This document shows positions 1 through 64,000 of a stretch of DNA of 64,000 nt, one piece after another. This stretch comes from Branchiostoma floridae. Its lineage: Eukaryota > Chordata > Leptocardii > Amphioxiformes > Branchiostomatidae. The notes under the pieces were generated by a model. That model searched no databases. It was not told the DNA's origin and worked only from the letters and a program-made list of their open reading frames with translations. Each line of letters opens with the position of its first letter. Position 1 is the stretch's first letter. The stretch is taken from positions 4,678,234-4,742,233 of the forward strand of contig NC_049985.1 in assembly GCF_000003815.2 (NCBI RefSeq). The letters are read 5' to 3'. Both the position numbers and the translations under genes were made by a program.

Positions 1-136
1 TATAGGGACACTTGTCATCCCTGAGGGCATGGTTTGCAGTACACCACAAAATATTCATTCTCAAAGACCATTTCCTCATGTTCCCCATGACACATATTTA
101 GATTCCTTTTTACTAGATGAGGAAATAGACAAGAGA

Positions 137-280
137 TTATATCTCCAGGCAAGACAACTGCTCTGAAGAGCCAACCAGTATCCAACTGTGGTGGCCTGCT
201 GGATACTGGTTAGCCCTCAGGAAACAGTATTGCCTTGTCACTGATAGATCTGCTTGGAGATTAGACAAGAATGGCAAATA
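137..280. mobile_element. MITE-like hairpin element, copy 1
   Basis: The right end reads TGATAGATCTGCTTGGAGAT and the left end a degraded ATCTCCAGGCA. An inner inverted pair (AGCCAACCAGTATCC against GGATACTGGTTAG) gives a foldback shape. The same ends recur at 10085-10262 and 58728-58897, so this is a dispersed non-autonomous family. No coding potential is seen. Confidence 0.6.
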
Positions 281-1676
281 CACTTGCAATACACACCTGT
301 TATTTGCAGATTTTCTTTTCAATTGCTTTTTCTAATTGCAGAGAAAAATTGCAATTTAGCAAGGATTTGAAGGAATAAAAATATTAGTTGTATCATTAAC
401 GTTAATCACATATTCATATTGCAAGGAAAAAAAGAGAAATGAATTGAATATGAAGTACCGACCATATCTACCATAAATTCACCTATTTAAGTTATTAGGT
501 TATTTCTTGGAAACTTACCTTTGAAACACACATATTATTCACTTTGTCATGATTTAAGAGTAGAAGCTTACCTCGAATATCAAACCAACAAAATCATTTC
601 AAGTTTTACAGTACTAACGTTACTTCTGCCCCTGACAAGCCCAGCTCCCCTTGTTTTGGTTGATACACTACTGTGACACTGGCCATTGACCCCTGTAGGA
701 CCTTTCAGTGCCACCAGGAGGTGCCGACTCCTCCCAGCTTTCCTGATACCCTGAACAACAGTTTCCTACTGGCTTTTCTTTTCAGTACAGTTTCCACCCA
801 CTGCGTTGCAGCTGTTCTCCAAAAAAAATCTAGATTTCGCATAGAAAATAAAATTGTCATCGGTTTGGTACATTTTGCATAAAACGTGTCCTGACATGAA
901 CAAGGGGGCAGAAAGGTAAAACGTCAAAATCCTACTCTGTAATTTTCCTAGTTCTTTGACAACCACATGGCGTCCTGCCTGGGCATTCCCCTCTGTCTTC
1001 TTGTGTACAGCGGGCAAAACAAAGAAGTGCGTCGGCAAGAGAAGCTGTCTGCCCCGTAGAGATGTGTTGCAGCATGCCGCTAAAAATCACAGACGACCTC
1101 ACCTCGGGTGCAGCAACGGTTTTTCTCAAATGTGCCACCACATGCCAAGCAAGGCGACTGCAAGGTTGTCTACTCCACCTGGCTCCTTTTCCTTCGCCCG
1201 GCCGGCTCCTTCGAGGTTCGGCGCCACAATCTTCGCGACAATCTACGACCTAACACGATCCCCTCACGACTGCACTAGAGTCGGTCGCTATCGGAAATGC
1301 TGTAGGGAGAAATACCAAGACAAAGAGAGAGCGCCAATACCTTGTGAAAAATGCAGGAACCTCTCAAAAGCAGATGTCTTCCGCCAGTAGCTGGAGACAG
1401 ACGTGTTAGAAGCGGATCCCAGACGGCTGAGGAAATGTTGTGAATAAATTATGCAGGATTAAAAGCCATGACTGTCATTGGCTCGGGGTCGTGGGAAGGA
1501 CAAGGAGGAGACAAATTCAGCTCATCAACACCCAAGGATGACGAGGGTATCATTCTAAAGAAATGAATAACAAAAACAAAACAAAGAAATCAGTTTTGAC
1601 TCACAATGTTGCCACTTCTTTTCTTCACCGCTGAATTCTCAGAGAGGGATCAACCGTGAAATGTAAACCGTTACAC
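281..1676. other. Upstream spacer, no gene confirmed
   Basis: I see no convincing gene. The part from about 1040 to 1280 is richer in CG dinucleotides than its surroundings, and on the minus strand it contains a donor-like GAG|GTGAGG near 1095-1105. This could be the first exon of a head-to-head gene running off the left edge, but no downstream coding exon can be recognised. Open frames here have no family resemblance that I can name. Confidence 0.3.
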
Positions 1677-1690
1677 GTTGCCACGGTAAC
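1677..1690. promoter_or_regulatory. RFX X-box candidate
   Basis: GTTGCCACGGTAAC matches the X-box consensus GTNRCC-N(0-3)-RGYAAC at every constrained position with a 2-bp spacer. RFX factors bind such sites in front of ciliary genes, and BBS genes are known RFX targets. It lies 1.7 kb upstream of the BBS7 start codon. That is far, so it would need an upstream non-coding exon or a distal or bidirectional promoter. Confidence 0.5.
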
Positions 1691-2319
1691 GGTGACTGCT
1701 ACAGTATTTGCTACATTGCAGAATTGTTAACGTTACACTGAGTTTTGGGGGTCATGTAAAAATTTTCGGACCTTTGGGGGGACTTTTTTTTCAAGATCCC
1801 GAATACACATTTAAATGCGAAAGCTGGACCCCTGCCGCGTTGCTCATGATCTGTTTTCAGGAACCGACAATTATCATGAGCCGGCAAATTATACCAAGGA
1901 ATATATAATCAACGATAAAAGCTCCTTAATTATACACATCCAGGGTTATTGTTTCTGATTCTATTGTTTTCTTGTTCTCGTAAAGTTGTGAAAAGAAAGA
2001 GAAATGTTCCCGCGTGCACGTCAAACTTCGAATGGAATATTTTCTTGATAGTGGAGAGAACGTATCAGATTTCTTGAATCAAACCTTGCTTGAAATTGAA
2101 TCTTTGATAGTTTTGTGACAACATTCTAAGACTTTGAGAGTTGAAAAGATAATCATCCAAATCCAGACATAACGTTACAACGGTTGCAAATGCAAAACGA
2201 AGTTCAGTTCTTATGCTTTACGTTTTGACATTTAAGAATGAATGAGAAAAGGACAGCAATTTCCTTGGTGACAGCAAGTTTTTTTTTTCTCCAAAACTGT
2301 TCGAGGAATGATTACAAGG

Positions 2320-2356
2320 AGGTTTTATCAAGTTGTTTTTTTTCTTGATAAAACCT
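2320..2356. repeat. Perfect 13-bp hairpin
   Basis: AGGTTTTATCAAG and its exact reverse complement CTTGATAAAACCT are separated by an 11-nt T-rich loop. A related half-site (GGAGGTTATATCAA) occurs near 2840. It is probably the remnant of a foldback element. Confidence 0.5.
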
Positions 2357-3407
2357 CATTGACATTTAAGTTATGTTTGAAAAAATAACTTTGCTTGTTG
2401 GTGAGTCAAATCAAGGATCATTGGTCAAATCAGAGTTTCCTTTTAATAAATTAATTGGTCAAATTGAATGCCGCAGACTTGAGCCAATTATTTCCCAGAT
2501 ACTGAGATAGGAAAAACAACACCCAATCGCCTTTTTAACCTCCTTGATCAGACCGATCAGACTGTCCATCATATAATAAATTAGCAGCTCAACCAATGAT
2601 CTAATATATAAACTAGCTATTAAAACAGCCGTCAAAACGTAGAATCACAAAAATGCACGAATGACTAGTAAACAAAAAATAATATCTAGATAAATAGATA
2701 AACTAGATAAGTATTATTATTATTATTATTATCATTAGAACTGCAAAATAAAACATGAAAATGCAGAGATTTGACGGACATGCATCCCCTCTTTCATTGG
2801 CTGGCGATATAATTGTGACGGTATCATTCGTTGAACCAAGGAGGTTATATCAAACTGTGATGGACAATTACCAGTCCTGGCCTGGTAGATAATGAACAGT
2901 CCCCAAGGTCTCTGCGTTCGCGCCATGCATGCAGACGAAGTGTCATTATTTCAAATTTCCCGCCATATTTTCCCAGTGAACCGAATGTTAGGCTTCTCTG
3001 ATTGGTCAAATTGTATGTAGTGTGACCAATAGGAGTAAGACTTTGCAGACATTGACATTCTCTTGACCAATCACAATGCAACACACTTAACATACGGGAA
3101 AATCATCACATTTTTGGACTGGGAAATTGTACAGTGTTTACGTCTTAATTTTAGCACGTTTTTTACGGACTTTGCCCCCGATAGGACAAAAACATTTTCA
3201 AAATCTTGAATCAGAGCGTTAACCTGGAGGCATATGATGTAGCGGGGGACGGTGAAAGAATGCAGTTAGTTCATGCGACCGAGTATCGCTTCTGCCCCCC
3301 TCCCCACGCTACTGCTTAGTTACAATCAACAACTTGTTGGAGCGTTTATTTGGGCGATTTTTTTTATTTTTCATCGCTGGTTGAGTGCACGTAACCGAGC
3401 TGTCAAG
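2357..3407. other. Spacer and likely BBS7 promoter / 5' UTR
   Basis: The sequence is AT-rich with a short (TTA)n run at 2711-2732. The last 150 bases before the BBS7 ATG contain a C-rich patch and a T-rich patch. No clear TATA box is seen. The transcription start cannot be placed from sequence alone. Confidence 0.35.
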
Positions 3408-6400
3408 ATGATGGAACTAAACCTATCCCGTGTGGACTACACACAGGTCAGCGTTGGCGTTAATTGCATTGATTTTGATTATTGCACTTTTGCCTTCGAG
3501 CAGATGTTTGGGGATGGTTTGAGATATTTTTGATAGTCCAATTATCATTATTCTGTTAGAGGGTCGTCGAAGTCATGTGATCATTCCTTTAAACCTAATT
3601 GCTTTGATTTGATTTGATATGATCAGCACATGATTGTAAAATCAACAAAGAATTTATCTTAGAGACATGATGCAAGATTTATGTCATTTTAATTATGATG
3701 AATGAAAAGGGACGAAACGTCAAGATTACAGACTATCTAAAAATCATAGCAAGATATTAAGTTCATTTGATACTGCTCTGTTTCTCATTTTTTATACCTT
3801 GTTTTCTGAATGGCGTTATTTAACAGGTGGCCGTCACCTCACCCAAGACTATGAAGCTGCTTCCAGCATCTGGGAAGAGGGCTACACAGAAGGTAAGTCT
3901 ACTTATGGTATTTCCCGTTTAAATGGTACCTGTTCACAGATCAGTTCCCAAAACTTTGTGGTAATTGTAATTTACTTCCTGAAAAATATATCAGGTCAGA
4001 GTCTGTAGGTGCAACAATCCATTTTTCCCGAACAATTACCCTGGGAAACAGACGTCCTCATTGCTGAAGATAATAGAAAAATTGACTGCCTGAAGAGATA
4101 ATAAACTGAGATCAGAAAAGAGGAACTTTGGGATGATTTGTCCTGACAAGAAGCCAAGAAAAATGTAGCCTGGTATCCCAGTCCCACACCTATCATAGCC
4201 TATGAATCATAGTCTCTTCTTTCTTCATCTCTATTTGTGTGGGAGGACAAAGAAAGAGACTCATCAGCTATGATAGGTGTGGATACCAGGCGAAGAAAAA
4301 TTGTCATTATTTACTGTCTGAACTTTTAATGAAACAGACAAAAGTAGAATTAAAAAAAAACAACTTTGAAATCTATGATTTTGTTTGAAACTAGGCTTCT
4401 GAACAAAGTATTTCTGGAAGTACAATGCTAGTAACATACAGGTGCACAGCTCACAGACACCTTCAATTGGGTAATCACTTTATGTGGGAAAGAATGTGAC
4501 CATTGCCTCAAATGGTAAAAAAAACTCTTGCCCAAGTTGCATAAAACAATGTCTATATTTCCAGACTTTTGAGTTGAAAGTAGCATGCTAAAAGGCATAC
4601 TAAAATCACGCTCCTTGTGGCCGGCCCTACAGTTGGAAAGGAGGTCCTTTATAACCCCAACCACCGAGAGATTGTGTAATCACAGGCTGTCTGAAAGGTT
4701 ACCAATCTATAAAGAAATACCTTGGGGGCACATCCCCCTATAGTTGTTTTAAATCTTTCACAGTTGCTACCCTGGTTTCCCCTCTTAAAATTAAACACAA
4801 TTTACTTTTTAGTCTTTTGGGAATGTTTACACTAATGTTTAAGAACAAGACTTCGATGATAATAGGTCAGATAATAGGTACACACAAAAAAATAATTGGA
4901 TGTTTTATTTGCAGGTTACCGTGGGTGATCACGAGGGAGTGGTGACATGTTTTGGGATGAAGAAAAAGGAAACAGTGGTAAGCATTAGACACTATGGTAT
5001 ATGTGGGTGTGTAGCTGTTAGTGTTACAGTTATTACCCAGGTGGTAACACAATCCTACTGGCCGTTGATATGTATCAAATTCTGTCATATCAGATGAAAG
5101 GGGTTTAGTCCTAGGGTCTGCACCAAATCGGACATGTTGTGAGAGATTTCAATTGTCCATTCAGATGGTGACATGAAGTCAAAAACTCCTTTGTATGAGG
5201 GATCTTCTAACGTTTTCTTGATGTCCATCCTCACGTAAAAGAACCCAACACACTTATCAAGAAGAGTGGTGGCGACCCGGTATGCTTTGCTAAATTCCCA
5301 GCCCCAGCAAAACTGCACATCACTACAGCTACCAAAAAAGCATTACATATCATCTCAAACATTAGGCTTCAAGTACAATAGAAGAAGGAGAAAGGTCCAG
5401 AGTCTTCTTTTCCTCGGACCTTTGTATGCGACAGTAAATATTGTGAGAATTCCAGCATACCTAACATGACAAACACATCACAGGGACCTTTGTGACTTTG
5501 TTGTCCCAACACGACCAGTGGGTGTGTAGCTGTTACTGTGTTATGCCTGACCTCACACACACACCTGAAGGTCAGGCCAATTATTTCAAGAGTCCCTTCA
5601 ATGCCAGGTTGTTGCTCCCCAAAAAGCAACCTTGGTATATGTCACTACCAATTCAAATTGAAAATTGAAGAGCGTTTTAGTCAATATCTCTCCAATCAGC
5701 CTACTTGGTATGTTTAACTGTTTTGTTTTTGACTCCAAATTGACTTTTGTCAGTTAAAAATGTTCAAGTCTTTTACCTAGAAAGAGATGGAAATAAACAT
5801 CCAGTCAAACCTGTACCTCCACACTGTACCACTTGGCCATTGATACATAGTTGGCTATACATGGTGAAGAAAAAAAAAGTACTTGACATTTGTACAGGTC
5901 ATCAGTCCCACAGCATTTTTACTATGTATAGTCAACTATGTATCAATGTGGAGGTACAGGTTTGACTGGATGTTTATTTCCATCTATTTCAAGATAAAAG
6001 ACTTGAACATTTTCATCTGACAAAAGTCAATTTGGAGCCAGAAGTTTATGCTTTTGGTGTGTCTGTTTATCGGTGTGTATGTGTGTGTGACAGCATAACT
6101 AAAGAATCTATGGATGGATACTGATTTTGGTACTAGTGGGTAGTAGTAGTAGTAGTAGTCTACTGGTGGGTAGGTGTCTAGAAAACAAACTCCTTTTTTG
6201 GTATCTTGTGTTCTGGACATAATTTGTTAGTGGTTGGTAGATCTTGGGGCAGAGAGTACTAATAAGTGCTGTAAGTTTGGGCCCTCTAGCGGGTCTTTTG
6301 GAACTGCAGGAGCTGATTTTGTTTCAAACTCCTTGTTGTTTCACCTGCAGCCAGTCTTCAAGACTCTGCCCAGCCAGGGGATCAAGCGGCTGGAGTTGGG

Positions 6401-9400
6401 CGGACCGCCTGGTTCCATTGCCGACCGGATCTTCGTGTCCTGCGGTACGGAGGTCAGAGGTTACACCAAGAAGGGGAAACAGTTCCTGGGGTTTAACACT
6501 AACCTGGCTGAGCCCCCGCAGGCGATGTGAGTTACCATGGTTCACTTTTCTGTCATGTGTATTGAGCACAACTACTCAAGAATGTATTAAAACCACAGTA
6601 ATAAAACCACGGCAAACATTTTAAGATTTATGGTAGCTTAGTCATGGACTAATGATGTTCTTTTTTTTAGAAATACTTCTCGAATTCTGATGTTTTCAGG
6701 AACTACAATATTAAGCTTCAGTTCCTGTTGTGCAAAATTGTGATGTTCATGAAAATTTGCCATTTGATCCTCTGACAATGAAAACACATGAACTTAGCTA
6801 AGATTTTTACAATGACCTCAGGCTTGTGGAACAATCTTATCAGACTTATAACCCTTGATGGTAAGTGCCCTCTAGCAGACAGTACAGAAATTGCAGTATA
6901 GAAACACACAGTGACACCTGCCAAAGAAACAATATCGGTACTACAGTAAATGCATTTAAGGTTGTAGTGGTTTTATATTCATGGTTTATAATTGTTGATG
7001 TTTGTGTAAAATGAACACAACATTGTACACTGCCAATTGATTCCCAATAAAATTGAATTGTAATTGAATTGTGAAATGAAAACCCCTGCAAACCCTCCAT
7101 TTTCTCCTTACTGTGATATTGAATTGGTGCAAACGTAAATACACTATACTTCACTCCTGGGGGGGGGGGGGGGGGCAAAAAATGTTTTACGTGTTTATAC
7201 AGTACCCCCAAAATTATATACAAGAATTATTTCACTCTACCAATGCTAGATAAGATTGCGTAAACTAGAGCACAGGACCCTACAATATGCCGATACTTGA
7301 CTGAGATGAGCAAGGGACCAGTCCCTGGCCTAAGCACTTAGACAGGACCAATTCTAACCAATGTTTTTCCTCTTTCAGGTACGTGACAGGAAGTGACCTG
7401 TTCCTGACAGGGACCTACGTGTTCAACCACTTCCACGACCTGAAGGACCAGAACTACTTCCTGGCTCCAGACAAGATCAACGATGTGCTGTGCCTGCCGC
7501 TGGAGAAGTTCTCTCTGCTGACTTCAGTACTGGCCTGTCAGGACAGGGTGCTCAGGGTGCTGCAGGTAGGAACAAATGAATGAATTGTTTATTTCATAAA
7601 AACATATTGCAGTCCATTGGCTGTATTGCATACTTTGATACACATAGAACTACATGTACAAATAATGTGTTAAAAATTTGCTATGAATTATTCACAAAGA
7701 AGAATGACAAAAGGTTTTGCTCACCAAGCAGTGTTCAGCTTTGCGTGCTAATACTAGTAGAGCACCTCTCTGGCAACACCACAAGGTTGGAGGCCCTTCT
7801 GGTGACGACAGTGTGAAAGATAGGTTTGTCTAAAAAATTATAATAATAGCATCTCTGTTGAAGTTGTTGATGATGATAATGCTCTTCCCATTCCCATTTA
7901 AGATGCTTTTTTATTTGTTTTTGTAGGAGTCAGACCTTCTGTATGAAGTGGAAGTGCCTGGTCCACCACAGACACTCTGCCTCATTAACGGCAATGGAGG
8001 TAAAATAGTGGAGTAGTTACATGCACAGTTTGCAGTGGGATTAATCCTTGGAAATGTCTGTCTGGTAGGAACTGCATGTTTTCAGATGCTGAATAACTAA
8101 TGTGTAAAACTATTATTTCATTCAGTTACAGAACTGGTACACGGATATTTTTCATTTTGGATTTATAGCTGAGAGATTAATTTTCACAGTATCACATTTC
8201 AAACTGTTAACAGTACCCCAAACCAGCATGTAACCTAGTCTTAGTTAAGATGATATTACACCTATTTTAGTGTGAAATGTTTTCAGAAATGAATAACAAG
8301 TCATGTAAGGCAATGATAGCAGTTTGCTCAATATGATATTATGTCGTAATGAGCAGTAGAAATACAATACTGGACAGACATGCAAAAAAAAAGATTCATG
8401 ACCATTGATTGATTCTCTCCATAGGTGTTGAGGGGAATGAGCTGTTGTATGGAACATCTGATGGGAAAGTTGGGATGGTGCAGATCAACAGGTTCGTATC
8501 TATATTAAGAATGGTTTACTGAAATTTATTTACGTAACAATATGGAGTTTATTAATTCTGGACATCTCATGTAGATATGTTTCTTGGAAACTATGGTGTA
8601 TATTGTGCAAATGTGCAGGTTTTGAGGGGCCAACCAACATACATGTGTATTTGATGTGAACATCCTTGTTCTGGATCAACGCACGCCAGCCAACAATTCC
8701 AGATTTGGCTACTGTAATTTCAAAAGATGTATTTTTGTTGTTTATTGTCTCATTGATTAACTGATTTTTAAAATCTTCTTTCCTATCAGTTTGTCCCCCA
8801 GTCACAGATGGGAGCTGCCCAATGAGAAGGGCCATGGAGGTGAAGCAGTCATTTATCAGTTAACAAAATATTTGTCCAGTTTCATAAAAGAGAACAAAAA
8901 CTAAAAGTTATTGTAATTTGTTATTGTAATAAGTAAACGTTAAGTGTTCTAATCAAATCATATTTTAGACATGTATAAAGATATGATGTAAGCCTTTTCA
9001 TGGATCAAATTCTGCATGATTGTGCAATTTAATGTATTTCTGTCAATATGTCAAGGAAGCATAAACAAAAGCATGTCTGAACAATATCATATATCAAGCA
9101 TGGTCCAGACAAGGATGACTATGCATGCACAGTTACATCCATGAACCAGCTTATTGTACACGCTCACCAGAATGAATAAGTCTTACTCTTGCCCCCTACT
9201 ACAGGTACCCTATGTCTGAACAGTTACGACATTATGTCTGTTTTGCACTAGATTACATTTGAATAGTGTATGGTGAGTCATAGAAGTGTTTTAGCGCATG
9301 AGAGTGAGCTTTATTTTTTAGCCCAATTAAGAAGCAAATACAGTACATAATATACAATATGTTATATTTGTACTTATTTAACCCTTACCCTACCACAGGT

Positions 9401-12400
9401 ATCCTGTGCCTGGATAACTATGACATCACGTCAGACGGCGTACAGGACCTGCTGGTAGGACGGGACGACGGGCTTGTGGAGGTGTTTGGGTACAACGAGA
9501 CGGACGAACCTGTGCTACGCTTCAGTCATGTAAGATTTGATAGTCACTTTTAGGGGGTCTGTGGATTTCTTCCCACTACAATAGCAACAATCCTGATGTA
9601 CAATCCGAGAGCTGTTGTCATCTACATGTAGGTGAGAGCAAGTAAAAAGAACTGGTGGGAACAATGTAAGACTATGATCACATTCCATCTATTACTATTT
9701 ACTTCACCACAAGGAAGTGAAGTATTGTTTTGGGGGCTTGACCCNNNNNNNNNNNNNNNNNNNNNNNNNNNNNNNNNNNNNNNNNNNNNNNNNNNNNNNN
9801 NNNNNNNNNNNNNNNNNNNNNNNNNNNNNNNNNNNNNNNNNNNNCAGTTAACTTTCTGTATGCTTGCCAGAAGGTACACTCAGGGGGGTGAAGTCTGCTT
9901 TCTCTGATCACCTTGTAGAAATAGGTTCCAATGCATGAGAAGACTGTCTGGATATGATAAAGGCTTCTTCATTTTTACAAGACTTAATCATCGTCAGCTG
10001 TTGTTATACATGTACCTTTTGTAAGATTGTGTTTGTTGTAAACTCTATAAATGGATCATGACTAACTCCTTGAACAAACGTAAAAGTTAATCTCCAAGCA
10101 GATCTATCAGTGGCATGGCGGTATGGAAATTCACGGACCAACCATGGCCAGTACCCACACTGTGACAGGCTACCTGATGCTGTTGGATACTGGTAATGGC
10201 TCTTTGGATACTGCTTTGCCACTGATAGATCTACTTGGAGGTTGCATACATACAACAGGAGATTACACAAGAGTGTGACTAAATACAACTTCCTCTACCT
10301 GTCTACAGCAACTGAATGAGAGTGTGACGTCTATCCAGGGTGGGGTGGTCGCTACAGCTGGGTATGATGAGATAGTGGCTGCCACATATGCAGGTATACA
10401 TACTGTATCTCACATTTTATGTGCTCACTCTATTGTATGCTGTGACATCTTGTCATCCACCCAAAAGCCCTGTACAATCCTGTTTCTGTAAAGCCCCCTT
10501 TAAAGTACACAGTGATCCCCGCGCAACCAAAATTTGATTTTTTTTTCGACCATTGTGCATTACGTGAAAGTATGATAGATATCAGTTACAGACAAAAAAT
10601 TATGTATATGAATTTGTCAAATATTAGTTGCTCAGCAGTCAGACCATAGTAGAAAGAGGTATAAAGGACTAGTAACATTTTTGTTCGTTGTACCCCAGGC
10701 TTAATTAATTGTTGTGCATGAAGTTAGAAGAAAAAGTTCTTAAGTTTGTACTTGATAAACAACAGTAGCACATGCCGTCCCTGTCCAGGCTGGATCCAGG
10801 GTTTGACCACAGAACCTCAGGAGAAGGAGGCTGGGCCGGGAGACGAGGTGCAGGTCAACGTGGAGACTCAGGCCAGGATCAAGACTCTCAAGTAAATACA
10901 GCAACTTCTCTTCGGCTGTTAAACTTTGATACATTTTTTTCATTAAATATATGCCTCTCCTATATTTCAATTGTAAATATCTGCTTGTCTACACTCTTTT
11001 ATTTTTAAGCCTGGTGCAGTTTAGGAATGATAAAATGTGACATATGAACTCTGGATGGAACTGTCATTGAAATTTGATTGTTTTGTCATAATTGCCTTAC
11101 CTTGCCAAATAGTCAGCCACCCTTTGATAGAAAAACAATTTGAGTTTTTGCCTTTAACACTGGAGAGAGTTCTGATTATCTCTGAGTAGCTCAGTCCTTG
11201 TAACAGCATGGTAACGGGGTTCAAACAGGCATTCTGAAGTTTGATCTCCGTTACACTGCTTCTATTAGATATTTGATTGTCAAAATTACTATTTATTTGA
11301 TTTGATATTGTTATCGATTACTGTTAATGTTATGTTGCATGTTTGTATGGGGTTTTCCCCACAGGGATCTTTGAAAAACGCCAGCCAGGCGACATGAAAC
11401 CCTGGTCAAACAAAAATAACAAACAAACAAACTATTCTGTGTATAGAAGCGATCAAAAGAGCAAACAAGTGAAAGATATGCTGGACTCCAGGCTATTGTA
11501 TTGAAGTATGTCTGATCAATGTTTTCAGACAAGAACTGGAAGAGATCCAGCAGAAAGTTGCGCGGGAACGTGAGAAGTACCAGGCCACGGCCCACAGCAG
11601 CAAGGCCATCTCAGCCGTCCCCTTCTTCAACATTAACGACAAGTTCACCCTGAGTAAGGACGACGCTAGTTACACCCTGTCCCTGGAGGTCCAGTCAGCC
11701 ATTGATAATGTGCTACTTCAGGTGAGGGGCTGTTCATTTGAGGATTGACTTTCTATGTGTATTTCTATTGTGATATACATGTAGCTTTCTGCATTTCTTT
11801 TACCTCCATGAAAAATAGAGGTATTGTTTTGAGTGTGTCTGTCTTGGTTTCCAGATATATTTTATCAGCATAACTTAAGAACCTTTGGATGGATTGTTAT
11901 GACATTTGATATGTGGGTATGTATCAAGAGACAAAGATCAACTTTTCCCTTGTCAAAAAACTCACTAAATTTTGAAAAATACATTGCAATAGGTATCAGG
12001 TTACAACCAAACCTGTTACATCTTTTATATACCAAAATTGTAAGACTTTAACTCGGACATTCTTTTGTTTAATTCTCAATGTCTTTCATCAGGAATATAG
12101 ACACTTATCCCTGCTTACATGATACAATGTAATGTTTTGTCCTGTCCACAGAGTGATGTGCCGATAGACCTGCTGGATGTGGAGAAGAACTCGGCTGTGG
12201 TCAGCTTCAGTGCTACAGATCCTGAGGTGGGAACTCTACATTGTACATGTAGAGATCCTCAATCAAAAATGACAGCCACTGGGTGCCACTTTCGATCAAT
12301 TTCGGTTGTGGAGTAGGGTATGAATGCCCCTTGGGATGGCAAAAAAGTGGTTGCTGTTTGGGTAAGGTTACGTAGATGTTTGGTCAGCAGAGGGTCTTAA

Positions 12401-15400
12401 CTGTGGATGAGACTGTTTCAGTGTAGCTTGTAACTGCAGGTGGTTGCCTGCGTTAGCTTTTATGGTATTTGCAGATAACAGATAATGATATAAGGTACAT
12501 GGTATTTGCTGCTTCTTTGTGTAGGTAAATCCTAACTCGTAGTTTGATAGATATTTTCTCCCTGTTTTCCAGAGTGGGAACTTCCTCCTGGCCACCTACA
12601 GATGTCAGGCCAACACCACCAGGCTGGAGGTCAAGGTCAGTCAGCAGGGTCAAGGTCATGACCTCAAGTTAAGCAATACGTACTAGTCACTAAGTCAAGT
12701 TACCTGCTTTGATGTGTATTTACAAGTTAGCAGTGCTCGAAATACCCGTTTGCCCACTTGAAAATGCAAGCACATTTTGCTTGGCGCAACCTGAAATTTT
12801 GCAATTGGAACACTGCTTTTGCCCCAACTACGTGCATAACCTTGTTTTTTTCATTGTGATAACATAAAACATATTACATGCAGTAATTACATATAACTGG
12901 AAGAAAAGGTAATGGATAAGTAACTGATTTGAAGAAAGAAACAGCTTGAAAGTGGGGCAACCTGAAATGTTGATGGTGCAACCTGGCTTTTGGCTCAGGT
13001 TGCCACTTGGACAACCTGACTGAAAAAAGTATTTTGGGCACTGAGTTAGTGTTCTCTCCACAATACTTCATACACTGAAATATTCAGTATTTATTTTCCT
13101 CTGCAGATTGTGCCTTGCACTGCCAACTATGATTGTTTCAAGAATGAATTTAAAACATTACAGTCCACTTTCCCCTTCTATTACCTAAGTCCCTATGGAC
13201 TTAATTAATTTGCATTGGTGTCAAGATCCCATGATAGTACATGTGTGTATGCTGCTTGACCCACAGATCCGATCCATTGAGGGTCAGTACGGAACTATCC
13301 AGGCGTATGTGACCCCCCGTATCCAGCCCAAGACGTGCCAGGTCAGGCAGTACTCCATCAAACCCCTGTCTCTGCACCAGAGGACTCACAGCTTCGATGA
13401 AAGCAGGTAGGTCAGGCAGTACTCCATCAAACCCCTGTCTCTGCACCAGAGGACTCACAGCTTTGATGAAAGCAGGTAGGTCAGGCAGTACTCCATCAAA
13501 CCCCTGTCTCTGCACCAGAGGACTCACAGCTTCGATGAAAGCAGGTAGGTCAGGCAGTACTCCATCAAACCCCTGTCTCTGCACCAGAGGACTCACAGCT
13601 TCGATGAAAGCAGGTAGGTCAGGCAGTACTCCATCAAACCCCTGTCTCTGCACCAGAGGACTCACAGCTTCGATGAGAGCAGGTAATGTGGAATAAATCT
13701 AATCAAATTAACGAAAAAGTATCCAAACATTTCTTACCACAAAATAACAACCTTGTTGTCTTCTTAATATGTTCTAGGTACTGTAAAAGACTGCTTACTG
13801 ATTATTATTGTAACATTTAATGATTAAGTCAATCCATATGTTGTATAAAATGTCATTATTTATTGTCTTAGACAAAAATAAATGTTGTGTACAAATCTAT
13901 CTGTTATACAAAGTTCTGGTAGATTTAGGAGTGATTTGGTACAATTTAGATATTATGTTAATGCCACAAGACACCCCTATGGACAGACAAACCCACTGAA
14001 AGAAATACTTAAAACCCTTTGATATGAAGTAAGGCATTCAGTCAGCATTAAAATCCAGAAAAGAGCTAGTGTTAACTCTAATCTGTCCACAGACCCATGA
14101 ATGTTCTGAAGATATCAGGAAACTTCAGCATGGCGGAGATACACTCCTGGGTCTGCTACTGTCTGCCTGAGCTGCCAGAGAGAACGCCGGTGGGAGACTC
14201 GGCGACCTTCTACCTACTCAACACATTCCTGGACACCCAGTTGGAGTGCACGTACAGGTGAGACCACTGGTAGACAGGGTGCAATGTTACATGTCTTAAG
14301 GCTTAGACAGCAACAACATATTAGCAACTTCTTCTTCTTTCCCTTGTGTATATATTATGTATCTTGTCCAGCAACTACACAGTCAGAAACAGTACCGGCC
14401 AACCTAAACTTTCCATGCTCGTACAAAGAGGAAGATTACCTAAAGTGGTTTTGGATCTGCCACAGAATTGACTTATGGGTCTGTCAGAAGTTGGTAGTTT
14501 CAATCTTCTCTGTCCTTTGTGCAGAACATTCTTGTAACCAAAACTGACAGATAGACACGTAGGATATTGCGGATTGAACTCCTAACAAAATTGTTAAACT
14601 TAAATTATATCTTGCAGAAAGGGAGAAGGTATCTTCCGATCAGACAACATTTCCACCATCTCCATCCTGAAGGATGTCATCACCAAGCAGGCCACACATC
14701 GCAAAGTCAACATCCAGATCACATATGGTACAGTTCTTCCTCTTTTCAGGGCTGTTATCAGGCCAATGTTACACAGGAAGAAAATATCTCTTCCAACAAG
14801 TCTACAAGTTCTGAAAGAACAGTTTTGGCACCATTACATTTTTAGGTATTGGTAACACAATTGTGTATATCAAGTCTGTATGGGTTATGTATTTACATCT
14901 TTTTAGTTTAGGTACGTTTGTGGCTGAGGCTGCACAGTTAACTTCAAAGTGAAATACAACTTCTTCTGAGCAAACTTTAAGAATGACAATACGAACGCAT
15001 GTCTAACCAACTAGCACATGAGTTACAAACTGTCAGTACATCCATGCAGCAGCTAGTGAAGCACATGCAAAGCTCAACATACATGTATGGCACATGAGGT
15101 ACTCGATAAGGCACATGACATTGTGTTTTTATAATATTTTGTATGACGATTGTTAGTACTTGTAATTGATTGTGGGATGTTGTTATATGTTTTGTATGAT
15201 ATGCCCAGTATCCATGTTTTCTGTGTAATTTGTTATTGCTGGAAGAGTAACTGTGGCATGTAACTGCGACAGCTAAAGGAATGATAACAAACAATAAACA
15301 AACAATAATGCAGTCTATCCTCCCCCTGCAGACCTGTCGGATGAGTCCATCCCCCACACACTACAACTGATCCACCCCCGACTGGAGTACCAGCTCCTGC

Positions 15401-16985
15401 TGGCCAAGAAAGTCCAGCTCATTGAGGCGCTCAAGGTGGGAACATTTTATAAACTCAGAAAGGAAAAAAGTGAAAGTGATATTGATCCAGTTTAGCTCAT
15501 TTAAAAAAAAAGATTGTTCAAAGCAAGGTAACGAGACCACTTGCAAAGAAGTTAGAAACTGTGCACGGAGATATCAGTGGATATTTGTGTTGAAGGCTGA
15601 TAAGTTGTAGACAGGAGGGAAACAAGAGTCGTCAATTGAGTTTATTGGAGAGCTATTCTTTCACTATCCATAACAGAGAAGACAGATGCTAGAGTACAAT
15701 GTTTACAGGTTCATTATTCTGGGGAAATTCCTCTTTGACTAGCTCTTTTAGACCAGTATAACTCATTGAAGCACTCAATGTGGGAACAGTTTTCAACTCA
15801 GAAGGGAAAAAAGTCAAAGCAATCTCAATCCTGTTTAGCTCATTGAAGAGCTATTTACCCACTGTCCATAACAGAGAAGACAGATGCTACAGTACATTAT
15901 GTTTACAGGTGCATTATTCTGGGGAAATTCCTCTTTGGCCAGCTCTTTTAGACCAGTATAACTCATTAAAGCACTGAATGTGGGAACAGGTATCATCTCA
16001 GAAGGGAAAGGTGAAGGTGATATCGATCCAGTTTAGCTCATTAGAGAGCCATTCTTTTACTGGTCATGGCAGAAAAAGACAGACAAAGTACATGTATGTG
16101 TACAATATTTACATGATTGTTCTTTTGTATCGGGGAAATTCCCCTAGCTCTTTTTGACAATCACAATTAACAGTGGACCACAGCTTAGCATCCCATAGAT
16201 GAAGTTTAGTCCTCATCAAATAACACAGGTGAACTTTCATGATAAAAGTTTTATTGCTGTTGTATGTTCATCTTTAGGAGCTTCAAATCCACGAGACAGA
16301 CCTGAGTTTCCTGTCTACTGAATACGTCAACATCCTAGAGAACGCTGATGAACTCCAGGCAGAGTACAAACGGCAGCCGTGTGCACTGGAGAGGCTCTAT
16401 GGTATATACAGTCATGTTTACTTCTTGTTTGTGTTTTTATTTTAATCTATCTGTGGTGTCGGCATGGCTTAATTGTAGGGTGTTTTACCCAAACCTTAGA
16501 GATCCAGGTTTTCAAATCTCCTGACATGCCTTGTTGATGTTGTGACAAAAGACACTTACGAAAAGAGTAGGGAATCTGTCCAGTGTGAGTGAATCAAATA
16601 CATCTACCATAATATGGATATTTTGGGCCACATCTTGATTAACCTTGGCACTGCAGCAGAACTTCTGGTGTTTGGTATCTTTGGTTCTAGACATGCTGTG
16701 GTCTTGTTGTTAACTTGTAGTTTTATCCATTATGTTGGAAAAAACTTGAAGCTTTCAGTAAATCTGTACTGAAACTGAAACTAGATTGCCAAGTACAATA
16801 CATATATCAGAATGTCAAATATGAACTCTTCTCATCTTTTTTTTATTCCAGGGATGATCACAGACCTGTTTATTGACAAGCACAAGTTTAAGGGTGTCAA
16901 TGTGCGTACGAAGGTGCCACAACTCATGGAACTGTTGGACAACTATGACCTGCAAACGGTCATCGACTTTTTCCAGCTCAACTGA
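3408..16985 (+). CDS. BBS7: BBS7, BBSome subunit (complete, 20 coding exons)
   Basis: BBS7 is a core subunit of the BBSome, the coat that moves membrane proteins through cilia. Exons: 3408-3446, 3827-3892, 4915-4977, 6351-6526, 7379-7565, 7927-7999, 8425-8491, 8790-8839, 9399-9529, 10309-10393, 10789-10891, 11529-11721, 12152-12226, 12573-12635, 13267-13406, 14093-14257, 14618-14727, 15332-15435, 16278-16401, 16852-16985. Every junction is GT..AG and keeps frame. The sum is 2148 nt, 715 residues plus stop, equal to human BBS7. Domain order follows the family: N-terminal beta-propeller ([34 protein letters not shown]), coiled coil at about 335-380, then GAE and platform parts ([40 protein letters not shown]), and a helical C-terminus ([15 protein letters not shown]). 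The start could be either of two adjacent ATGs (3408 or 3411); [10 protein letters not shown] fits the human start better. Upstream 5' UTR exons are not defined. Confidence 0.97.
4168..4291. mobile_element. Hairpin element in BBS7 intron 2
   Basis: The ends GCCTGGTATCC and GGATACCAGGC are exact inverted repeats. Inside them CACACCTATCATAGC pairs with GCTATGATAGGTGTG. The 124-bp unit is non-coding and looks like a small MITE. Confidence 0.6.
5085..5480 (-). repeat. Copy of dispersed GATAAG repeat in BBS7 intron 3
   Basis: On the minus strand the segment at about 5225-5262 carries the signature TTGATAAGTGTGTTGGGTTC followed by TTTTACGTG. The same block recurs on the plus strand near 54885-54960, 58680-58915 and 60970-61010. 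No coding exon is seen here. Confidence 0.5.
5731..6039. mobile_element. Long foldback element (about 309 bp) in BBS7 intron 3
   Basis: The outer arms (GACTCCAAATTGACTTTTGT at the left, its near-perfect complement at the right) and inner arms (GATGGAAATAAACATCCAGT against the matching segment near 5965-5985) make nearly the whole unit self-complementary. The centre holds an A-run. It is a MITE-like foldback with no ORF. Confidence 0.7.
6040..6235 (+). repeat. Dispersed 'CAGCATAACT' repeat with microsatellites
   Basis: It contains (GT)n and (TAG)n tracts around the phrase CAGCATAACTAAAGAAT, then a GGATGGATACTGATTTTGGT-like stretch and TTTTTTGGTATCTTGTGTTC. The family recurs at 11806-12050 and 23270-23465, and in reverse at 53800-53935. 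I see no protein in it. Confidence 0.5.
7159..7175 (+). repeat. Poly-G tract
   Basis: Seventeen consecutive G in BBS7 intron 4. Similar G runs lie near 31284 and 60257. Such runs are error-prone in assembly. Confidence 0.9.
9745..9844. other. Assembly gap (100 N)
   Basis: Exactly 100 N, so probably a gap of unknown size. It lies in BBS7 intron 9. The exons on both sides join in frame, so no coding sequence needs to be missing. Confidence 0.99.
10085..10262. mobile_element. MITE-like hairpin element, copy 2
   Basis: Terminal inverted repeats of about 26 bp: TCTCCAAGCAGATCTATCAG at the left and a near-exact complement ending CTACTTGGAGGTT at the right. It is non-coding, lies in BBS7 intron 9, and belongs to the family of 137-280 and 58728-58897. 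Confidence 0.75.
11806..12050 (+). repeat. Dispersed 'TTACCTCCATGAAA' repeat in BBS7 intron 12
   Basis: Begins TTACCTCCATGAAAAATAGA and continues with CAGCATAACTTAAGAACC and GGATGGATTGTTATGACATT. The same module ends the repeat near 53935 in the opposite orientation, where CCTCCATGAAATTTCATGG forms a small palindrome. It is a mobile repeat of unknown class. Confidence 0.55.
13341..13685 (+). repeat. Five tandem 69-bp copies spanning the end of BBS7 exon 15
   Basis: A 69-bp unit starting GGTCAGGCAGTACTCC repeats at 13341, 13410, 13479, 13548 and 13617. The first copy is the true 3' part of exon 15. Each later copy repeats that coding sequence and its splice donor (AGCAG|GTAGGT; the last copy reads AGCAG|GTAATG). 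The copies differ by only a few bases, so the expansion is recent or still being homogenised. In the exon frame each donor contributes a TAG, so reading through the first donor would terminate translation. Confidence 0.95.
15419..16165 (+). repeat. Intronic repeats derived from the end of BBS7 exon 18
   Basis: The exon 18 end with its donor (CTCATTGAGGCGCTCAAG|GTGGGA) is echoed at 15762 (CTCATTGAAGCACTCAATGT) and 15960 (CTCATTAAAGCACTGAATGT). Each is followed by the same intronic sequence (CTCAGAAGGGAAAAAAGT, GTTTAGCTCATT, GGGGAAATTC). The first unit has an extra insertion of about 145 bp. The copies are diverged, so this is an older event than the exon 15 array. Confidence 0.8.
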
Positions 16986-17610
16986 GAGACTTCTCATCTA
17001 TTCCTCTTCCTGTTATGACCTGTGATTTTAAGAAAAGTCTTTAGAATGAGATGTATTGTATAGTGTTAAGTTTCTGTATGTTTCATGGCTTTGGAATTTG
17101 TGTCACATGTGTTTCCATGCGGTATTTACTCAGTCTGTGAGTCTTGTGATATTCGTGGTGGTAGTTTGTTCACGATTTTTGTTTATATCTCTTTGCCACA
17201 AAATCATAGGTCCCTACAGATTATTTGTCAGTGATGTGCATTGTGTCCACTGTTGACTTAAACACTGTAAACCCCTCCTATTTCCCTTGAGCTTAATGAC
17301 TTTAGAGGTCTTGTAAGTACTGTAAAAATGTGCACTATAACGTTTAATAGTGCAGAATGAGTCTTAAGACGACAGTGATTATCAAGTGTTATTAGATAAA
17401 GGCTTGAAATTAGAAATGAAGTTTTTGTTATTTTGCTTAGCGTATCGCATCGACCATATATGCCTAAAATTCAGGACTTCAAAGAGAGTGAATATGGATT
17501 GTATATTTCTGGTATCATGTACAGAATACAACTATTGTGCTTTGATGATGGTGTATTTGTGTATTATTGCTGTCTTTTTTCACTTCAATAATAAGAGACC
17601 AGTCTTTGAT
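16986..17610 (+). other. BBS7 3' UTR region
   Basis: AT-rich sequence after the BBS7 stop. No canonical AATAAA was found on the plus strand; AATAAT at 17588 is a weak candidate. Another gene appears to end from the opposite side at about 17.62 kb. Confidence 0.4.
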
Positions 17611-17631
17611 GCAATGCATTAAGTTTACATC

Positions 17632-17637
17632 TTTATT
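17632..17637 (-). terminator. Poly(A) signal of the minus-strand gene
   Basis: TTTATT on the plus strand is AATAAA on the minus strand. It lies about 660 bases beyond the stop codon of the minus-strand gene at 18295 and is the nearest canonical signal I noticed. Assignment to that gene is inferred from position. Confidence 0.4.
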
Positions 17638-18294
17638 ATATAAAAATTTGTATCCTTAGGCCTCAATTGTAATGCCAGTTCTAAACCACAAAAGCCTAGC
17701 CTAAACCTTGATCACCAGAACATAGTTTGTACCCATCACCAACTTTCTTTTATCTATTTCATCAAATTCAGCAATTAGTATACTACACAAGTACTGTAGA
17801 TGACACATTGTGTGACAAACTGACAAAGGTGGATTTTTAGAAAAAATTTTCAAACGTTTCTTGGTTACAACCGTATAATGTATCCTATGCTCCACTACCT
17901 CATGGCTCAAAGCCCCCATGTAGTGGGCAAAACAATTGTTGCAGCAGTCATTTGGATGTTGCAATACTACACTAACCACTAGAGCCCCCACTGTCACAGA
18001 AACCACCTGCCCTTCCCTCCAGCAGTCAGTTTAGAGCCCAAGAGAAGCATCTTTTCCTCAATTTTAAATAATGGGGACTTCATTTTCATGTTACTAATAG
18101 TAAGAAGTAATGCTCTTTAAGTCAAATGTTATGTAACTTAGGATGTCATTTCCATAGCGCATGAGATACTATCACCTGGCAAAGGTATTGGATTGTGGGG
18201 CTCCAGTTACCCTGTTATACGGAACACTGAAGTATTTATGTTGTACATTAATCATATCTACCATCGGGACCCAACTGTTCCACTAAAGTTTAAG

Positions 18295-18829
18295 CTATTC
18301 CAGTATCTCAAACAGTTCCTGTGCTTTCTTTTCCGCAGCAGAGCCTGCGTTCTTTTCGTGAAGCAGGTTTTCCAGCTGTTGTGCAATTCTACGTTCCTCT
18401 TCTATGGCGAGGTCTCCGTGATGGAGCCTCTTCTCCCTCCAAGATTGGCCAAACTGCAGAAACTCGCGGGTTTCCTGTGCCGCCTTTTCTTCGTGGGGCG
18501 ACATCTTTCCTTTCTTGGAGAACTGCTTCTCGAACTGAAGTGTCTCCAGAAGATCGTTCATGAAGGCGCGTCGCTTCTCCTCCGTCTCGCCATCTTTCTT
18601 AGAATCATGCTCCTCTCTCTTTGCTTGCGAGCCTTTCTTCTTTGCTTCCCAGGCCTTACCAAATTCTATGTATTCACGTATTGCATCTGCTGCTTTCCTC
18701 TCATGTGAGACNNNNNNNNNNNNNNNNNNNNNNNNNNNNNNNNNNNNNNNNNNNNNNNNNNNNNNNNNNNNNNNNNNNNNNNNNNNNNNNNNNNNNNNNN
18801 NNNNNNNNNNNTATCGTTCATTCGCTGAC
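18295..18829 (-). CDS. Last exon of an unrecognised charged helical-repeat protein
   Basis: The minus strand is open from about 18829 (possible acceptor AATAACAG|TCAGCG) across the 100-N gap to a TAG at 18295-18297. The visible 138 residues are rich in K, E and R and have no hydrophobic segment. They fall into loose repeats of about 35 residues: EKAAQETREFLQFGQSW resembles RKAADAIREYIEFGKAW, each followed by a basic patch (REKRLHHG, EAKKKGSQ). Helical, solvent-exposed structure is expected. I do not recognise the family. The upstream exon may be the signal-peptide exon at 19531-19583. The reading frame across the gap cannot be checked. Confidence 0.6.
18712..18811. other. Assembly gap (100 N)
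   Basis: A 100-N gap that interrupts the minus-strand coding exon, so some residues of that protein are missing. Confidence 0.99.
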
Positions 18830-19233
18830 TGTTATTCTCTAATGTGTTGAGAATTTTTTTAGCCAATGCAAACTTGAAGTAAATGTATTTGAAAGACAAC
18901 AGCACTTACATTGTATTAGAGTTTATACTGGTGAATATTGACGCAATCAAAGTCAATTGTCAGCTTTCTTTCTTAAGCACTTGTTCTGAGAGCATTTGTT
19001 GCTTTGTTATTTTGCCTAGTCGGGTTATTTCTCAAACAAGACTTTAAGGCGTGTGTGTGAAGTATTTGTAATCAAGCAAATTACTAGATTGTTATAACTT
19101 TCATAGGCCACATTACAAATTCATTTGAATGCTGGAAAAAAAATGAAGAAACTCGACGAGACCATCACAACAACGACCTAGCTTAAGATGGTGCGTATGC
19201 GCGGCAAACACGTTGTTTTGGCTCCTGCGTTAC

Positions 19234-19475
19234 CCGTAATTCAGCGATCCGGAATAAGGACTACTAACGCTAGCTCGCCTTTATCTATATCCGTTAAAAT
19301 CTGGGTATTTGGGGATGATAAGTCGACGGACGGTGGTTTCAAATTGCAAATTTTCAATATCAAAATGTCATATTTTCAAGTTTGAAACCATCGCCAGTCT
19401 ATTTGATATCCCTAAATGCTCTTTTTCAAAACAACGGATATAGGTTACCCTCAGATAAAGGTGAACTATCGCTGT
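19234..19475. mobile_element. MITE, 'CCTTTATC...TATCCGTT' family, copy 1
   Basis: The left arm (CCTTTATCTATATCCGTT, GGGTATTTGGGGAT, GGTGGTTTCAAATTGCAA) is mirrored on the right (GTTTGAAACCATCG, ATCCCTAAATGCTC, AACGGATATAGG, GATAAAGGTGAAC). Related copies lie at 34601-34800 and 57165-57255. No ORF. Confidence 0.75.
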
Positions 19476-19530
19476 ACCAAGTTGATAAATGCTGTCCGTA
19501 CCGTTTCTGTCCCAGGTTTTGTAGGGATAC

Positions 19531-19583
19531 CCCGCCACAGTACTGAGGATCAGCACCAGGCACAGGACGCGGAGGGACTGCAT
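19531..19583 (-). CDS. Candidate first exon with signal peptide
   Basis: The minus strand reads MQSLRVLCLVLILSTVAG: Met, one Arg, a leucine-rich core and a small-residue cleavage region, which is a textbook secretion signal. A donor-like GCGGG|GTATCC follows the 53 nt (17 codons plus 2). The next minus-strand coding sequence is the charged helical exon at 18295-18829, so they may form one secreted protein. Without the donor the frame stays open to 19368, but there it enters a repeat element, so splicing is more likely. Confidence 0.5.
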
Positions 19584-20180
19584 TCTGGCAGCTCAGTGGT
19601 CAGGGATCTGGAAAAGAAGATGGAATTGAGACAAAATATTAGCACATTATTAATCTATTTTGATGAGCTCTTTGCCAGGTTTGATGTAAATTCTGTTTGC
19701 ATTCTGCATCTTCGGTAAGCAAAACATTTTTAAAAACATCAGGCTCTTTTATGGTATGTTTGAAACTGTTTCAACGTACTGTTGTAAATTTGGAAATGCT
19801 CGCGGCCGTGGGTTTATTTTGACGGGTTTTACGATGGCTTCTACACATTGTATGAAGCTGTACGCAAATATGTGTTTTCGTTGTACTGCTACGGTACTAC
19901 AGGATTGGTCCAACCGACAACTTTGAGCACTGCGAAATATTCCGGCGAACGGCGGATGTCGCCAATATTCCTCCCTCACATTTTAATGTGAAATCAAGTC
20001 ACTGCGACTGATTCGTCGTATGTTTCAGCCTACCAAAGGAGAGACAGAACTGATATACAATGTCATGTTTTACCACTTTTATGTGTAATCACGGACAGAT
20101 GAATACTCGAACATTGACAGTTCATCAAAAACAATCCCAGTGACCAGTACAATTGCTGCATTCCTATATCTAAGACGAGG
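19584..20180. other. Spacer
   Basis: No gene, RNA or clear repeat recognised. It contains a few CG-rich words and no long open frame with protein-like composition. Confidence 0.4.
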
Positions 20181-20590
20181 CAGGTGCGTCAACTGTACTG
20201 GTGTGGAAACATTTGATGTGTACGCTGTGATGATTTATTAGTCGAGCGAGTCGGCTCAAGTGGGACAAAATTGTGAAGAACGTCGAAGGAACACTGGGAT
20301 GAACCTGGGTAGTGCAGACACATCTAACCTTGGGGGATTGACCTCGTTTTAAAATGACAATCTCGTAAAGTATTTTGGAATTGTTTTATAGTATGTTCTT
20401 GACTGTTTCGTATGTCATGTTGTGGACTGTTACATACTGTAAAAAGTTCGAAAGCGCATTACGTACGTTGCGGAATGTTTCACAGTACGGGTTACCAGGT
20501 GCGTCAGCTGTACTGGTGTGGAAAACTCTGATCTGTACGCTGTGATGATTTATTTGTCGAGCATGTTGGCGCAAGTGAGGCGACAAAATC
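20181..20590. repeat. Two diverged direct copies, 315 bp apart
   Basis: Copies of about 95 bp start at 20181 and 20496 with CAGGTGCGTCA(A/G)CTGTACTG and share GTACGCTGTGATGATTTATT. On the minus strand the right copy sits in a 97-codon open frame with a hydrophobic N-terminal stretch (FTLPLGLYVTAGLGVITV), which may be a diverged signal or membrane exon. The left copy is not open in the matching frame. Confidence 0.5.
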
Positions 20591-20929
20591 GGGAACAATG
20601 TGTTAGTTGATACTGTGATGACCCCCAGTCCTGCAGTCACATAGAGCCCTAGGGGAAGTGTGAAGACTGTGACACACAATAGGTATGTATCAAACTCTAA
20701 AAATGTAGCCTCCTTCGCAGATGTCTGGAATGGTGACGTTTTTATTTTGAGGTGAATTCTTATTCGCGATGTTCAACATGGGCTAAGTTTCTGTATGCAG
20801 GGAAAGGGAGTTTTGCCGCACTAGGAGCTTCTTTCCCAGCATAGAGAATGAGGAAAATAACGAATTGAGTTTTTCCGCACTAAGAGCTCCTTTTCAAATA
20901 TAGAGACCTTTAGTCCTTGCGGAAAATCG

Positions 20930-21140
20930 CGAATAAGCACACACCCACCCCTCAAATGTAAATGAAGAAACTTTCTCGGTGGCCGCTTCGCTGCGAACTT
21001 AAAACCACCGCGAACATTTTTCCATGGCAGTAAGAGATTACAGTGCATGGTGCTACCGCGAAATTAAAACCACCGCGAAATGTCCCTTTTCCCTCTACCG
21101 CGAAATTAAATCCCCGCGAACTTAAATACATTTACAGTAA
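20930..21140. repeat. 'ACCGCGAA' dispersed repeat
   Basis: The words ACCACCGCGAACATTTTTCC, GCGAAATTAAAACCACCGCG and CCCCGCGAACTTAAATACAT repeat within 200 bp. A related CG-rich stretch lies near 63880-63925. It is a non-coding repeat of unknown origin. Confidence 0.5.
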
Positions 21141-21303
21141 ACGCGGCCGATCCAGAACAGAAGTCTAGGAAGAAGTTTTCGCAGCAACTTTGGGCATTCG
21201 AGGGATCACTGTGCTGTTTGTATTTAGAGATCCCCCGATTTTCACAGGTTCCCGAGCTAATATTAACGTAACTGAGCAGTATGAAACACCCGAGCAACCT
21301 CAT
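21106..21303 (-). CDS. Possible small secreted cysteine-containing ORF
   Basis: From the ATG at 21301-21303 the minus strand reads MRLLGCFILLSYVNISSG, signal-peptide-like, followed by a short segment with cysteines in a C...CC...C order (TCENRG, SCCENFF, DFCSG). It stays open to a TAA next to the ACCGCGAA repeat; a donor-like ACT|GTAAAT lies near the end. I do not recognise it. Overlap with a repeat and lack of neighbouring exons make it doubtful. Confidence 0.22.
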   Translation of the reverse strand: MRLLGCFILLSYVNISSGTCENRGISKYKQHSDPSNAQSCCENFFLDFCSGSAAFTVNVFKFAGI

Positions 21304-21408
21304 GGCGATCAACCGATTTGCCGAAAGGTCGATATGGCTTCCGAATGACAAAATCTCACAATGAAAGACTGTTGAATCAACGTTTATCCCAAATGATATC
21401 GACGACAC

Positions 21409-23209
21409 AATCCTTTTCTTATTATTATTAGATAATTAGAACTGAAATTTATCATTAGAACAGAATTAGAACTGTACTTTCACGAGGTTTCTTCAATAGT
21501 CTCTCAGTACATTCACACTTTCACGGTACATTGAGTCGGTGACATACCCTGTCCTACAGGCTCCCGCCAAGAGATTTACAGACAGCGTGTGCAATGATAC
21601 ATAAACCGACATTAACTTTAGTGATACTACACACTACAACAACCTGTTAACTACTCTTTCCCACGAAATTTGCCAGATCAACGCTACACTTTGGGTTGAT
21701 ATGGGGAATAAATATTGCTTTGATTTCTTTTTAAGAAGAAACGACGATGTTTAGTTTTCTGCCCCTCCCCTTAAGGTCTGCCCCTCCCCTTGAGAAGACC
21801 ACCAAAATGGGTGCTCCATTTTAGGGGGGCTCTTAATTCAAAATGCCACCAAAATGTTCCTGGGAAGAAATTGAGATGCCTCCATGTTTAGAATTACTGA
21901 GAGCATGTCTGACTGAATTTTGTGAATCTAGACAAATTCGCTGTGAAAGGCTGAAGGCTACAAGATCTACAACGTCATATCTAACATGCAAAACGTGATG
22001 AAAGTTACAAACCCTCTTCGTGTACGATCGAATATAGTAGATAATGGCTCTGCCAAATTCGTCGTTGATAGTATTTACGATAGCAAATTCAAAACAGTCG
22101 TAAACATCGTTGAAGACAATGTTAGACGTCCATGTAATAATACACGCCGGCTTAGCAATTACTCAAGCAACTTGACATCGTTTTGGAAACAGTCGGACAT
22201 TTAGGGTACCATTCGCCAGAAATTCGGAGCAGGACGCAATGGATGCTACCTGAAACGTCTGACCATTTCCAAAACCATATCGAGTTGCCTGAGTGCCTGC
22301 TATCTGGCGTAGTCGTGGATAGTCGTGTAAAGTTCGGCTGTACGAAGGTAAGATCGTCAGAGTCTAGAGATCCTTCCTTTGCTGTCGAGTCTGCTGTAAG
22401 TCTTTCCACAAGCAAGATCTTACGATCGACAAATATGACTGTGCCTTATCCAACCAATACCTTATAAGAATTACCGTCAGAAGTGAAGACGTCGCTGAAG
22501 GAACACGATCTTCCTTTCACTTCCAGCTGGCCATACAGGTAGAACTACAAAAAGAGAGAGTGGGCATGACATGCCTTCAGGGAAAACTCATGCGAGAGAA
22601 ACCGTCCATGTTAGGGACGAGACGGGGGTTCAACATTTTTAATCTAAACATTTGCGAAAGTAAAACAAAATCAAAAGAACATAAAATTATACGGCGATGA
22701 CAGCCACGCATACGCTTTTGTTGGTTGTTGGTGTTAAGCTTTTCGAAGTTAAATTTTATCATTTTCCACTCCGTATGTACTACTCCCCCAAATACAGAAT
22801 TCTGGTTAGACTACATCCATCCATGGAGATTATAAGTCAGGGGTGATCTACCTATACAGTTTGTCTGTTGATAGTATATAATCGCATTATCCCCTTGCTT
22901 ACTGTAAGAATTTACAGTACAATTTACGCCACAACGTCACATTGTACAAAAGCTCTGGTAACAACGCATTCGATTTGAAGTTGATTTTATACTTTTTCTG
23001 AGCAGCTGTTGATCAAATGTTTCTGTCGTATGACACCTTTGTATGGAGGTATGCACTAATCACTCGTACCCAGAGGCAAAGATTCGCTAAGGCTGACCTA
23101 CGATGACCTATGACACCTGTGCAGATCATGTCGATTGTTTTTTGGGGGGCGGTTTTCCATGCGCCCAAGTGACAGGTTAATTAGCATAACAGGTATTTCA
23201 ATGATTGTA
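21409..23209. other. Spacer with one short dispersed repeat
   Basis: No gene found. At about 22238-22310 lies a minus-strand copy of a dispersed repeat (its complement contains GATATGGTTTTGGAAATGGT followed by CAGACGTTTCAGG). The same words recur on the plus strand near 39970-39995 and 59820-59869. Open frames around 22000-22470 have no recognisable protein features. Confidence 0.45.
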
Positions 23210-23570
23210 ATCCCCCCTACACCCCCCCCCCCACACACACACACACAATTTGTTATACAATTAATAGTCTTTCTCCAAGGAGGTAATAATTTCGGGTCCA
23301 TGCGTGTCTTTGTGTGTGCGTGCGTGTGTGTGTGTGCGTGCGTGCGCGTGTGTGCGCGCGTTTGTTTTGTTGAAGTTCTGTCTGTCTGTCTGTGTTCAGC
23401 ATAACTAGTACTCGAGTGGTGGATAGATACTTATGGTATTTGGTAAGTGGATGGGGGTTGTGAAAACAGAACATAAGTTCGATTTTGTGTCTCCTAGTGA
23501 CTTTCTACGGTACTGTAGTGTAATTTACTGTTTTGATATATTCATATATATATATATATATGAAAATGAT
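23210..23570 (+). repeat. Microsatellite-rich dispersed repeat
   Basis: It contains a C run then (CA)n at 23221-23247, (GT/GC)n at 23310-23362, (TCTG)n, the signature CAGCATAACTAGTACTC seen at 6040 and 11806, and a (TA)n tract at about 23544-23560. Short open frames here are artefacts of the repeats. Confidence 0.7.
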
Positions 23571-23721
23571 ACAACAGACGTACATACGCGTCATTTGAAA
23601 TCAGTTTAACTCCACTTTCCTGAAAGCCAGCACCTTTCATACCTTTACAATACAAAATGAGCAGTTTTTAGTCATAAAAATTGAAATAGAAATAAGTTAC
23701 TTTTGACATCTTACATCACAT

Positions 23722-26700
23722 CTAACTATTGTTCGAGGCAAGCAAATAATTTGTTTCAAAATCATCTTTATCATCTACGCCGTTAATCCACGTTTTGTTG
23801 TCGCTCTTTCTAAGAGGTTTGCGGAGTTCATCTTCTATTGCTTCCTCCTCCTCCTCCTCCGCCTCCCTCTCTTCTCCCCCTGACACTGAGGGAAGCAGAT
23901 GATTTGTTTCAAAATCGTCTTTGTCATCTACGCCACCAATCCACGTCTTACTACCACTTTTTCTGAAAGGTGCGTTTAGTTTGTCGGCTGTATTCCCTTC
24001 TTCCTCCTCCTCCTCCTCCTCCCTCTCCCCTCCCCCTGACACTGTGGGGCCGTCCCTTCCCGGAGCGGGCCTGGGCAGGTTGCAGGAGGCCGGCAGTCTG
24101 GTGCAGAGGAACATCACCAGGAGACACAGGACGGTCAGCAGGTAGAAGGTCAGATGGTGATCCATCGGCCAGGACATCCCTGGCGACAAACGGTAGAAAG
24201 ACAGGCACCAAATCAGGTTACTAGTATGTCATCAATCTTTACCTAATCGATGCTTAAGATAGTTAGGACTTACAAAACACTGAAAACTAAAAAAGATAAA
24301 ATAAAACGATAAGGATAATAAAGTTTATGCCGTGGATTTAAAAATGGTTTGGTCAGATGACACTGCACTGGTGAACTGTCTTTGAAACTAATTATATTTC
24401 AGCCATACCATAGGTATGGTGAAATATATTGTATTCGTAATGTTTCTTCTTTCTTTCTCCTGTCAAATCTTCAGAACACGGTATCTCCGTTGTTCCTCAA
24501 CCGAATGACTTGAAATTTGGCACAAGGGTAGAGTGGGCCAATAACCTCGGGCGTTTTCCATATCTGTCTCTTAAATGATTTTATTAAGGTTTTTTGGTCA
24601 TATTAAGACCAAAACTGTATATTTGGGCCCCCTGTACCCTGGTATTATAACCGAATGAGCTGAAATTTGGCACAGATGTGCCTTGATAAGTCCCCCATAT
24701 AGATTCAATATCAGTTTTGGTGTACAGTACAACAAAATGCTTATTTTTGCGATTTTTTGACCAATTTTTGACCAAAAAAGGACACTTTTGGCCCCTGTAC
24801 CCTGGTATTACAACCAAATGAGCTGAAATTTGACAGAGATGTGCCTTGATAAGTCCCCCATATAGATTCAATATCAGTTTTGGTGTACAGTACAACAAAA
24901 TGCTTATTTTTGCGATGTTTTGACCAATTTTTGACCAAAAAAGGACACTTTTGGCTCCTGTACCTTGGTATTGCAACCGAATGAGCTGAAATTTGACACA
25001 GATGTGCCTTGATAATCCCTTCATATAAATTCAATAACACTTTTGGTGTACAGTGCAACAAAATGCTTATTTTTGCGATTTTTGGCCAATTTTTGACCAA
25101 AAAAGGACACTTTTGGTTCCTGTACCCTGGTATTACAATTAAATGACCTGAAATTTGGTATAGATAGGCATTAGATACTTGGTAACAAGATTCAAGTAAA
25201 ATTTTTGACATAAACAACTTTAAAATGATTAATTTTGGCACTATTCTAATTGAGTCAAGTTAGCGTTCCCAGCCTGTTTGCGCATTCCTTAAGAAGCGTA
25301 AACAGGTTGGGGGCGCGCCACGTGACCTCAATTACACCTGGACATACTCACCTGACACAGGGGTACTTATTACACTGAGAAATCTTGCATTTTGTCATTC
25401 GGAGCGGACGAGCCTCACCGCAGCGTAGGGGAAGCTTCGCTACCACGTTTCTCGTCTTCTTCACGTGCTCCCGACTTTGTTTTTAGACCAGGTCTTCCCA
25501 GCGCGACAGATGCTGATTTTGAGAGCCCAGTGTTGTAGTCAGGTTTGGGGGATGGTTTACTCTTACCAAGGAGATTTAATAGCTCTTTGCTCTTACTTAT
25601 CGTCCTGGGGTTTGCAGACTACGGTTGGTCGGGTCGGAGAGCCCGAGTTTAGAGCCCAGGACGGGCAGTTTAACGTGGCAGCCTGGCGGCGGAGTTACTT
25701 GAACGTTTTGGCCGACTTAGAGCATTCTTCTTGGGGTTCACAGGTGAGACTTGATTAGGTTCCTTTAAATTTGTTGTTCCTATTAGTATTATTTTTTTGT
25801 GGAGCATGTCCACAGTGCTGCTTTTTCGATTTTGGATTCCGCTAGTATTGTTTAACGTTTTATTGTGGAGGGTAACCACTAGTAAATTGTTTTTTGTTTT
25901 GTGGAAGCTATCCACTAGAACTTGTTTTTTATTTCCGCGGAAGGATTCTGCTAGTATGTTCTCTCGTTTTATGTGGTGGGTAGCCACTAATAAATGATTT
26001 ATTGTTTTGTGGAGGCTATCCTTTAATAATTTGTTTATCGTTTCCCCGGAAGGAGTCCGCTAATAATGTACTCTCGCCTTATGTGGTGGGTAACCACAAG
26101 TAAATGATTTATTGTTTTGTGGAGGCTTTCCACTAATAAATTGTCTTTCGTTTCCAGCGGATAGAACTAGTCCGCTAGTAAATGTTCTCGTCGCCTTAAT
26201 GTGGTGTGTGACCACAAGTATAATGATTTATTGTTTTGTGAGCTTTNNNNNNNNNNNNNNNNNNNNNNNNNNNNNNNNNNNNNNNNNNNNNNNNNNNNNN
26301 NNNNNNNNNNNNNNNNNNNNNNNNNNNNNNNNNNNNNNNNNNNNNNAGCATTATTTTGATTTGTATCATGGACATATCTTTGTTATGTATAAACATGCAT
26401 TGTATTGTTTGTAAACTCTGTGTATACGTGTACCCAGGACTGGGCGTCCTAGGAAAGCAGTGCTAACCAGTGCTACCCAGAGTTACCCTGGTTAAAGAAT
26501 ACAGAAATGAATGATTACTAAATAAATATCAACATACATGACAAAACGGTACTTACCGTAGATGTTGAATCCCGGTGCAATAGTTCCATTGTCTGGAAAA
26601 CAACAAACGAAAATCAATCTCTTCAACTTTTTTTGATCAAGAATGCGTTTCGAATCGAATCGCCAGGAGGTTTTTTTTAATAGATGTAATATTAGTCAAA

Positions 26701-29700
26701 GGAGAACAACATAACACGTTTTGCACGTGATGACTGATGAAAAAGAGACAGCATTTTGATTTGATTTTGATAATAGTAATAGTAAAGTTTATTGCAAATT
26801 CTTGCCCGTGGGCTAATTGCAGGTAACATAAGAGATTCAAACATTGTAAAAAACAATATCACAAGTGTCTACTCTAGTCTAAAGCTAGTAAAAGATAACT
26901 CTACCTGGGTTATTGGGTTCGACTCCTTTTTTGAAGACAGTAGAAGAGGAAAGATCCCACCTTTTCTATTATGTGTGGGTTTTGTGATGTTAGAAGGAGA
27001 ATTGTTGTCTTTTTGTCGGTGAATGTGAAGAAGTTTGAGTGGAATTTGGTGGCCTCTTCAAACAGCTCTTTTCTTTCGTGATCGTAGAAAGAGCAGTTTG
27101 ACGAAACAAGTATTTCGTCTTCCACCACATTTGACGTGAATTGTTTGCACGTTCTTTCACACACATAATTATGTCAGTGTGGCCTAAGCTGTTAATGATT
27201 AGAAACCTAAACTCACTTTCCATGGCATATCCCACCACTCCTACCCCCTCCTGAGGGTTGAGGAGGACGCCGGTAAACACCCGGTCCCGGTCATCTTCAA
27301 ATACCACGTTCATGTCTGAAACATGTCAACAAACGCATGAATACATGGGTAAAATCCGCCTAAACCTTAAGTTGATACGCGAAAATACTTTTCAAAATTG
27401 GCGACATATCCAGAGTAAATTCTTACACAATGTGGATAACATGCATCGATACGTAAGAGGACTGCAGACTATGTAACTGATTCGCTAGTGTTTTTAAACT
27501 CTTGGATACGCTTCCTAAGTCTTTGCTGACAAAATAGTGCGGTTCGGATGAGAGATTCGAGCCTAGAACGCCTCTACAACATGTAGATAAGAAGGTAAGG
27601 GTTAGCAGAATAGTACAGTCGTACCTGGGAGACCAGAGTCTTCTTGTCTCTTATCTTGGCGGGGGCCGCCATGGCTGGACATGGCCTGGAAATATAGAAC
27701 AAGCATGTCAGTGACACTGGGCTTCGAATGGCNNNNNNNNNNNNNNNNNNNNNNNNNNNNNNNNNNNNNNNNNNNNNNNNNNNNNNNNNNNNNNNNNNNN
27801 NNNNNNNNNNNNNNNNNNNNNNNNNNNNNNNNNNNNNNNNNNNNNNNNNNNNNNNNNNNNNNNNNNNNNNNNNNNNNNNNNNNNNNNNNNNNNNNNNNNN
27901 NNNNNNNNNNNNNNNNNNNNNNNNNNNNNNNNNNNNNNNNNNNNNNNNNNNNNNNNNNNNNNNNNNNNNNNNNNNNNNNNNNNNNNNNNNNNNNNNNNNN
28001 NNNNNNNNNNNNNNNNNNNNNNNNNNNNNNNNNNNNNNNNNNNNNNNNNNNNNNNNNNNNNNNNNNNNNNNNNNNNNNNNNNNNNNNNNNNNNNNNNNNN
28101 NNNNNNNNNNNNNNNNNNNNNNNNNNNNNNNNNNNNNNNNNNNNNNNNNNNNNNNNNNNNNNNNNNNNNNNNNNNNNNNNNNNNNNNNNNNNNNNNNNNN
28201 NNNNNNNNNNNNNNNNNNNNNNNNNNNNNNNNNNNNNNNNNNNNNNNNNNNNNNNNNNNNNNNNNNNNNNNNNNNNNNNNNNNNNNNNNNNNNNNNNNNN
28301 NNNNNNNNNNNNNNNNNNNNNNNNNNNNNNNNNNNNNNNNNNNNNNNNNNNNNNNNNNNNNNNNNNNNNNNNNNNNNNNNNNNNNNNNNNNNNNNNNNNN
28401 NNNNNNNNNNNNNNNNNNNNNNNNNNNNNNNNNNNNNNNNNNNNNNNNNNNNNNNNNNNNNNNNNNNNNNNNNNNNNNNNNNNNNNNNNNNNNNNNNNNN
28501 NNNNNNNNNNNNAGCGTAGGGGAAGCTTCGCTACCACGTTTCTCGTCTTCTTCACGTGCTCTCGACTTGTTTTTAGACCAGGTCTTCCCAGCGCGACAGA
28601 TGCTGATTTTGAGAGCCCAGTGTTGTAGTCAGGTTTGGGGGATGGTTTACTCTTACCAAGGAGATTTAATACCTCTTTGCTCTTATTTATCGTCCTGGGG
28701 TTTGCAGACTACGGTTGGTCGGGTCGGAGAGCCCGAGTTTAGAGCCCAGGACGGGCAGTTTAACGTGGCAGCCTGGCGGCGGAGTTACTTGAACGTTTTG
28801 GCCGACTTAGAGCATTCTTCTTGGGGTTCACAGGTGAGACTTGATTAGGTTCCTTTAAATTTGTTGTTCCTATTAGTATTATTTTTTTGTGGAGCATGTC
28901 CACAGTGCTGCTTTTTCGATTTTGGATTCCGCTAGTATTGTTTAACGTTTTATTGTGGAGGGTAACTACTAGTAAATTGTTTTTTGTTTTGTGGAAGCTA
29001 TCCACTAGAACTTGTTTTTTATTTCCGCGGAAGGATTCTGCTAGTATGTTCTCTCGTTTTATGTGGTGGGTAGCCACTAATAAATGATTTATTGTTTTGT
29101 GGAGGCTATCCTTTAATAATTTGTTTATCGTTTCCCCGGAAGGAGTCCGCTAATAATGTACTCTCGCCTTATGTGGTGGGTAACCACAAGTAAATGATTT
29201 ATTGTTTTGTGGAGGCTTTCCACTAATAAATTGTCTTTCGTTTCCGCGGAAGGGCTAGTCCGCTAGTAATGTTCTCTCGCCTTATGTGGTGGGTAACCAC
29301 AAGTAAATGATTTATTGTTTTGTGGAGGCTTTCCACTAATAAAGTGTCTTTCGTTTCCGCGGAAGGAGTCCGCTAGTAAAATTTCTCTCGCCTTATGTGG
29401 TGGGTAACCACAAGTAAATGATTTATTGTTTTGTGGAGGTTTTCCACTAATAAATTGTCTATCGTTTCCGCGGAAGGAGTCCGCTAATAATGTTCTATCG
29501 CTTTATGTGGTGGGTAACCACAAGTAAATGATTTATTGTTTTGTGGAGGCTTTCCACTAATAAATTGTCTATCGTTTCCGCGGAAGAAGTCTGCTAGTAA
29601 TGTTCTCTCGCCTTATGTGGTGGGTAACCACAAGTAAATGTTTTATTGTTTTGTGGAGGATTTCCACTAATAAATTGTCTATCGTTTCCGTGGAAGAAGT

Positions 29701-32700
29701 CTGATAGTAATAATGTTCTCTCGCCTTATGTGGTGGGCAACCACTAGCTGTGATCTCTAGTTTTTGGAGGGTATTATGTTTTTTATCCTCCGACGACCAT
29801 GTGGTGGGTCATTAATTTTAGCAGTTACATTTTGGTGTGGTTTGCAGCTGTACGCTGTAATCCAACATGGCGCAGGTGGCGCATAATTTGATTCCTCTGA
29901 CGACCACGTGGCGAATGATTAGTTTAAACAATGGCATTTTTGTGTGGTTTATAGTTGTGCGCTTTATTCCAATTTGGCAGGTGAGGTCTTAGGGAAAGCC
30001 TGTACTAATTGAACTGGTTTATGTGGAGGATAGTATATTTTATCGTTTTTGTGGTGGGTTTCCTATGGCACGTAAATGATTGGTTATGTAGAGGGAAATC
30101 CATTTGTCAATTTTATTCGTGTGTGTGGAGGATTTAGTGTTTTATCTTCTTTTGTGTGGAAGATATCCACTTGATTCATTTTGCCTGTTGTGGGGACAGT
30201 ATACCCACGGTTGTTTTTAATTGTTTGATCTCTTTTGGGGTACGATATCCATGTTTTGCGGATGCAGACGTTTTATCGGTTGTGTGGAACGCATCTACTG
30301 TGAATAGGTTTATTTACCGATTGTTGCTAGTTTACGAGGCGGCTTATTTCTGTATGTTTTTCCATGGTTAGCATTGTTCAGAAGTTTTTAGACCTAGTAA
30401 GTAATGTTTATTAGTTCCTTTTTCGGGGGATGTTCGACGGCGGGCACCGGGGTTTCCTATTATTACCCTTCTACTTCGGTAGGCCCACCAACCGGGGGCT
30501 GGTGCTCGTCCTAGGGCTGACCCTGGGTTAATCTTTATTTTTAAAATTGCATGTTTCTAGTCTGCTTGCCGTGTATTTATTGTTTGGAATGTCGGCTATT
30601 GAGAGAGACGGTCATTTCTTAGTTTGCAATTTTCCTTTTTCGTTACAGTAAGAGTAAAAGTGAGTTGTTTTTGTTTGAGAATTGTCATCTCAGGGTCAGC
30701 CTTGGGACGAAATTAGTACTTGACTTAGCTAAAGGGTGTTTTTTCTAGGTTCGAGTAGAGGTTTGGGTTGGAAGAAGGGTTTGGATATAGGTTTGGGATA
30801 GGATAGAGGTTTTGCAAAGGATAGAGGTTTGGGATAAGTTTGAGGTTTGGGAAAGAATTGAGGTTTGGGGAAGGATAGAAGAATGGGAAAGGATGGAGGT
30901 ATGGGGTATTAGAGGTTATCTATACTGGTGTGTGCCTTAGCATACCGCATTACGTACACGGAAGGGAGATTGCGGAGGACTTTTTTGCCCATACCTTACA
31001 CTCTCTTCGGAGCACGCCCGGAGGTCAGGCAGGATATAGTACTATTCTAATTGAGTCAAGTTAGCGTTCCCAGCCTGTTTGCGCATTCCTTAAGAAGCGT
31101 AAACAGGTTGGGGGCGCGCCACGTGACCTCAATTACACCTGGACATACTCACCTGACACAGGGGTACTTATTACACTGAGAAATCTTGCATTTTGTCATT
31201 CGGAGCGGACGACCCCACCGTAGCTTAGGGGAAGCAAGCAGATGAGCGTGGCTAGATGCGTGTGGTTGGTGTCATCAAGGAAGGGGGGGGGGGGGGGGGG
31301 TCAAGGAAAGTTGCTGTTCCAGAACGCCCACCCCCCCACCCTGATTTTTTGTATGTTTCGTTATCCCGCCGTTTACGACCATCCGGGCGTTTTGCTCCGG
31401 ACTTTTTTGCCCATACCTTACACTCTCTTCGGAGCACGCCCGGAGGTCAGGCAGGATATAGTACTTTTCTGAGGGGAAATTTGTTTTCTTTTGGCCTCCT
31501 GACGTGACCTTCCGTGACCCCGCACAGAGCCACACCTGTGCGCGTCAGCCGGAGAGTTAATTGAATCAAAGACCTAGCCAATCAGCGAAGAGGAGGCCAA
31601 AGGCTAATTAATATTCATAAGCGGGGCCTCATGATCCCGTATATAGCAGTGTTCCCGCCAGGGGGAGCAAAGCCCGCCTAAGGCTCTCGCATTTTAGACT
31701 ATTCAGAAGGCTTTATATTGTATCAGTTCTTAGGGGCATATCTATGATAATCGCAGCAGTCACTTAACTTCTCTTCAGGAGTTTAGCGTAACACTGTTTC
31801 AGGTCAAACCGTCAAAGGCAACTAAAAACAAACTTTAACGTTACTGAGTTCAACAGTACTTATAACTTGTTATCCGAAGTTGAAACGCTAGCGATGGTAT
31901 TTTCGCTGCGCTGTTAGCTCCGCGCGACTGTTGTTGACGGTCTTATAACGGTATATTTTGCACCCCTGTACCCTGGTATGAGTAACATTTGGTATAGATA
32001 GGCATAATATAGTTGGTAAAATGATCCAAGTAAAATTTTTGGCATAAAGTACTGTAAAAGGCTTAATTACAGCACTTTTTTTAGGGGAAATTGGTTTTCT
32101 TTCGTTCTCCATGCCGTGACCTTTCGGACGTTCACCCCACAGAGCCGACATCTGCACCTGCGTCTAGCCGGCAGGAAGAGTTAATTCAATTAATGGTTCA
32201 GCCAATCAGCGAAGAGGAAAGCGAAGGCTAATTAATATTCATAAGCGGGACCACACAATACGTTAACTTGAAGACTCAGGCCGTACAGACTTCTCGCCAG
32301 GATTTTTTCAAAGCGTCGGACAGGGGTCCGGGGGCCGCCGAATGTCCCTGGCGGGGTCCAGGGGCAGGGCCACTGTGGGGGGGGGACCCAGGTGGGCGAA
32401 GCCCCCCCGGAAGCTCTTGCATTTTAGGCTATTGAGAAGGCTTCTTTTATCAGTTTTTTTAGGGCCATATCTACGATAATCGTAGCAGTCACTTACTTCT
32501 CTTCAGCAGTTTGACTTTAAAATATTTCGGGTCAAAGCTTCAAAGACAACTAAAACCTCATAAACAACAAACTTTACTTAGCTCAACAGTATACAAAAAT
32601 ATTGTACGGGTTGCCATCCTTAGTTGAAGCGCTTATTTATAGCGCTAGTATCTTCGCTGCGCCGTTAGCCGCCATGCGACTTTTGTTGACGGTCTGATAT

Positions 32701-35086
32701 CCCTATGTCGCCGCCTCGCTGATATTCCCACGGACATGTTTAAAAAAAAATACCCAGCAAAAAACGCTGTTCTGCGTCAAATTCTATTCTATAAAACTCA
32801 GTGTTACAGTCTAAATATTTTGTAGAAGCACCGCTGTAGGAAAGAAGGTCCAAGCAATGTAAAACATCACGTAGCATGAAGTTCGCTGTCAACTGGCACA
32901 CAGCACATGACTGTTTGAAACTCTAAGTCTAATCAACAGCCGTGTTTGATTGATAGCCGGCGGTCCTATGATGAAGTCGGCGAAAGGTGCGTTAGTTAGA
33001 AAATCTGCGTTTAGTTTTGATACGTAATTATAAGTTAGACAGTGGCGAGAATGATTATTTTCTCATCAATATTTCTCTTCAGAATTATTTGAACTTAATT
33101 GTACATCTAAACAATTGGCTTACCTGTGCAATGTTTATATGATTAATGATCAGTGTACTGAAATCATGTGTAACGTATGGCTCCTAGTCAATAGATCAGC
33201 ATTTTCTCTATAGTGACCACCTGTCTATAGTGGCCACATTTCCTAGTGCTGTTGTTGTTTGGCATAAACTTTGAACATTTAAATTGTAAGTAACTTTAAA
33301 CTGCCAGAGTTTCAGCCCAATAAAACACTCTCAGCGCCAGGGTATGAACAGACTGACCAGACAGACGAAAATAAATCCTCGAACAAGGTTCAATCGTATC
33401 TTCCGGGTCTGGCAGGAAGTTGTTAAACTAAAATAAGAATAGGCTCGATGGTTGATTGCATACAAAGTAAAACAGTTTAACAGTTTTACAGCTTGAAGAA
33501 AACAAACGCTCCTACAGTACCTGCACCTGCAATTATTAAATCGTATGCCCTACTTGAATAAAAAAAGTTCATTGCAATAATAAATGTACCCACATCACAA
33601 GGAGCTTATACTTTTTTAAACTTACACCTAGTTATCGTACTGAAAATTGTTAATGACATTACATGAAGTCATTCAACAATTTTCAGTCATGATGAAAATT
33701 TTCTGAATGGAAGGTGTGATTATTGTCATTTTCTGAAAAATAGAAGCAAGCTCTGTTTTTACCTGGAGTCAATTCACAATACCAGTCCACTTTGGGGGAT
33801 AATGTACTGTTAAGAGGATGTTCCATTTTTGCGCAGGGGTGATTTGGAACAGTCCAATGTTGCGTGGGAAGGGGTATGGCTGAAATATGCTGTATTTGCT
33901 CTTAAGCAAATGTCGGCCTTTCTAGTTCTTTGGTATTTTATATTCCTTGTCTGTACCTATATCACAGGTATAACCAACCTGCAGCGTAACACGCCAGCTT
34001 CGCAGGCACGCGGCGCAACAGCAGCTGGTTATATCATATATTACACTACACTCTACGTTAGTTCTAGGAAAGTACGAATATTTGGACATATCAATCCTTG
34101 GTTAAAACTGTGTTACTTGATTAAAGGAATGACTTTCTTGTTCTTGTCTGAGCTAGGTATCAGATACTTAGCAGATGGTACGTCTACCAGTTGGACATTG
34201 TTGTGAGACATGTGTGCCAGTGAACTGCTGCCCTACCGTTATCAGTGGTCCAAGCGAACAGGTTGGCGCTCACCGCCGGCCCCACCAGCCTGGACAGCGC
34301 CGCCAGCGTCTGTGCGATGCCGTTAACTGTCCCCCGGGTGGTTTGCTTTGCAGACATCAAGAGACTTCATTACAAACGTTTACCAACATTGAAACTGTTC
34401 GCAATAAATGTCCGAAAATAATTTCATCGGCTTGGTAGAATATAGAATATAGGATATAGGAGAAATCTTTTACACAACGAATTTGAACTCACTATGCTTA
34501 CGTTTCGGTGTCTCTCGTTCAGAACGAGAGGGGGGATACGTTTAACCACGGGTGGTTTGCTTTACATTCGTTAAGGCCATCTCTATAAGTGTTTAACACT
34601 AGTCCGCCTTTATCCGCGGGGTATCCTATATCCGTTGTTTTGAAGAACTGGGTATTTAGGGATATCAGGGGACGGTGGTTTCAAATTGCAATATTTTCAA
34701 GATATTGCATGCAGCAATTTTCAGAATATTGCACTGTCCGTCGACCTGGTATCCCTGAATACCCTGTTTCCAAAAATCACGGATATAGGTCACCATGGGG
34801 GTTACCAACATTGAAACTGTTCGTCATAAAAATTCTTATATATACTGATGCGGGGATCATACAAAATTGCCTTTGGTGCTTTTTTTTCTTTGATTCCCAT
34901 TGCGTCTGCTGACAGAAGATTCCGTGTCCAAAACTACATGTATGTTAAACTTGAGGAAATGCCACGGTAGGAGAGATGTTACTCACAACACCGGCGTTTC
35001 CCACCATCACGATAGCGGCCAGATACGTCAGAGTTCTGAAATACGAAGTGTAGATATATAAATGTATACACACATAAATAAATATA

Positions 35087-35137
<51 letters not shown>

Positions 35138-38100
35138 ACAAAATGATAATGTGTGGAAGTGTGCTGACGATCAACAACTGGTGAAAATATAATCCCCAAA
35201 TTCCTGACAACGCTGTTACGAGCCCTTGCGAATTAGCAAAACTGATATATAGCTCGGCTATTAACTAAGTGTAAGTCCTTACCGCACCAGATAGTGCATT
35301 GGGCAGTGCCCATCTCCTTCTCAATAGCCCTTGGGCCCCAGAACGTTTGTGCAATCACTGTTACTGTGTTAGTGGCGTTTTTTCAACTACCATATTATTT
35401 TTCCAAACTCTGAGTGCTATAAGCAGATCTAGAGGAAGCAGTGCGTATCAAACATGTTTGAAGTCTTTGGTATGACTCGGCCAGCGATCGACCCACCACT
35501 TGGCCAGTATAACGGTAGCTCGGCTACAGAAAATTTGGCGAAAAATCGCTAAGACATAAATTCTACCCTACAGTAGCAACGATGATCAGTATCGTACTTT
35601 CCCTGTTCCATCATCATTATGACAGACAGCAGCGGTCCCCAAACTCTGGCGGGAACTTCTGATGCCGAGTGCTGGGAGGTCCTCCGCCTGTCCCCGGCTA
35701 GCCGACACTGGCCGGTAAGCGGCCTCTCGACTGTTGTGTTCAGTTCTTTCGTCACTACGACGTACAGGGGAGAGGTTGAGCTACGCTGTGAAATTGGATG
35801 TATGTAACTTTCTGTTACTGGTGCTGAGGTAGACAAATATGCAGAATCAGCCTTGGAAGTTAGTGTGAAATCGCTAGAGTTCGCTGTTTGGTTTGCGACT
35901 TCATGAGGTTGCCGACTCCGTACAGTTGGCTGTATGTGACTTTCTGTTACGGAGGGTGAGACCAACAGATACTCAGAGTCTGCTGTGAAGTTTAGTGTGA
36001 CACCACTAGAGTTCGCTGTTTGATTTGAGACTTTAAGAACTTCCTGACTCGTTATGGCCCCTGTGATGTCGACCATGGACGGGAGCATGACGATCCCCAC
36101 TGCGTACAGCGCCACTCCCCACATGTACACCGTCTTGTAGGTGAACTTGGACGCCAGGAAAGGGTTAAGTGTCGCCTTAAGGAGAGAGAGAACCACGAAA
36201 GGAGTCAATCATTTTAGATCCAATAATATCCAATACCAAAAATGGGCAAAACTAAATTTGTCCAACTCCACCAGTCTTTGTCAAGGAAACTTTAGTGTTT
36301 CCTTGACAAAGGCAGGAGTTTTTCAGCCAATAATTTGTTAAAGTCATAGTTTCTATCGAGGAAGTTATGTAAAGTTCTTGCTTCTATCAACACAGATTTC
36401 AAGTTCATCAATTATCTTTATTAATGTAAACTGTTTGTCATTATAAGTTCAAAAAGTCATATGCTGCAAAGTTAGATTTCGTATCGTAAGAAAGAAGAAG
36501 GAACTACCTGTGCGGCGGTACTATAAATGTGGCCAACGGTCAGGACGATGGAAATCTCTGCAGCATCAAAGTTGTAGCCGCCATGTTGAGAGTCAGACAC
36601 CAGTAGGAGAGGTAACAACTGTAGGTTTTAATTTAGTAAAAAAAAAAATTCACCATTGTTCAAAATCACTTTGTCAAAATCCCATTGCCTGTATGATATG
36701 AGCTAAAACTAGCTTCTGTAAAAATTTCACGTCATTAAAATGAAGACATGACGCCCCATCAGTACCCCCGCTTTCACAAACAACTCTAGAATACACTCTG
36801 GCAGTGCTAGACATAGATACATCATCAGTGATGAACTGAATGTTTCGGGTCCTCAACCCGGGCCACCGGTACCCAGCCGAGGTTGATTCATCCCCCGACT
36901 TGTGTCCAAATGGAATTCTAATCAATCAACGGAACCATAACCGACGCGACGTCTTCTCCGCTGTTCATGAAAACAAACGGTAAGATTACAGGGAGCACTT
37001 TACAAAAAGTTTGTCTTTACTCTGTGGCCCCACAGAGTGCAAGATGCAGAAGAGTCTGGAATAGTTCAAGGGAGGGGTTCCTCAGAGAGAGCGACAACAC
37101 CCTGCCATGAGTGAGAAAGTGTATACATTACAGGGACTTCAAATATAAGCATCCATTCGTACGCGTCTATTCACACAGGCGACATCGTTCCAGTACGCAG
37201 TATCTCTTTGGTGGTTTACTTCAAATCTGACTGCCTCTGACCTGATCGCAGCAGATGTGAGCCAGCGCGAAGAGAGCGTACAGCGCACAGGGCATCAGCA
37301 CCAGTCTGTCCCGCAGTAATCTGCAGGTGGACTCTTGCTGTTCTGTGGGAAATACTCAAAACTTAATTCAGTATGAAATCTAAGTCGTCAGGAAGTTTGA
37401 ACAAATGACTAAACACACTGAGTACGGTATGTCCAACAATAGATTTTTCATTTTTGTCCTTTCACATCTTCGACTTTGGAATGTGCTTTAGCGTTCTATG
37501 ACATTAGTATCCGTTTTCTTTTCTTTTTTTATATCTAATGGTAATAATGATGGCGATTTAACGCAAGCAGGTATATACATGTAAGCCAGATAGTAGCCAA
37601 AAAACAGCGGTACAGTTACTCACGGTGTGGCTTTTCCTTGTCTTCTTCTCCTACCTCATGATTGGACATTTGGGTCAGGCTGATGTAATCAGCTTTGGGC
37701 TTCTTGTCCAGAGATTCTCCCAGGAAAATGCAGCCAACTGTTGTGAAAAGTTTTATACAAGTCAAAATCGCGTACGTGAATGTACTATCGTGGTTTTAAC
37801 AAACAGGGCAATTGAATCAAACGCTGTGATTTAAGCAACAACATAGCAAAAATGTGTTTTGAAACAGTCGGATGTCTAGTATAGCTGATGTCGGAAACTA
37901 GAGTCTTTACTTTAGGTTTGTTAAGTTTTGTTAAGTTTAATTTAATTTAATTTAATCTACTGTGATACAATGTGGCCCCTAAGGGGTCTATTCTTCCAGG
38001 GTTCGTACACACATTACACAACCACAGATACTCACAATTTGAAAATCTACAATACATACCAATTGCAGCATTGAAAAATCTAAAATCATTCAGCTTTCCC

Positions 38101-41100
38101 AATCTTGGTCATTCCATCCACTAACTGTCTGACATGAGTATCCTATCTCTATGGAAAATTATAATGATATCTCTGTCAACAAAATACAGCGGAGGCGTGT
38201 CACCTATCAGAAGGATTAACTGCAGACAGGCCACCACGGCGCAGGGCAGCAGGTACGGGAACTGCTTGAAGAGCGGTTTATCAAACATCGGGAATCTTGT
38301 AGCTGGACAGGCTAGAAATCCACCCAGGACCGGACCCTAGGCATGCGTAGAGATATTGATAAGAAGAATAGGAGTGCAATAGTTTTCCCAGCTGGAAAGA
38401 CCAACAACTGAGACATATCGACAAAAAAATTGGTTCTTTAGGCCCCCTTCAATTCGTCGCAGGTCGTCGAATGATTCTAATGACGCATGTTTCTCAAGCT
38501 GACTTTGATCAAACGAACCACTGACAAGAATCTAGATCTATGACAGCCTTTTCAGTATCAAGACAGCTGAATTTCGAAAACCATTCCAAGAATAGCCATC
38601 AGTTTGCGATCGCGCGACGTACGGCGGGTTGTGCCCTTAGCTTTACAAATGATATCGATTTTTCTCTGGCGTCTCTCAGATAGTTCGGTGATGTACTCAC
38701 CACAAAGTGGGTCACGGAGAAGGGCATCCCGATGATGGAAAAGGCAAGTGAATGAAACTTAGGAGGACAAATCTGCGGGTAGGAACACATGGAGGAGTTA
38801 TATATATTAAAGATATGTTCGATTTTGTAACACTAACGGATGGTCTATCAGTTCATACATGGAGGAGTTATTAAAGATATGCTCGATTTCGTAACACTAA
38901 CGGATTGTCTATCAGTTCATATTTGCCATGTGTACTTACGACAAGAGCTTGGAATGGATTTTCGTTTGGAAAAACATTTAAAACGACGGGACTGTAGTCA
39001 GGATGCCTTGATGCAAGGTCAGGTCGGCGTTTTTTCATCGACAGGGATTGACCAAACCTAGCATCCATCCAGATAAAGGACTTGAAATAGAATTACCTCG
39101 TACAGGTACGTCTTGGCCACGCCCAGTGTACCGTCCAAAAGTCCCTCGAAGAACTGTACACCGACGGTCCAAATGAAAGAGAAGCTGGGAGGAGACAAAC
39201 CGATCGGCCAGGGCGTGATAGAAAGAAAATTCATCTTTGCTGATACGATAATACTTTTTTTTTTAAGTTTTGACTTGATCCAGCATGAAGATCGATGTAG
39301 ACGACCCCAAATTTGAACGGCTACTTGAATTTACAGTAGTATACGTACTTCAATCAGATCATTCAATACATCCTGCATGATAATTAACTTTTTACATAAT
39401 AATGTTTCATCACACATTCAGAACTATAGAACATAATAGTAAATTATAGAACATTTAAGTAAAGCTGATGGTGGGTTTCTATTTTGTTGGGTTACTACGT
39501 GAAAGTGCAGACCAGGACCAAACGTTCTGATGATCTTACCTGAAGCCCACTAGCACAGTCCCCACCAGCAGTACCGTGGCGCTACTCAGCAGTATGGGTC
39601 TGAACAAAAAGAAAGATTCTCGTACATTGTTATCAGAGGTACATAGGGCCGACTACTTTCTCTTCGCAGTCAGGGCCAAGGAGCTGAATTGCGATGAGCT
39701 TAGAATTGATGAGGTTGAATCGTAAGGGTCTGGAGCGGCTGCCATTCGGCGGCAAGTTAGGAGACTTACGTGACCTCGATATGACAATTGCACGAAAGTG
39801 CGGCGTAGGACAGTAGAATCTGAACCACTCACATGCATTAATCACGGCTTAAAATGTTATGCACAATTTTGATACGTCTGTTGAAGCACACATATTGGTG
39901 ATCACTCAAATCATACTTTGTACATAGATTATTATATGATTTTCGCCAAATAGCGGTTACTCAAGCCGAGTCAAGCGACTGGATATGATTTTGGAAACGT
40001 TTTAGTAAATATCTACTGCATTTCGCCAATGACAGTGAGCAGATCTGTTGCATAACAGGTTTTAAACACTAACTATGCATTGATATCTAAACTTCATCGA
40101 CATATTATTTAGATGATATCGGTCCTACCTTCTGCCAACAATGTCCGACAGTCTCCCCCACTGAAAGAGCAATGTACAATGTTTTTTACTGCGTTCTTTT
40201 ATGCCTGAGACAATAATACAGAATTTAGAAAACACACACAAATGACTAAAACAAGTAGTGTAGTAAGAAGTGCCTACCATGAAACAGCCGAGAAAAGTGC
40301 CAACAAAGGTAGCACTCGTCAGGAACCCGGCATAATAGCCTAGCCGAGAGGGATACATAGAGATCATAGAAATGTTTAGATATGTAAACCTTTATCTGTT
40401 TCGTGTATCTTTTTTCCTTAAGTTGTTGGTATGTTTTTTTTAACGAATAGAGATTAGATAACCAATCCATTCACCAAGGCCTAAGTTTTAAATCTTTTTT
40501 GCATGTAAATCAAAATGCAAATTTCAGGAAACTTCGGAAATGGGTTGGCGAATGTAGATATGAAGCGATGTACCTATTTGATTGCTCTTGAGGTAAGGGA
40601 AGAAGTCGTGTGTGAGGAACGGTAGAAACGGGTGCCTGCTGCTTCCAGCGATGGAACCTGACGCCAGCAGCACCGATAAAACTGTTACCTGAAAGTGAAA
40701 CAAGACGATATCAACTAGCGCTGTAACTGATCAAGTCAAGTCAACGTTTATTCCTTTACAATCGCAAAGGGTACAATGTAAGGCAAAGAGGTGTACATTG
40801 TATACAGTTATATTAATACAGTGCGTGTACGTAGATTTTAGGCTATACAATATTGTAAGAAGACACAATGTACAATGTACGCCAAAGCGTTACACCAGGC
40901 TAGTTGCCAACGTTACCAATATTAGTCTAGTACAGAAAGCAAGTTCTATGCTTAATATAATTCTTGAAAGAAGACAGAATTAACTCTGTGTGTCTAGTAC
41001 AAAACGTAAGATTCTTATGTTCGTTTTCTTATGTCGTTATTATTGGGTTTCTCAAAGAGTGCGACAGAAAAGCGACAATACCGAGTTAACGTATGAGATC

Positions 41101-42079
41101 TGACGAAGTTGTTGTTCCGGTTTGTAACCCAACACCCCGGGTTGTGACCTTGGTCCGTTTTCAAACTAAACACCGGGTTTGAAAACGGTGAATGAGTATC
41201 GTTCTATCCTGCCGAAACCAATTATCAACGAGTTAATTCAATCAAGGACAGTAACGAGAGAATTTAGGATATAAATCATTCCTTGATCTAACAAATAGCA
41301 CAAAATGTTTTTTTACCCTGGTTGTGACCCGTAAATTGTATGTGGCGATATTTGATGTCACACTTGCGTCCGGGTGAATTTTTGTTTGTAAACATGAACC
41401 ACAATGGGCCGATATACACAGACAGACCCGTTGTAAAACGTGCGGTGATTCGCATTCACAAATATCAGCACGTTATGATCCTTTTGCCTTTTTAGCCTTA
41501 TTGACTTCCGAATTGAATTGGGCAGCCGTAAAAGCTATAATGATTGTCCCGACGTACATCATTGCTTTGTTAGTAGGAATGTTAGGGACCTGTGCTGACG
41601 TACGTGAAAATTAGAATACTAGTACTACAGCTGCAGTACGTTATACGTAAAACGCACGGTATGGATCGATATCCGAAACGCGTACGTTACCTGTGCTGAC
41701 GTGAAAATCAAAATACTAACGTTACAGTAACAACAGTAATGCAACGTTAACGTTATAACTTTACTATGGCAATATGGAAGGTAATTTTGCGTGTCCATAA
41801 CGTAACTACATACTGGAATCGAATATCCAATAGTTTTGCATGCTGTGTAAAATGTGTGTTGTGTCGGATACATAACGTTGTATTTCACATGAAGAAGAGA
41901 CACGGTACCACCTTCCCACAGCACCCCCCACCCCACACACACCGCCACAAACTCCATGTAATTATATAAATACATACCTGTTTTATCGGAAACTCCCGCC
42001 ACAGCACTCTAAGGTTATGACCAACCATATTTATATCCTTATATGCACAGGAAACAACGTCACCAAACGTGGGGTTCAT
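23722..42079 (-). CDS. Major facilitator transporter, TetA / ZIFL-like, with duplicated sorting-signal tail
   Basis: Minus-strand exons: 42079-41978, 40688-40574, 40339-40278, 40160-40129, 39599-39540, 39184-39097, 38772-38701, 38336-38204, 37737-37624, 37342-37242, 36618-36508, 36175-35598, 35035-34987, 34345-34237, 26592-26557, 24179-23722. All phases fit; the sum is 2220 nt, 739 residues. The order of membrane segments follows the drug:H+ antiporter / zinc-induced facilitator-like MFS group: motif A GRLSDIVGRRP, motif C-like GPVLGGFLACPATRFP, FPYLLPC before segment 6, and RGTVNGIAQTLAALSRLVGP near segment 11. Exon 12 holds a glycosylation-rich loop present twice. The tail has two acidic copies ending in dileucine signals, suggesting an endosomal or lysosomal membrane protein. 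Substrate unknown. The exon 12 donor (GGAAA|GTACGA) is the weakest junction. The start could be the internal Met at 42028. Confidence 0.85.
24480..25239 (+). repeat. Tandem repeat, about 163-bp period
   Basis: Unit anchors (CCGAATGAGCTGAAATTTGG and variants) occur at 24501, 24651, 24814, 24977 and about 25139. Each unit also has GATGTGCCTTGATAAGTCCC, ATTCAATATCAGTTTTGGTG and TTTTTGACCAAAAAAGGACA. A further diverged unit lies at 31960-32080. Long minus-strand open frames here come from the repeat. Confidence 0.9.
25240..26246. mobile_element. Repeat element A, left end (right end lost in a gap)
   Basis: Begins ACTATTCTAATTGAGTCAAG. The first 195 bp equal the start of the short element at 31041-31462 and include a hairpin (CCCAGCCTGTTTGCGC against GCGTAAACAGGTTGGG). 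From 25428 on, the sequence is nearly identical to 28513-29280 (single-base differences), so A and B are very recent copies or unmerged haplotypes. It ends in the 100-N gap at 26247. No transposase or reverse transcriptase is visible. Confidence 0.75.
26247..26346. other. Assembly gap (100 N)
   Basis: Unknown-size gap at the broken right part of repeat element A. Confidence 0.99.
26760..26960 (+). repeat. Dispersed 'TTCTTGCCCG' repeat, copy 1
   Basis: Words CAAATTCTTGCCCGTGGGCT, AATTGCAGGTAACAT and GGGTTCGACTCCTTTTTTGA recur at 56765-56920 with the same order and spacing. Non-coding. Confidence 0.55.
27217..27315 (-). CDS. Candidate in-frame cassette exon of the MFS gene (33 codons)
   Basis: Acceptor TTTCAG|ACATGAACG and donor GAAA|GTGAGT bound 99 nt. 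Read after the phase-1 end of exon 34345-34237 it is open (DMNVVFEDDRDRVFTGVLL then NPQEGVGVVGYAM) and it joins exon 26592-26557 in the same phase. It would lengthen the luminal loop before the last membrane segment by 33 residues. I cannot tell whether it is constitutive, alternative, or part of another gene. Confidence 0.55.
27625..27685 (-). CDS. Candidate exon, gene assignment uncertain
   Basis: TTTCCAG|GCCATG and CCCAG|GTACG bound 61 nt, open as AMSSHGGPRQDKRQEDSGLP, and it joins the 27315-27217 exon in frame (phase 0 in, phase 1 out). It cannot follow the known MFS exon 34345-34237 directly because that phase meets a stop. An extra exon, perhaps hidden in the gap 27733-28512, or an alternative start at its own Met is needed. 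Confidence 0.4.
27733..28512. other. Assembly gap (780 N)
   Basis: An estimated-size gap that hides the left end of repeat element B and possibly an exon of the MFS gene. Long X-only frames here mean nothing. Confidence 0.99.
28513..31040. mobile_element. Repeat element B, right part complete
   Basis: Starts in the gap at the point that matches 25428 of element A, runs through the palindrome array and a GGTTTGGG-rich purine stretch (30770-30905), and ends CAGGATATAGT at 31040. That end (ACTTTTTTGCCCATACCTTA ... ATAGT) is repeated at 31400-31462. With ACTAT at the left end this gives 5-bp inverted tips ACTAT...ATAGT. No recognisable protein is encoded, so it is non-autonomous. Confidence 0.7.
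28889..29760. repeat. Array of alternating small palindromes, 110-113 bp period
   Basis: Three motifs alternate: GTGGTGGGTAACCAC, GTGGAGGCTTTCCAC and CCGCGGAAGGAGTCCGC, each a 4-bp inverted pair around 7-9 bases and each followed by TAGTAA or TAATAAA. The first motif starts at 29173, 29286, 29397, 29507, 29617 and 29730. The left part (28889-29150) is more diverged. The same array start is present at 25799-26240 in element A. Confidence 0.85.
31041..31462. mobile_element. Repeat element C (422 bp), abutting element B
   Basis: Starts ACTATTCTAATTGAG directly after element B and ends GGATATAGT. It shares the first 195 and the last 65 or so bases with A/B, but has a different interior with an 18-base G run near 31284. 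The base after its end (ACTTTTCTGAGGGG) continues the host sequence interrupted at 25239, judging by the related uninterrupted site at 32070-32090. Confidence 0.75.
31472..32700 (+). repeat. Diverged tandem pair, 611-bp spacing, promoter-like
   Basis: AGGGGAAATTTGTTTTCTTT at 31472 matches AGGGGAAATTGGTTTTCTTT at 32083. Both copies share CCAATCAGCGAAGAGG, GGCTAATTAATATTCATAAG, a GCATTTTAG(A/G)CTATT box and TTCGCTGCGC(T/C)GTTAGC. The first copy has a TATA-like GTATATAGC shortly after the CCAAT motif, so the unit may be an LTR or another Pol II promoter unit. The right copy has a GC-rich insertion (32300-32400). Confidence 0.65.
32701..34236. other. Intron sequence without recognised content
   Basis: Part of the large last-but-one MFS intron (26593-34236). 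No exon, RNA gene or repeat that I recognise. Confidence 0.4.
34601..34800. mobile_element. MITE, 'CCTTTATC...TATCCGTT' family, copy 2
   Basis: Left arm CGCCTTTATCCGCGGGGTAT, TATATCCGTTGTTTT, GGGTATTTAGGGATATCA, GGTGGTTTCAAATTGCAA; right arm GGTATCCCTGAATACCCTG and CACGGATATAGGTCACC. Inner ATATTGCATGCAGCAAT is nearly palindromic. It lies in the intron between MFS exons 34345 and 34987. Confidence 0.75.
35091..35134 (+). repeat. (TG)22 microsatellite
   Basis: An uninterrupted TG dinucleotide run of 44 bases in an MFS intron. Confidence 0.97.
35275..35530 (-). mobile_element. SINE-like element, copy 1
   Basis: Shares with 62780-63056 the words GGGC(A/G)G(T/C)GCCCATCTCC, TCAACTACCATA, CTGAGTGCTA, GAGGAAGCA and GGTATGACTCGGCC in the same order. 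The better-kept copy ends in a tRNA-like head on the minus strand; this copy is truncated there. Confidence 0.6.
36276..36311. repeat. 15-bp hairpin in MFS intron
   Basis: CTTTGTCAAGGAAAC and GTTTCCTTGACAAAG form a perfect stem around a 6-nt loop; weaker pairing extends outward (AACTCC / GGAGTT). It could be a foldback remnant. Confidence 0.6.
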
Positions 42080-42824
42080 GCAGGGATCAGTTTAGCAGGT
42101 CGTTTGCTTGGAAAACTGTCAATGGTGTCTTTGGGAAACAATCAGATTGCGCCTGCGCCAAGACCCCGCCATGAAAAATAAATAAGGGGTTAAAACTTTG
42201 AAACATTAAAAAGCCTGAGGGTAACATCTTGACAGTTTATGGGGTGGCCATAGCAGGAAAGACTGTATACGTCTTGAATTCTGAGTTCGGATAAAGAGAT
42301 TTGTCTTGGGGTTTCTGACACCCCCGTGAGCTAGTGGACTGGTCGTCAGCTGGCGCCTTGAACCCATGTGACCTTGACCCGTTTTCAACCCTAAACGCAG
42401 GGTTTGAAAACGGTGAATGCGTAGCGTTGTATGCTGTCAAAACCGGTTATCGACGAGTTCATTTGAACGGGATAAATCGCACGGAGTCGTTTTGTGTTTA
42501 CCCCGCTTTTCACGTGTGGATAATTGTGCATGAGTGACGATTCGATACCATACTTGTCCAGGTTGCCAATGTTTGTTTGTAGTTACACATGGACCACAAT
42601 GGGCCCGCGTGCACATATAACGTTAGCGTTAGGTGTGTTTTGAAACGTGCCGTAATTCGCATTCAACAGACATGCAATATGCTACCCATTTGCTTTCTTG
42701 GTATAATGCTATATAACGTTAAGTTACCTTGTCTGAGGTCAAAAATTAAGTAACGTTACATGTACTAGCGCAGCAATGTATAACGTTAACGTTAACGTTA
42801 ATGGAAGAATGATTTTGCATGTCC
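41144..42824 (+). repeat. Diverged duplication flanking MFS exon 1
   Basis: Segments 41144-41796 (intron 1) and 42368-42824 (upstream of exon 1) share, in order, GTGACCTTG, a CCGTTTTCAA...TTGAAAACGG hairpin, GAAAACGGTGAATG, a CACAATGGGCC block, CGTGC(G/C)GT(G/A)ATTCGCATTCA, an AACGTTA-rich stretch and ATTTTGC(G/A)TGTCCA. The hairpin is kept in both (41155-41188 and 42379-42413) although the rest has drifted. Confidence 0.75.
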
Positions 42825-44599
42825 ACGTGGACTAGCCACTAATTTTGTATGCCCTTGCTCTCGTTGAAATATTTCAAAGAGAATGATAGTAACATAGGAT
42901 AGAGGTCTTAGTGCCAACTTTTTTTCCTCGTGTGGATGTCATCAATATAACCAGTGTCGTGTTACCATATAGAATGACGCAGATTGGAATTTGCATGAGT
43001 CTTTCCTGACTTCGTTTTAAGGCGGGGAACATATCCCCAAATTTCTAAAAATCTACACATGAGAAAACGGTTTACCAACATTTGTGGTAAACATGTTGTA
43101 GATTTACCTCCATGGGTACTCGTACCACAGGAGAAAAGCCCAACAAGTTATTAACCTTTCTATACAAGTCACCATCTCCACCGGATGGACATGCCGTGTT
43201 GTGTTCGTGGTAATGACCATTAGATATTGCGTATCTCATGTGTTTTGTGCATGTAGAGCTCGAGTTCGATTTATCAAATATGAAAATCCATGTTCCGTAT
43301 GTAATGAAAATGAACCGTGTTGCTGCATATACTGCATATATCTGGGATTTCTAAAGGAAGAGTGTTAGTTTAAAACGGACCACTGAAGACGTTTGACACT
43401 TTTCCTTTGGAGATATTTTGTTCTTCGCTTCTCATTAACATAACTTCTACCTGTCGGTGACGTCATAGTCGCATCCCTGGGGCACTGATATGCAGTTCTA
43501 AAATAGTCCGCTAGATGATCTATGCTTCTATACGGACAACCTTTAAAGTTCACGGATTTGACATGTAATCGTCACTAGTGGGTATATTTGTCATCACAAC
43601 AATGATGCAAAGTGAATATAGGAAAGGATTCTTAAAAGGTGAAGCACTTCTGGTAATCCGACTTCCATCATAAATGTTGCCTGAAAGAAGGAACCGTACA
43701 CACCTTCCTTGTTATCTTACGAGTTTGATTATTTATTCATTTGCACAATAGATAAAACAGTAGGGGAAAAACATATATGGGTTACACTAGGCCGTTTGTC
43801 TCTATACTAAACAACATTGATTATAACGTTCATCGGTAAATAATAAAGCAAAGCACAAATGTAGTACACTAGACAAGAAACTTAAGACTGAGTGGTGGCG
43901 GCCAAGAACTATTTTGCCTTGTAAATTGTAATAAGAGACCAGCTCCTGAAACTCGAAGGTAGCAAAACACGCCTATAGGGATTTACATGACTAAGAACCC
44001 CAAAGTCAGGTCTGACGCCTCAAAATTTATAGCAGGGTGCACTAGAAATTTACAACAGTTGAATAATTATGTTGAAGTTTAGCGGGTTCGTACAATCTAC
44101 AATATATGTGAAAATGAGGTAACGTTTTCTGCTCGTTCTCTTTTAAAACTCACCTTTATTTGACCCAATGAACGCACAACAGTTGACGGTGATATTAGGT
44201 ATTAATAAGGGAAAAGTCACCTCGACCGAACAAACATCGTAACTCAGCTCATACAGTCTCTGAAAACTTAAGAATTCACCACAGTTTCTTACTCGTTGAC
44301 ATGCACAGAATAATTTCTAGTACTGTGGCGAACTTCTTTGTGCCCGACCTATAGCTTCTTTTGCATTCTGAGCATGTAGGTTTTATGTATTTTCAACAGG
44401 TTACCTGATATGCGTAGAAGCGATTGAGAAGCTTTAGCGTATTGAACCTTTCACCTTTGAATAGATGACGTAATGTTGCCAAAAGCAATATGACACCTGT
44501 TTGTGTTCAAGTCAGGCGCATAAGGGTATATGTAAACACGGGACTGAGTCCGGTGCCCTTGGATATGGAGACCTCCCCTTAGCACAGTAAGATTTCGCC
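42825..44599. other. Intergenic spacer between divergent genes
   Basis: It separates the MFS gene (leftward) from the TPR gene (rightward) and so should hold the TPR promoter. No TATA box or other site can be assigned with confidence, and no coding region is seen. Confidence 0.4.
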
Positions 44600-45298
44600 A
44601 TGTTGAAGGTCTGTGAGAATCTCCGCGAGGCTGACATAAAGGGCAGGAGGTACGGACTAGCCCGTGCGGAGACAGGCTACCTCCGTGCCCTGGTGGACGC
44701 CACGGCTGACAAGGACAGGCTGCTTCAAGTGGAGCTGCTCAAAAGTCTGGGCGACGTGAACTTGGAGAAGGGAAGACTCGGGAGGGATTTAGGGAAGCTC
44801 AACATGGCCTTGGCACTTTACATTGCTGCTATGGTCCGGTGTGACCATCGGGAGCAGGGAGAAGGTATAGAACACCGATACGAATACACGGAGAGGCTTG
44901 TACAAGGGGTGTGCCCAAAGGGATCACAGGTTCGGGAACGGCCAACTGCAGACAAGGAAATGACTACACCTTCAATGGTGGCAGAAAAATTTCAAGATTT
45001 GGACAACAACCGGACTACCGGTGGTAACACAGACTTTATGCTGGTTGGGTACGCGCAATTGATTGTAGAAGGGATAGTAAACGATAACAACATGTTAGAA
45101 ACAGATGCGATCAAAAGTTGCGGTGACGTGTACCTGAAAAGAGGAACAGAAACTAGAGACACGAGAGACTTAACCAGAGCTACTGCTCTGTACAACACGG
45201 CACTGACGCGGTGTAACAACTTTCAGGGAACAGTTGCCATTGTCCACCGCTTACTGCACACCGCAAAAATCAGACAAGATATCACCATAAGCATAAAC

Positions 45299-47026
45299 GT
45301 GAGTGTTTAACGATTGCAGCTTCTTATATTGATATAGTTTACACCCTTACTGTTTTTTTTTTAATTCTACTATGATTTGGACTGAGTGTGTTCTGTTCCT
45401 CTGAGCAAAGAATAGCCCGGAAGTCGTGAATGTGTTTTCACAATATTTGGCCTACGGGTAGACGAAGGTCTTGACCAAAGGAATGTACCATATTCTATTG
45501 GGTCCATGATGCCCAAATAAACAACCAGTCACCACATTTACAACTTTTGGCGATCTTCGAGTCAAGGCGGTTCTTTTCCCTCAAACATTCGCCAAATAGC
45601 AATTGCACGTTGAATAACACGATTGCCCACCTGTTAACCATTCCTATCGCTTCTTGTAGAGGCCAACTCGTATGCAACATGTTAAGCACCCATGGGTCCC
45701 TGTCTGTTTTTATAGAGGCCAACTCGTACACAACGACAGCAAGACGTGAGAAGACGCGTAGGGAAGGACCACTTCTCACCATCCTCAAGTGCACCCTTAA
45801 GCAACATCATTAATGGCGGAATGCGCCGTCTACACAAGTAGGTACAGGGAATGCAGGTTCTTTTGGTAACTTTGACTATCTTATAAGGTATGCATCACTA
45901 ATAGTTAGATAATGATAACAGGCATTTTGTTATTTCTCTTCAGTTCCCCGGACCCGCAGAAAGCTGAAAACCCGACACGAGTTGACGAAGACAAGTTAGT
46001 GTCACCCATTTGCTTGTTTACTATTTCACAGGTTTGAAATGAAAATGACGGTAAGTTAACGTTCCTTGCATTGTAATTTGTTTAAAAAACTGGAGGGGTT
46101 GAACCAGGCCTTTCCGTTGAAGCAAATATGCCCAAAAAACACATGGAGGAGGACATTCAATGAGGACCTGAGGGGAGTCAACATCACATGGGGAATGGCA
46201 GAGCAGGCTGCGTCTGACAGAGGACGATGGAGACTACTTGCTGCCCAATGTTCCTCACGGCACAGGAGGACCTAAGTACTAAGTACTAACTAAGTAAATA
46301 TGCCCAAACAACACGAGAAGCTGCGGATGGATCTTCATAATATTTGGTATCTGGGTAGGTGTCGACAAAGACAAAATACAAGTTTGATTGTTGATCTCCG
46401 GATGGCCTGCTGTGCTGCAGCAGGACTTCCGGTTTTTATATTTCGTGCTCTGGACATGACCTTTCATGATAACTTTTGGGTTCATGCATATCTTTGGGCC
46501 CTCTAGCAGCTTTTAAGGAACAAAGGGGGGCTTTGATAATTTGAAAGGGAATAACTGAAAAAGAAGTTGACGGATCGTCATGATTTTTGTTAGGTCTTAA
46601 AAGTTTACATAATGATTGAAATTATTATATGAGAGTGAGTTATAAAAATTAGTACCTAATTCGCATAATTGATCAGTAGATTGTATAGATCCTACGTGTG
46701 CCATCATAGGAGTTTCAAACATGTGCAAGATGAAGCTGAGAAAGAGGGACATAGAGTGATATTGATATAATAATAGATATCTTATTTGCGTGATACATAA
46801 AGATATGGAAAGACCATAACGTTAAATGATTGGGATTCATACTATTTTGCTAAGTATTGGCAAAGTATTAGATTCTAGAATAGCATACATGCATTTAAAC
46901 AACTAATGTCTAAATTTTATCACATTTGATATCAATGGTTATTAAAACTTAACTTTGTGTTAAAAATAGAAACTATTTGGATTATGATTTTTTATAGTTT
47001 ATATTATGGCATCTTTTTTTTAACAG
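45299..47026 (+). other. Introns of the TPR gene
   Basis: They hold a short direct repeat (GAGGCCAACTCGTA at about 45659 and 45715) and, at 46330-46470, a copy of a dispersed repeat (GGTATCTGGGTAGG, GCAGCAGGACTTCCGG, TTTCGTGCTCTGGACATGAC) related to 6195-6225, 16640-16695 and, reversed, 52265-52300. No other gene seen. Confidence 0.4.
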
Positions 47027-48995
47027 TGTATACGAAGAACATCTACAAGATGGCTGTAGGGCCCTGCAGACTGGAGACCTGGACAAAGCAGAACAGAGTT
47101 TTGCAGCCGCGCTGAAGTCTGTTCATGTCAATGGTGAGTCTGAGGATGAACATAGTTCAAAGAACTTAACTACTTGTAAATGGTCCACGGTCCTTGGGTC
47201 TTGTCGACACACAAAACTATGTCTCCATTTGTATTATATTTCATAAATAAGGCGTTTCAAATACGACAATCAGAAATACTGATGACAAAGACCACTGTAG
47301 GGCTAATCAGCAAGGTTCAGTTATTAACTTAAGAATGTGCGAATAGAAATACAAAAAATATTATAGCATTCCATAGGTTTACTTCCCGAACCGAAGACGT
47401 AAATATAAAATTGTCATCTCTTAACAAATCAACTTATAGGTCAACACAAGAAGGAGGCAGAGCCCATGTACAAGTTGGGCGATGTCTATCTGAAGAGAGG
47501 AATCCAGTCAAAGGACGGGGGTGATTTCACCAAGGCTGCAGCACTCTGTAATGCAGCACTGGTAAGGTCAAGGAGAGAAGATATATGGGGAAACGACCCA
47601 GAAAATAAGTCAAGCATTTGTTGAGGAAGTCCTGGGGATAGATCATAAGGTACACAGTGATGATACAGAAAAACACAAATTGATGCTGAAGGCTGATCGG
47701 GACTATGTAGAAAACGAGATCAAAAGAATTGAACAAGAGGCAGATCCATATAGCCTTGATGACGAGGACCCAAAGATAAAAGAAGTGGAGAAAAAGAGAG
47801 TGGAATCAATCAAAGCATTGTGTCAGACACTTACTAAGCAGCGTAAAACGTTCATATCTGGTCTTGTAGATGAATGCATGGAGGTAATGGGCCCCCCTCC
47901 CTGTAAGTACGCCATGATAGGTTTGGGTTCACAAGCCACAGGATTGGTAACACCATACTCTGATCTGGAATTTGCCATTTTGGTAGAGGAGGAAACCGAG
48001 AATAATGTTAGCTACTTCCCAACCTCACCCATTATCTGCATCTCAAAGTGATAAATCTAGGAGAGACCATTCTACCGACCATGGGGATTAAGTCTCCTAA
48101 TGATTTCTACTCAAGAGTCCCGCTAGACAGCTGGTTTTATGACTCAGTAACACCGCGTGGTTTGGCGTTCGATGGAGCCATGCCACATGCATGCAAGACT
48201 CCACTTGGCAGGGGTAGAAACAGCACAGGAACAAGCGAACTCATCCGCACACCAAGAAATATGATGAACATTCTGACAAATGATCTTTCGTTCCATTTAA
48301 AGAAAGGCTACCATCTTGCGAGTATACTGGGAAATGTGTCACTTATCACAGGAGAACAGGGCTTAGTCAATGAGTACAGGTCTTTATGGACACAGCAACT
48401 TCGTGAAAATAGCGGTAAAATTCAGTTTGTAATGGCAATTACTGACCTGAGGGAAAATGCGTCTATGTTTCAAACCCAGGCTCTCACTGCCAGTCTGCTG
48501 AATGTCAAAAAAGAAATCTACCGATTTTCGAGCCTTGCGGTGTCTTTTTGGGCGCTACTTCATAACATACAACCGACCACGATCTGGGAGACTATTCAGG
48601 AGCTGAGATACAGAGAAGTCATCAGTAGTGAGAACGCACACCACTTGATGGTGCTGGTCAGCATCTCAGCAGAACTGAGGCTGTGGACATACATGAACAA
48701 TCGTGGTCAGGTCGAAAATATGTCAGCATTATCGTCAATGTCGATTGGTACGGGAAATGTGGAGAAATTAAAGCAGGTCTTCTATATCTCAAGTACAAAA
48801 CAGCTCATGAGATACTATTACACAGAAAGACCATTGAAGCGCTTTATTTCACAACTCACCGACAGTCATAAGCCTTTCGAAGAGCCACCAATTTTCTATG
48901 ACAACTCTTCAGAACTGAAGGCAGAGGTATATAAAAGACTGTGCGATTTTCACAATTTCAAGACATGCACGGAGCAAACACTACAAGACTATTTG

Positions 48996-51840
48996 TCCAA
49001 ACATGGTACAAACACCGCACATGGTGACGTTGCCGCCTCCCTGAACAACCTGGGTACCGCCTGTACGGACCTTGGAGATCATAGAAAGGCAGTAAACTAT
49101 TATGATCAGTCACTACAGATGAAGCGGAATGTTTATGGTGAATGCGCTACCAACACTCACATCGCTACCTCACTAAACAACTTGGGCAACGCCTGGAGTC
49201 ACCTTGGGGATCACAGAAAGGCCATCGGCTATTACGAACAGTCATTAGAGATGGAGCGAAGTATCTTTGGTGAGGGTACCGCGCATCCTGACATCGCTAG
49301 CTCACTTCACAACTTGGGTGGAGCCTGGAAAGACCTTGGAAATCACCGAAAAGCTGTCAGCTACTATGAACAGTCACTATAGATGAACCGAAGCATCTAC
49401 GGTCATAATACTATAAATCCTGACATCGCTGAATCACTTAACAACTTGGGTAACGCATGGAGAAACCTTGGGAATCACAAAAAGGCGCTCAACTATTATG
49501 AACAGGCACTACAGATGAAGCGGAGTATCTACGGTCAGGACACCGCACATCCAAGTATCGCCAGCTCACTTAACAACTTGGGCAACGCCTGGAGTGACCT
49601 TGGAGATTCACAAAGGGCGATCAGCTGTTATGTACAGGCACTACAGATGATTAGAAATGTCTATGGGGAGGGCAATATACATCCTGACATCGCTATCTCA
49701 CTAAACAACTTCAAGGAGTAACGCATGGTGCAACATTGGGGATCACAGAAAGGCAGTCGGCTATTATGAACAGGTACTACAGATAAACCGGAGTATGGTG
49801 AGGACAATGAACATTCTGATATCGCATGCTCACTTTACAACTTGGGTAATGCATTGGTGATCATATGCACTGCCTTGGTGATCACAGAAAGGCGGTCAGC
49901 TATCATGAACAGTCACTACGGATGAAGCGGTGTATCTATGGTGAGAACACTGCACATCCTGACATCGTCACCTCACTTTACAACTTGGGTGCCATTTGGT
50001 ATAACCTTGGAGATTACAAAGAGGCGATCAACTATTGTGAACAGGCACTGCAGATGAGCCGGAGTGTCTATGACAAAGACACTGCACATCCTGACATCGC
50101 CAGCTCACTTAACAATTTGGGTCACGCCTGGAGTAGCCTTGAGAATCACAGAAAGGCGTTAAGCTACTATGAACAGTTACTACGGATTAACCGAAGCATC
50201 CATGGTGAGGACACTGCACATTCTGACATCGCCAGATTACTTAACACATTGGGTTGGGCTTGGAGTAACCCTGGGTATTACAGAAAGGCGGTTAACTATT
50301 ATGAACAGTCACTACAAATGGAGCGGTGTACCTATAGCGAGGGCACTGCACATCCCCACATCGCCACCTCACTTAACAACTTGGGTGCCGCTTGGTATAA
50401 CTTTGGGGATGACAAAAAGGCGGTCAGCTATTTTGAACAGGCATTGCACATGCGAGAGAGTATCTACGGTGAAGGCACCGCACATCGTGACATCGCCAGT
50501 CCGCTTAACAACTTGGGTGACGCCTGGAGTAGCCTTGGGGATCACAGGAAGGCAGTCAGCTATTATGAACAGGCACTACAAATGCAAAGGAGTATCTATG
50601 GTAAAAACACTGCACATCTTGATATCGCCCGCACACTTCACAACTTGGGTACAGCCTGGAGAAGACTGGGGGACCACAGAAAGGCAGTCAGCTATCATGA
50701 ACAGGCACTTAATATGAAACAGACTATCTGTGGTGAGCACACTGCTCATTCAGATATTGCAGGTTCACTAAATGACTTGGGTGTTACCTGGAGTGACCAT
50801 TGGGATCACAGAAATGCGATCAGCTATCATGAGCAGTCACTGCAAATACAGAGGAGTATCTATGGTAAAGACACTGCACATCTTGGCGTCGTAAGCTCAC
50901 TTACCAACTTGGGTAGCACCTGGAGTAAACTCAGAGATCACGTAAAGGCGATCAGCTATCACAAACAGGCAGTACAGATGATGCAGACTATCTATGTTGA
51001 GGATAGTAGACACCCCCATATTGCCAGCTCACTTAATAACTTGGGTCTTACGTATAGCGAACTTGGTGATCACAAAAACGCGGCCAGCTATTACGAACAG
51101 GCACTAAAAATGAAGAGGACTGTGTATGGTAAGGGCACTGCACACCCTGACATTGTCATCTCACTTAACAATTTGGGTAGCGCCTTGAGTAAGCTTGGGG
51201 ATCACAGAAAGGCGGTCAAACATTTTGAACAGTCACTGCAGATAACACGGAGTATCTATGGCGAGGACACTGCGCATCGTGAGATCGCCGGCTCGCTTAA
51301 GAACTTGGGTAACGCCTGGAGTAACCTTGGGGATCACAGGAAAGCGATAAGTTATCAGGAACAGGCACTACAGATGTTGCTGAATATCTATGGTGAAGGC
51401 ACCGCGCATCCTGATATTGCCGGCTCACTTGACAACTTGGGAAGCATCTGGAGAAACCTTGGGGATCACAGAAAGGCGGTAATCTATCATGAAAGGGCAC
51501 TACAGATGAAGCTTAGTATCTATGGAGAGAACAACAATGCACAACCTGACATTTCCAGCTCACCAGCTCTTGGGCATTAAATAAAGGTGGTCAGGTATCA
51601 TGAATGCATCACAGATGAAGCGATATACTTGTGACGATGATGATGATAACACCGTGCACCTTGATATTGCCACTTTACTTAACTTCTCACGGCCTGGAGT
51701 AACCTTGGGGATCACAGAAAAGCTGTCACCTAGCATGAACAACCACTACATGTGAATCGGACTATGTATGGTGAGGATACTGCACATCTTTGTATCGGAG
51801 GCATATTTATCAACTTGGGCAACGCCTAAAGCAACCTTGG
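48996..51840 (+). repeat. Tandem 126-bp TPR repeat array
   Basis: About 22 copies of a 126-bp unit encode 42-residue TPRs without introns. DNA-level words such as AACAACTTGGGTAACGCCTG, CTTGGGGATCACAGAAAGGC and GAACAGGCACTACAGATGAA recur from unit to unit. A second frame is also open for 182 codons at 50169-50717, a by-product of the repeat. Confidence 0.9.
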
Positions 51841-53219
51841 CGGCATATAATGTTTCTCATCTAACGATATAACGCTACATCTCTTTCTCATTTACAAATG
51901 TCCCATGTGTGAGAGTTCTTTCATGGAATGCGAGACATTGATTAAATTCCCCCATTCATTTTGTAAATGTACATTATACTTATGTTTTTCATTTAGTTAT
52001 GAACAGCATCATTTATGTTATCTACATAATAACAATCCTGACGATTCATCGACATCCTCTTAAGTTATTCTCTTCCAAAGTCTGAAACAAAGAAGGTCCC
52101 TGTAGCTGGGAGACCCAAACGCACAACACGTACTCTCTATCTCAAGAACTACCTACCACTCAAAAACTAAATGCAAACATTCCCATACCATGTCCAGAAC
52201 CTACCTACCTACCTAGTCCCTTGACCTCCTGGTCGTTGGGGGGACAAGGTAGACAAGAAGATGGAGAGTTGTCCAGAACACGAAATATCAAAACCTGAAT
52301 TTCTGTCGCATTACCTTGGTCGGAAGCCCTCCTAGGAGACGGAAACTCCAAACAACAAACCTGCATCTGCTGGGCCCGTCCTACACGTGGCACGTAGTTC
52401 TAATCCCTGTGAGACTTGGTGCGCCAGTAGACCCCTCCTTTACCTTAAAAAGCTTAGTGCAGACCAGGCAGTCGGGTCACCTGACCCACGACGGCAAGTG
52501 ACATCTGCCTACCATTGCCTCCTGAGACAGATGGATACCAACCTTGAAAAGCCGCTTGGGGGCCATTGTAGAACTTGACCTTCGTTTTTTTAAACCCTTC
52601 CTTAATTGCCTGCTTACTGTGGTCGAGCTTCTACCCACTTACCAAATATCATTAACACCCATCCAAGGCCTCTCGAGTTATGGTGGAAACAAACAGTCAC
52701 ATATAAGCAAATGTCATCCAAAAAAGATAGTAGAGTCGATTCCGAGTCACCGAGAGGGTTTTGAAATAATATTTGTAATAAGTTTGAACTATTCTAAGCA
52801 AAAGAATATTTCAGTCACTGAAGTTCTAAATTGTTCAAACAATTGAAAATGAAAGTTTGAACATGTTTGAACCTATCTATATATGTTGGAAACATTGGGA
52901 AAAAATGACTAAGACATTAACATAATTTATGCATGGTGTTGTTCATCATTGACAATCGTACACATGTCGCAATTATAAAATTCCCATTATTAATCATAAA
53001 GTGGTTTTGCAATTTTTACATAAATTATGCAAATAAGTTCCTCATTACCATATTTAGTATCTGCTTATATTCCACCTATCATAATTAACATGTGTTACAT
53101 TTATCAGAAGTCCAGTTATTGAAAACAGTGGAATTATACAATTTCCTCATTAATTATGCAAATTAAGTCCTCATTTGCATAACATGTATATCATTATGAA
53201 CATCTTTGCCTAAGGTACC
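51841..53219. other. Spacer, repeat-derived in part
   Basis: Contains a reversed copy (52215-52330) of the repeat noted at 46330-46470 (TCCAGAACACGAAATATC). Otherwise AT-rich with no supported gene. Confidence 0.4.
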
Positions 53220-53940
53220 CGCATGCCTAATATGATGACAATCCGTTAATCCTTTCTGCAGTTATCCTCTTTGGAATGTCTTGACAAAAATGCCCCTGCA
53301 GTTCCTAAATTGAATGTTAGGGGGCTGAAACTTGCTCCACTTTGTCATGACACTAAAAGCTATCTACCACCCAAATTTCAAGACCATATAACTTCCAAGA
53401 CAAGAGATACATAGAAAAAACTGCTATGATTGAATGTTGTCATTAATTATGCAAATTTGCTCCTATTTTGCATAATTAGTATTTCATCTTGTACAACATT
53501 GCCCAAGGTACCTACATACCAAAAATCATGAAAATCCGTTGTTCCCTTCTTGAGTTATCCTCGTCAGAAGTTTTTGACAAAAATGCCCCTGCTATCCCAA
53601 AACTAGACGCTAGGGGGCCCAAACTTATGTCACTTCTTCCTGAGCACAAGAGCTATCTAATACTCAAAAATCGTGACCATAGTATGTTCAGAACACCAAG
53701 ATAGCAAAACCGGAAGTTGCGCTGCAGTACCAAGGGGAGCCGCTAGGGGGCCCAAAATCTAATCATTTCCAGCTTTCATCACACCCTACCAACACACCAA
53801 GTATCAAACCAATCCGCTTAGCCGTTCTTGAGTTATCTTGTTTACACACAGACAGACAGACAGACAGACACACAGACACACAGACAAACGCGGGGTAAAA
53901 TATAACCTCCATGAAATTTCATGGAGGTAATTAATGGTAC
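53220..53940 (+). repeat. Tandem pair of 293-bp units with microsatellite end
   Basis: GACAAAAATGCCCCTG occurs at 53281 and 53574, and the units share ATCCGTT, GAGTTATCCTC, TAGGGGGC and AAGAGCTATCTA-type words. The right end has (CAGA)n at about 53845 and closes with CCTCCATGAAATTTCATGG, the end of the family seen at 11806. Probably a composite mobile repeat. Confidence 0.7.
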
Positions 53941-54516
53941 AAATATCTCTTTATTTAGAACAAGTTAGAAACATCTATGTGTTTTGTTATGTTGGAACAT
54001 GTGATCATATGTTCCAACAATTTGCGTCATTTTTTTCCTCCATAAAAACTTTTATTACCCCAATAAACAAAGCTGCTCAGATGGGCCTTTTGTTTGGGTC
54101 TTTTTAGATTTTCTTAGTAGACACTAGTGGCTCTTTTGTGAATAGCTGTCAGACAGACACAGTTTCTTGTACTTGGCAGGGATGTGTGAATTGCCCTCTT
54201 CCCAGCCCACTGACCCAGTTTCATCATTTTGTTTCACTGTTCGAAACGATATGATCACATGTGATCACAAATGATGAATCTATGTTGGAACAGTTTAGAA
54301 ACTAACAGAAATAATGGATTTGATGTTAGAAATGTTTCTGACATGTATGAACACTATAGAAGATATTTAGAACATCACACAGATGTTCTAAACAGTTCTA
54401 AACAGTTACTTATCACATCTAGAATGTTATAAAGATTTTCAAAATGTTGGAACAAAAGTCAAGAAAGACCCTTTTGGTAATGTGGAATCGACTCTAACGT
54501 ACTAAAGGTGCCAAAG

Positions 54517-54705
54517 TATAAAGTACTTCTGGGTGAAGTCGTAATTGCGATTGACCTTCAAATGTGGCTTCGCAGGTTCATTGGGTAAACGTTCACGATT
54601 CAGTGGTTGACCTTTGACTGTCGGTCAGACAACATCTGCAAACAGCCGTGATTTTGGCAGAGCAGCACCGCGATCTTGCATATCTCCAATTTTGTCGCAC
54701 AGGTG
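54517..54705 (+). promoter_or_regulatory. Exon-like non-coding block with donor, copy 1
   Basis: Starts TAAAGTACTTCTGGG and ends GTCGCACAG|GTGGGAA. It aligns along its length with 55999-56210. The conserved GT after CGCACAG suggests that it was a 5' non-coding exon. No start codon is conserved. Confidence 0.45.
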
Positions 54706-54744
54706 GGAATATATTTACTGCTAATGCTAATTTACTGCCTACCC

Positions 54745-55150
54745 AGTAAACTACCTCATGGCGTAGCCTCCATAGAGAGCCTGCTATGGAGGCTACTCAT
54801 GGCGTAACACGCCAAGTTTGTACTGAAGAGCACAAGCTGCATGTCCGGACAGATTTAAGTGATCCTCTCACATCGGGAAGGACGCTCCTCTTTTCGATAA
54901 GCGCGGTTGGTTCAAGGCTTTTAAGTGCTTGAGGTGTTGGTCTTTTCGAACACGATACCTCGATGTAGGCTCGTTCTCATTGAAATGTGCAAAATGCTAT
55001 CGTCTACCTTTGCGACTTGATATGAAGCAAATTACAGACAATAAAACTGCGTTTCCACAACACCTGTAATGTTTAAAAAATGCACTACAACATTCGTATT
55101 GCTTAATGGCTTAGAAGAAATTATAGCCACACGTGGGATTCTAGCCCATG
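54745..55150 (+). repeat. Dispersed GATAAG repeat with flanking segmental copy
   Basis: Contains the family words GTACTGAAGAGCACAAGCTG, GGACAGATTTAAGTGAT and TTTTCGATAAGCGCGG. The part from about 55010 (GACTTGATATGAAGCAAATT) to 55148 aligns with 58929-59090. Related partial copies: 58034-58115, 58680-58980, 60868-61020. Confidence 0.65.
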
Positions 55151-55713
55151 ATAAATGGCTGTCGCCTGAGGAGACACGTGGAATTCAAATGGTAGCTAAA
55201 GATGACAATCAGTTCTTAGAATAATTGTTTGGCCAGTGAAGCCAGCTACCCAGGACCTCTGAAAGATCACGTCACATCGCTGCCGTTACATGATCTTGGA
55301 GGCTGTGTAAGGTGGTTTATGACTGCCACCAAATACGGTAACAATTGAGAAATTCAACTCGTGGCCTCAATCATGATGTTTCTGACCTAGGGAGAAGAGA
55401 TGCTGTTACAATGTAACCCGTAACCTTGGAATGGCCTTCAGGTCACACGTTGAAATTACCTCAAGATCTTGTAACGTGGTGATTACCAGCACGAGTAAGA
55501 CGGCGGCCAATGATATATTAGACATATCAAAGACTAGAGATGCTCGTTTTGTGACGCTTCACACTTTTTATGGCTTTTACTACAAAGGATTGTTGACTGC
55601 CATTTGTAGCACATTTGCTTGACAAAATATTGTTCAAATTTTGGTATCGTATCAGTCTAACTATAACAGTGAGGTTAAAGCGCCATCTACTGACCAGTCT
55701 AATGCATTGGTAG

Positions 55714-55790
55714 GGACCTTTTTGTCTAGCGGTTATGGCGTTGGGTTTCTTGAGATGGTGGGCCCGGGTTCGAATCCCGGGAGGCAGGAG
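55714..55790 (+). ncRNA. tRNA-like sequence (tRNA-Glu type), probably a pseudogene or SINE head
   Basis: TTGTCTAGCGGTTATGGCG resembles the tRNA-Glu D arm with A box, and CCCGGGTTCGAATCCCGGG is a perfect T arm with B box. The acceptor stem fails: the 3' side GGAGGCAGGAG has no matching 5' strand. It could still be transcribed by Pol III. Confidence 0.5.
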
Positions 55791-55998
55791 ACTCTTTCTA
55801 CGCACCTCTTGTGTTTCAGTGATTCAACATCTCAGACACCGGTACCCCAGTCCCGTAGGAAAATAAAGGAAATATCACGGTGAATAAATTCCACCGAAAA
55901 CAACAGAAGGCAATCTGCTGATATGAATAACTGATATCGGCTAGTTTAGAGCCAGTCAAGCATATTTTCTCTTGGCTTTCAGCTACTTGCAAGCACAG

Positions 55999-56210
55999 TA
56001 AAGTACTTCTGGGCGAAGTCGTAATTGCGATTGACCTTTAAATGTGGCTTCTCAGGTTTATTTGGTAAACGTTTACGATCCAATGGTTGACCTTTGACTA
56101 GGTGCAGTGACGAGACAGGTAAACCGGTCAGACAACATCTGCAAACAGTCGTGATTTTGGCGCATCAGCACCGCGAGCTTGGAGATTTCCAATTCTGTCG
56201 CACAGGTGAG
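55999..56210 (+). promoter_or_regulatory. Exon-like non-coding block with donor, copy 2
   Basis: TAAAGTACTTCTGGGCGAAG through GTCGCACAG|GTGAGAAG. Compared with copy 1 it has a short insertion (AGGTGCAGTGACGAGACAGG) but keeps the donor and improves it to consensus GTGAGA. It may be an alternative first exon for a downstream gene; the first coding exon downstream is at 63295. Confidence 0.45.
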
Positions 56211-56754
56211 AAGATATTTACTGTACAGATTCTAGGTGAAGGAATCATGCTGTCTTCTTTGCTGTGAACAGGATTTCAGAAACTACATAGAAAGTTGTCA
56301 CACGTATATATCATTTTGAAGCATGCCTTGATGTCCCTTGGTTAGGTGTAAAACAAACAAAAAAGTATTCTACATTTATTGACAGACAGACATAAATTCT
56401 TCTAGTTTTGAAAATCGTGATACATTCGAAAGTAATTAAAATCTTATCCTCGGAGTAGTGTACATTGTATTTAGGGGAAATGCATGTACGCGTCAATACA
56501 TGTGCCTCGAAATACGTGAGCGAACTTGAGCCGAGTTAAGCTGTTGGCCGAGTTCGCAAAAGTACGTCGAAGCTGGCTGACCAACATAAACGTGTAGCGT
56601 GAAGCTAAGAACAATCCGTCAATCAAGTTGAATGTTTTGCGTTGGTCTTGACATGCTTGTGATAAGGCATGATTTATATCCACAGACAGACATATTTTTA
56701 TACTTCACCGTCTGACTAGGTCGGCTAGACTAGGTGTGTCCCTTCCAGTCAATG

Positions 56755-57060
56755 ACTATAATGGTTTCAAAATTCTTGCCCGAGGGCTAATTGAAGTTAG
56801 CATGAAATGGGACAAACAGACAAGTCGTGTAGAACAGTATAGAATATGTCTACCCCAGTCTAAAAGCTAGCTCTAAACTGTAACTTGTTGGGTTCGACTT
56901 CTTTCCTGAAGCAGGGAAAGACGAATGTGTGGATCAATGTACAGATTCTATGGGAAGGAATGATGTCGTCTTCTGTCGCTGTGAACAGTTTTCGCAATTC
57001 AGCTCCTGGCTGCGAAGAGAGAGTAGTCGGCCCACCCAATAACCCAATAACCAATTAATA
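56755..57060 (+). repeat. Dispersed 'TTCTTGCCCG' repeat, copy 2
   Basis: AAATTCTTGCCCGAGGGCTA, TAGCATGAAATGGGACAAAC and GTTGGGTTCGACTTCTTTCC match the copy at 26760-26960. It ends in short CCAATAA iterations near 57035-57075. Confidence 0.55.
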
Positions 57061-57164
57061 ACCAATAACCAATAATTCTTTAGAAGTCAGAGGAGCAAAC
57101 TGGAACTATAATGAGATGGATTCTAGGTCTTTGGGAAGGTCCTACGCATGGATATAACGATAGT

Positions 57165-57255
57165 TCACCTTTATCCGCGTGGTAACCTATATCCGTTGTT
57201 TTTAAAAATAACAGAGTATTTAGGGATATCACCCACAAGGACAGTGGTTTCACAT
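57165..57255 (+). mobile_element. MITE, 'CCTTTATC...TATCCGTT' family, copy 3 (half)
   Basis: Contains TTCACCTTTATCCGCGTGGT, AACCTATATCCGTTGTTTTT, GTATTTAGGGATATCA and GACAGTGGTTTCACATTCCA. Only the left arm is present; the right arm is missing. Confidence 0.7.
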
Positions 57256-58376
57256 TCCAACGTTTGTACAAGGCTTAATTCATCCGCTGGCTGCAAGCCT
57301 CTTCTTTTGTTTTACGAAGAATATACCATTTGACTTATTCATTGTCCGGTGCATGGATCAATATATGAGAAATCCACGACATCATTCATTTATTTTCGTA
57401 ATACAGTGGAAGCCAGTTAATTGCACAACGGATCGACGCACACTTCTCTTAACTGCACGGAATCCCAAAATCCCAAACCGGTGCGGCCCAGCTAGATAGC
57501 TTCGCATTAATATTATTGCACCAAATGGATAATTGCACGAAATTCACTGACAAATATGCCATGCAATTAAGCGGCTTCTACTGTACAATGTACTCAGTAA
57601 TTTGGTGAAAACAAAATCTCAGTAGGTGAGCATCCAGTAGGTGACGCTCCTATGAGCTTGGTGTTTTGGCCGGCAAATAACCTTTATTTCAATATCAGAC
57701 TACTGCCTCAGCAATTTCCGTCACCTCAGGCGACCTCAAGAGATTCACAATAAAGCCGCTAGCCCTAAAGCATCATACATGTAGTACCATCAATCAATGT
57801 AATAAAACTGTCAAACTGTCAGTTTCTACGTTCTGGTAGTATGATTAGGGTGGCAAGTTGCCACTGGCAACCTTAGGCCATAGCACGGCAAACAATTCAT
57901 ACATCAGTGTGGCTTGGTGTAAACAGGCACGGTAAGGAAATCATTCTTACTTACATAACCTCCTTGCTTACACTCATCTCCTAACTTCCAGATCCTAACG
58001 ACGACCTTGTAATTTTTGTTTGTTTGTACTACCTACCCGGTGAATCGCCAAGTTAACGTTTGTACAGAAGAGTACAAGTTGCATATCAGGACAGATTTAA
58101 ATGACCCACTCAACCAGAAATGTTGCCCCCTAAAAAATAGTGAGTTTTGTACGTTTTATAATAAACTTCTTGATGATATCTTTTGGTGTTATTTCTATGC
58201 ATTCATTGAAATATATTGAAGTGATACTGGTAGTTGTAGATTATTGGTGAAACAGTACACATCTGGCGATGTGGTTTACAAACATGTATTCGCAACACGT
58301 ATGTGAAAAGGAAATAAATGAAAAGGAGACAATCCTTAAGCTAAATGAGAACAATATGCAGTCTCCATCCATACCT

Positions 58377-58420
58377 TCAAGGACGTTATATCAGAAGGCC
58401 TTCTGATATAACGTCCTTGA
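58377..58420. repeat. Perfect 44-bp palindrome, no loop
   Basis: The two 22-base halves, beginning TCAAGGACGTTATATCAG and centred on AGAAGG|CCTTCT, are exact reverse complements. Pairing stops at both outer edges. Either a cruciform-forming site or a joint created by inverted duplication or assembly. Confidence 0.95.
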
Positions 58421-58727
58421 TACCTTGCAGTAACTGTTTGAATTTGGATATTTTTGGAAAGAACTCGTGGTAAGCAGTTCTAAAACTTACCAGGTAAGAA
58501 TACGGCTTTACCTCAATATCAAAGATAACTAGCAAACAACTAGCTATCAAAAGGAAGGTCGACAAAAATTCCTTTGTAATCAACAGACAATAGGAGTAAA
58601 ATATTTATCCCTGTCCCTCGCGTACCACCAGATCAGTGGTAATTTTCTATTTTGCATGTGAAAGAATCGACTTTGAGGGCGTGTCTTTTTCGATAAGCGC
58701 GATGGGTTCTTTTGATGGGTTCTTTTA

Positions 58728-58897
58728 ATCTCCAAGCAGATTCCTCCGTGGCAGTAACATAAGCTGGGGAAGGAGTTTAGCCGGCAGAGGAGTAATATTG
58801 GTCCGATGGTAGAAATGCTAGTAGTTACCTTCGCCAAAGTCCTTCCCCAACTTATGTTACTGTCTTATGCCACGGAGGAATCTGCTTGGAGATAAGG
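58728..58897. mobile_element. MITE-like hairpin element, copy 3
   Basis: AATCTCCAAGCAGATTCCTC at the left and GAGGAATCTGCTTGGAGAT at the right are perfect terminal inverted repeats; inner CGTGGCAGTAACATAAG pairs with CTTATGTTACTGTC, with small indels. The middle holds GGTAGAAATGCTAGTAGTTA, also found alone at 63655. Confidence 0.85.
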
Positions 58898-59869
58898 GTT
58901 CTTTTACGTGCTTGAGGTGCGGTTCTTTCCGACTTGATATGAAGAAAATTAGAGAAAACACCATTATGATTAGGCATTACTGCTTCCTTCATCTTCCCAC
59001 AATAATGTAATGTTTTACAAAAGTATGCACCACAACATTCGTATTGGTTGATGGATTAGAAGGAATAATAGCCACTGGTAGGATTCTAGCCTAACTTTAT
59101 TCGCCAGTGCACGTTGAAGTTGAATACAGGAATTAATGAATGCCTTGTTGACTATGAGACTATGTTTTGTCGCTTCGTTTCTTGTCACAACGTTTATGTT
59201 GTCTATGTTGAAAATTTAGCCATCTTGTTTATTTACGCATCTTGTTTTTCTATCTTTTCGCCCTATCTTACTACTTTTTAAGTCTGCAGCTTATGCCATC
59301 CATATGATGTACTTGCTTTGGCCTTATCTCAATATCAGGCTGCTACCCCAGCAAGGTCCGTCACCTCAGGCGACCTGTTCGGAGAACTGTGGGCCAGGGT
59401 GTTTTCGATCATACTAGTATAAACAGACTATCCAAGTTGGCATCATTATCTGAAATACGGACCGCCTGCGGTTATGGCCGCGTCAGCTATGAAAGATTTA
59501 CACATTCAAGTGCTTCCCATACGCTGCTTGTCAGTGTTCAAGTCTATGGATCCCACATGTCACGTCTGGGCCGCAAGCAGAGCCCACAGGATGTCTAAGC
59601 TCCCCAGGTGAGCTTACATAACACAACAGCCTCATTACTTTGGTGACACCCTGTGGCACAAATGATCATCATATGCCTGGCAGATTTCCAACTTTAACTC
59701 ATATCAGGCCTGATATCATCGCTGTGAAGCAAATCTTTCAGACATTTGTGAAGATCAAATAATTATACCTTTATAGGTCGATGACATCCAGGTAGTGAGA
59801 TACGCCAATAAGCAGTTACTTAAACAACTGGGTATGATTTTGGAAACGGTCAGACGTTCAGACAATGCG

Positions 59870-59969
59870 NNNNNNNNNNNNNNNNNNNNNNNNNNNNNNN
59901 NNNNNNNNNNNNNNNNNNNNNNNNNNNNNNNNNNNNNNNNNNNNNNNNNNNNNNNNNNNNNNNNNNNNN
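59870..59969. other. Assembly gap (100 N)
   Basis: Gap of unknown size inside a dispersed repeat (GGTATGATTTTGGAAACGGT lies just to its left). Confidence 0.99.
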
Positions 59970-60311
59970 TACTTTTAAAGAGTTAAATGACCATGGCCAT
60001 CTCTGGGGAAACCTGTTCGTTGTAACCGATCAGGCACATGTCTCCATGACGTGCCCTGTTTGTGTACATGTGACAGTTCGCCTGACCGGTAAGACACAGT
60101 CAGGATCAAGCTAAGGAGAAGAAAGGACGTCAGTGACTGTTTTCGTGCTGTCTTTTGAATGTGTGAGTACTGCTTGACTTCCATAACTCTCGTGTTGAAC
60201 ATTCAGGACTAGCCTCCTTCACCGGCGTCTCTGGGGGCCTTGGCGTAAGTTGTTTTTTTGGGGGGGGGGGGGGGCGGGGGGTGGATTCCCCATTTTTAAC
60301 CGGGGATACGT

Positions 60312-60388
60312 CGGAAAAAGAAAATATGCCGGGAAAGGAAAAATGCTTTCCCGGGATTTTTCCTTTTCCGGCATATTTTCCTTTTCAG
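60312..60388. repeat. Long hairpin with one mismatch in a 24-bp core
   Basis: AAAATATGCCGGGAAAGGAA pairs with TTCCTTTTCCGGCATATTTT around a GC-rich loop, with weaker pairing outside. A G run of about 20 lies just upstream (60257-60280). Confidence 0.8.
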
Positions 60389-60867
60389 CCGCCATTTTGT
60401 TGCCCCTTTCATGGCTTTGATGGCAGTCTTCTATAAACGTCACAGTTCGGATAGCTTACCTGTGGAATGTACATTTCTTTGTTCTCCCTTCGTCACATAG
60501 ATTAGGTTTCAGACGACACCTGAATGCTGGCAACGGTACAGTGAGTTTCTGTGCTTTAGAAAACACTAGCTGTTGACCTTGACTTTGACCTCGAAAGTCA
60601 CATTGCTGTTTTCTTACCTTCAAGATCAAGGAGAGGTAAGGAGGTGCACCCTGCCTGTAGCGACCGCGCCGCCATAAAGTACTGTTTTCTTGTTGTTTTT
60701 CCTACTACATGTGAGTACATGAGTTCTTTCATTTCCTTCTCGCAACACTCAAGTCAGCTGTCACACATTAAGGAGCTTCTAGCGACTTTGTTCCCGACTA
60801 CTTTCTAACCTGGGTTGGGTGTAGCCTGGCATTCATCCTATTCTTTTCTTTCGTTTGTTTTGCATAC

Positions 60868-61232
60868 CCGGTAAACCGCCTTCTGGCGTAACACACCAGG
60901 TTTGTTCTTAACAGTACAAGCTGCATATCTGGACAGATTTATTTGATCGACTCACACCGGGAAGGACCCCTACTCTTTTCGATAAGTGCGGTGGGTTCTT
61001 AACGAGCGCGAGGTGTGACTCTCCCTAAATACGGGACGTCCATTTAACGTCCTATTCGAGGGACTGCCCTAACAGAAGCTACGTACTTATTTTCACCTGA
61101 GTGAAGTGAGGAAAGTCGTGTAAAGTGCCTTCCCCAAGGGCACAAGATCGGTGGCACATCAACGGATTTGAACCCAGAACCTCTGGGTTATAAATCGAAC
61201 ACCCTGGCAATTGCACTATTGTGCCACGCGAC
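60868..61232 (-). mobile_element. Composite repeat with tRNA-like end (SINE-like)
   Basis: The minus strand from 61232 begins with a tRNA-like head: A-box-like TGGCACAATAGTGCA and B box GGTTCAAATCC about 45 bases later. The body then runs through CTTGGGGAAGGCACTTTACA to the GATAAG repeat words (CCGCACTTATCGAAAAGAGT). This suggests that the GATAAG repeat is the body or tail of a tRNA-derived SINE. Confidence 0.6.
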
Positions 61233-62779
61233 CGCACTCTAGCTTCCGTTTTTGCCTCTGAACGCTTTGAAGATGAATATGACTCTTGCCCTACTCTGAT
61301 TTTTTTTAAAATTCATAATCGGCACTCGGCTGGGTTAGACGACTTTAAGAGACTAGCTAGTACTAGCAACTTTGCCGACCAATTAAGACTCCCAACCACA
61401 CATGACGGCAGACCTCGCTCACGACTAGCTCCCAAACAATGGTCTAGGGACTCGATTCGTATCGTTTTCTGGTCTCATCAATACTTATCGACAAACCGAA
61501 TACGAAAACAATCCATCCAGGTGTTCTTGAGTTATGCTGGTCTTCTACAAAATTGGGCTTTAGTTAATGTTTGTCAGGTAAATCTGGTAATGGCTTTAGG
61601 CGATACATGGCGCCAGTATAGATTTACTGGATGTAGTTCTGGATGTAGCCACAGTCTACGCTGTAGGGCTGATATCAATTAGGATTTTACCATGGTCAAT
61701 ATTAACCGAAGGAGGCCATATAGTTTTGTATTAGTAAATTTCCCATTTTTGTGTAGTGAGCTCTCCGTATCTAACACCAGGTGTCATTTAAACTACTGCG
61801 AGATCATGTCCCAGGCAAGACAAGCACGGGTACGTCTGGGAATGTGGTGCCATCACAATAGAGCTAAATCCTACATAAGCCTGATAATCGTTGTGTCAAG
61901 CACCACATGCCAAAAGCAACCATTTCCAGGCTCTTCGTGCTGTGTGGGGGCGTTGTCACAGATAACCGTAGAAGTGTAAATAAGGCCACAGCAAGTAAAT
62001 TTTATGGATGACATCCTCTGTAGACTACAAAAATACAAGATGGCTACATGTACATTTTCAAAAATAGGCACCATAAAGTTCTTATGACTGTTGTAAAAAG
62101 AATTAAAGGGACAAAACATGGTATCAGAGCCTACAAGGCGTTCATTCCTGTATTTAAGACCTGTACTTGTGTGGTAAAAGTGATACTAGTATGGTAGACT
62201 GGCATCACCAACAAAGTTGGTAACCACACTCATAGCTTCCATATTGGTGTCACTTTTACAACTATCCAATAAGTTTCATTTCTACAACTACAGTCCTTGC
62301 TACCTCGCAAGTGTCACTTCTACAAGTACAATTATAAGGCTGCAACACAATATATTTGACTTTATCGTCATGTTGACCATCCCTGCGCGTGCAGAAGAAA
62401 AAATTCTTTTTTTTTTTTTCTTCTGAAATCAGGTCATCCATAAAATTTTCTTCGTGGCCTAAGTAGGGCGCTGACTGAACTTTGACATGTACCGTACAGA
62501 CTTGGCACGACCTTTGTCCTCTCTTTTTGAAAGAGACGGTATAGCCGTCGTAGCAGCGTTGGATCTTCTTCTAGTCCAGGTCTTTTCCATGGTCAGCTGG
62601 TGCAACTTTCCGTTGGTATGGCCACCATCTTCGTCTATAATTTTAACACGGACAGTCGTGAATTTGTCGTAAAAAATTGCGTCTGTCTTCATGATGATAG
62701 GAAAGTTTGACGTAGATCCTTGCTGACCGTAGTAAAGGTATCTGTAGTAGTATGTTTGCAGAAGATCCTATGTTTTAAA
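61233..62779. other. Spacer with unassigned open frames
   Basis: A 153-codon plus frame (61221-61682) and a 77-codon minus frame (62459-62692, basic, MKTDAIFYDKFTTVRVKIID at its start) show no recognisable domains and no flanking exons. A T-run lies at about 62407-62420. Confidence 0.3.
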
Positions 62780-63056
62780 GTCCATCCCATACCAAATGGT
62801 ACATCGGGCGGCGCCCATCTCCGTTTCAATAGTCCTTGAGCCACATAGCTTTGTGTAATCACTACAGCAGGGGGCTAGGCCACTGTTAGTGCTCTGTTTG
62901 TTCAACTACCATACTCTTTTCCGAATGCTGAGTGCTACGCAGAGGAAGCAACATGTACCATTGTTATGACTTTGGTATGACTCGGCCGGGGACCGAACTC
63001 ACGACCTACCGAATGCAAGGCGAACACTCCATCCACTTGACCATTGCACTGGTCCA
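62780..63056 (-). mobile_element. SINE-like element with tRNA-like head, copy 2
   Basis: The minus strand starts at about 63056 with a tRNA-like sequence: A-box-like TGGTCAAGTGGATGG and B-box-like GAGTTCGGTCCCC. It then continues GGCCGAGTCATACC into the body shared with 35275-35530. This is the standard layout of a tRNA-derived SINE. Confidence 0.65.
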
Positions 63057-63294
63057 CAGAAGATCCTATGAAGAAGAACAAATTGTACTGACTTGATTTA
63101 TCCAGTTCTTTTCTGTTAAGTTGATTTGGTAAGTTCATTAAAATGGATTGTTTCTTCTTTTGTAGTGATTTTAGAGGTGACCTGTCCTCGACAAGGAATA
63201 CCTGTTTCACTGTTGTGGAGAAGCGTGATAGATAAACGAATAAATATCAAGTTGACAAATTCGTGCATGTTATTCCAGATTTCGGCCTTAAAAA

Positions 63295-63474
63295 ATGTCC
63301 GGATCTTTTGGTACTGCCCATTCTGAGGAGCGTCTTGCCGCAAGGCAGGAGCTTGAACGTCTCACGAAGAAGTACAACTTCCTTGAGCCAGACCGCGGGA
63401 ACCTGGACGACCCAAAGATCAAGTGGAGATTCACCAAGCCCGACTATACTCAGGCGAACCTCGAATACATGAAG
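63295..63474 (+). CDS. First coding exon of a gene continuing beyond the window; SnoaL-like / pathogen-related candidate
   Basis: ATG at 63295 (AAAAATG context) opens 60 codons that end exactly at AAG|GTGAGT (63474, phase 0). An acceptor-like TTATTCCAG lies 16 bases upstream, so this may be exon 2 after a non-coding exon. The peptide is charged (SEERLAARQELERLTKKYNF) and then has DDPKIKWRFTKPDYTQANLE, which resembles the N-terminal W-R-x-x-x-P-x-Y segment of plant-type pathogen-related proteins with a SnoaL-like fold. That match is from memory and weak. The next exon is not visible before 64000. Confidence 0.6.
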
Positions 63475-63651
63475 GTGAGTCATGGTTGATTCCTTTGATG
63501 TAGTTCCTACAATAAAGGCTTTACCATGTGGTATTATGACAGTTTTTTTTTTTTTTGGTCACACTCAATACACACCCAATGTCGAGATTTCAGTACGCAT
63601 ACGTGTTTTTCCTGTTTTCTAGGAGAGCCCGTAGCTTTCTGGAACGCTTCC

Positions 63652-63690
63652 GATGGTAGAAATGCTAGTAGTTACCTTCGCCAAAGATTT
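63652..63690 (+). repeat. Fragment of the MITE at 58728
   Basis: GATGGTAGAAATGCTAGTAG and the following TTACCTTCGCCAAAG are identical to 58806-58841, but without the terminal inverted repeats. Confidence 0.8.
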
Positions 63691-64000
63691 ATATTCTCCA
63701 AAGAGCGACCACTCCCTATAGTTCCATTATCCGCTCAGACCTCGGCTTGAAAATTACCACCGTCGGTGGCACCTTTTTCGTGTCAACAATTGTTTTTCGT
63801 GACACCGAATGCACGGTTCGAGCCCCACCTCTTCGAGCAGATGAAGCGGTCGGGCTAACTGTAAATTTTGAAATGTTTCGCGGTTTTCGCGCTGATATTT
63901 CTACAGCGAAATCACGACACAGCGAACAGGAATTTTATCGTACCTCCTATCTCTCTCTGCCCAAGCAGCGAGCAATAATACGGCTTACATTCCGCTTTTT

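Follow-up and report, generated by a model that had tools for sequence, protein, structure and literature searches.

The window analysed here is a 64,000-nucleotide stretch of the Branchiostoma floridae genome (C7:4678234-4742233, in an assembly of 513 Mb and 431 contigs). It contains assembly gaps, but the interval 44-52 kb is free of them. On its + strand, positions 44600-51840 hold the pieces of one protein type, that is, N-terminal modules, a linker, a nucleotidyltransferase (NTase), a helical stretch and TPRs. Exon A (44600..45298, +) is an open frame with an ATG at 44600 that encodes two N-terminal modules and ends at a phase 0 donor, GTGAGT at 45299. Over 44596-45290 it shares 88% DNA identity with the paralogous locus L017 (loci are given here by L numbers), and a Pfam scan of the exon gave no match over cut-off. 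Exon B (47027..47133, +), a short TPR-like exon whose sites were read from the sequence, is 70% identical in amino acids to L021 and 88% identical over 34 residues to L069, an exon upstream of L047. The start of exon C (47440..47590, +; acceptor AG at 47438-47439) encodes a third N-terminal module with 71% amino acid identity to L021. A helical linker, a DUF294 NTase and a C-terminal helical domain occupy 47634..49010 (+), as assigned by profile and by the predicted fold of paralogs, and both pieces of this stretch are 73% identical to L021. The segment 47566-48048 matches PF03445 (DUF294) at E 8.3e-5 with 22.9 bits, over the cut-off of 21, which bears out the NTase core proposed in the earlier note; the catalytic motif, Gly-X11-Asp-X-Glu (47926..47970, +), is intact.

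Downstream, an array of about 19 units of 44 residues (132 bp) runs over 49012..51563 (+), found by TRF (18.8 copies at 49036-51525) and by Pfam TPR_10/TPR_12; these TPRs are of the kinesin-light-chain type. As TPR-like remnants continue to about 51840, the earlier count of about 22 repeats is fair if remnants are included. The N-terminal modules are likewise found elsewhere in the family, since an exon-A-like match lies upstream of the NTase exon, on the same strand, in 8 of 20 paralog regions, and an exon-B-like match in 15 of the 20. Upstream of that exon the regions cover no more than about 3.5 kb; thus, a missing match says little.

Exon A and exons B-C of the window copy resemble different subfamilies. 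Exon A matches L017 at 79% amino acid identity and L021 at 36%, whereas exon C is 48% identical to L017 and 76% to L021. The window may therefore hold pieces of two neighbouring genes, an L017-type exon A and, separately, exons B-C of L046/L047 type, and we give this arrangement slightly less than an even chance. Consistent with it, no exon A lies within 3.3 kb upstream of the L046 or L047 exon regions. Moreover, in all five loci with an exon A this exon closes at a good donor in phase 0, whereas the first acceptor of exon B calls for two bases from the preceding exon in 10 of 10 loci, which requires a further exon between them or two genes. Such a linking exon would restore the phase, and one candidate is present in the window, with a faint likeness in L017. 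Against two genes there are also the same-strand matches upstream in 8 of 20 regions, and a milder discordance of the same kind in L019, whose exon C is open: its exon A is 49-50% identical to L017/L018 and 35-40% to L028/L021, and its exon C 66/57% to L028/L021 and 51-53% to L017/L018.

The reading frame of the window copy is broken by five frame changes and one TAG. The frame shifts from 3 to 1 at 47580..47600 (+; lesion 1) and from 1 to 3 at 48015..48020 (+; lesion 2), both sites being open in L046 and L047. An in-frame TAG follows at 49380..49382 (+; lesion 3), and three further changes (3 to 1, 1 to 3 and 3 to 2; lesions 4-6) fall within the TPR array at 49712..49860 (+), near 49.71-49.72, 49.79-49.80 and 49.85 kb. 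From about 51560 the sequence decays, and the TPR remnants at 51564..51840 (+) have stops in all frames. The at least six lesions claimed earlier are therefore present, and the search of the same genome for open paralogs recovered L046, which is 81% identical in DNA to the window copy and has a single open frame of 1193 amino acids over the corresponding exon, and L047, open across lesions 1-2. Both are the closest among the loci retrieved from the genome, which need not be the closest existing. As assembled, the window copy cannot make the full protein; it is an ordinary pseudogene, and the interest lies in its family.

The break appears to be recent. In the NTase part, dN/dS is 0.15-0.28 across 10 distinct paralog pairs (the values for the poorly aligned TPR arrays were set aside). 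Between the window copy and L046 it is 0.29. On the window branch it is 0.20 with L046 as sister or 0.31 with L047, the outgroup being L021, compared with 0.53 on the L046 branch and 0.21 on that of L047. Such low values indicate that the divergence of the window copy built up mostly under constraint and that the break is recent relative to it, in line with the recently broken copy and the long open stretches of the earlier note. The same low values would be expected if the lesions had arisen in sequencing or assembly, or if they marked one allele of a working gene; repeat arrays are also hard to assemble, and three of the frame changes fall within one stretch of about 150 bp inside the array. 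Nevertheless, two others lie outside the repeats, in unique sequence, and neither occurs in L046 or L047, and the TAG and the 3′ decay are present as well, which makes this explanation quite improbable.

The pseudogene belongs to a large family, and the earlier description of an NTase-TPR fusion in many copies holds. A DUF294 search of the genome gave 119 matches, all over cut-off, which is a lower bound, as 150 of 262 candidates were scored; open frames of at least 600 amino acids contain 104 of these matches. The motif S-D-[LFIM]-E-F-A-[IV]-L, searched as degenerate DNA, occurs at 248 places (125 + 123), counted as motif places and not as proven genes, against 1 + 0 for the reversed pattern used as a control. 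The window copy is included in the 248 places and not in the 119 matches. Copies form same-strand runs with a spacing of about 10 kb, for instance at C7:0.96-1.18 Mb, and such tandem runs beside some broken copies make birth-and-death turnover, also suggested earlier, plausible.

The catalytic residues of the GS...DxE core are conserved among paralogs, as the enzymatic role proposed earlier required. In alignment A2, which holds 16 of the 20 paralog regions (L010 and L014 were excluded for stops in the match, L011 and L012 as short or divergent), no row departs from the G, S, D or E of the motif. In 20 further cores, taken as every fifth row of the remaining DUF294 list, D-x-E-F-A is present in all and GS-x-A in 19, L066 retaining the GS but lacking the A; other conserved blocks are not maintained in L053, where there is an assembly gap, or in L054, L062 and L066. 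Altogether, Gly-X11-Asp is present in 43 of 43 sequences of this genome (20 regions, 20 cores, L046, L047 and the window copy) and the motif Glu in 42, L012 having Asn (D-x-N), in samples chosen with the DUF294 profile and hence biased toward intact cores. All 17 bacterial loci described below have both Gly-X11-Asp and Glu. Alignment A3 covers the NTase-helical part in 27 rows, 16 from this genome and 11 from the 17 bacterial loci, and in it E136 and D172 do not vary across the 27 rows, which makes them candidates for the third metal-binding acid. HEPN ribonucleases carry a conserved R-x4-6-H in their helical domain; when this motif was sought, no His was found in the invariant or nearly invariant columns of A3.

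The class of enzyme was approached through predicted structures. A fold of L021, with 14 paralogs as input (L010, L011, L012, L014 and L024 excluded), had a mean pLDDT of 79.5. Because TPRs dominated the first fold search, the NTase-helical part was then folded alone from the 27 rows, with a mean pLDDT of 82.3. In the VIA ranking it is closest to DrrA (25.5), the GlnE N domain (23.2) and the GlnE C domain (22.8), followed by partial DrrA chains (10.7 and 10.0) and then by aminoglycoside enzymes (at most 7.8), and the Foldseek ranking concurs. Thus, this part is predicted to be a polymerase-beta-like NTase with a helical domain of the GlnE/DrrA type. At E<=0.01, DUF294 is recognised in all 27 rows, and SidM_N and DUF294_C in 13 each; L013 and L042 exceed the SidM_N cut-off of 27 bits (28.1 and 42.4). 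Of the earlier assignment to a GlnD/DUF294-type core, the DUF294 part stands and GlnD alone does not, as by predicted fold and motif the core belongs with the GlnE/DrrA protein adenylyltransferases rather than just with GlnD/DUF294. By sequence, the best 60 of 147 PDB matches are all TPR or TPR-like, judged from their names or from the matched part, and none of the 60 is to the NTase.

On these grounds, it is about an even bet that the intact members are protein nucleotidyltransferases of the GlnE/DrrA kind, guided by their TPRs and aimed at many targets, with the window copy as a recent casualty. The analysis shows the motif with its predicted fold, the number of copies, where the TPRs vary, the relatives in bacteria and the lesions; the reaction, its nucleotide, its clients and the direction of transfer between bacteria and animals we infer as follows. 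The TPR superhelix would capture a client protein, and the central NTase and helical domain would attach a nucleotide to a hydroxyl of a client side chain, with AMP, donated by ATP, as the likeliest one. Since copies differ in TPR number and groove residues, one reaction might serve many targets. The family may have entered the animal lineage from the effector repertoire of an intracellular bacterium, and would then have expanded by tandem duplication with loss of copies.

The AMPylase reading draws on fold and motif, and several observations weigh against it. Enzymes with the polymerase-beta fold also transfer UMP, modify antibiotics or act on RNA, and the motif is degenerate. Few copies match SidM_N, which at E<=1e-3 is found at only 2 places in the genome, in addition to the 13 of 27 rows noted above. 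The NCBIfam matches go to GlnD uridylyltransferase and MntA antitoxin models, all far below cut-off. Residues 139-178, which hold a conserved FD stretch (FDGxMP), are predicted with low confidence (pLDDT below 50), and one of the 43 sequences has D-x-N, in samples that favour intact cores.

The transfer of another nucleotide to protein (UMP, as in GlnD), or of a nucleotide to a small molecule, is an unlikely alternative that draws on the match of L015 to GlnD models (best 7.5e-6), on the GlnD_UR_UTase profile in 2 of 27 rows and on the aminoglycoside enzymes as the next folds. Nevertheless, the L015 match scores 24.4 bits where the cut-off is 799, GlnE and DrrA are at least 15 Z units ahead of the aminoglycoside enzymes, and the long TPR arrays suggest protein clients. 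The removal of AMP, or a catalytically silent scaffold that binds clients through its TPRs, is rather unlikely. The two GlnE domains catalyse opposite reactions, removal of AMP by the N domain and its addition by the C domain (excerpt of PMC8097203); as the AMP-removing N domain is an equally good match, the direction of the reaction cannot be read from the fold alone. The motif intact in 42 of 43 sequences and the low dN/dS of the NTase part speak against this view. Finally, synthesis of a nucleotide second messenger on ligand sensing, as in cGAS-like receptors, would fit a large expanded NTase family with a repeat array able to sense ligands, and is very improbable, as GlnE and DrrA top the fold lists and neither cGAS nor OAS is among the matches listed (VIA, Foldseek), which does not in itself exclude a family outside the lists.

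Any role of the putative AMPylases in immunity is suggested by expansion and analogy. No NACHT or related ATPase domain (NLR/STAND) was found in Pfam scans of pieces of the window and of L009, L013, L015, L016 and L021, and PADLOC gave no match for L021 and weak ones for L015 and L016 (at most 18.4 bits). A link to ubiquitin through a UIM was considered and rejected, with 16.5 bits in L015 and 20.3 in the Rickettsiaceae locus L030, both below the cut-off of 21.

The TPR arrays vary in length and in defined positions. A profile model recognises 4 to 18 units in 12 of 13 paralogs and none in L023, and units are 47% identical within a locus and 41% between loci. Positions 1, 4, 8, 11 and 12 have entropy ranks 1, 6, 4, 3 and 5 among the 44 positions (145 units, p 1.1e-5). 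When units are matched at the conserved Gly (Gly-8 numbering), with a one-residue offset, these presumably correspond to positions 2, 5, 9, 12 and 13. In an excerpt of PMC1261162, TPR positions 2, 5, 9, 12, 13, 33 and 34 are given as the most variable and as lying on the concave face. Position 30, outside that set, is just as variable here, and bacterial TPR units behave alike (34 units from 5 of 6 loci, p 5.8e-4). TPRs with varied ligands usually show such variation, which does not indicate the identity of the ligands.

A scan of prokaryote genomes gave 17 loci, all from metagenome assemblies by title: 10 Chlamydiota, one Cytophagales, one Rubrivivax, and five Rickettsiaceae, Rickettsia-labelled or alphaproteobacterial records plus GWC2_42_16. 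Three loci are labelled Rickettsia typhi, by label only. The closest relatives found outside the animal are thus mostly from bacteria living inside cells. With profile searches at E<=1e-3, matches were found in 34 genomes among the 232 from the phylum of G005; at E<=1e-15, the order of G002 gave 8 matching genomes out of 216 and the phylum of G003 gave 2 out of 296, one of them a partial match; thresholds differ, and each set contains the genome on which it was centred. One bacterial genome has 36 matches, some being pieces of one gene. The bacterial proteins share the N-terminal module as well: scored with a profile built from six animal loci, 8 of 11 exceed the highest value among 1100 shuffles. 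In a tree of the 27 rows, one branch sets all 16 animal rows apart (support 83/94; recovered in 86% of 200 bootstrap trees), with Parachlamydiaceae and a Rickettsiaceae row as their neighbours; as the only eukaryotes in it are the 16 rows of this genome, and as two of the bacterial rows sit on long branches, the tree does not settle which way the transfer went. A viral origin was also tried: the NTase profile against IMG/VR gave 68 pattern stretches, with none confirmed.

Known systems share some of these features. GlnE (GS-ATase), unlike the amphioxus family, lacks a TPR array, modifies glutamine synthetase and comprises two domains of opposite activity. The N-terminal AMPylase domain of DrrA/SidM (SidM_N) is 13% identical to the amphioxus core, and DrrA/SidM is a bacterial effector with exchange-factor and lipid-binding parts, none of which was seen in the amphioxus family. 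The NEX2 family of Neochlamydia, compared by description only, comprises 50 proteins with an F-box, DUF294 and TPRs, and tested members carry a working secretion signal; it shares the mid-protein DUF294, the multiple C-terminal TPRs and the birth-and-death expansion, and differs by an N-terminal F-box in most members and by its secretion from bacteria (excerpt of PMC4209131). No F-box was found at E<=1 in exons A and B of the window or in N-terminal pieces of L013 and L015. In corals, hundreds of tandem TPR genes also carry an effector-like domain, which is CHAT instead of an NTase (excerpt of PMC12314368). FICD is an animal AMPylase in which TPR motifs set specificity (excerpt of PMC8065156), although its Fic fold is an unrelated catalytic domain and there is one gene per animal (excerpt of PMC12409994).

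It is a doubtful, though conceivable, extension that the animal lineage took over a TPR-guided AMPylase effector of intracellular bacteria and that its roughly 250 copies, with diversified grooves, tag chosen proteins, possibly of invaders or of the host under attack by them. One review names four AMPylase families, Fic, SelO, GS-ATase and DrrA, and excerpts of two reviews treat GS-ATase and DrrA as bacterial (PMC8097203, PMC12409994); among the matches listed in a search of the open-licence literature there was no description of the NTase-TPR family or of its enzyme class in animals. If the AMPylase reading is true, this would be, within the literature searched, an AMPylase class not described in animals, and about 250 GlnE/DrrA-like cores in one genome would add a large protein-modifying system to them. 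Such a family would link protein modification in animals to the effectors of intracellular bacteria, and would allow a test of whether a single reaction is steered to many targets by repeat arrays.

The stretch at 46060-46275 (+) is located between exons A and B of the broken nucleotidyltransferase-TPR copy, where the part that resembles the paralog L017 gives way to the part that resembles another paralog, L047. When translated, it ends in a sequence that may resemble the reverse-transcriptase ORF of a LINE.

Elsewhere in the window, a 129-aa open frame is present twice (25673-26059 and 28763-29149, both on the minus strand), and the two frames are identical over the initial 120 residues compared. 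Both are adjoined by 110-bp tandem arrays and lie near N gaps (26247-26346 and 27733-28512); perhaps these twin frames are an assembly duplication. At 13340-13685, a 69-bp unit is repeated five times in tandem, with copies that are 98% alike and both strands open. A further open frame, of 219 aa (35552-36208, minus strand), includes hydrophobic stretches and perhaps represents exons of a membrane protein.

Among members and relatives of the family, weak matches to additional domains were observed. Ubiquitin-interaction motifs were matched under the cut-off of 21 bits in the animal paralog L015 (aa 143-156; 16.5 bits) and in the final 80 aa of the Rickettsiaceae relative L030 (20.3 bits). In the Parachlamydiaceae relative L032, a weak methyltransferase-like match (aa 180-262; 21.2 bits, cut-off 27) is positioned N-terminal to the nucleotidyltransferase. 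Finally, the open frame of L047 switches frame within the TPR array, from L047:2529 on, and, because of this shift, its sequence suggests that L047 may be a further broken copy.
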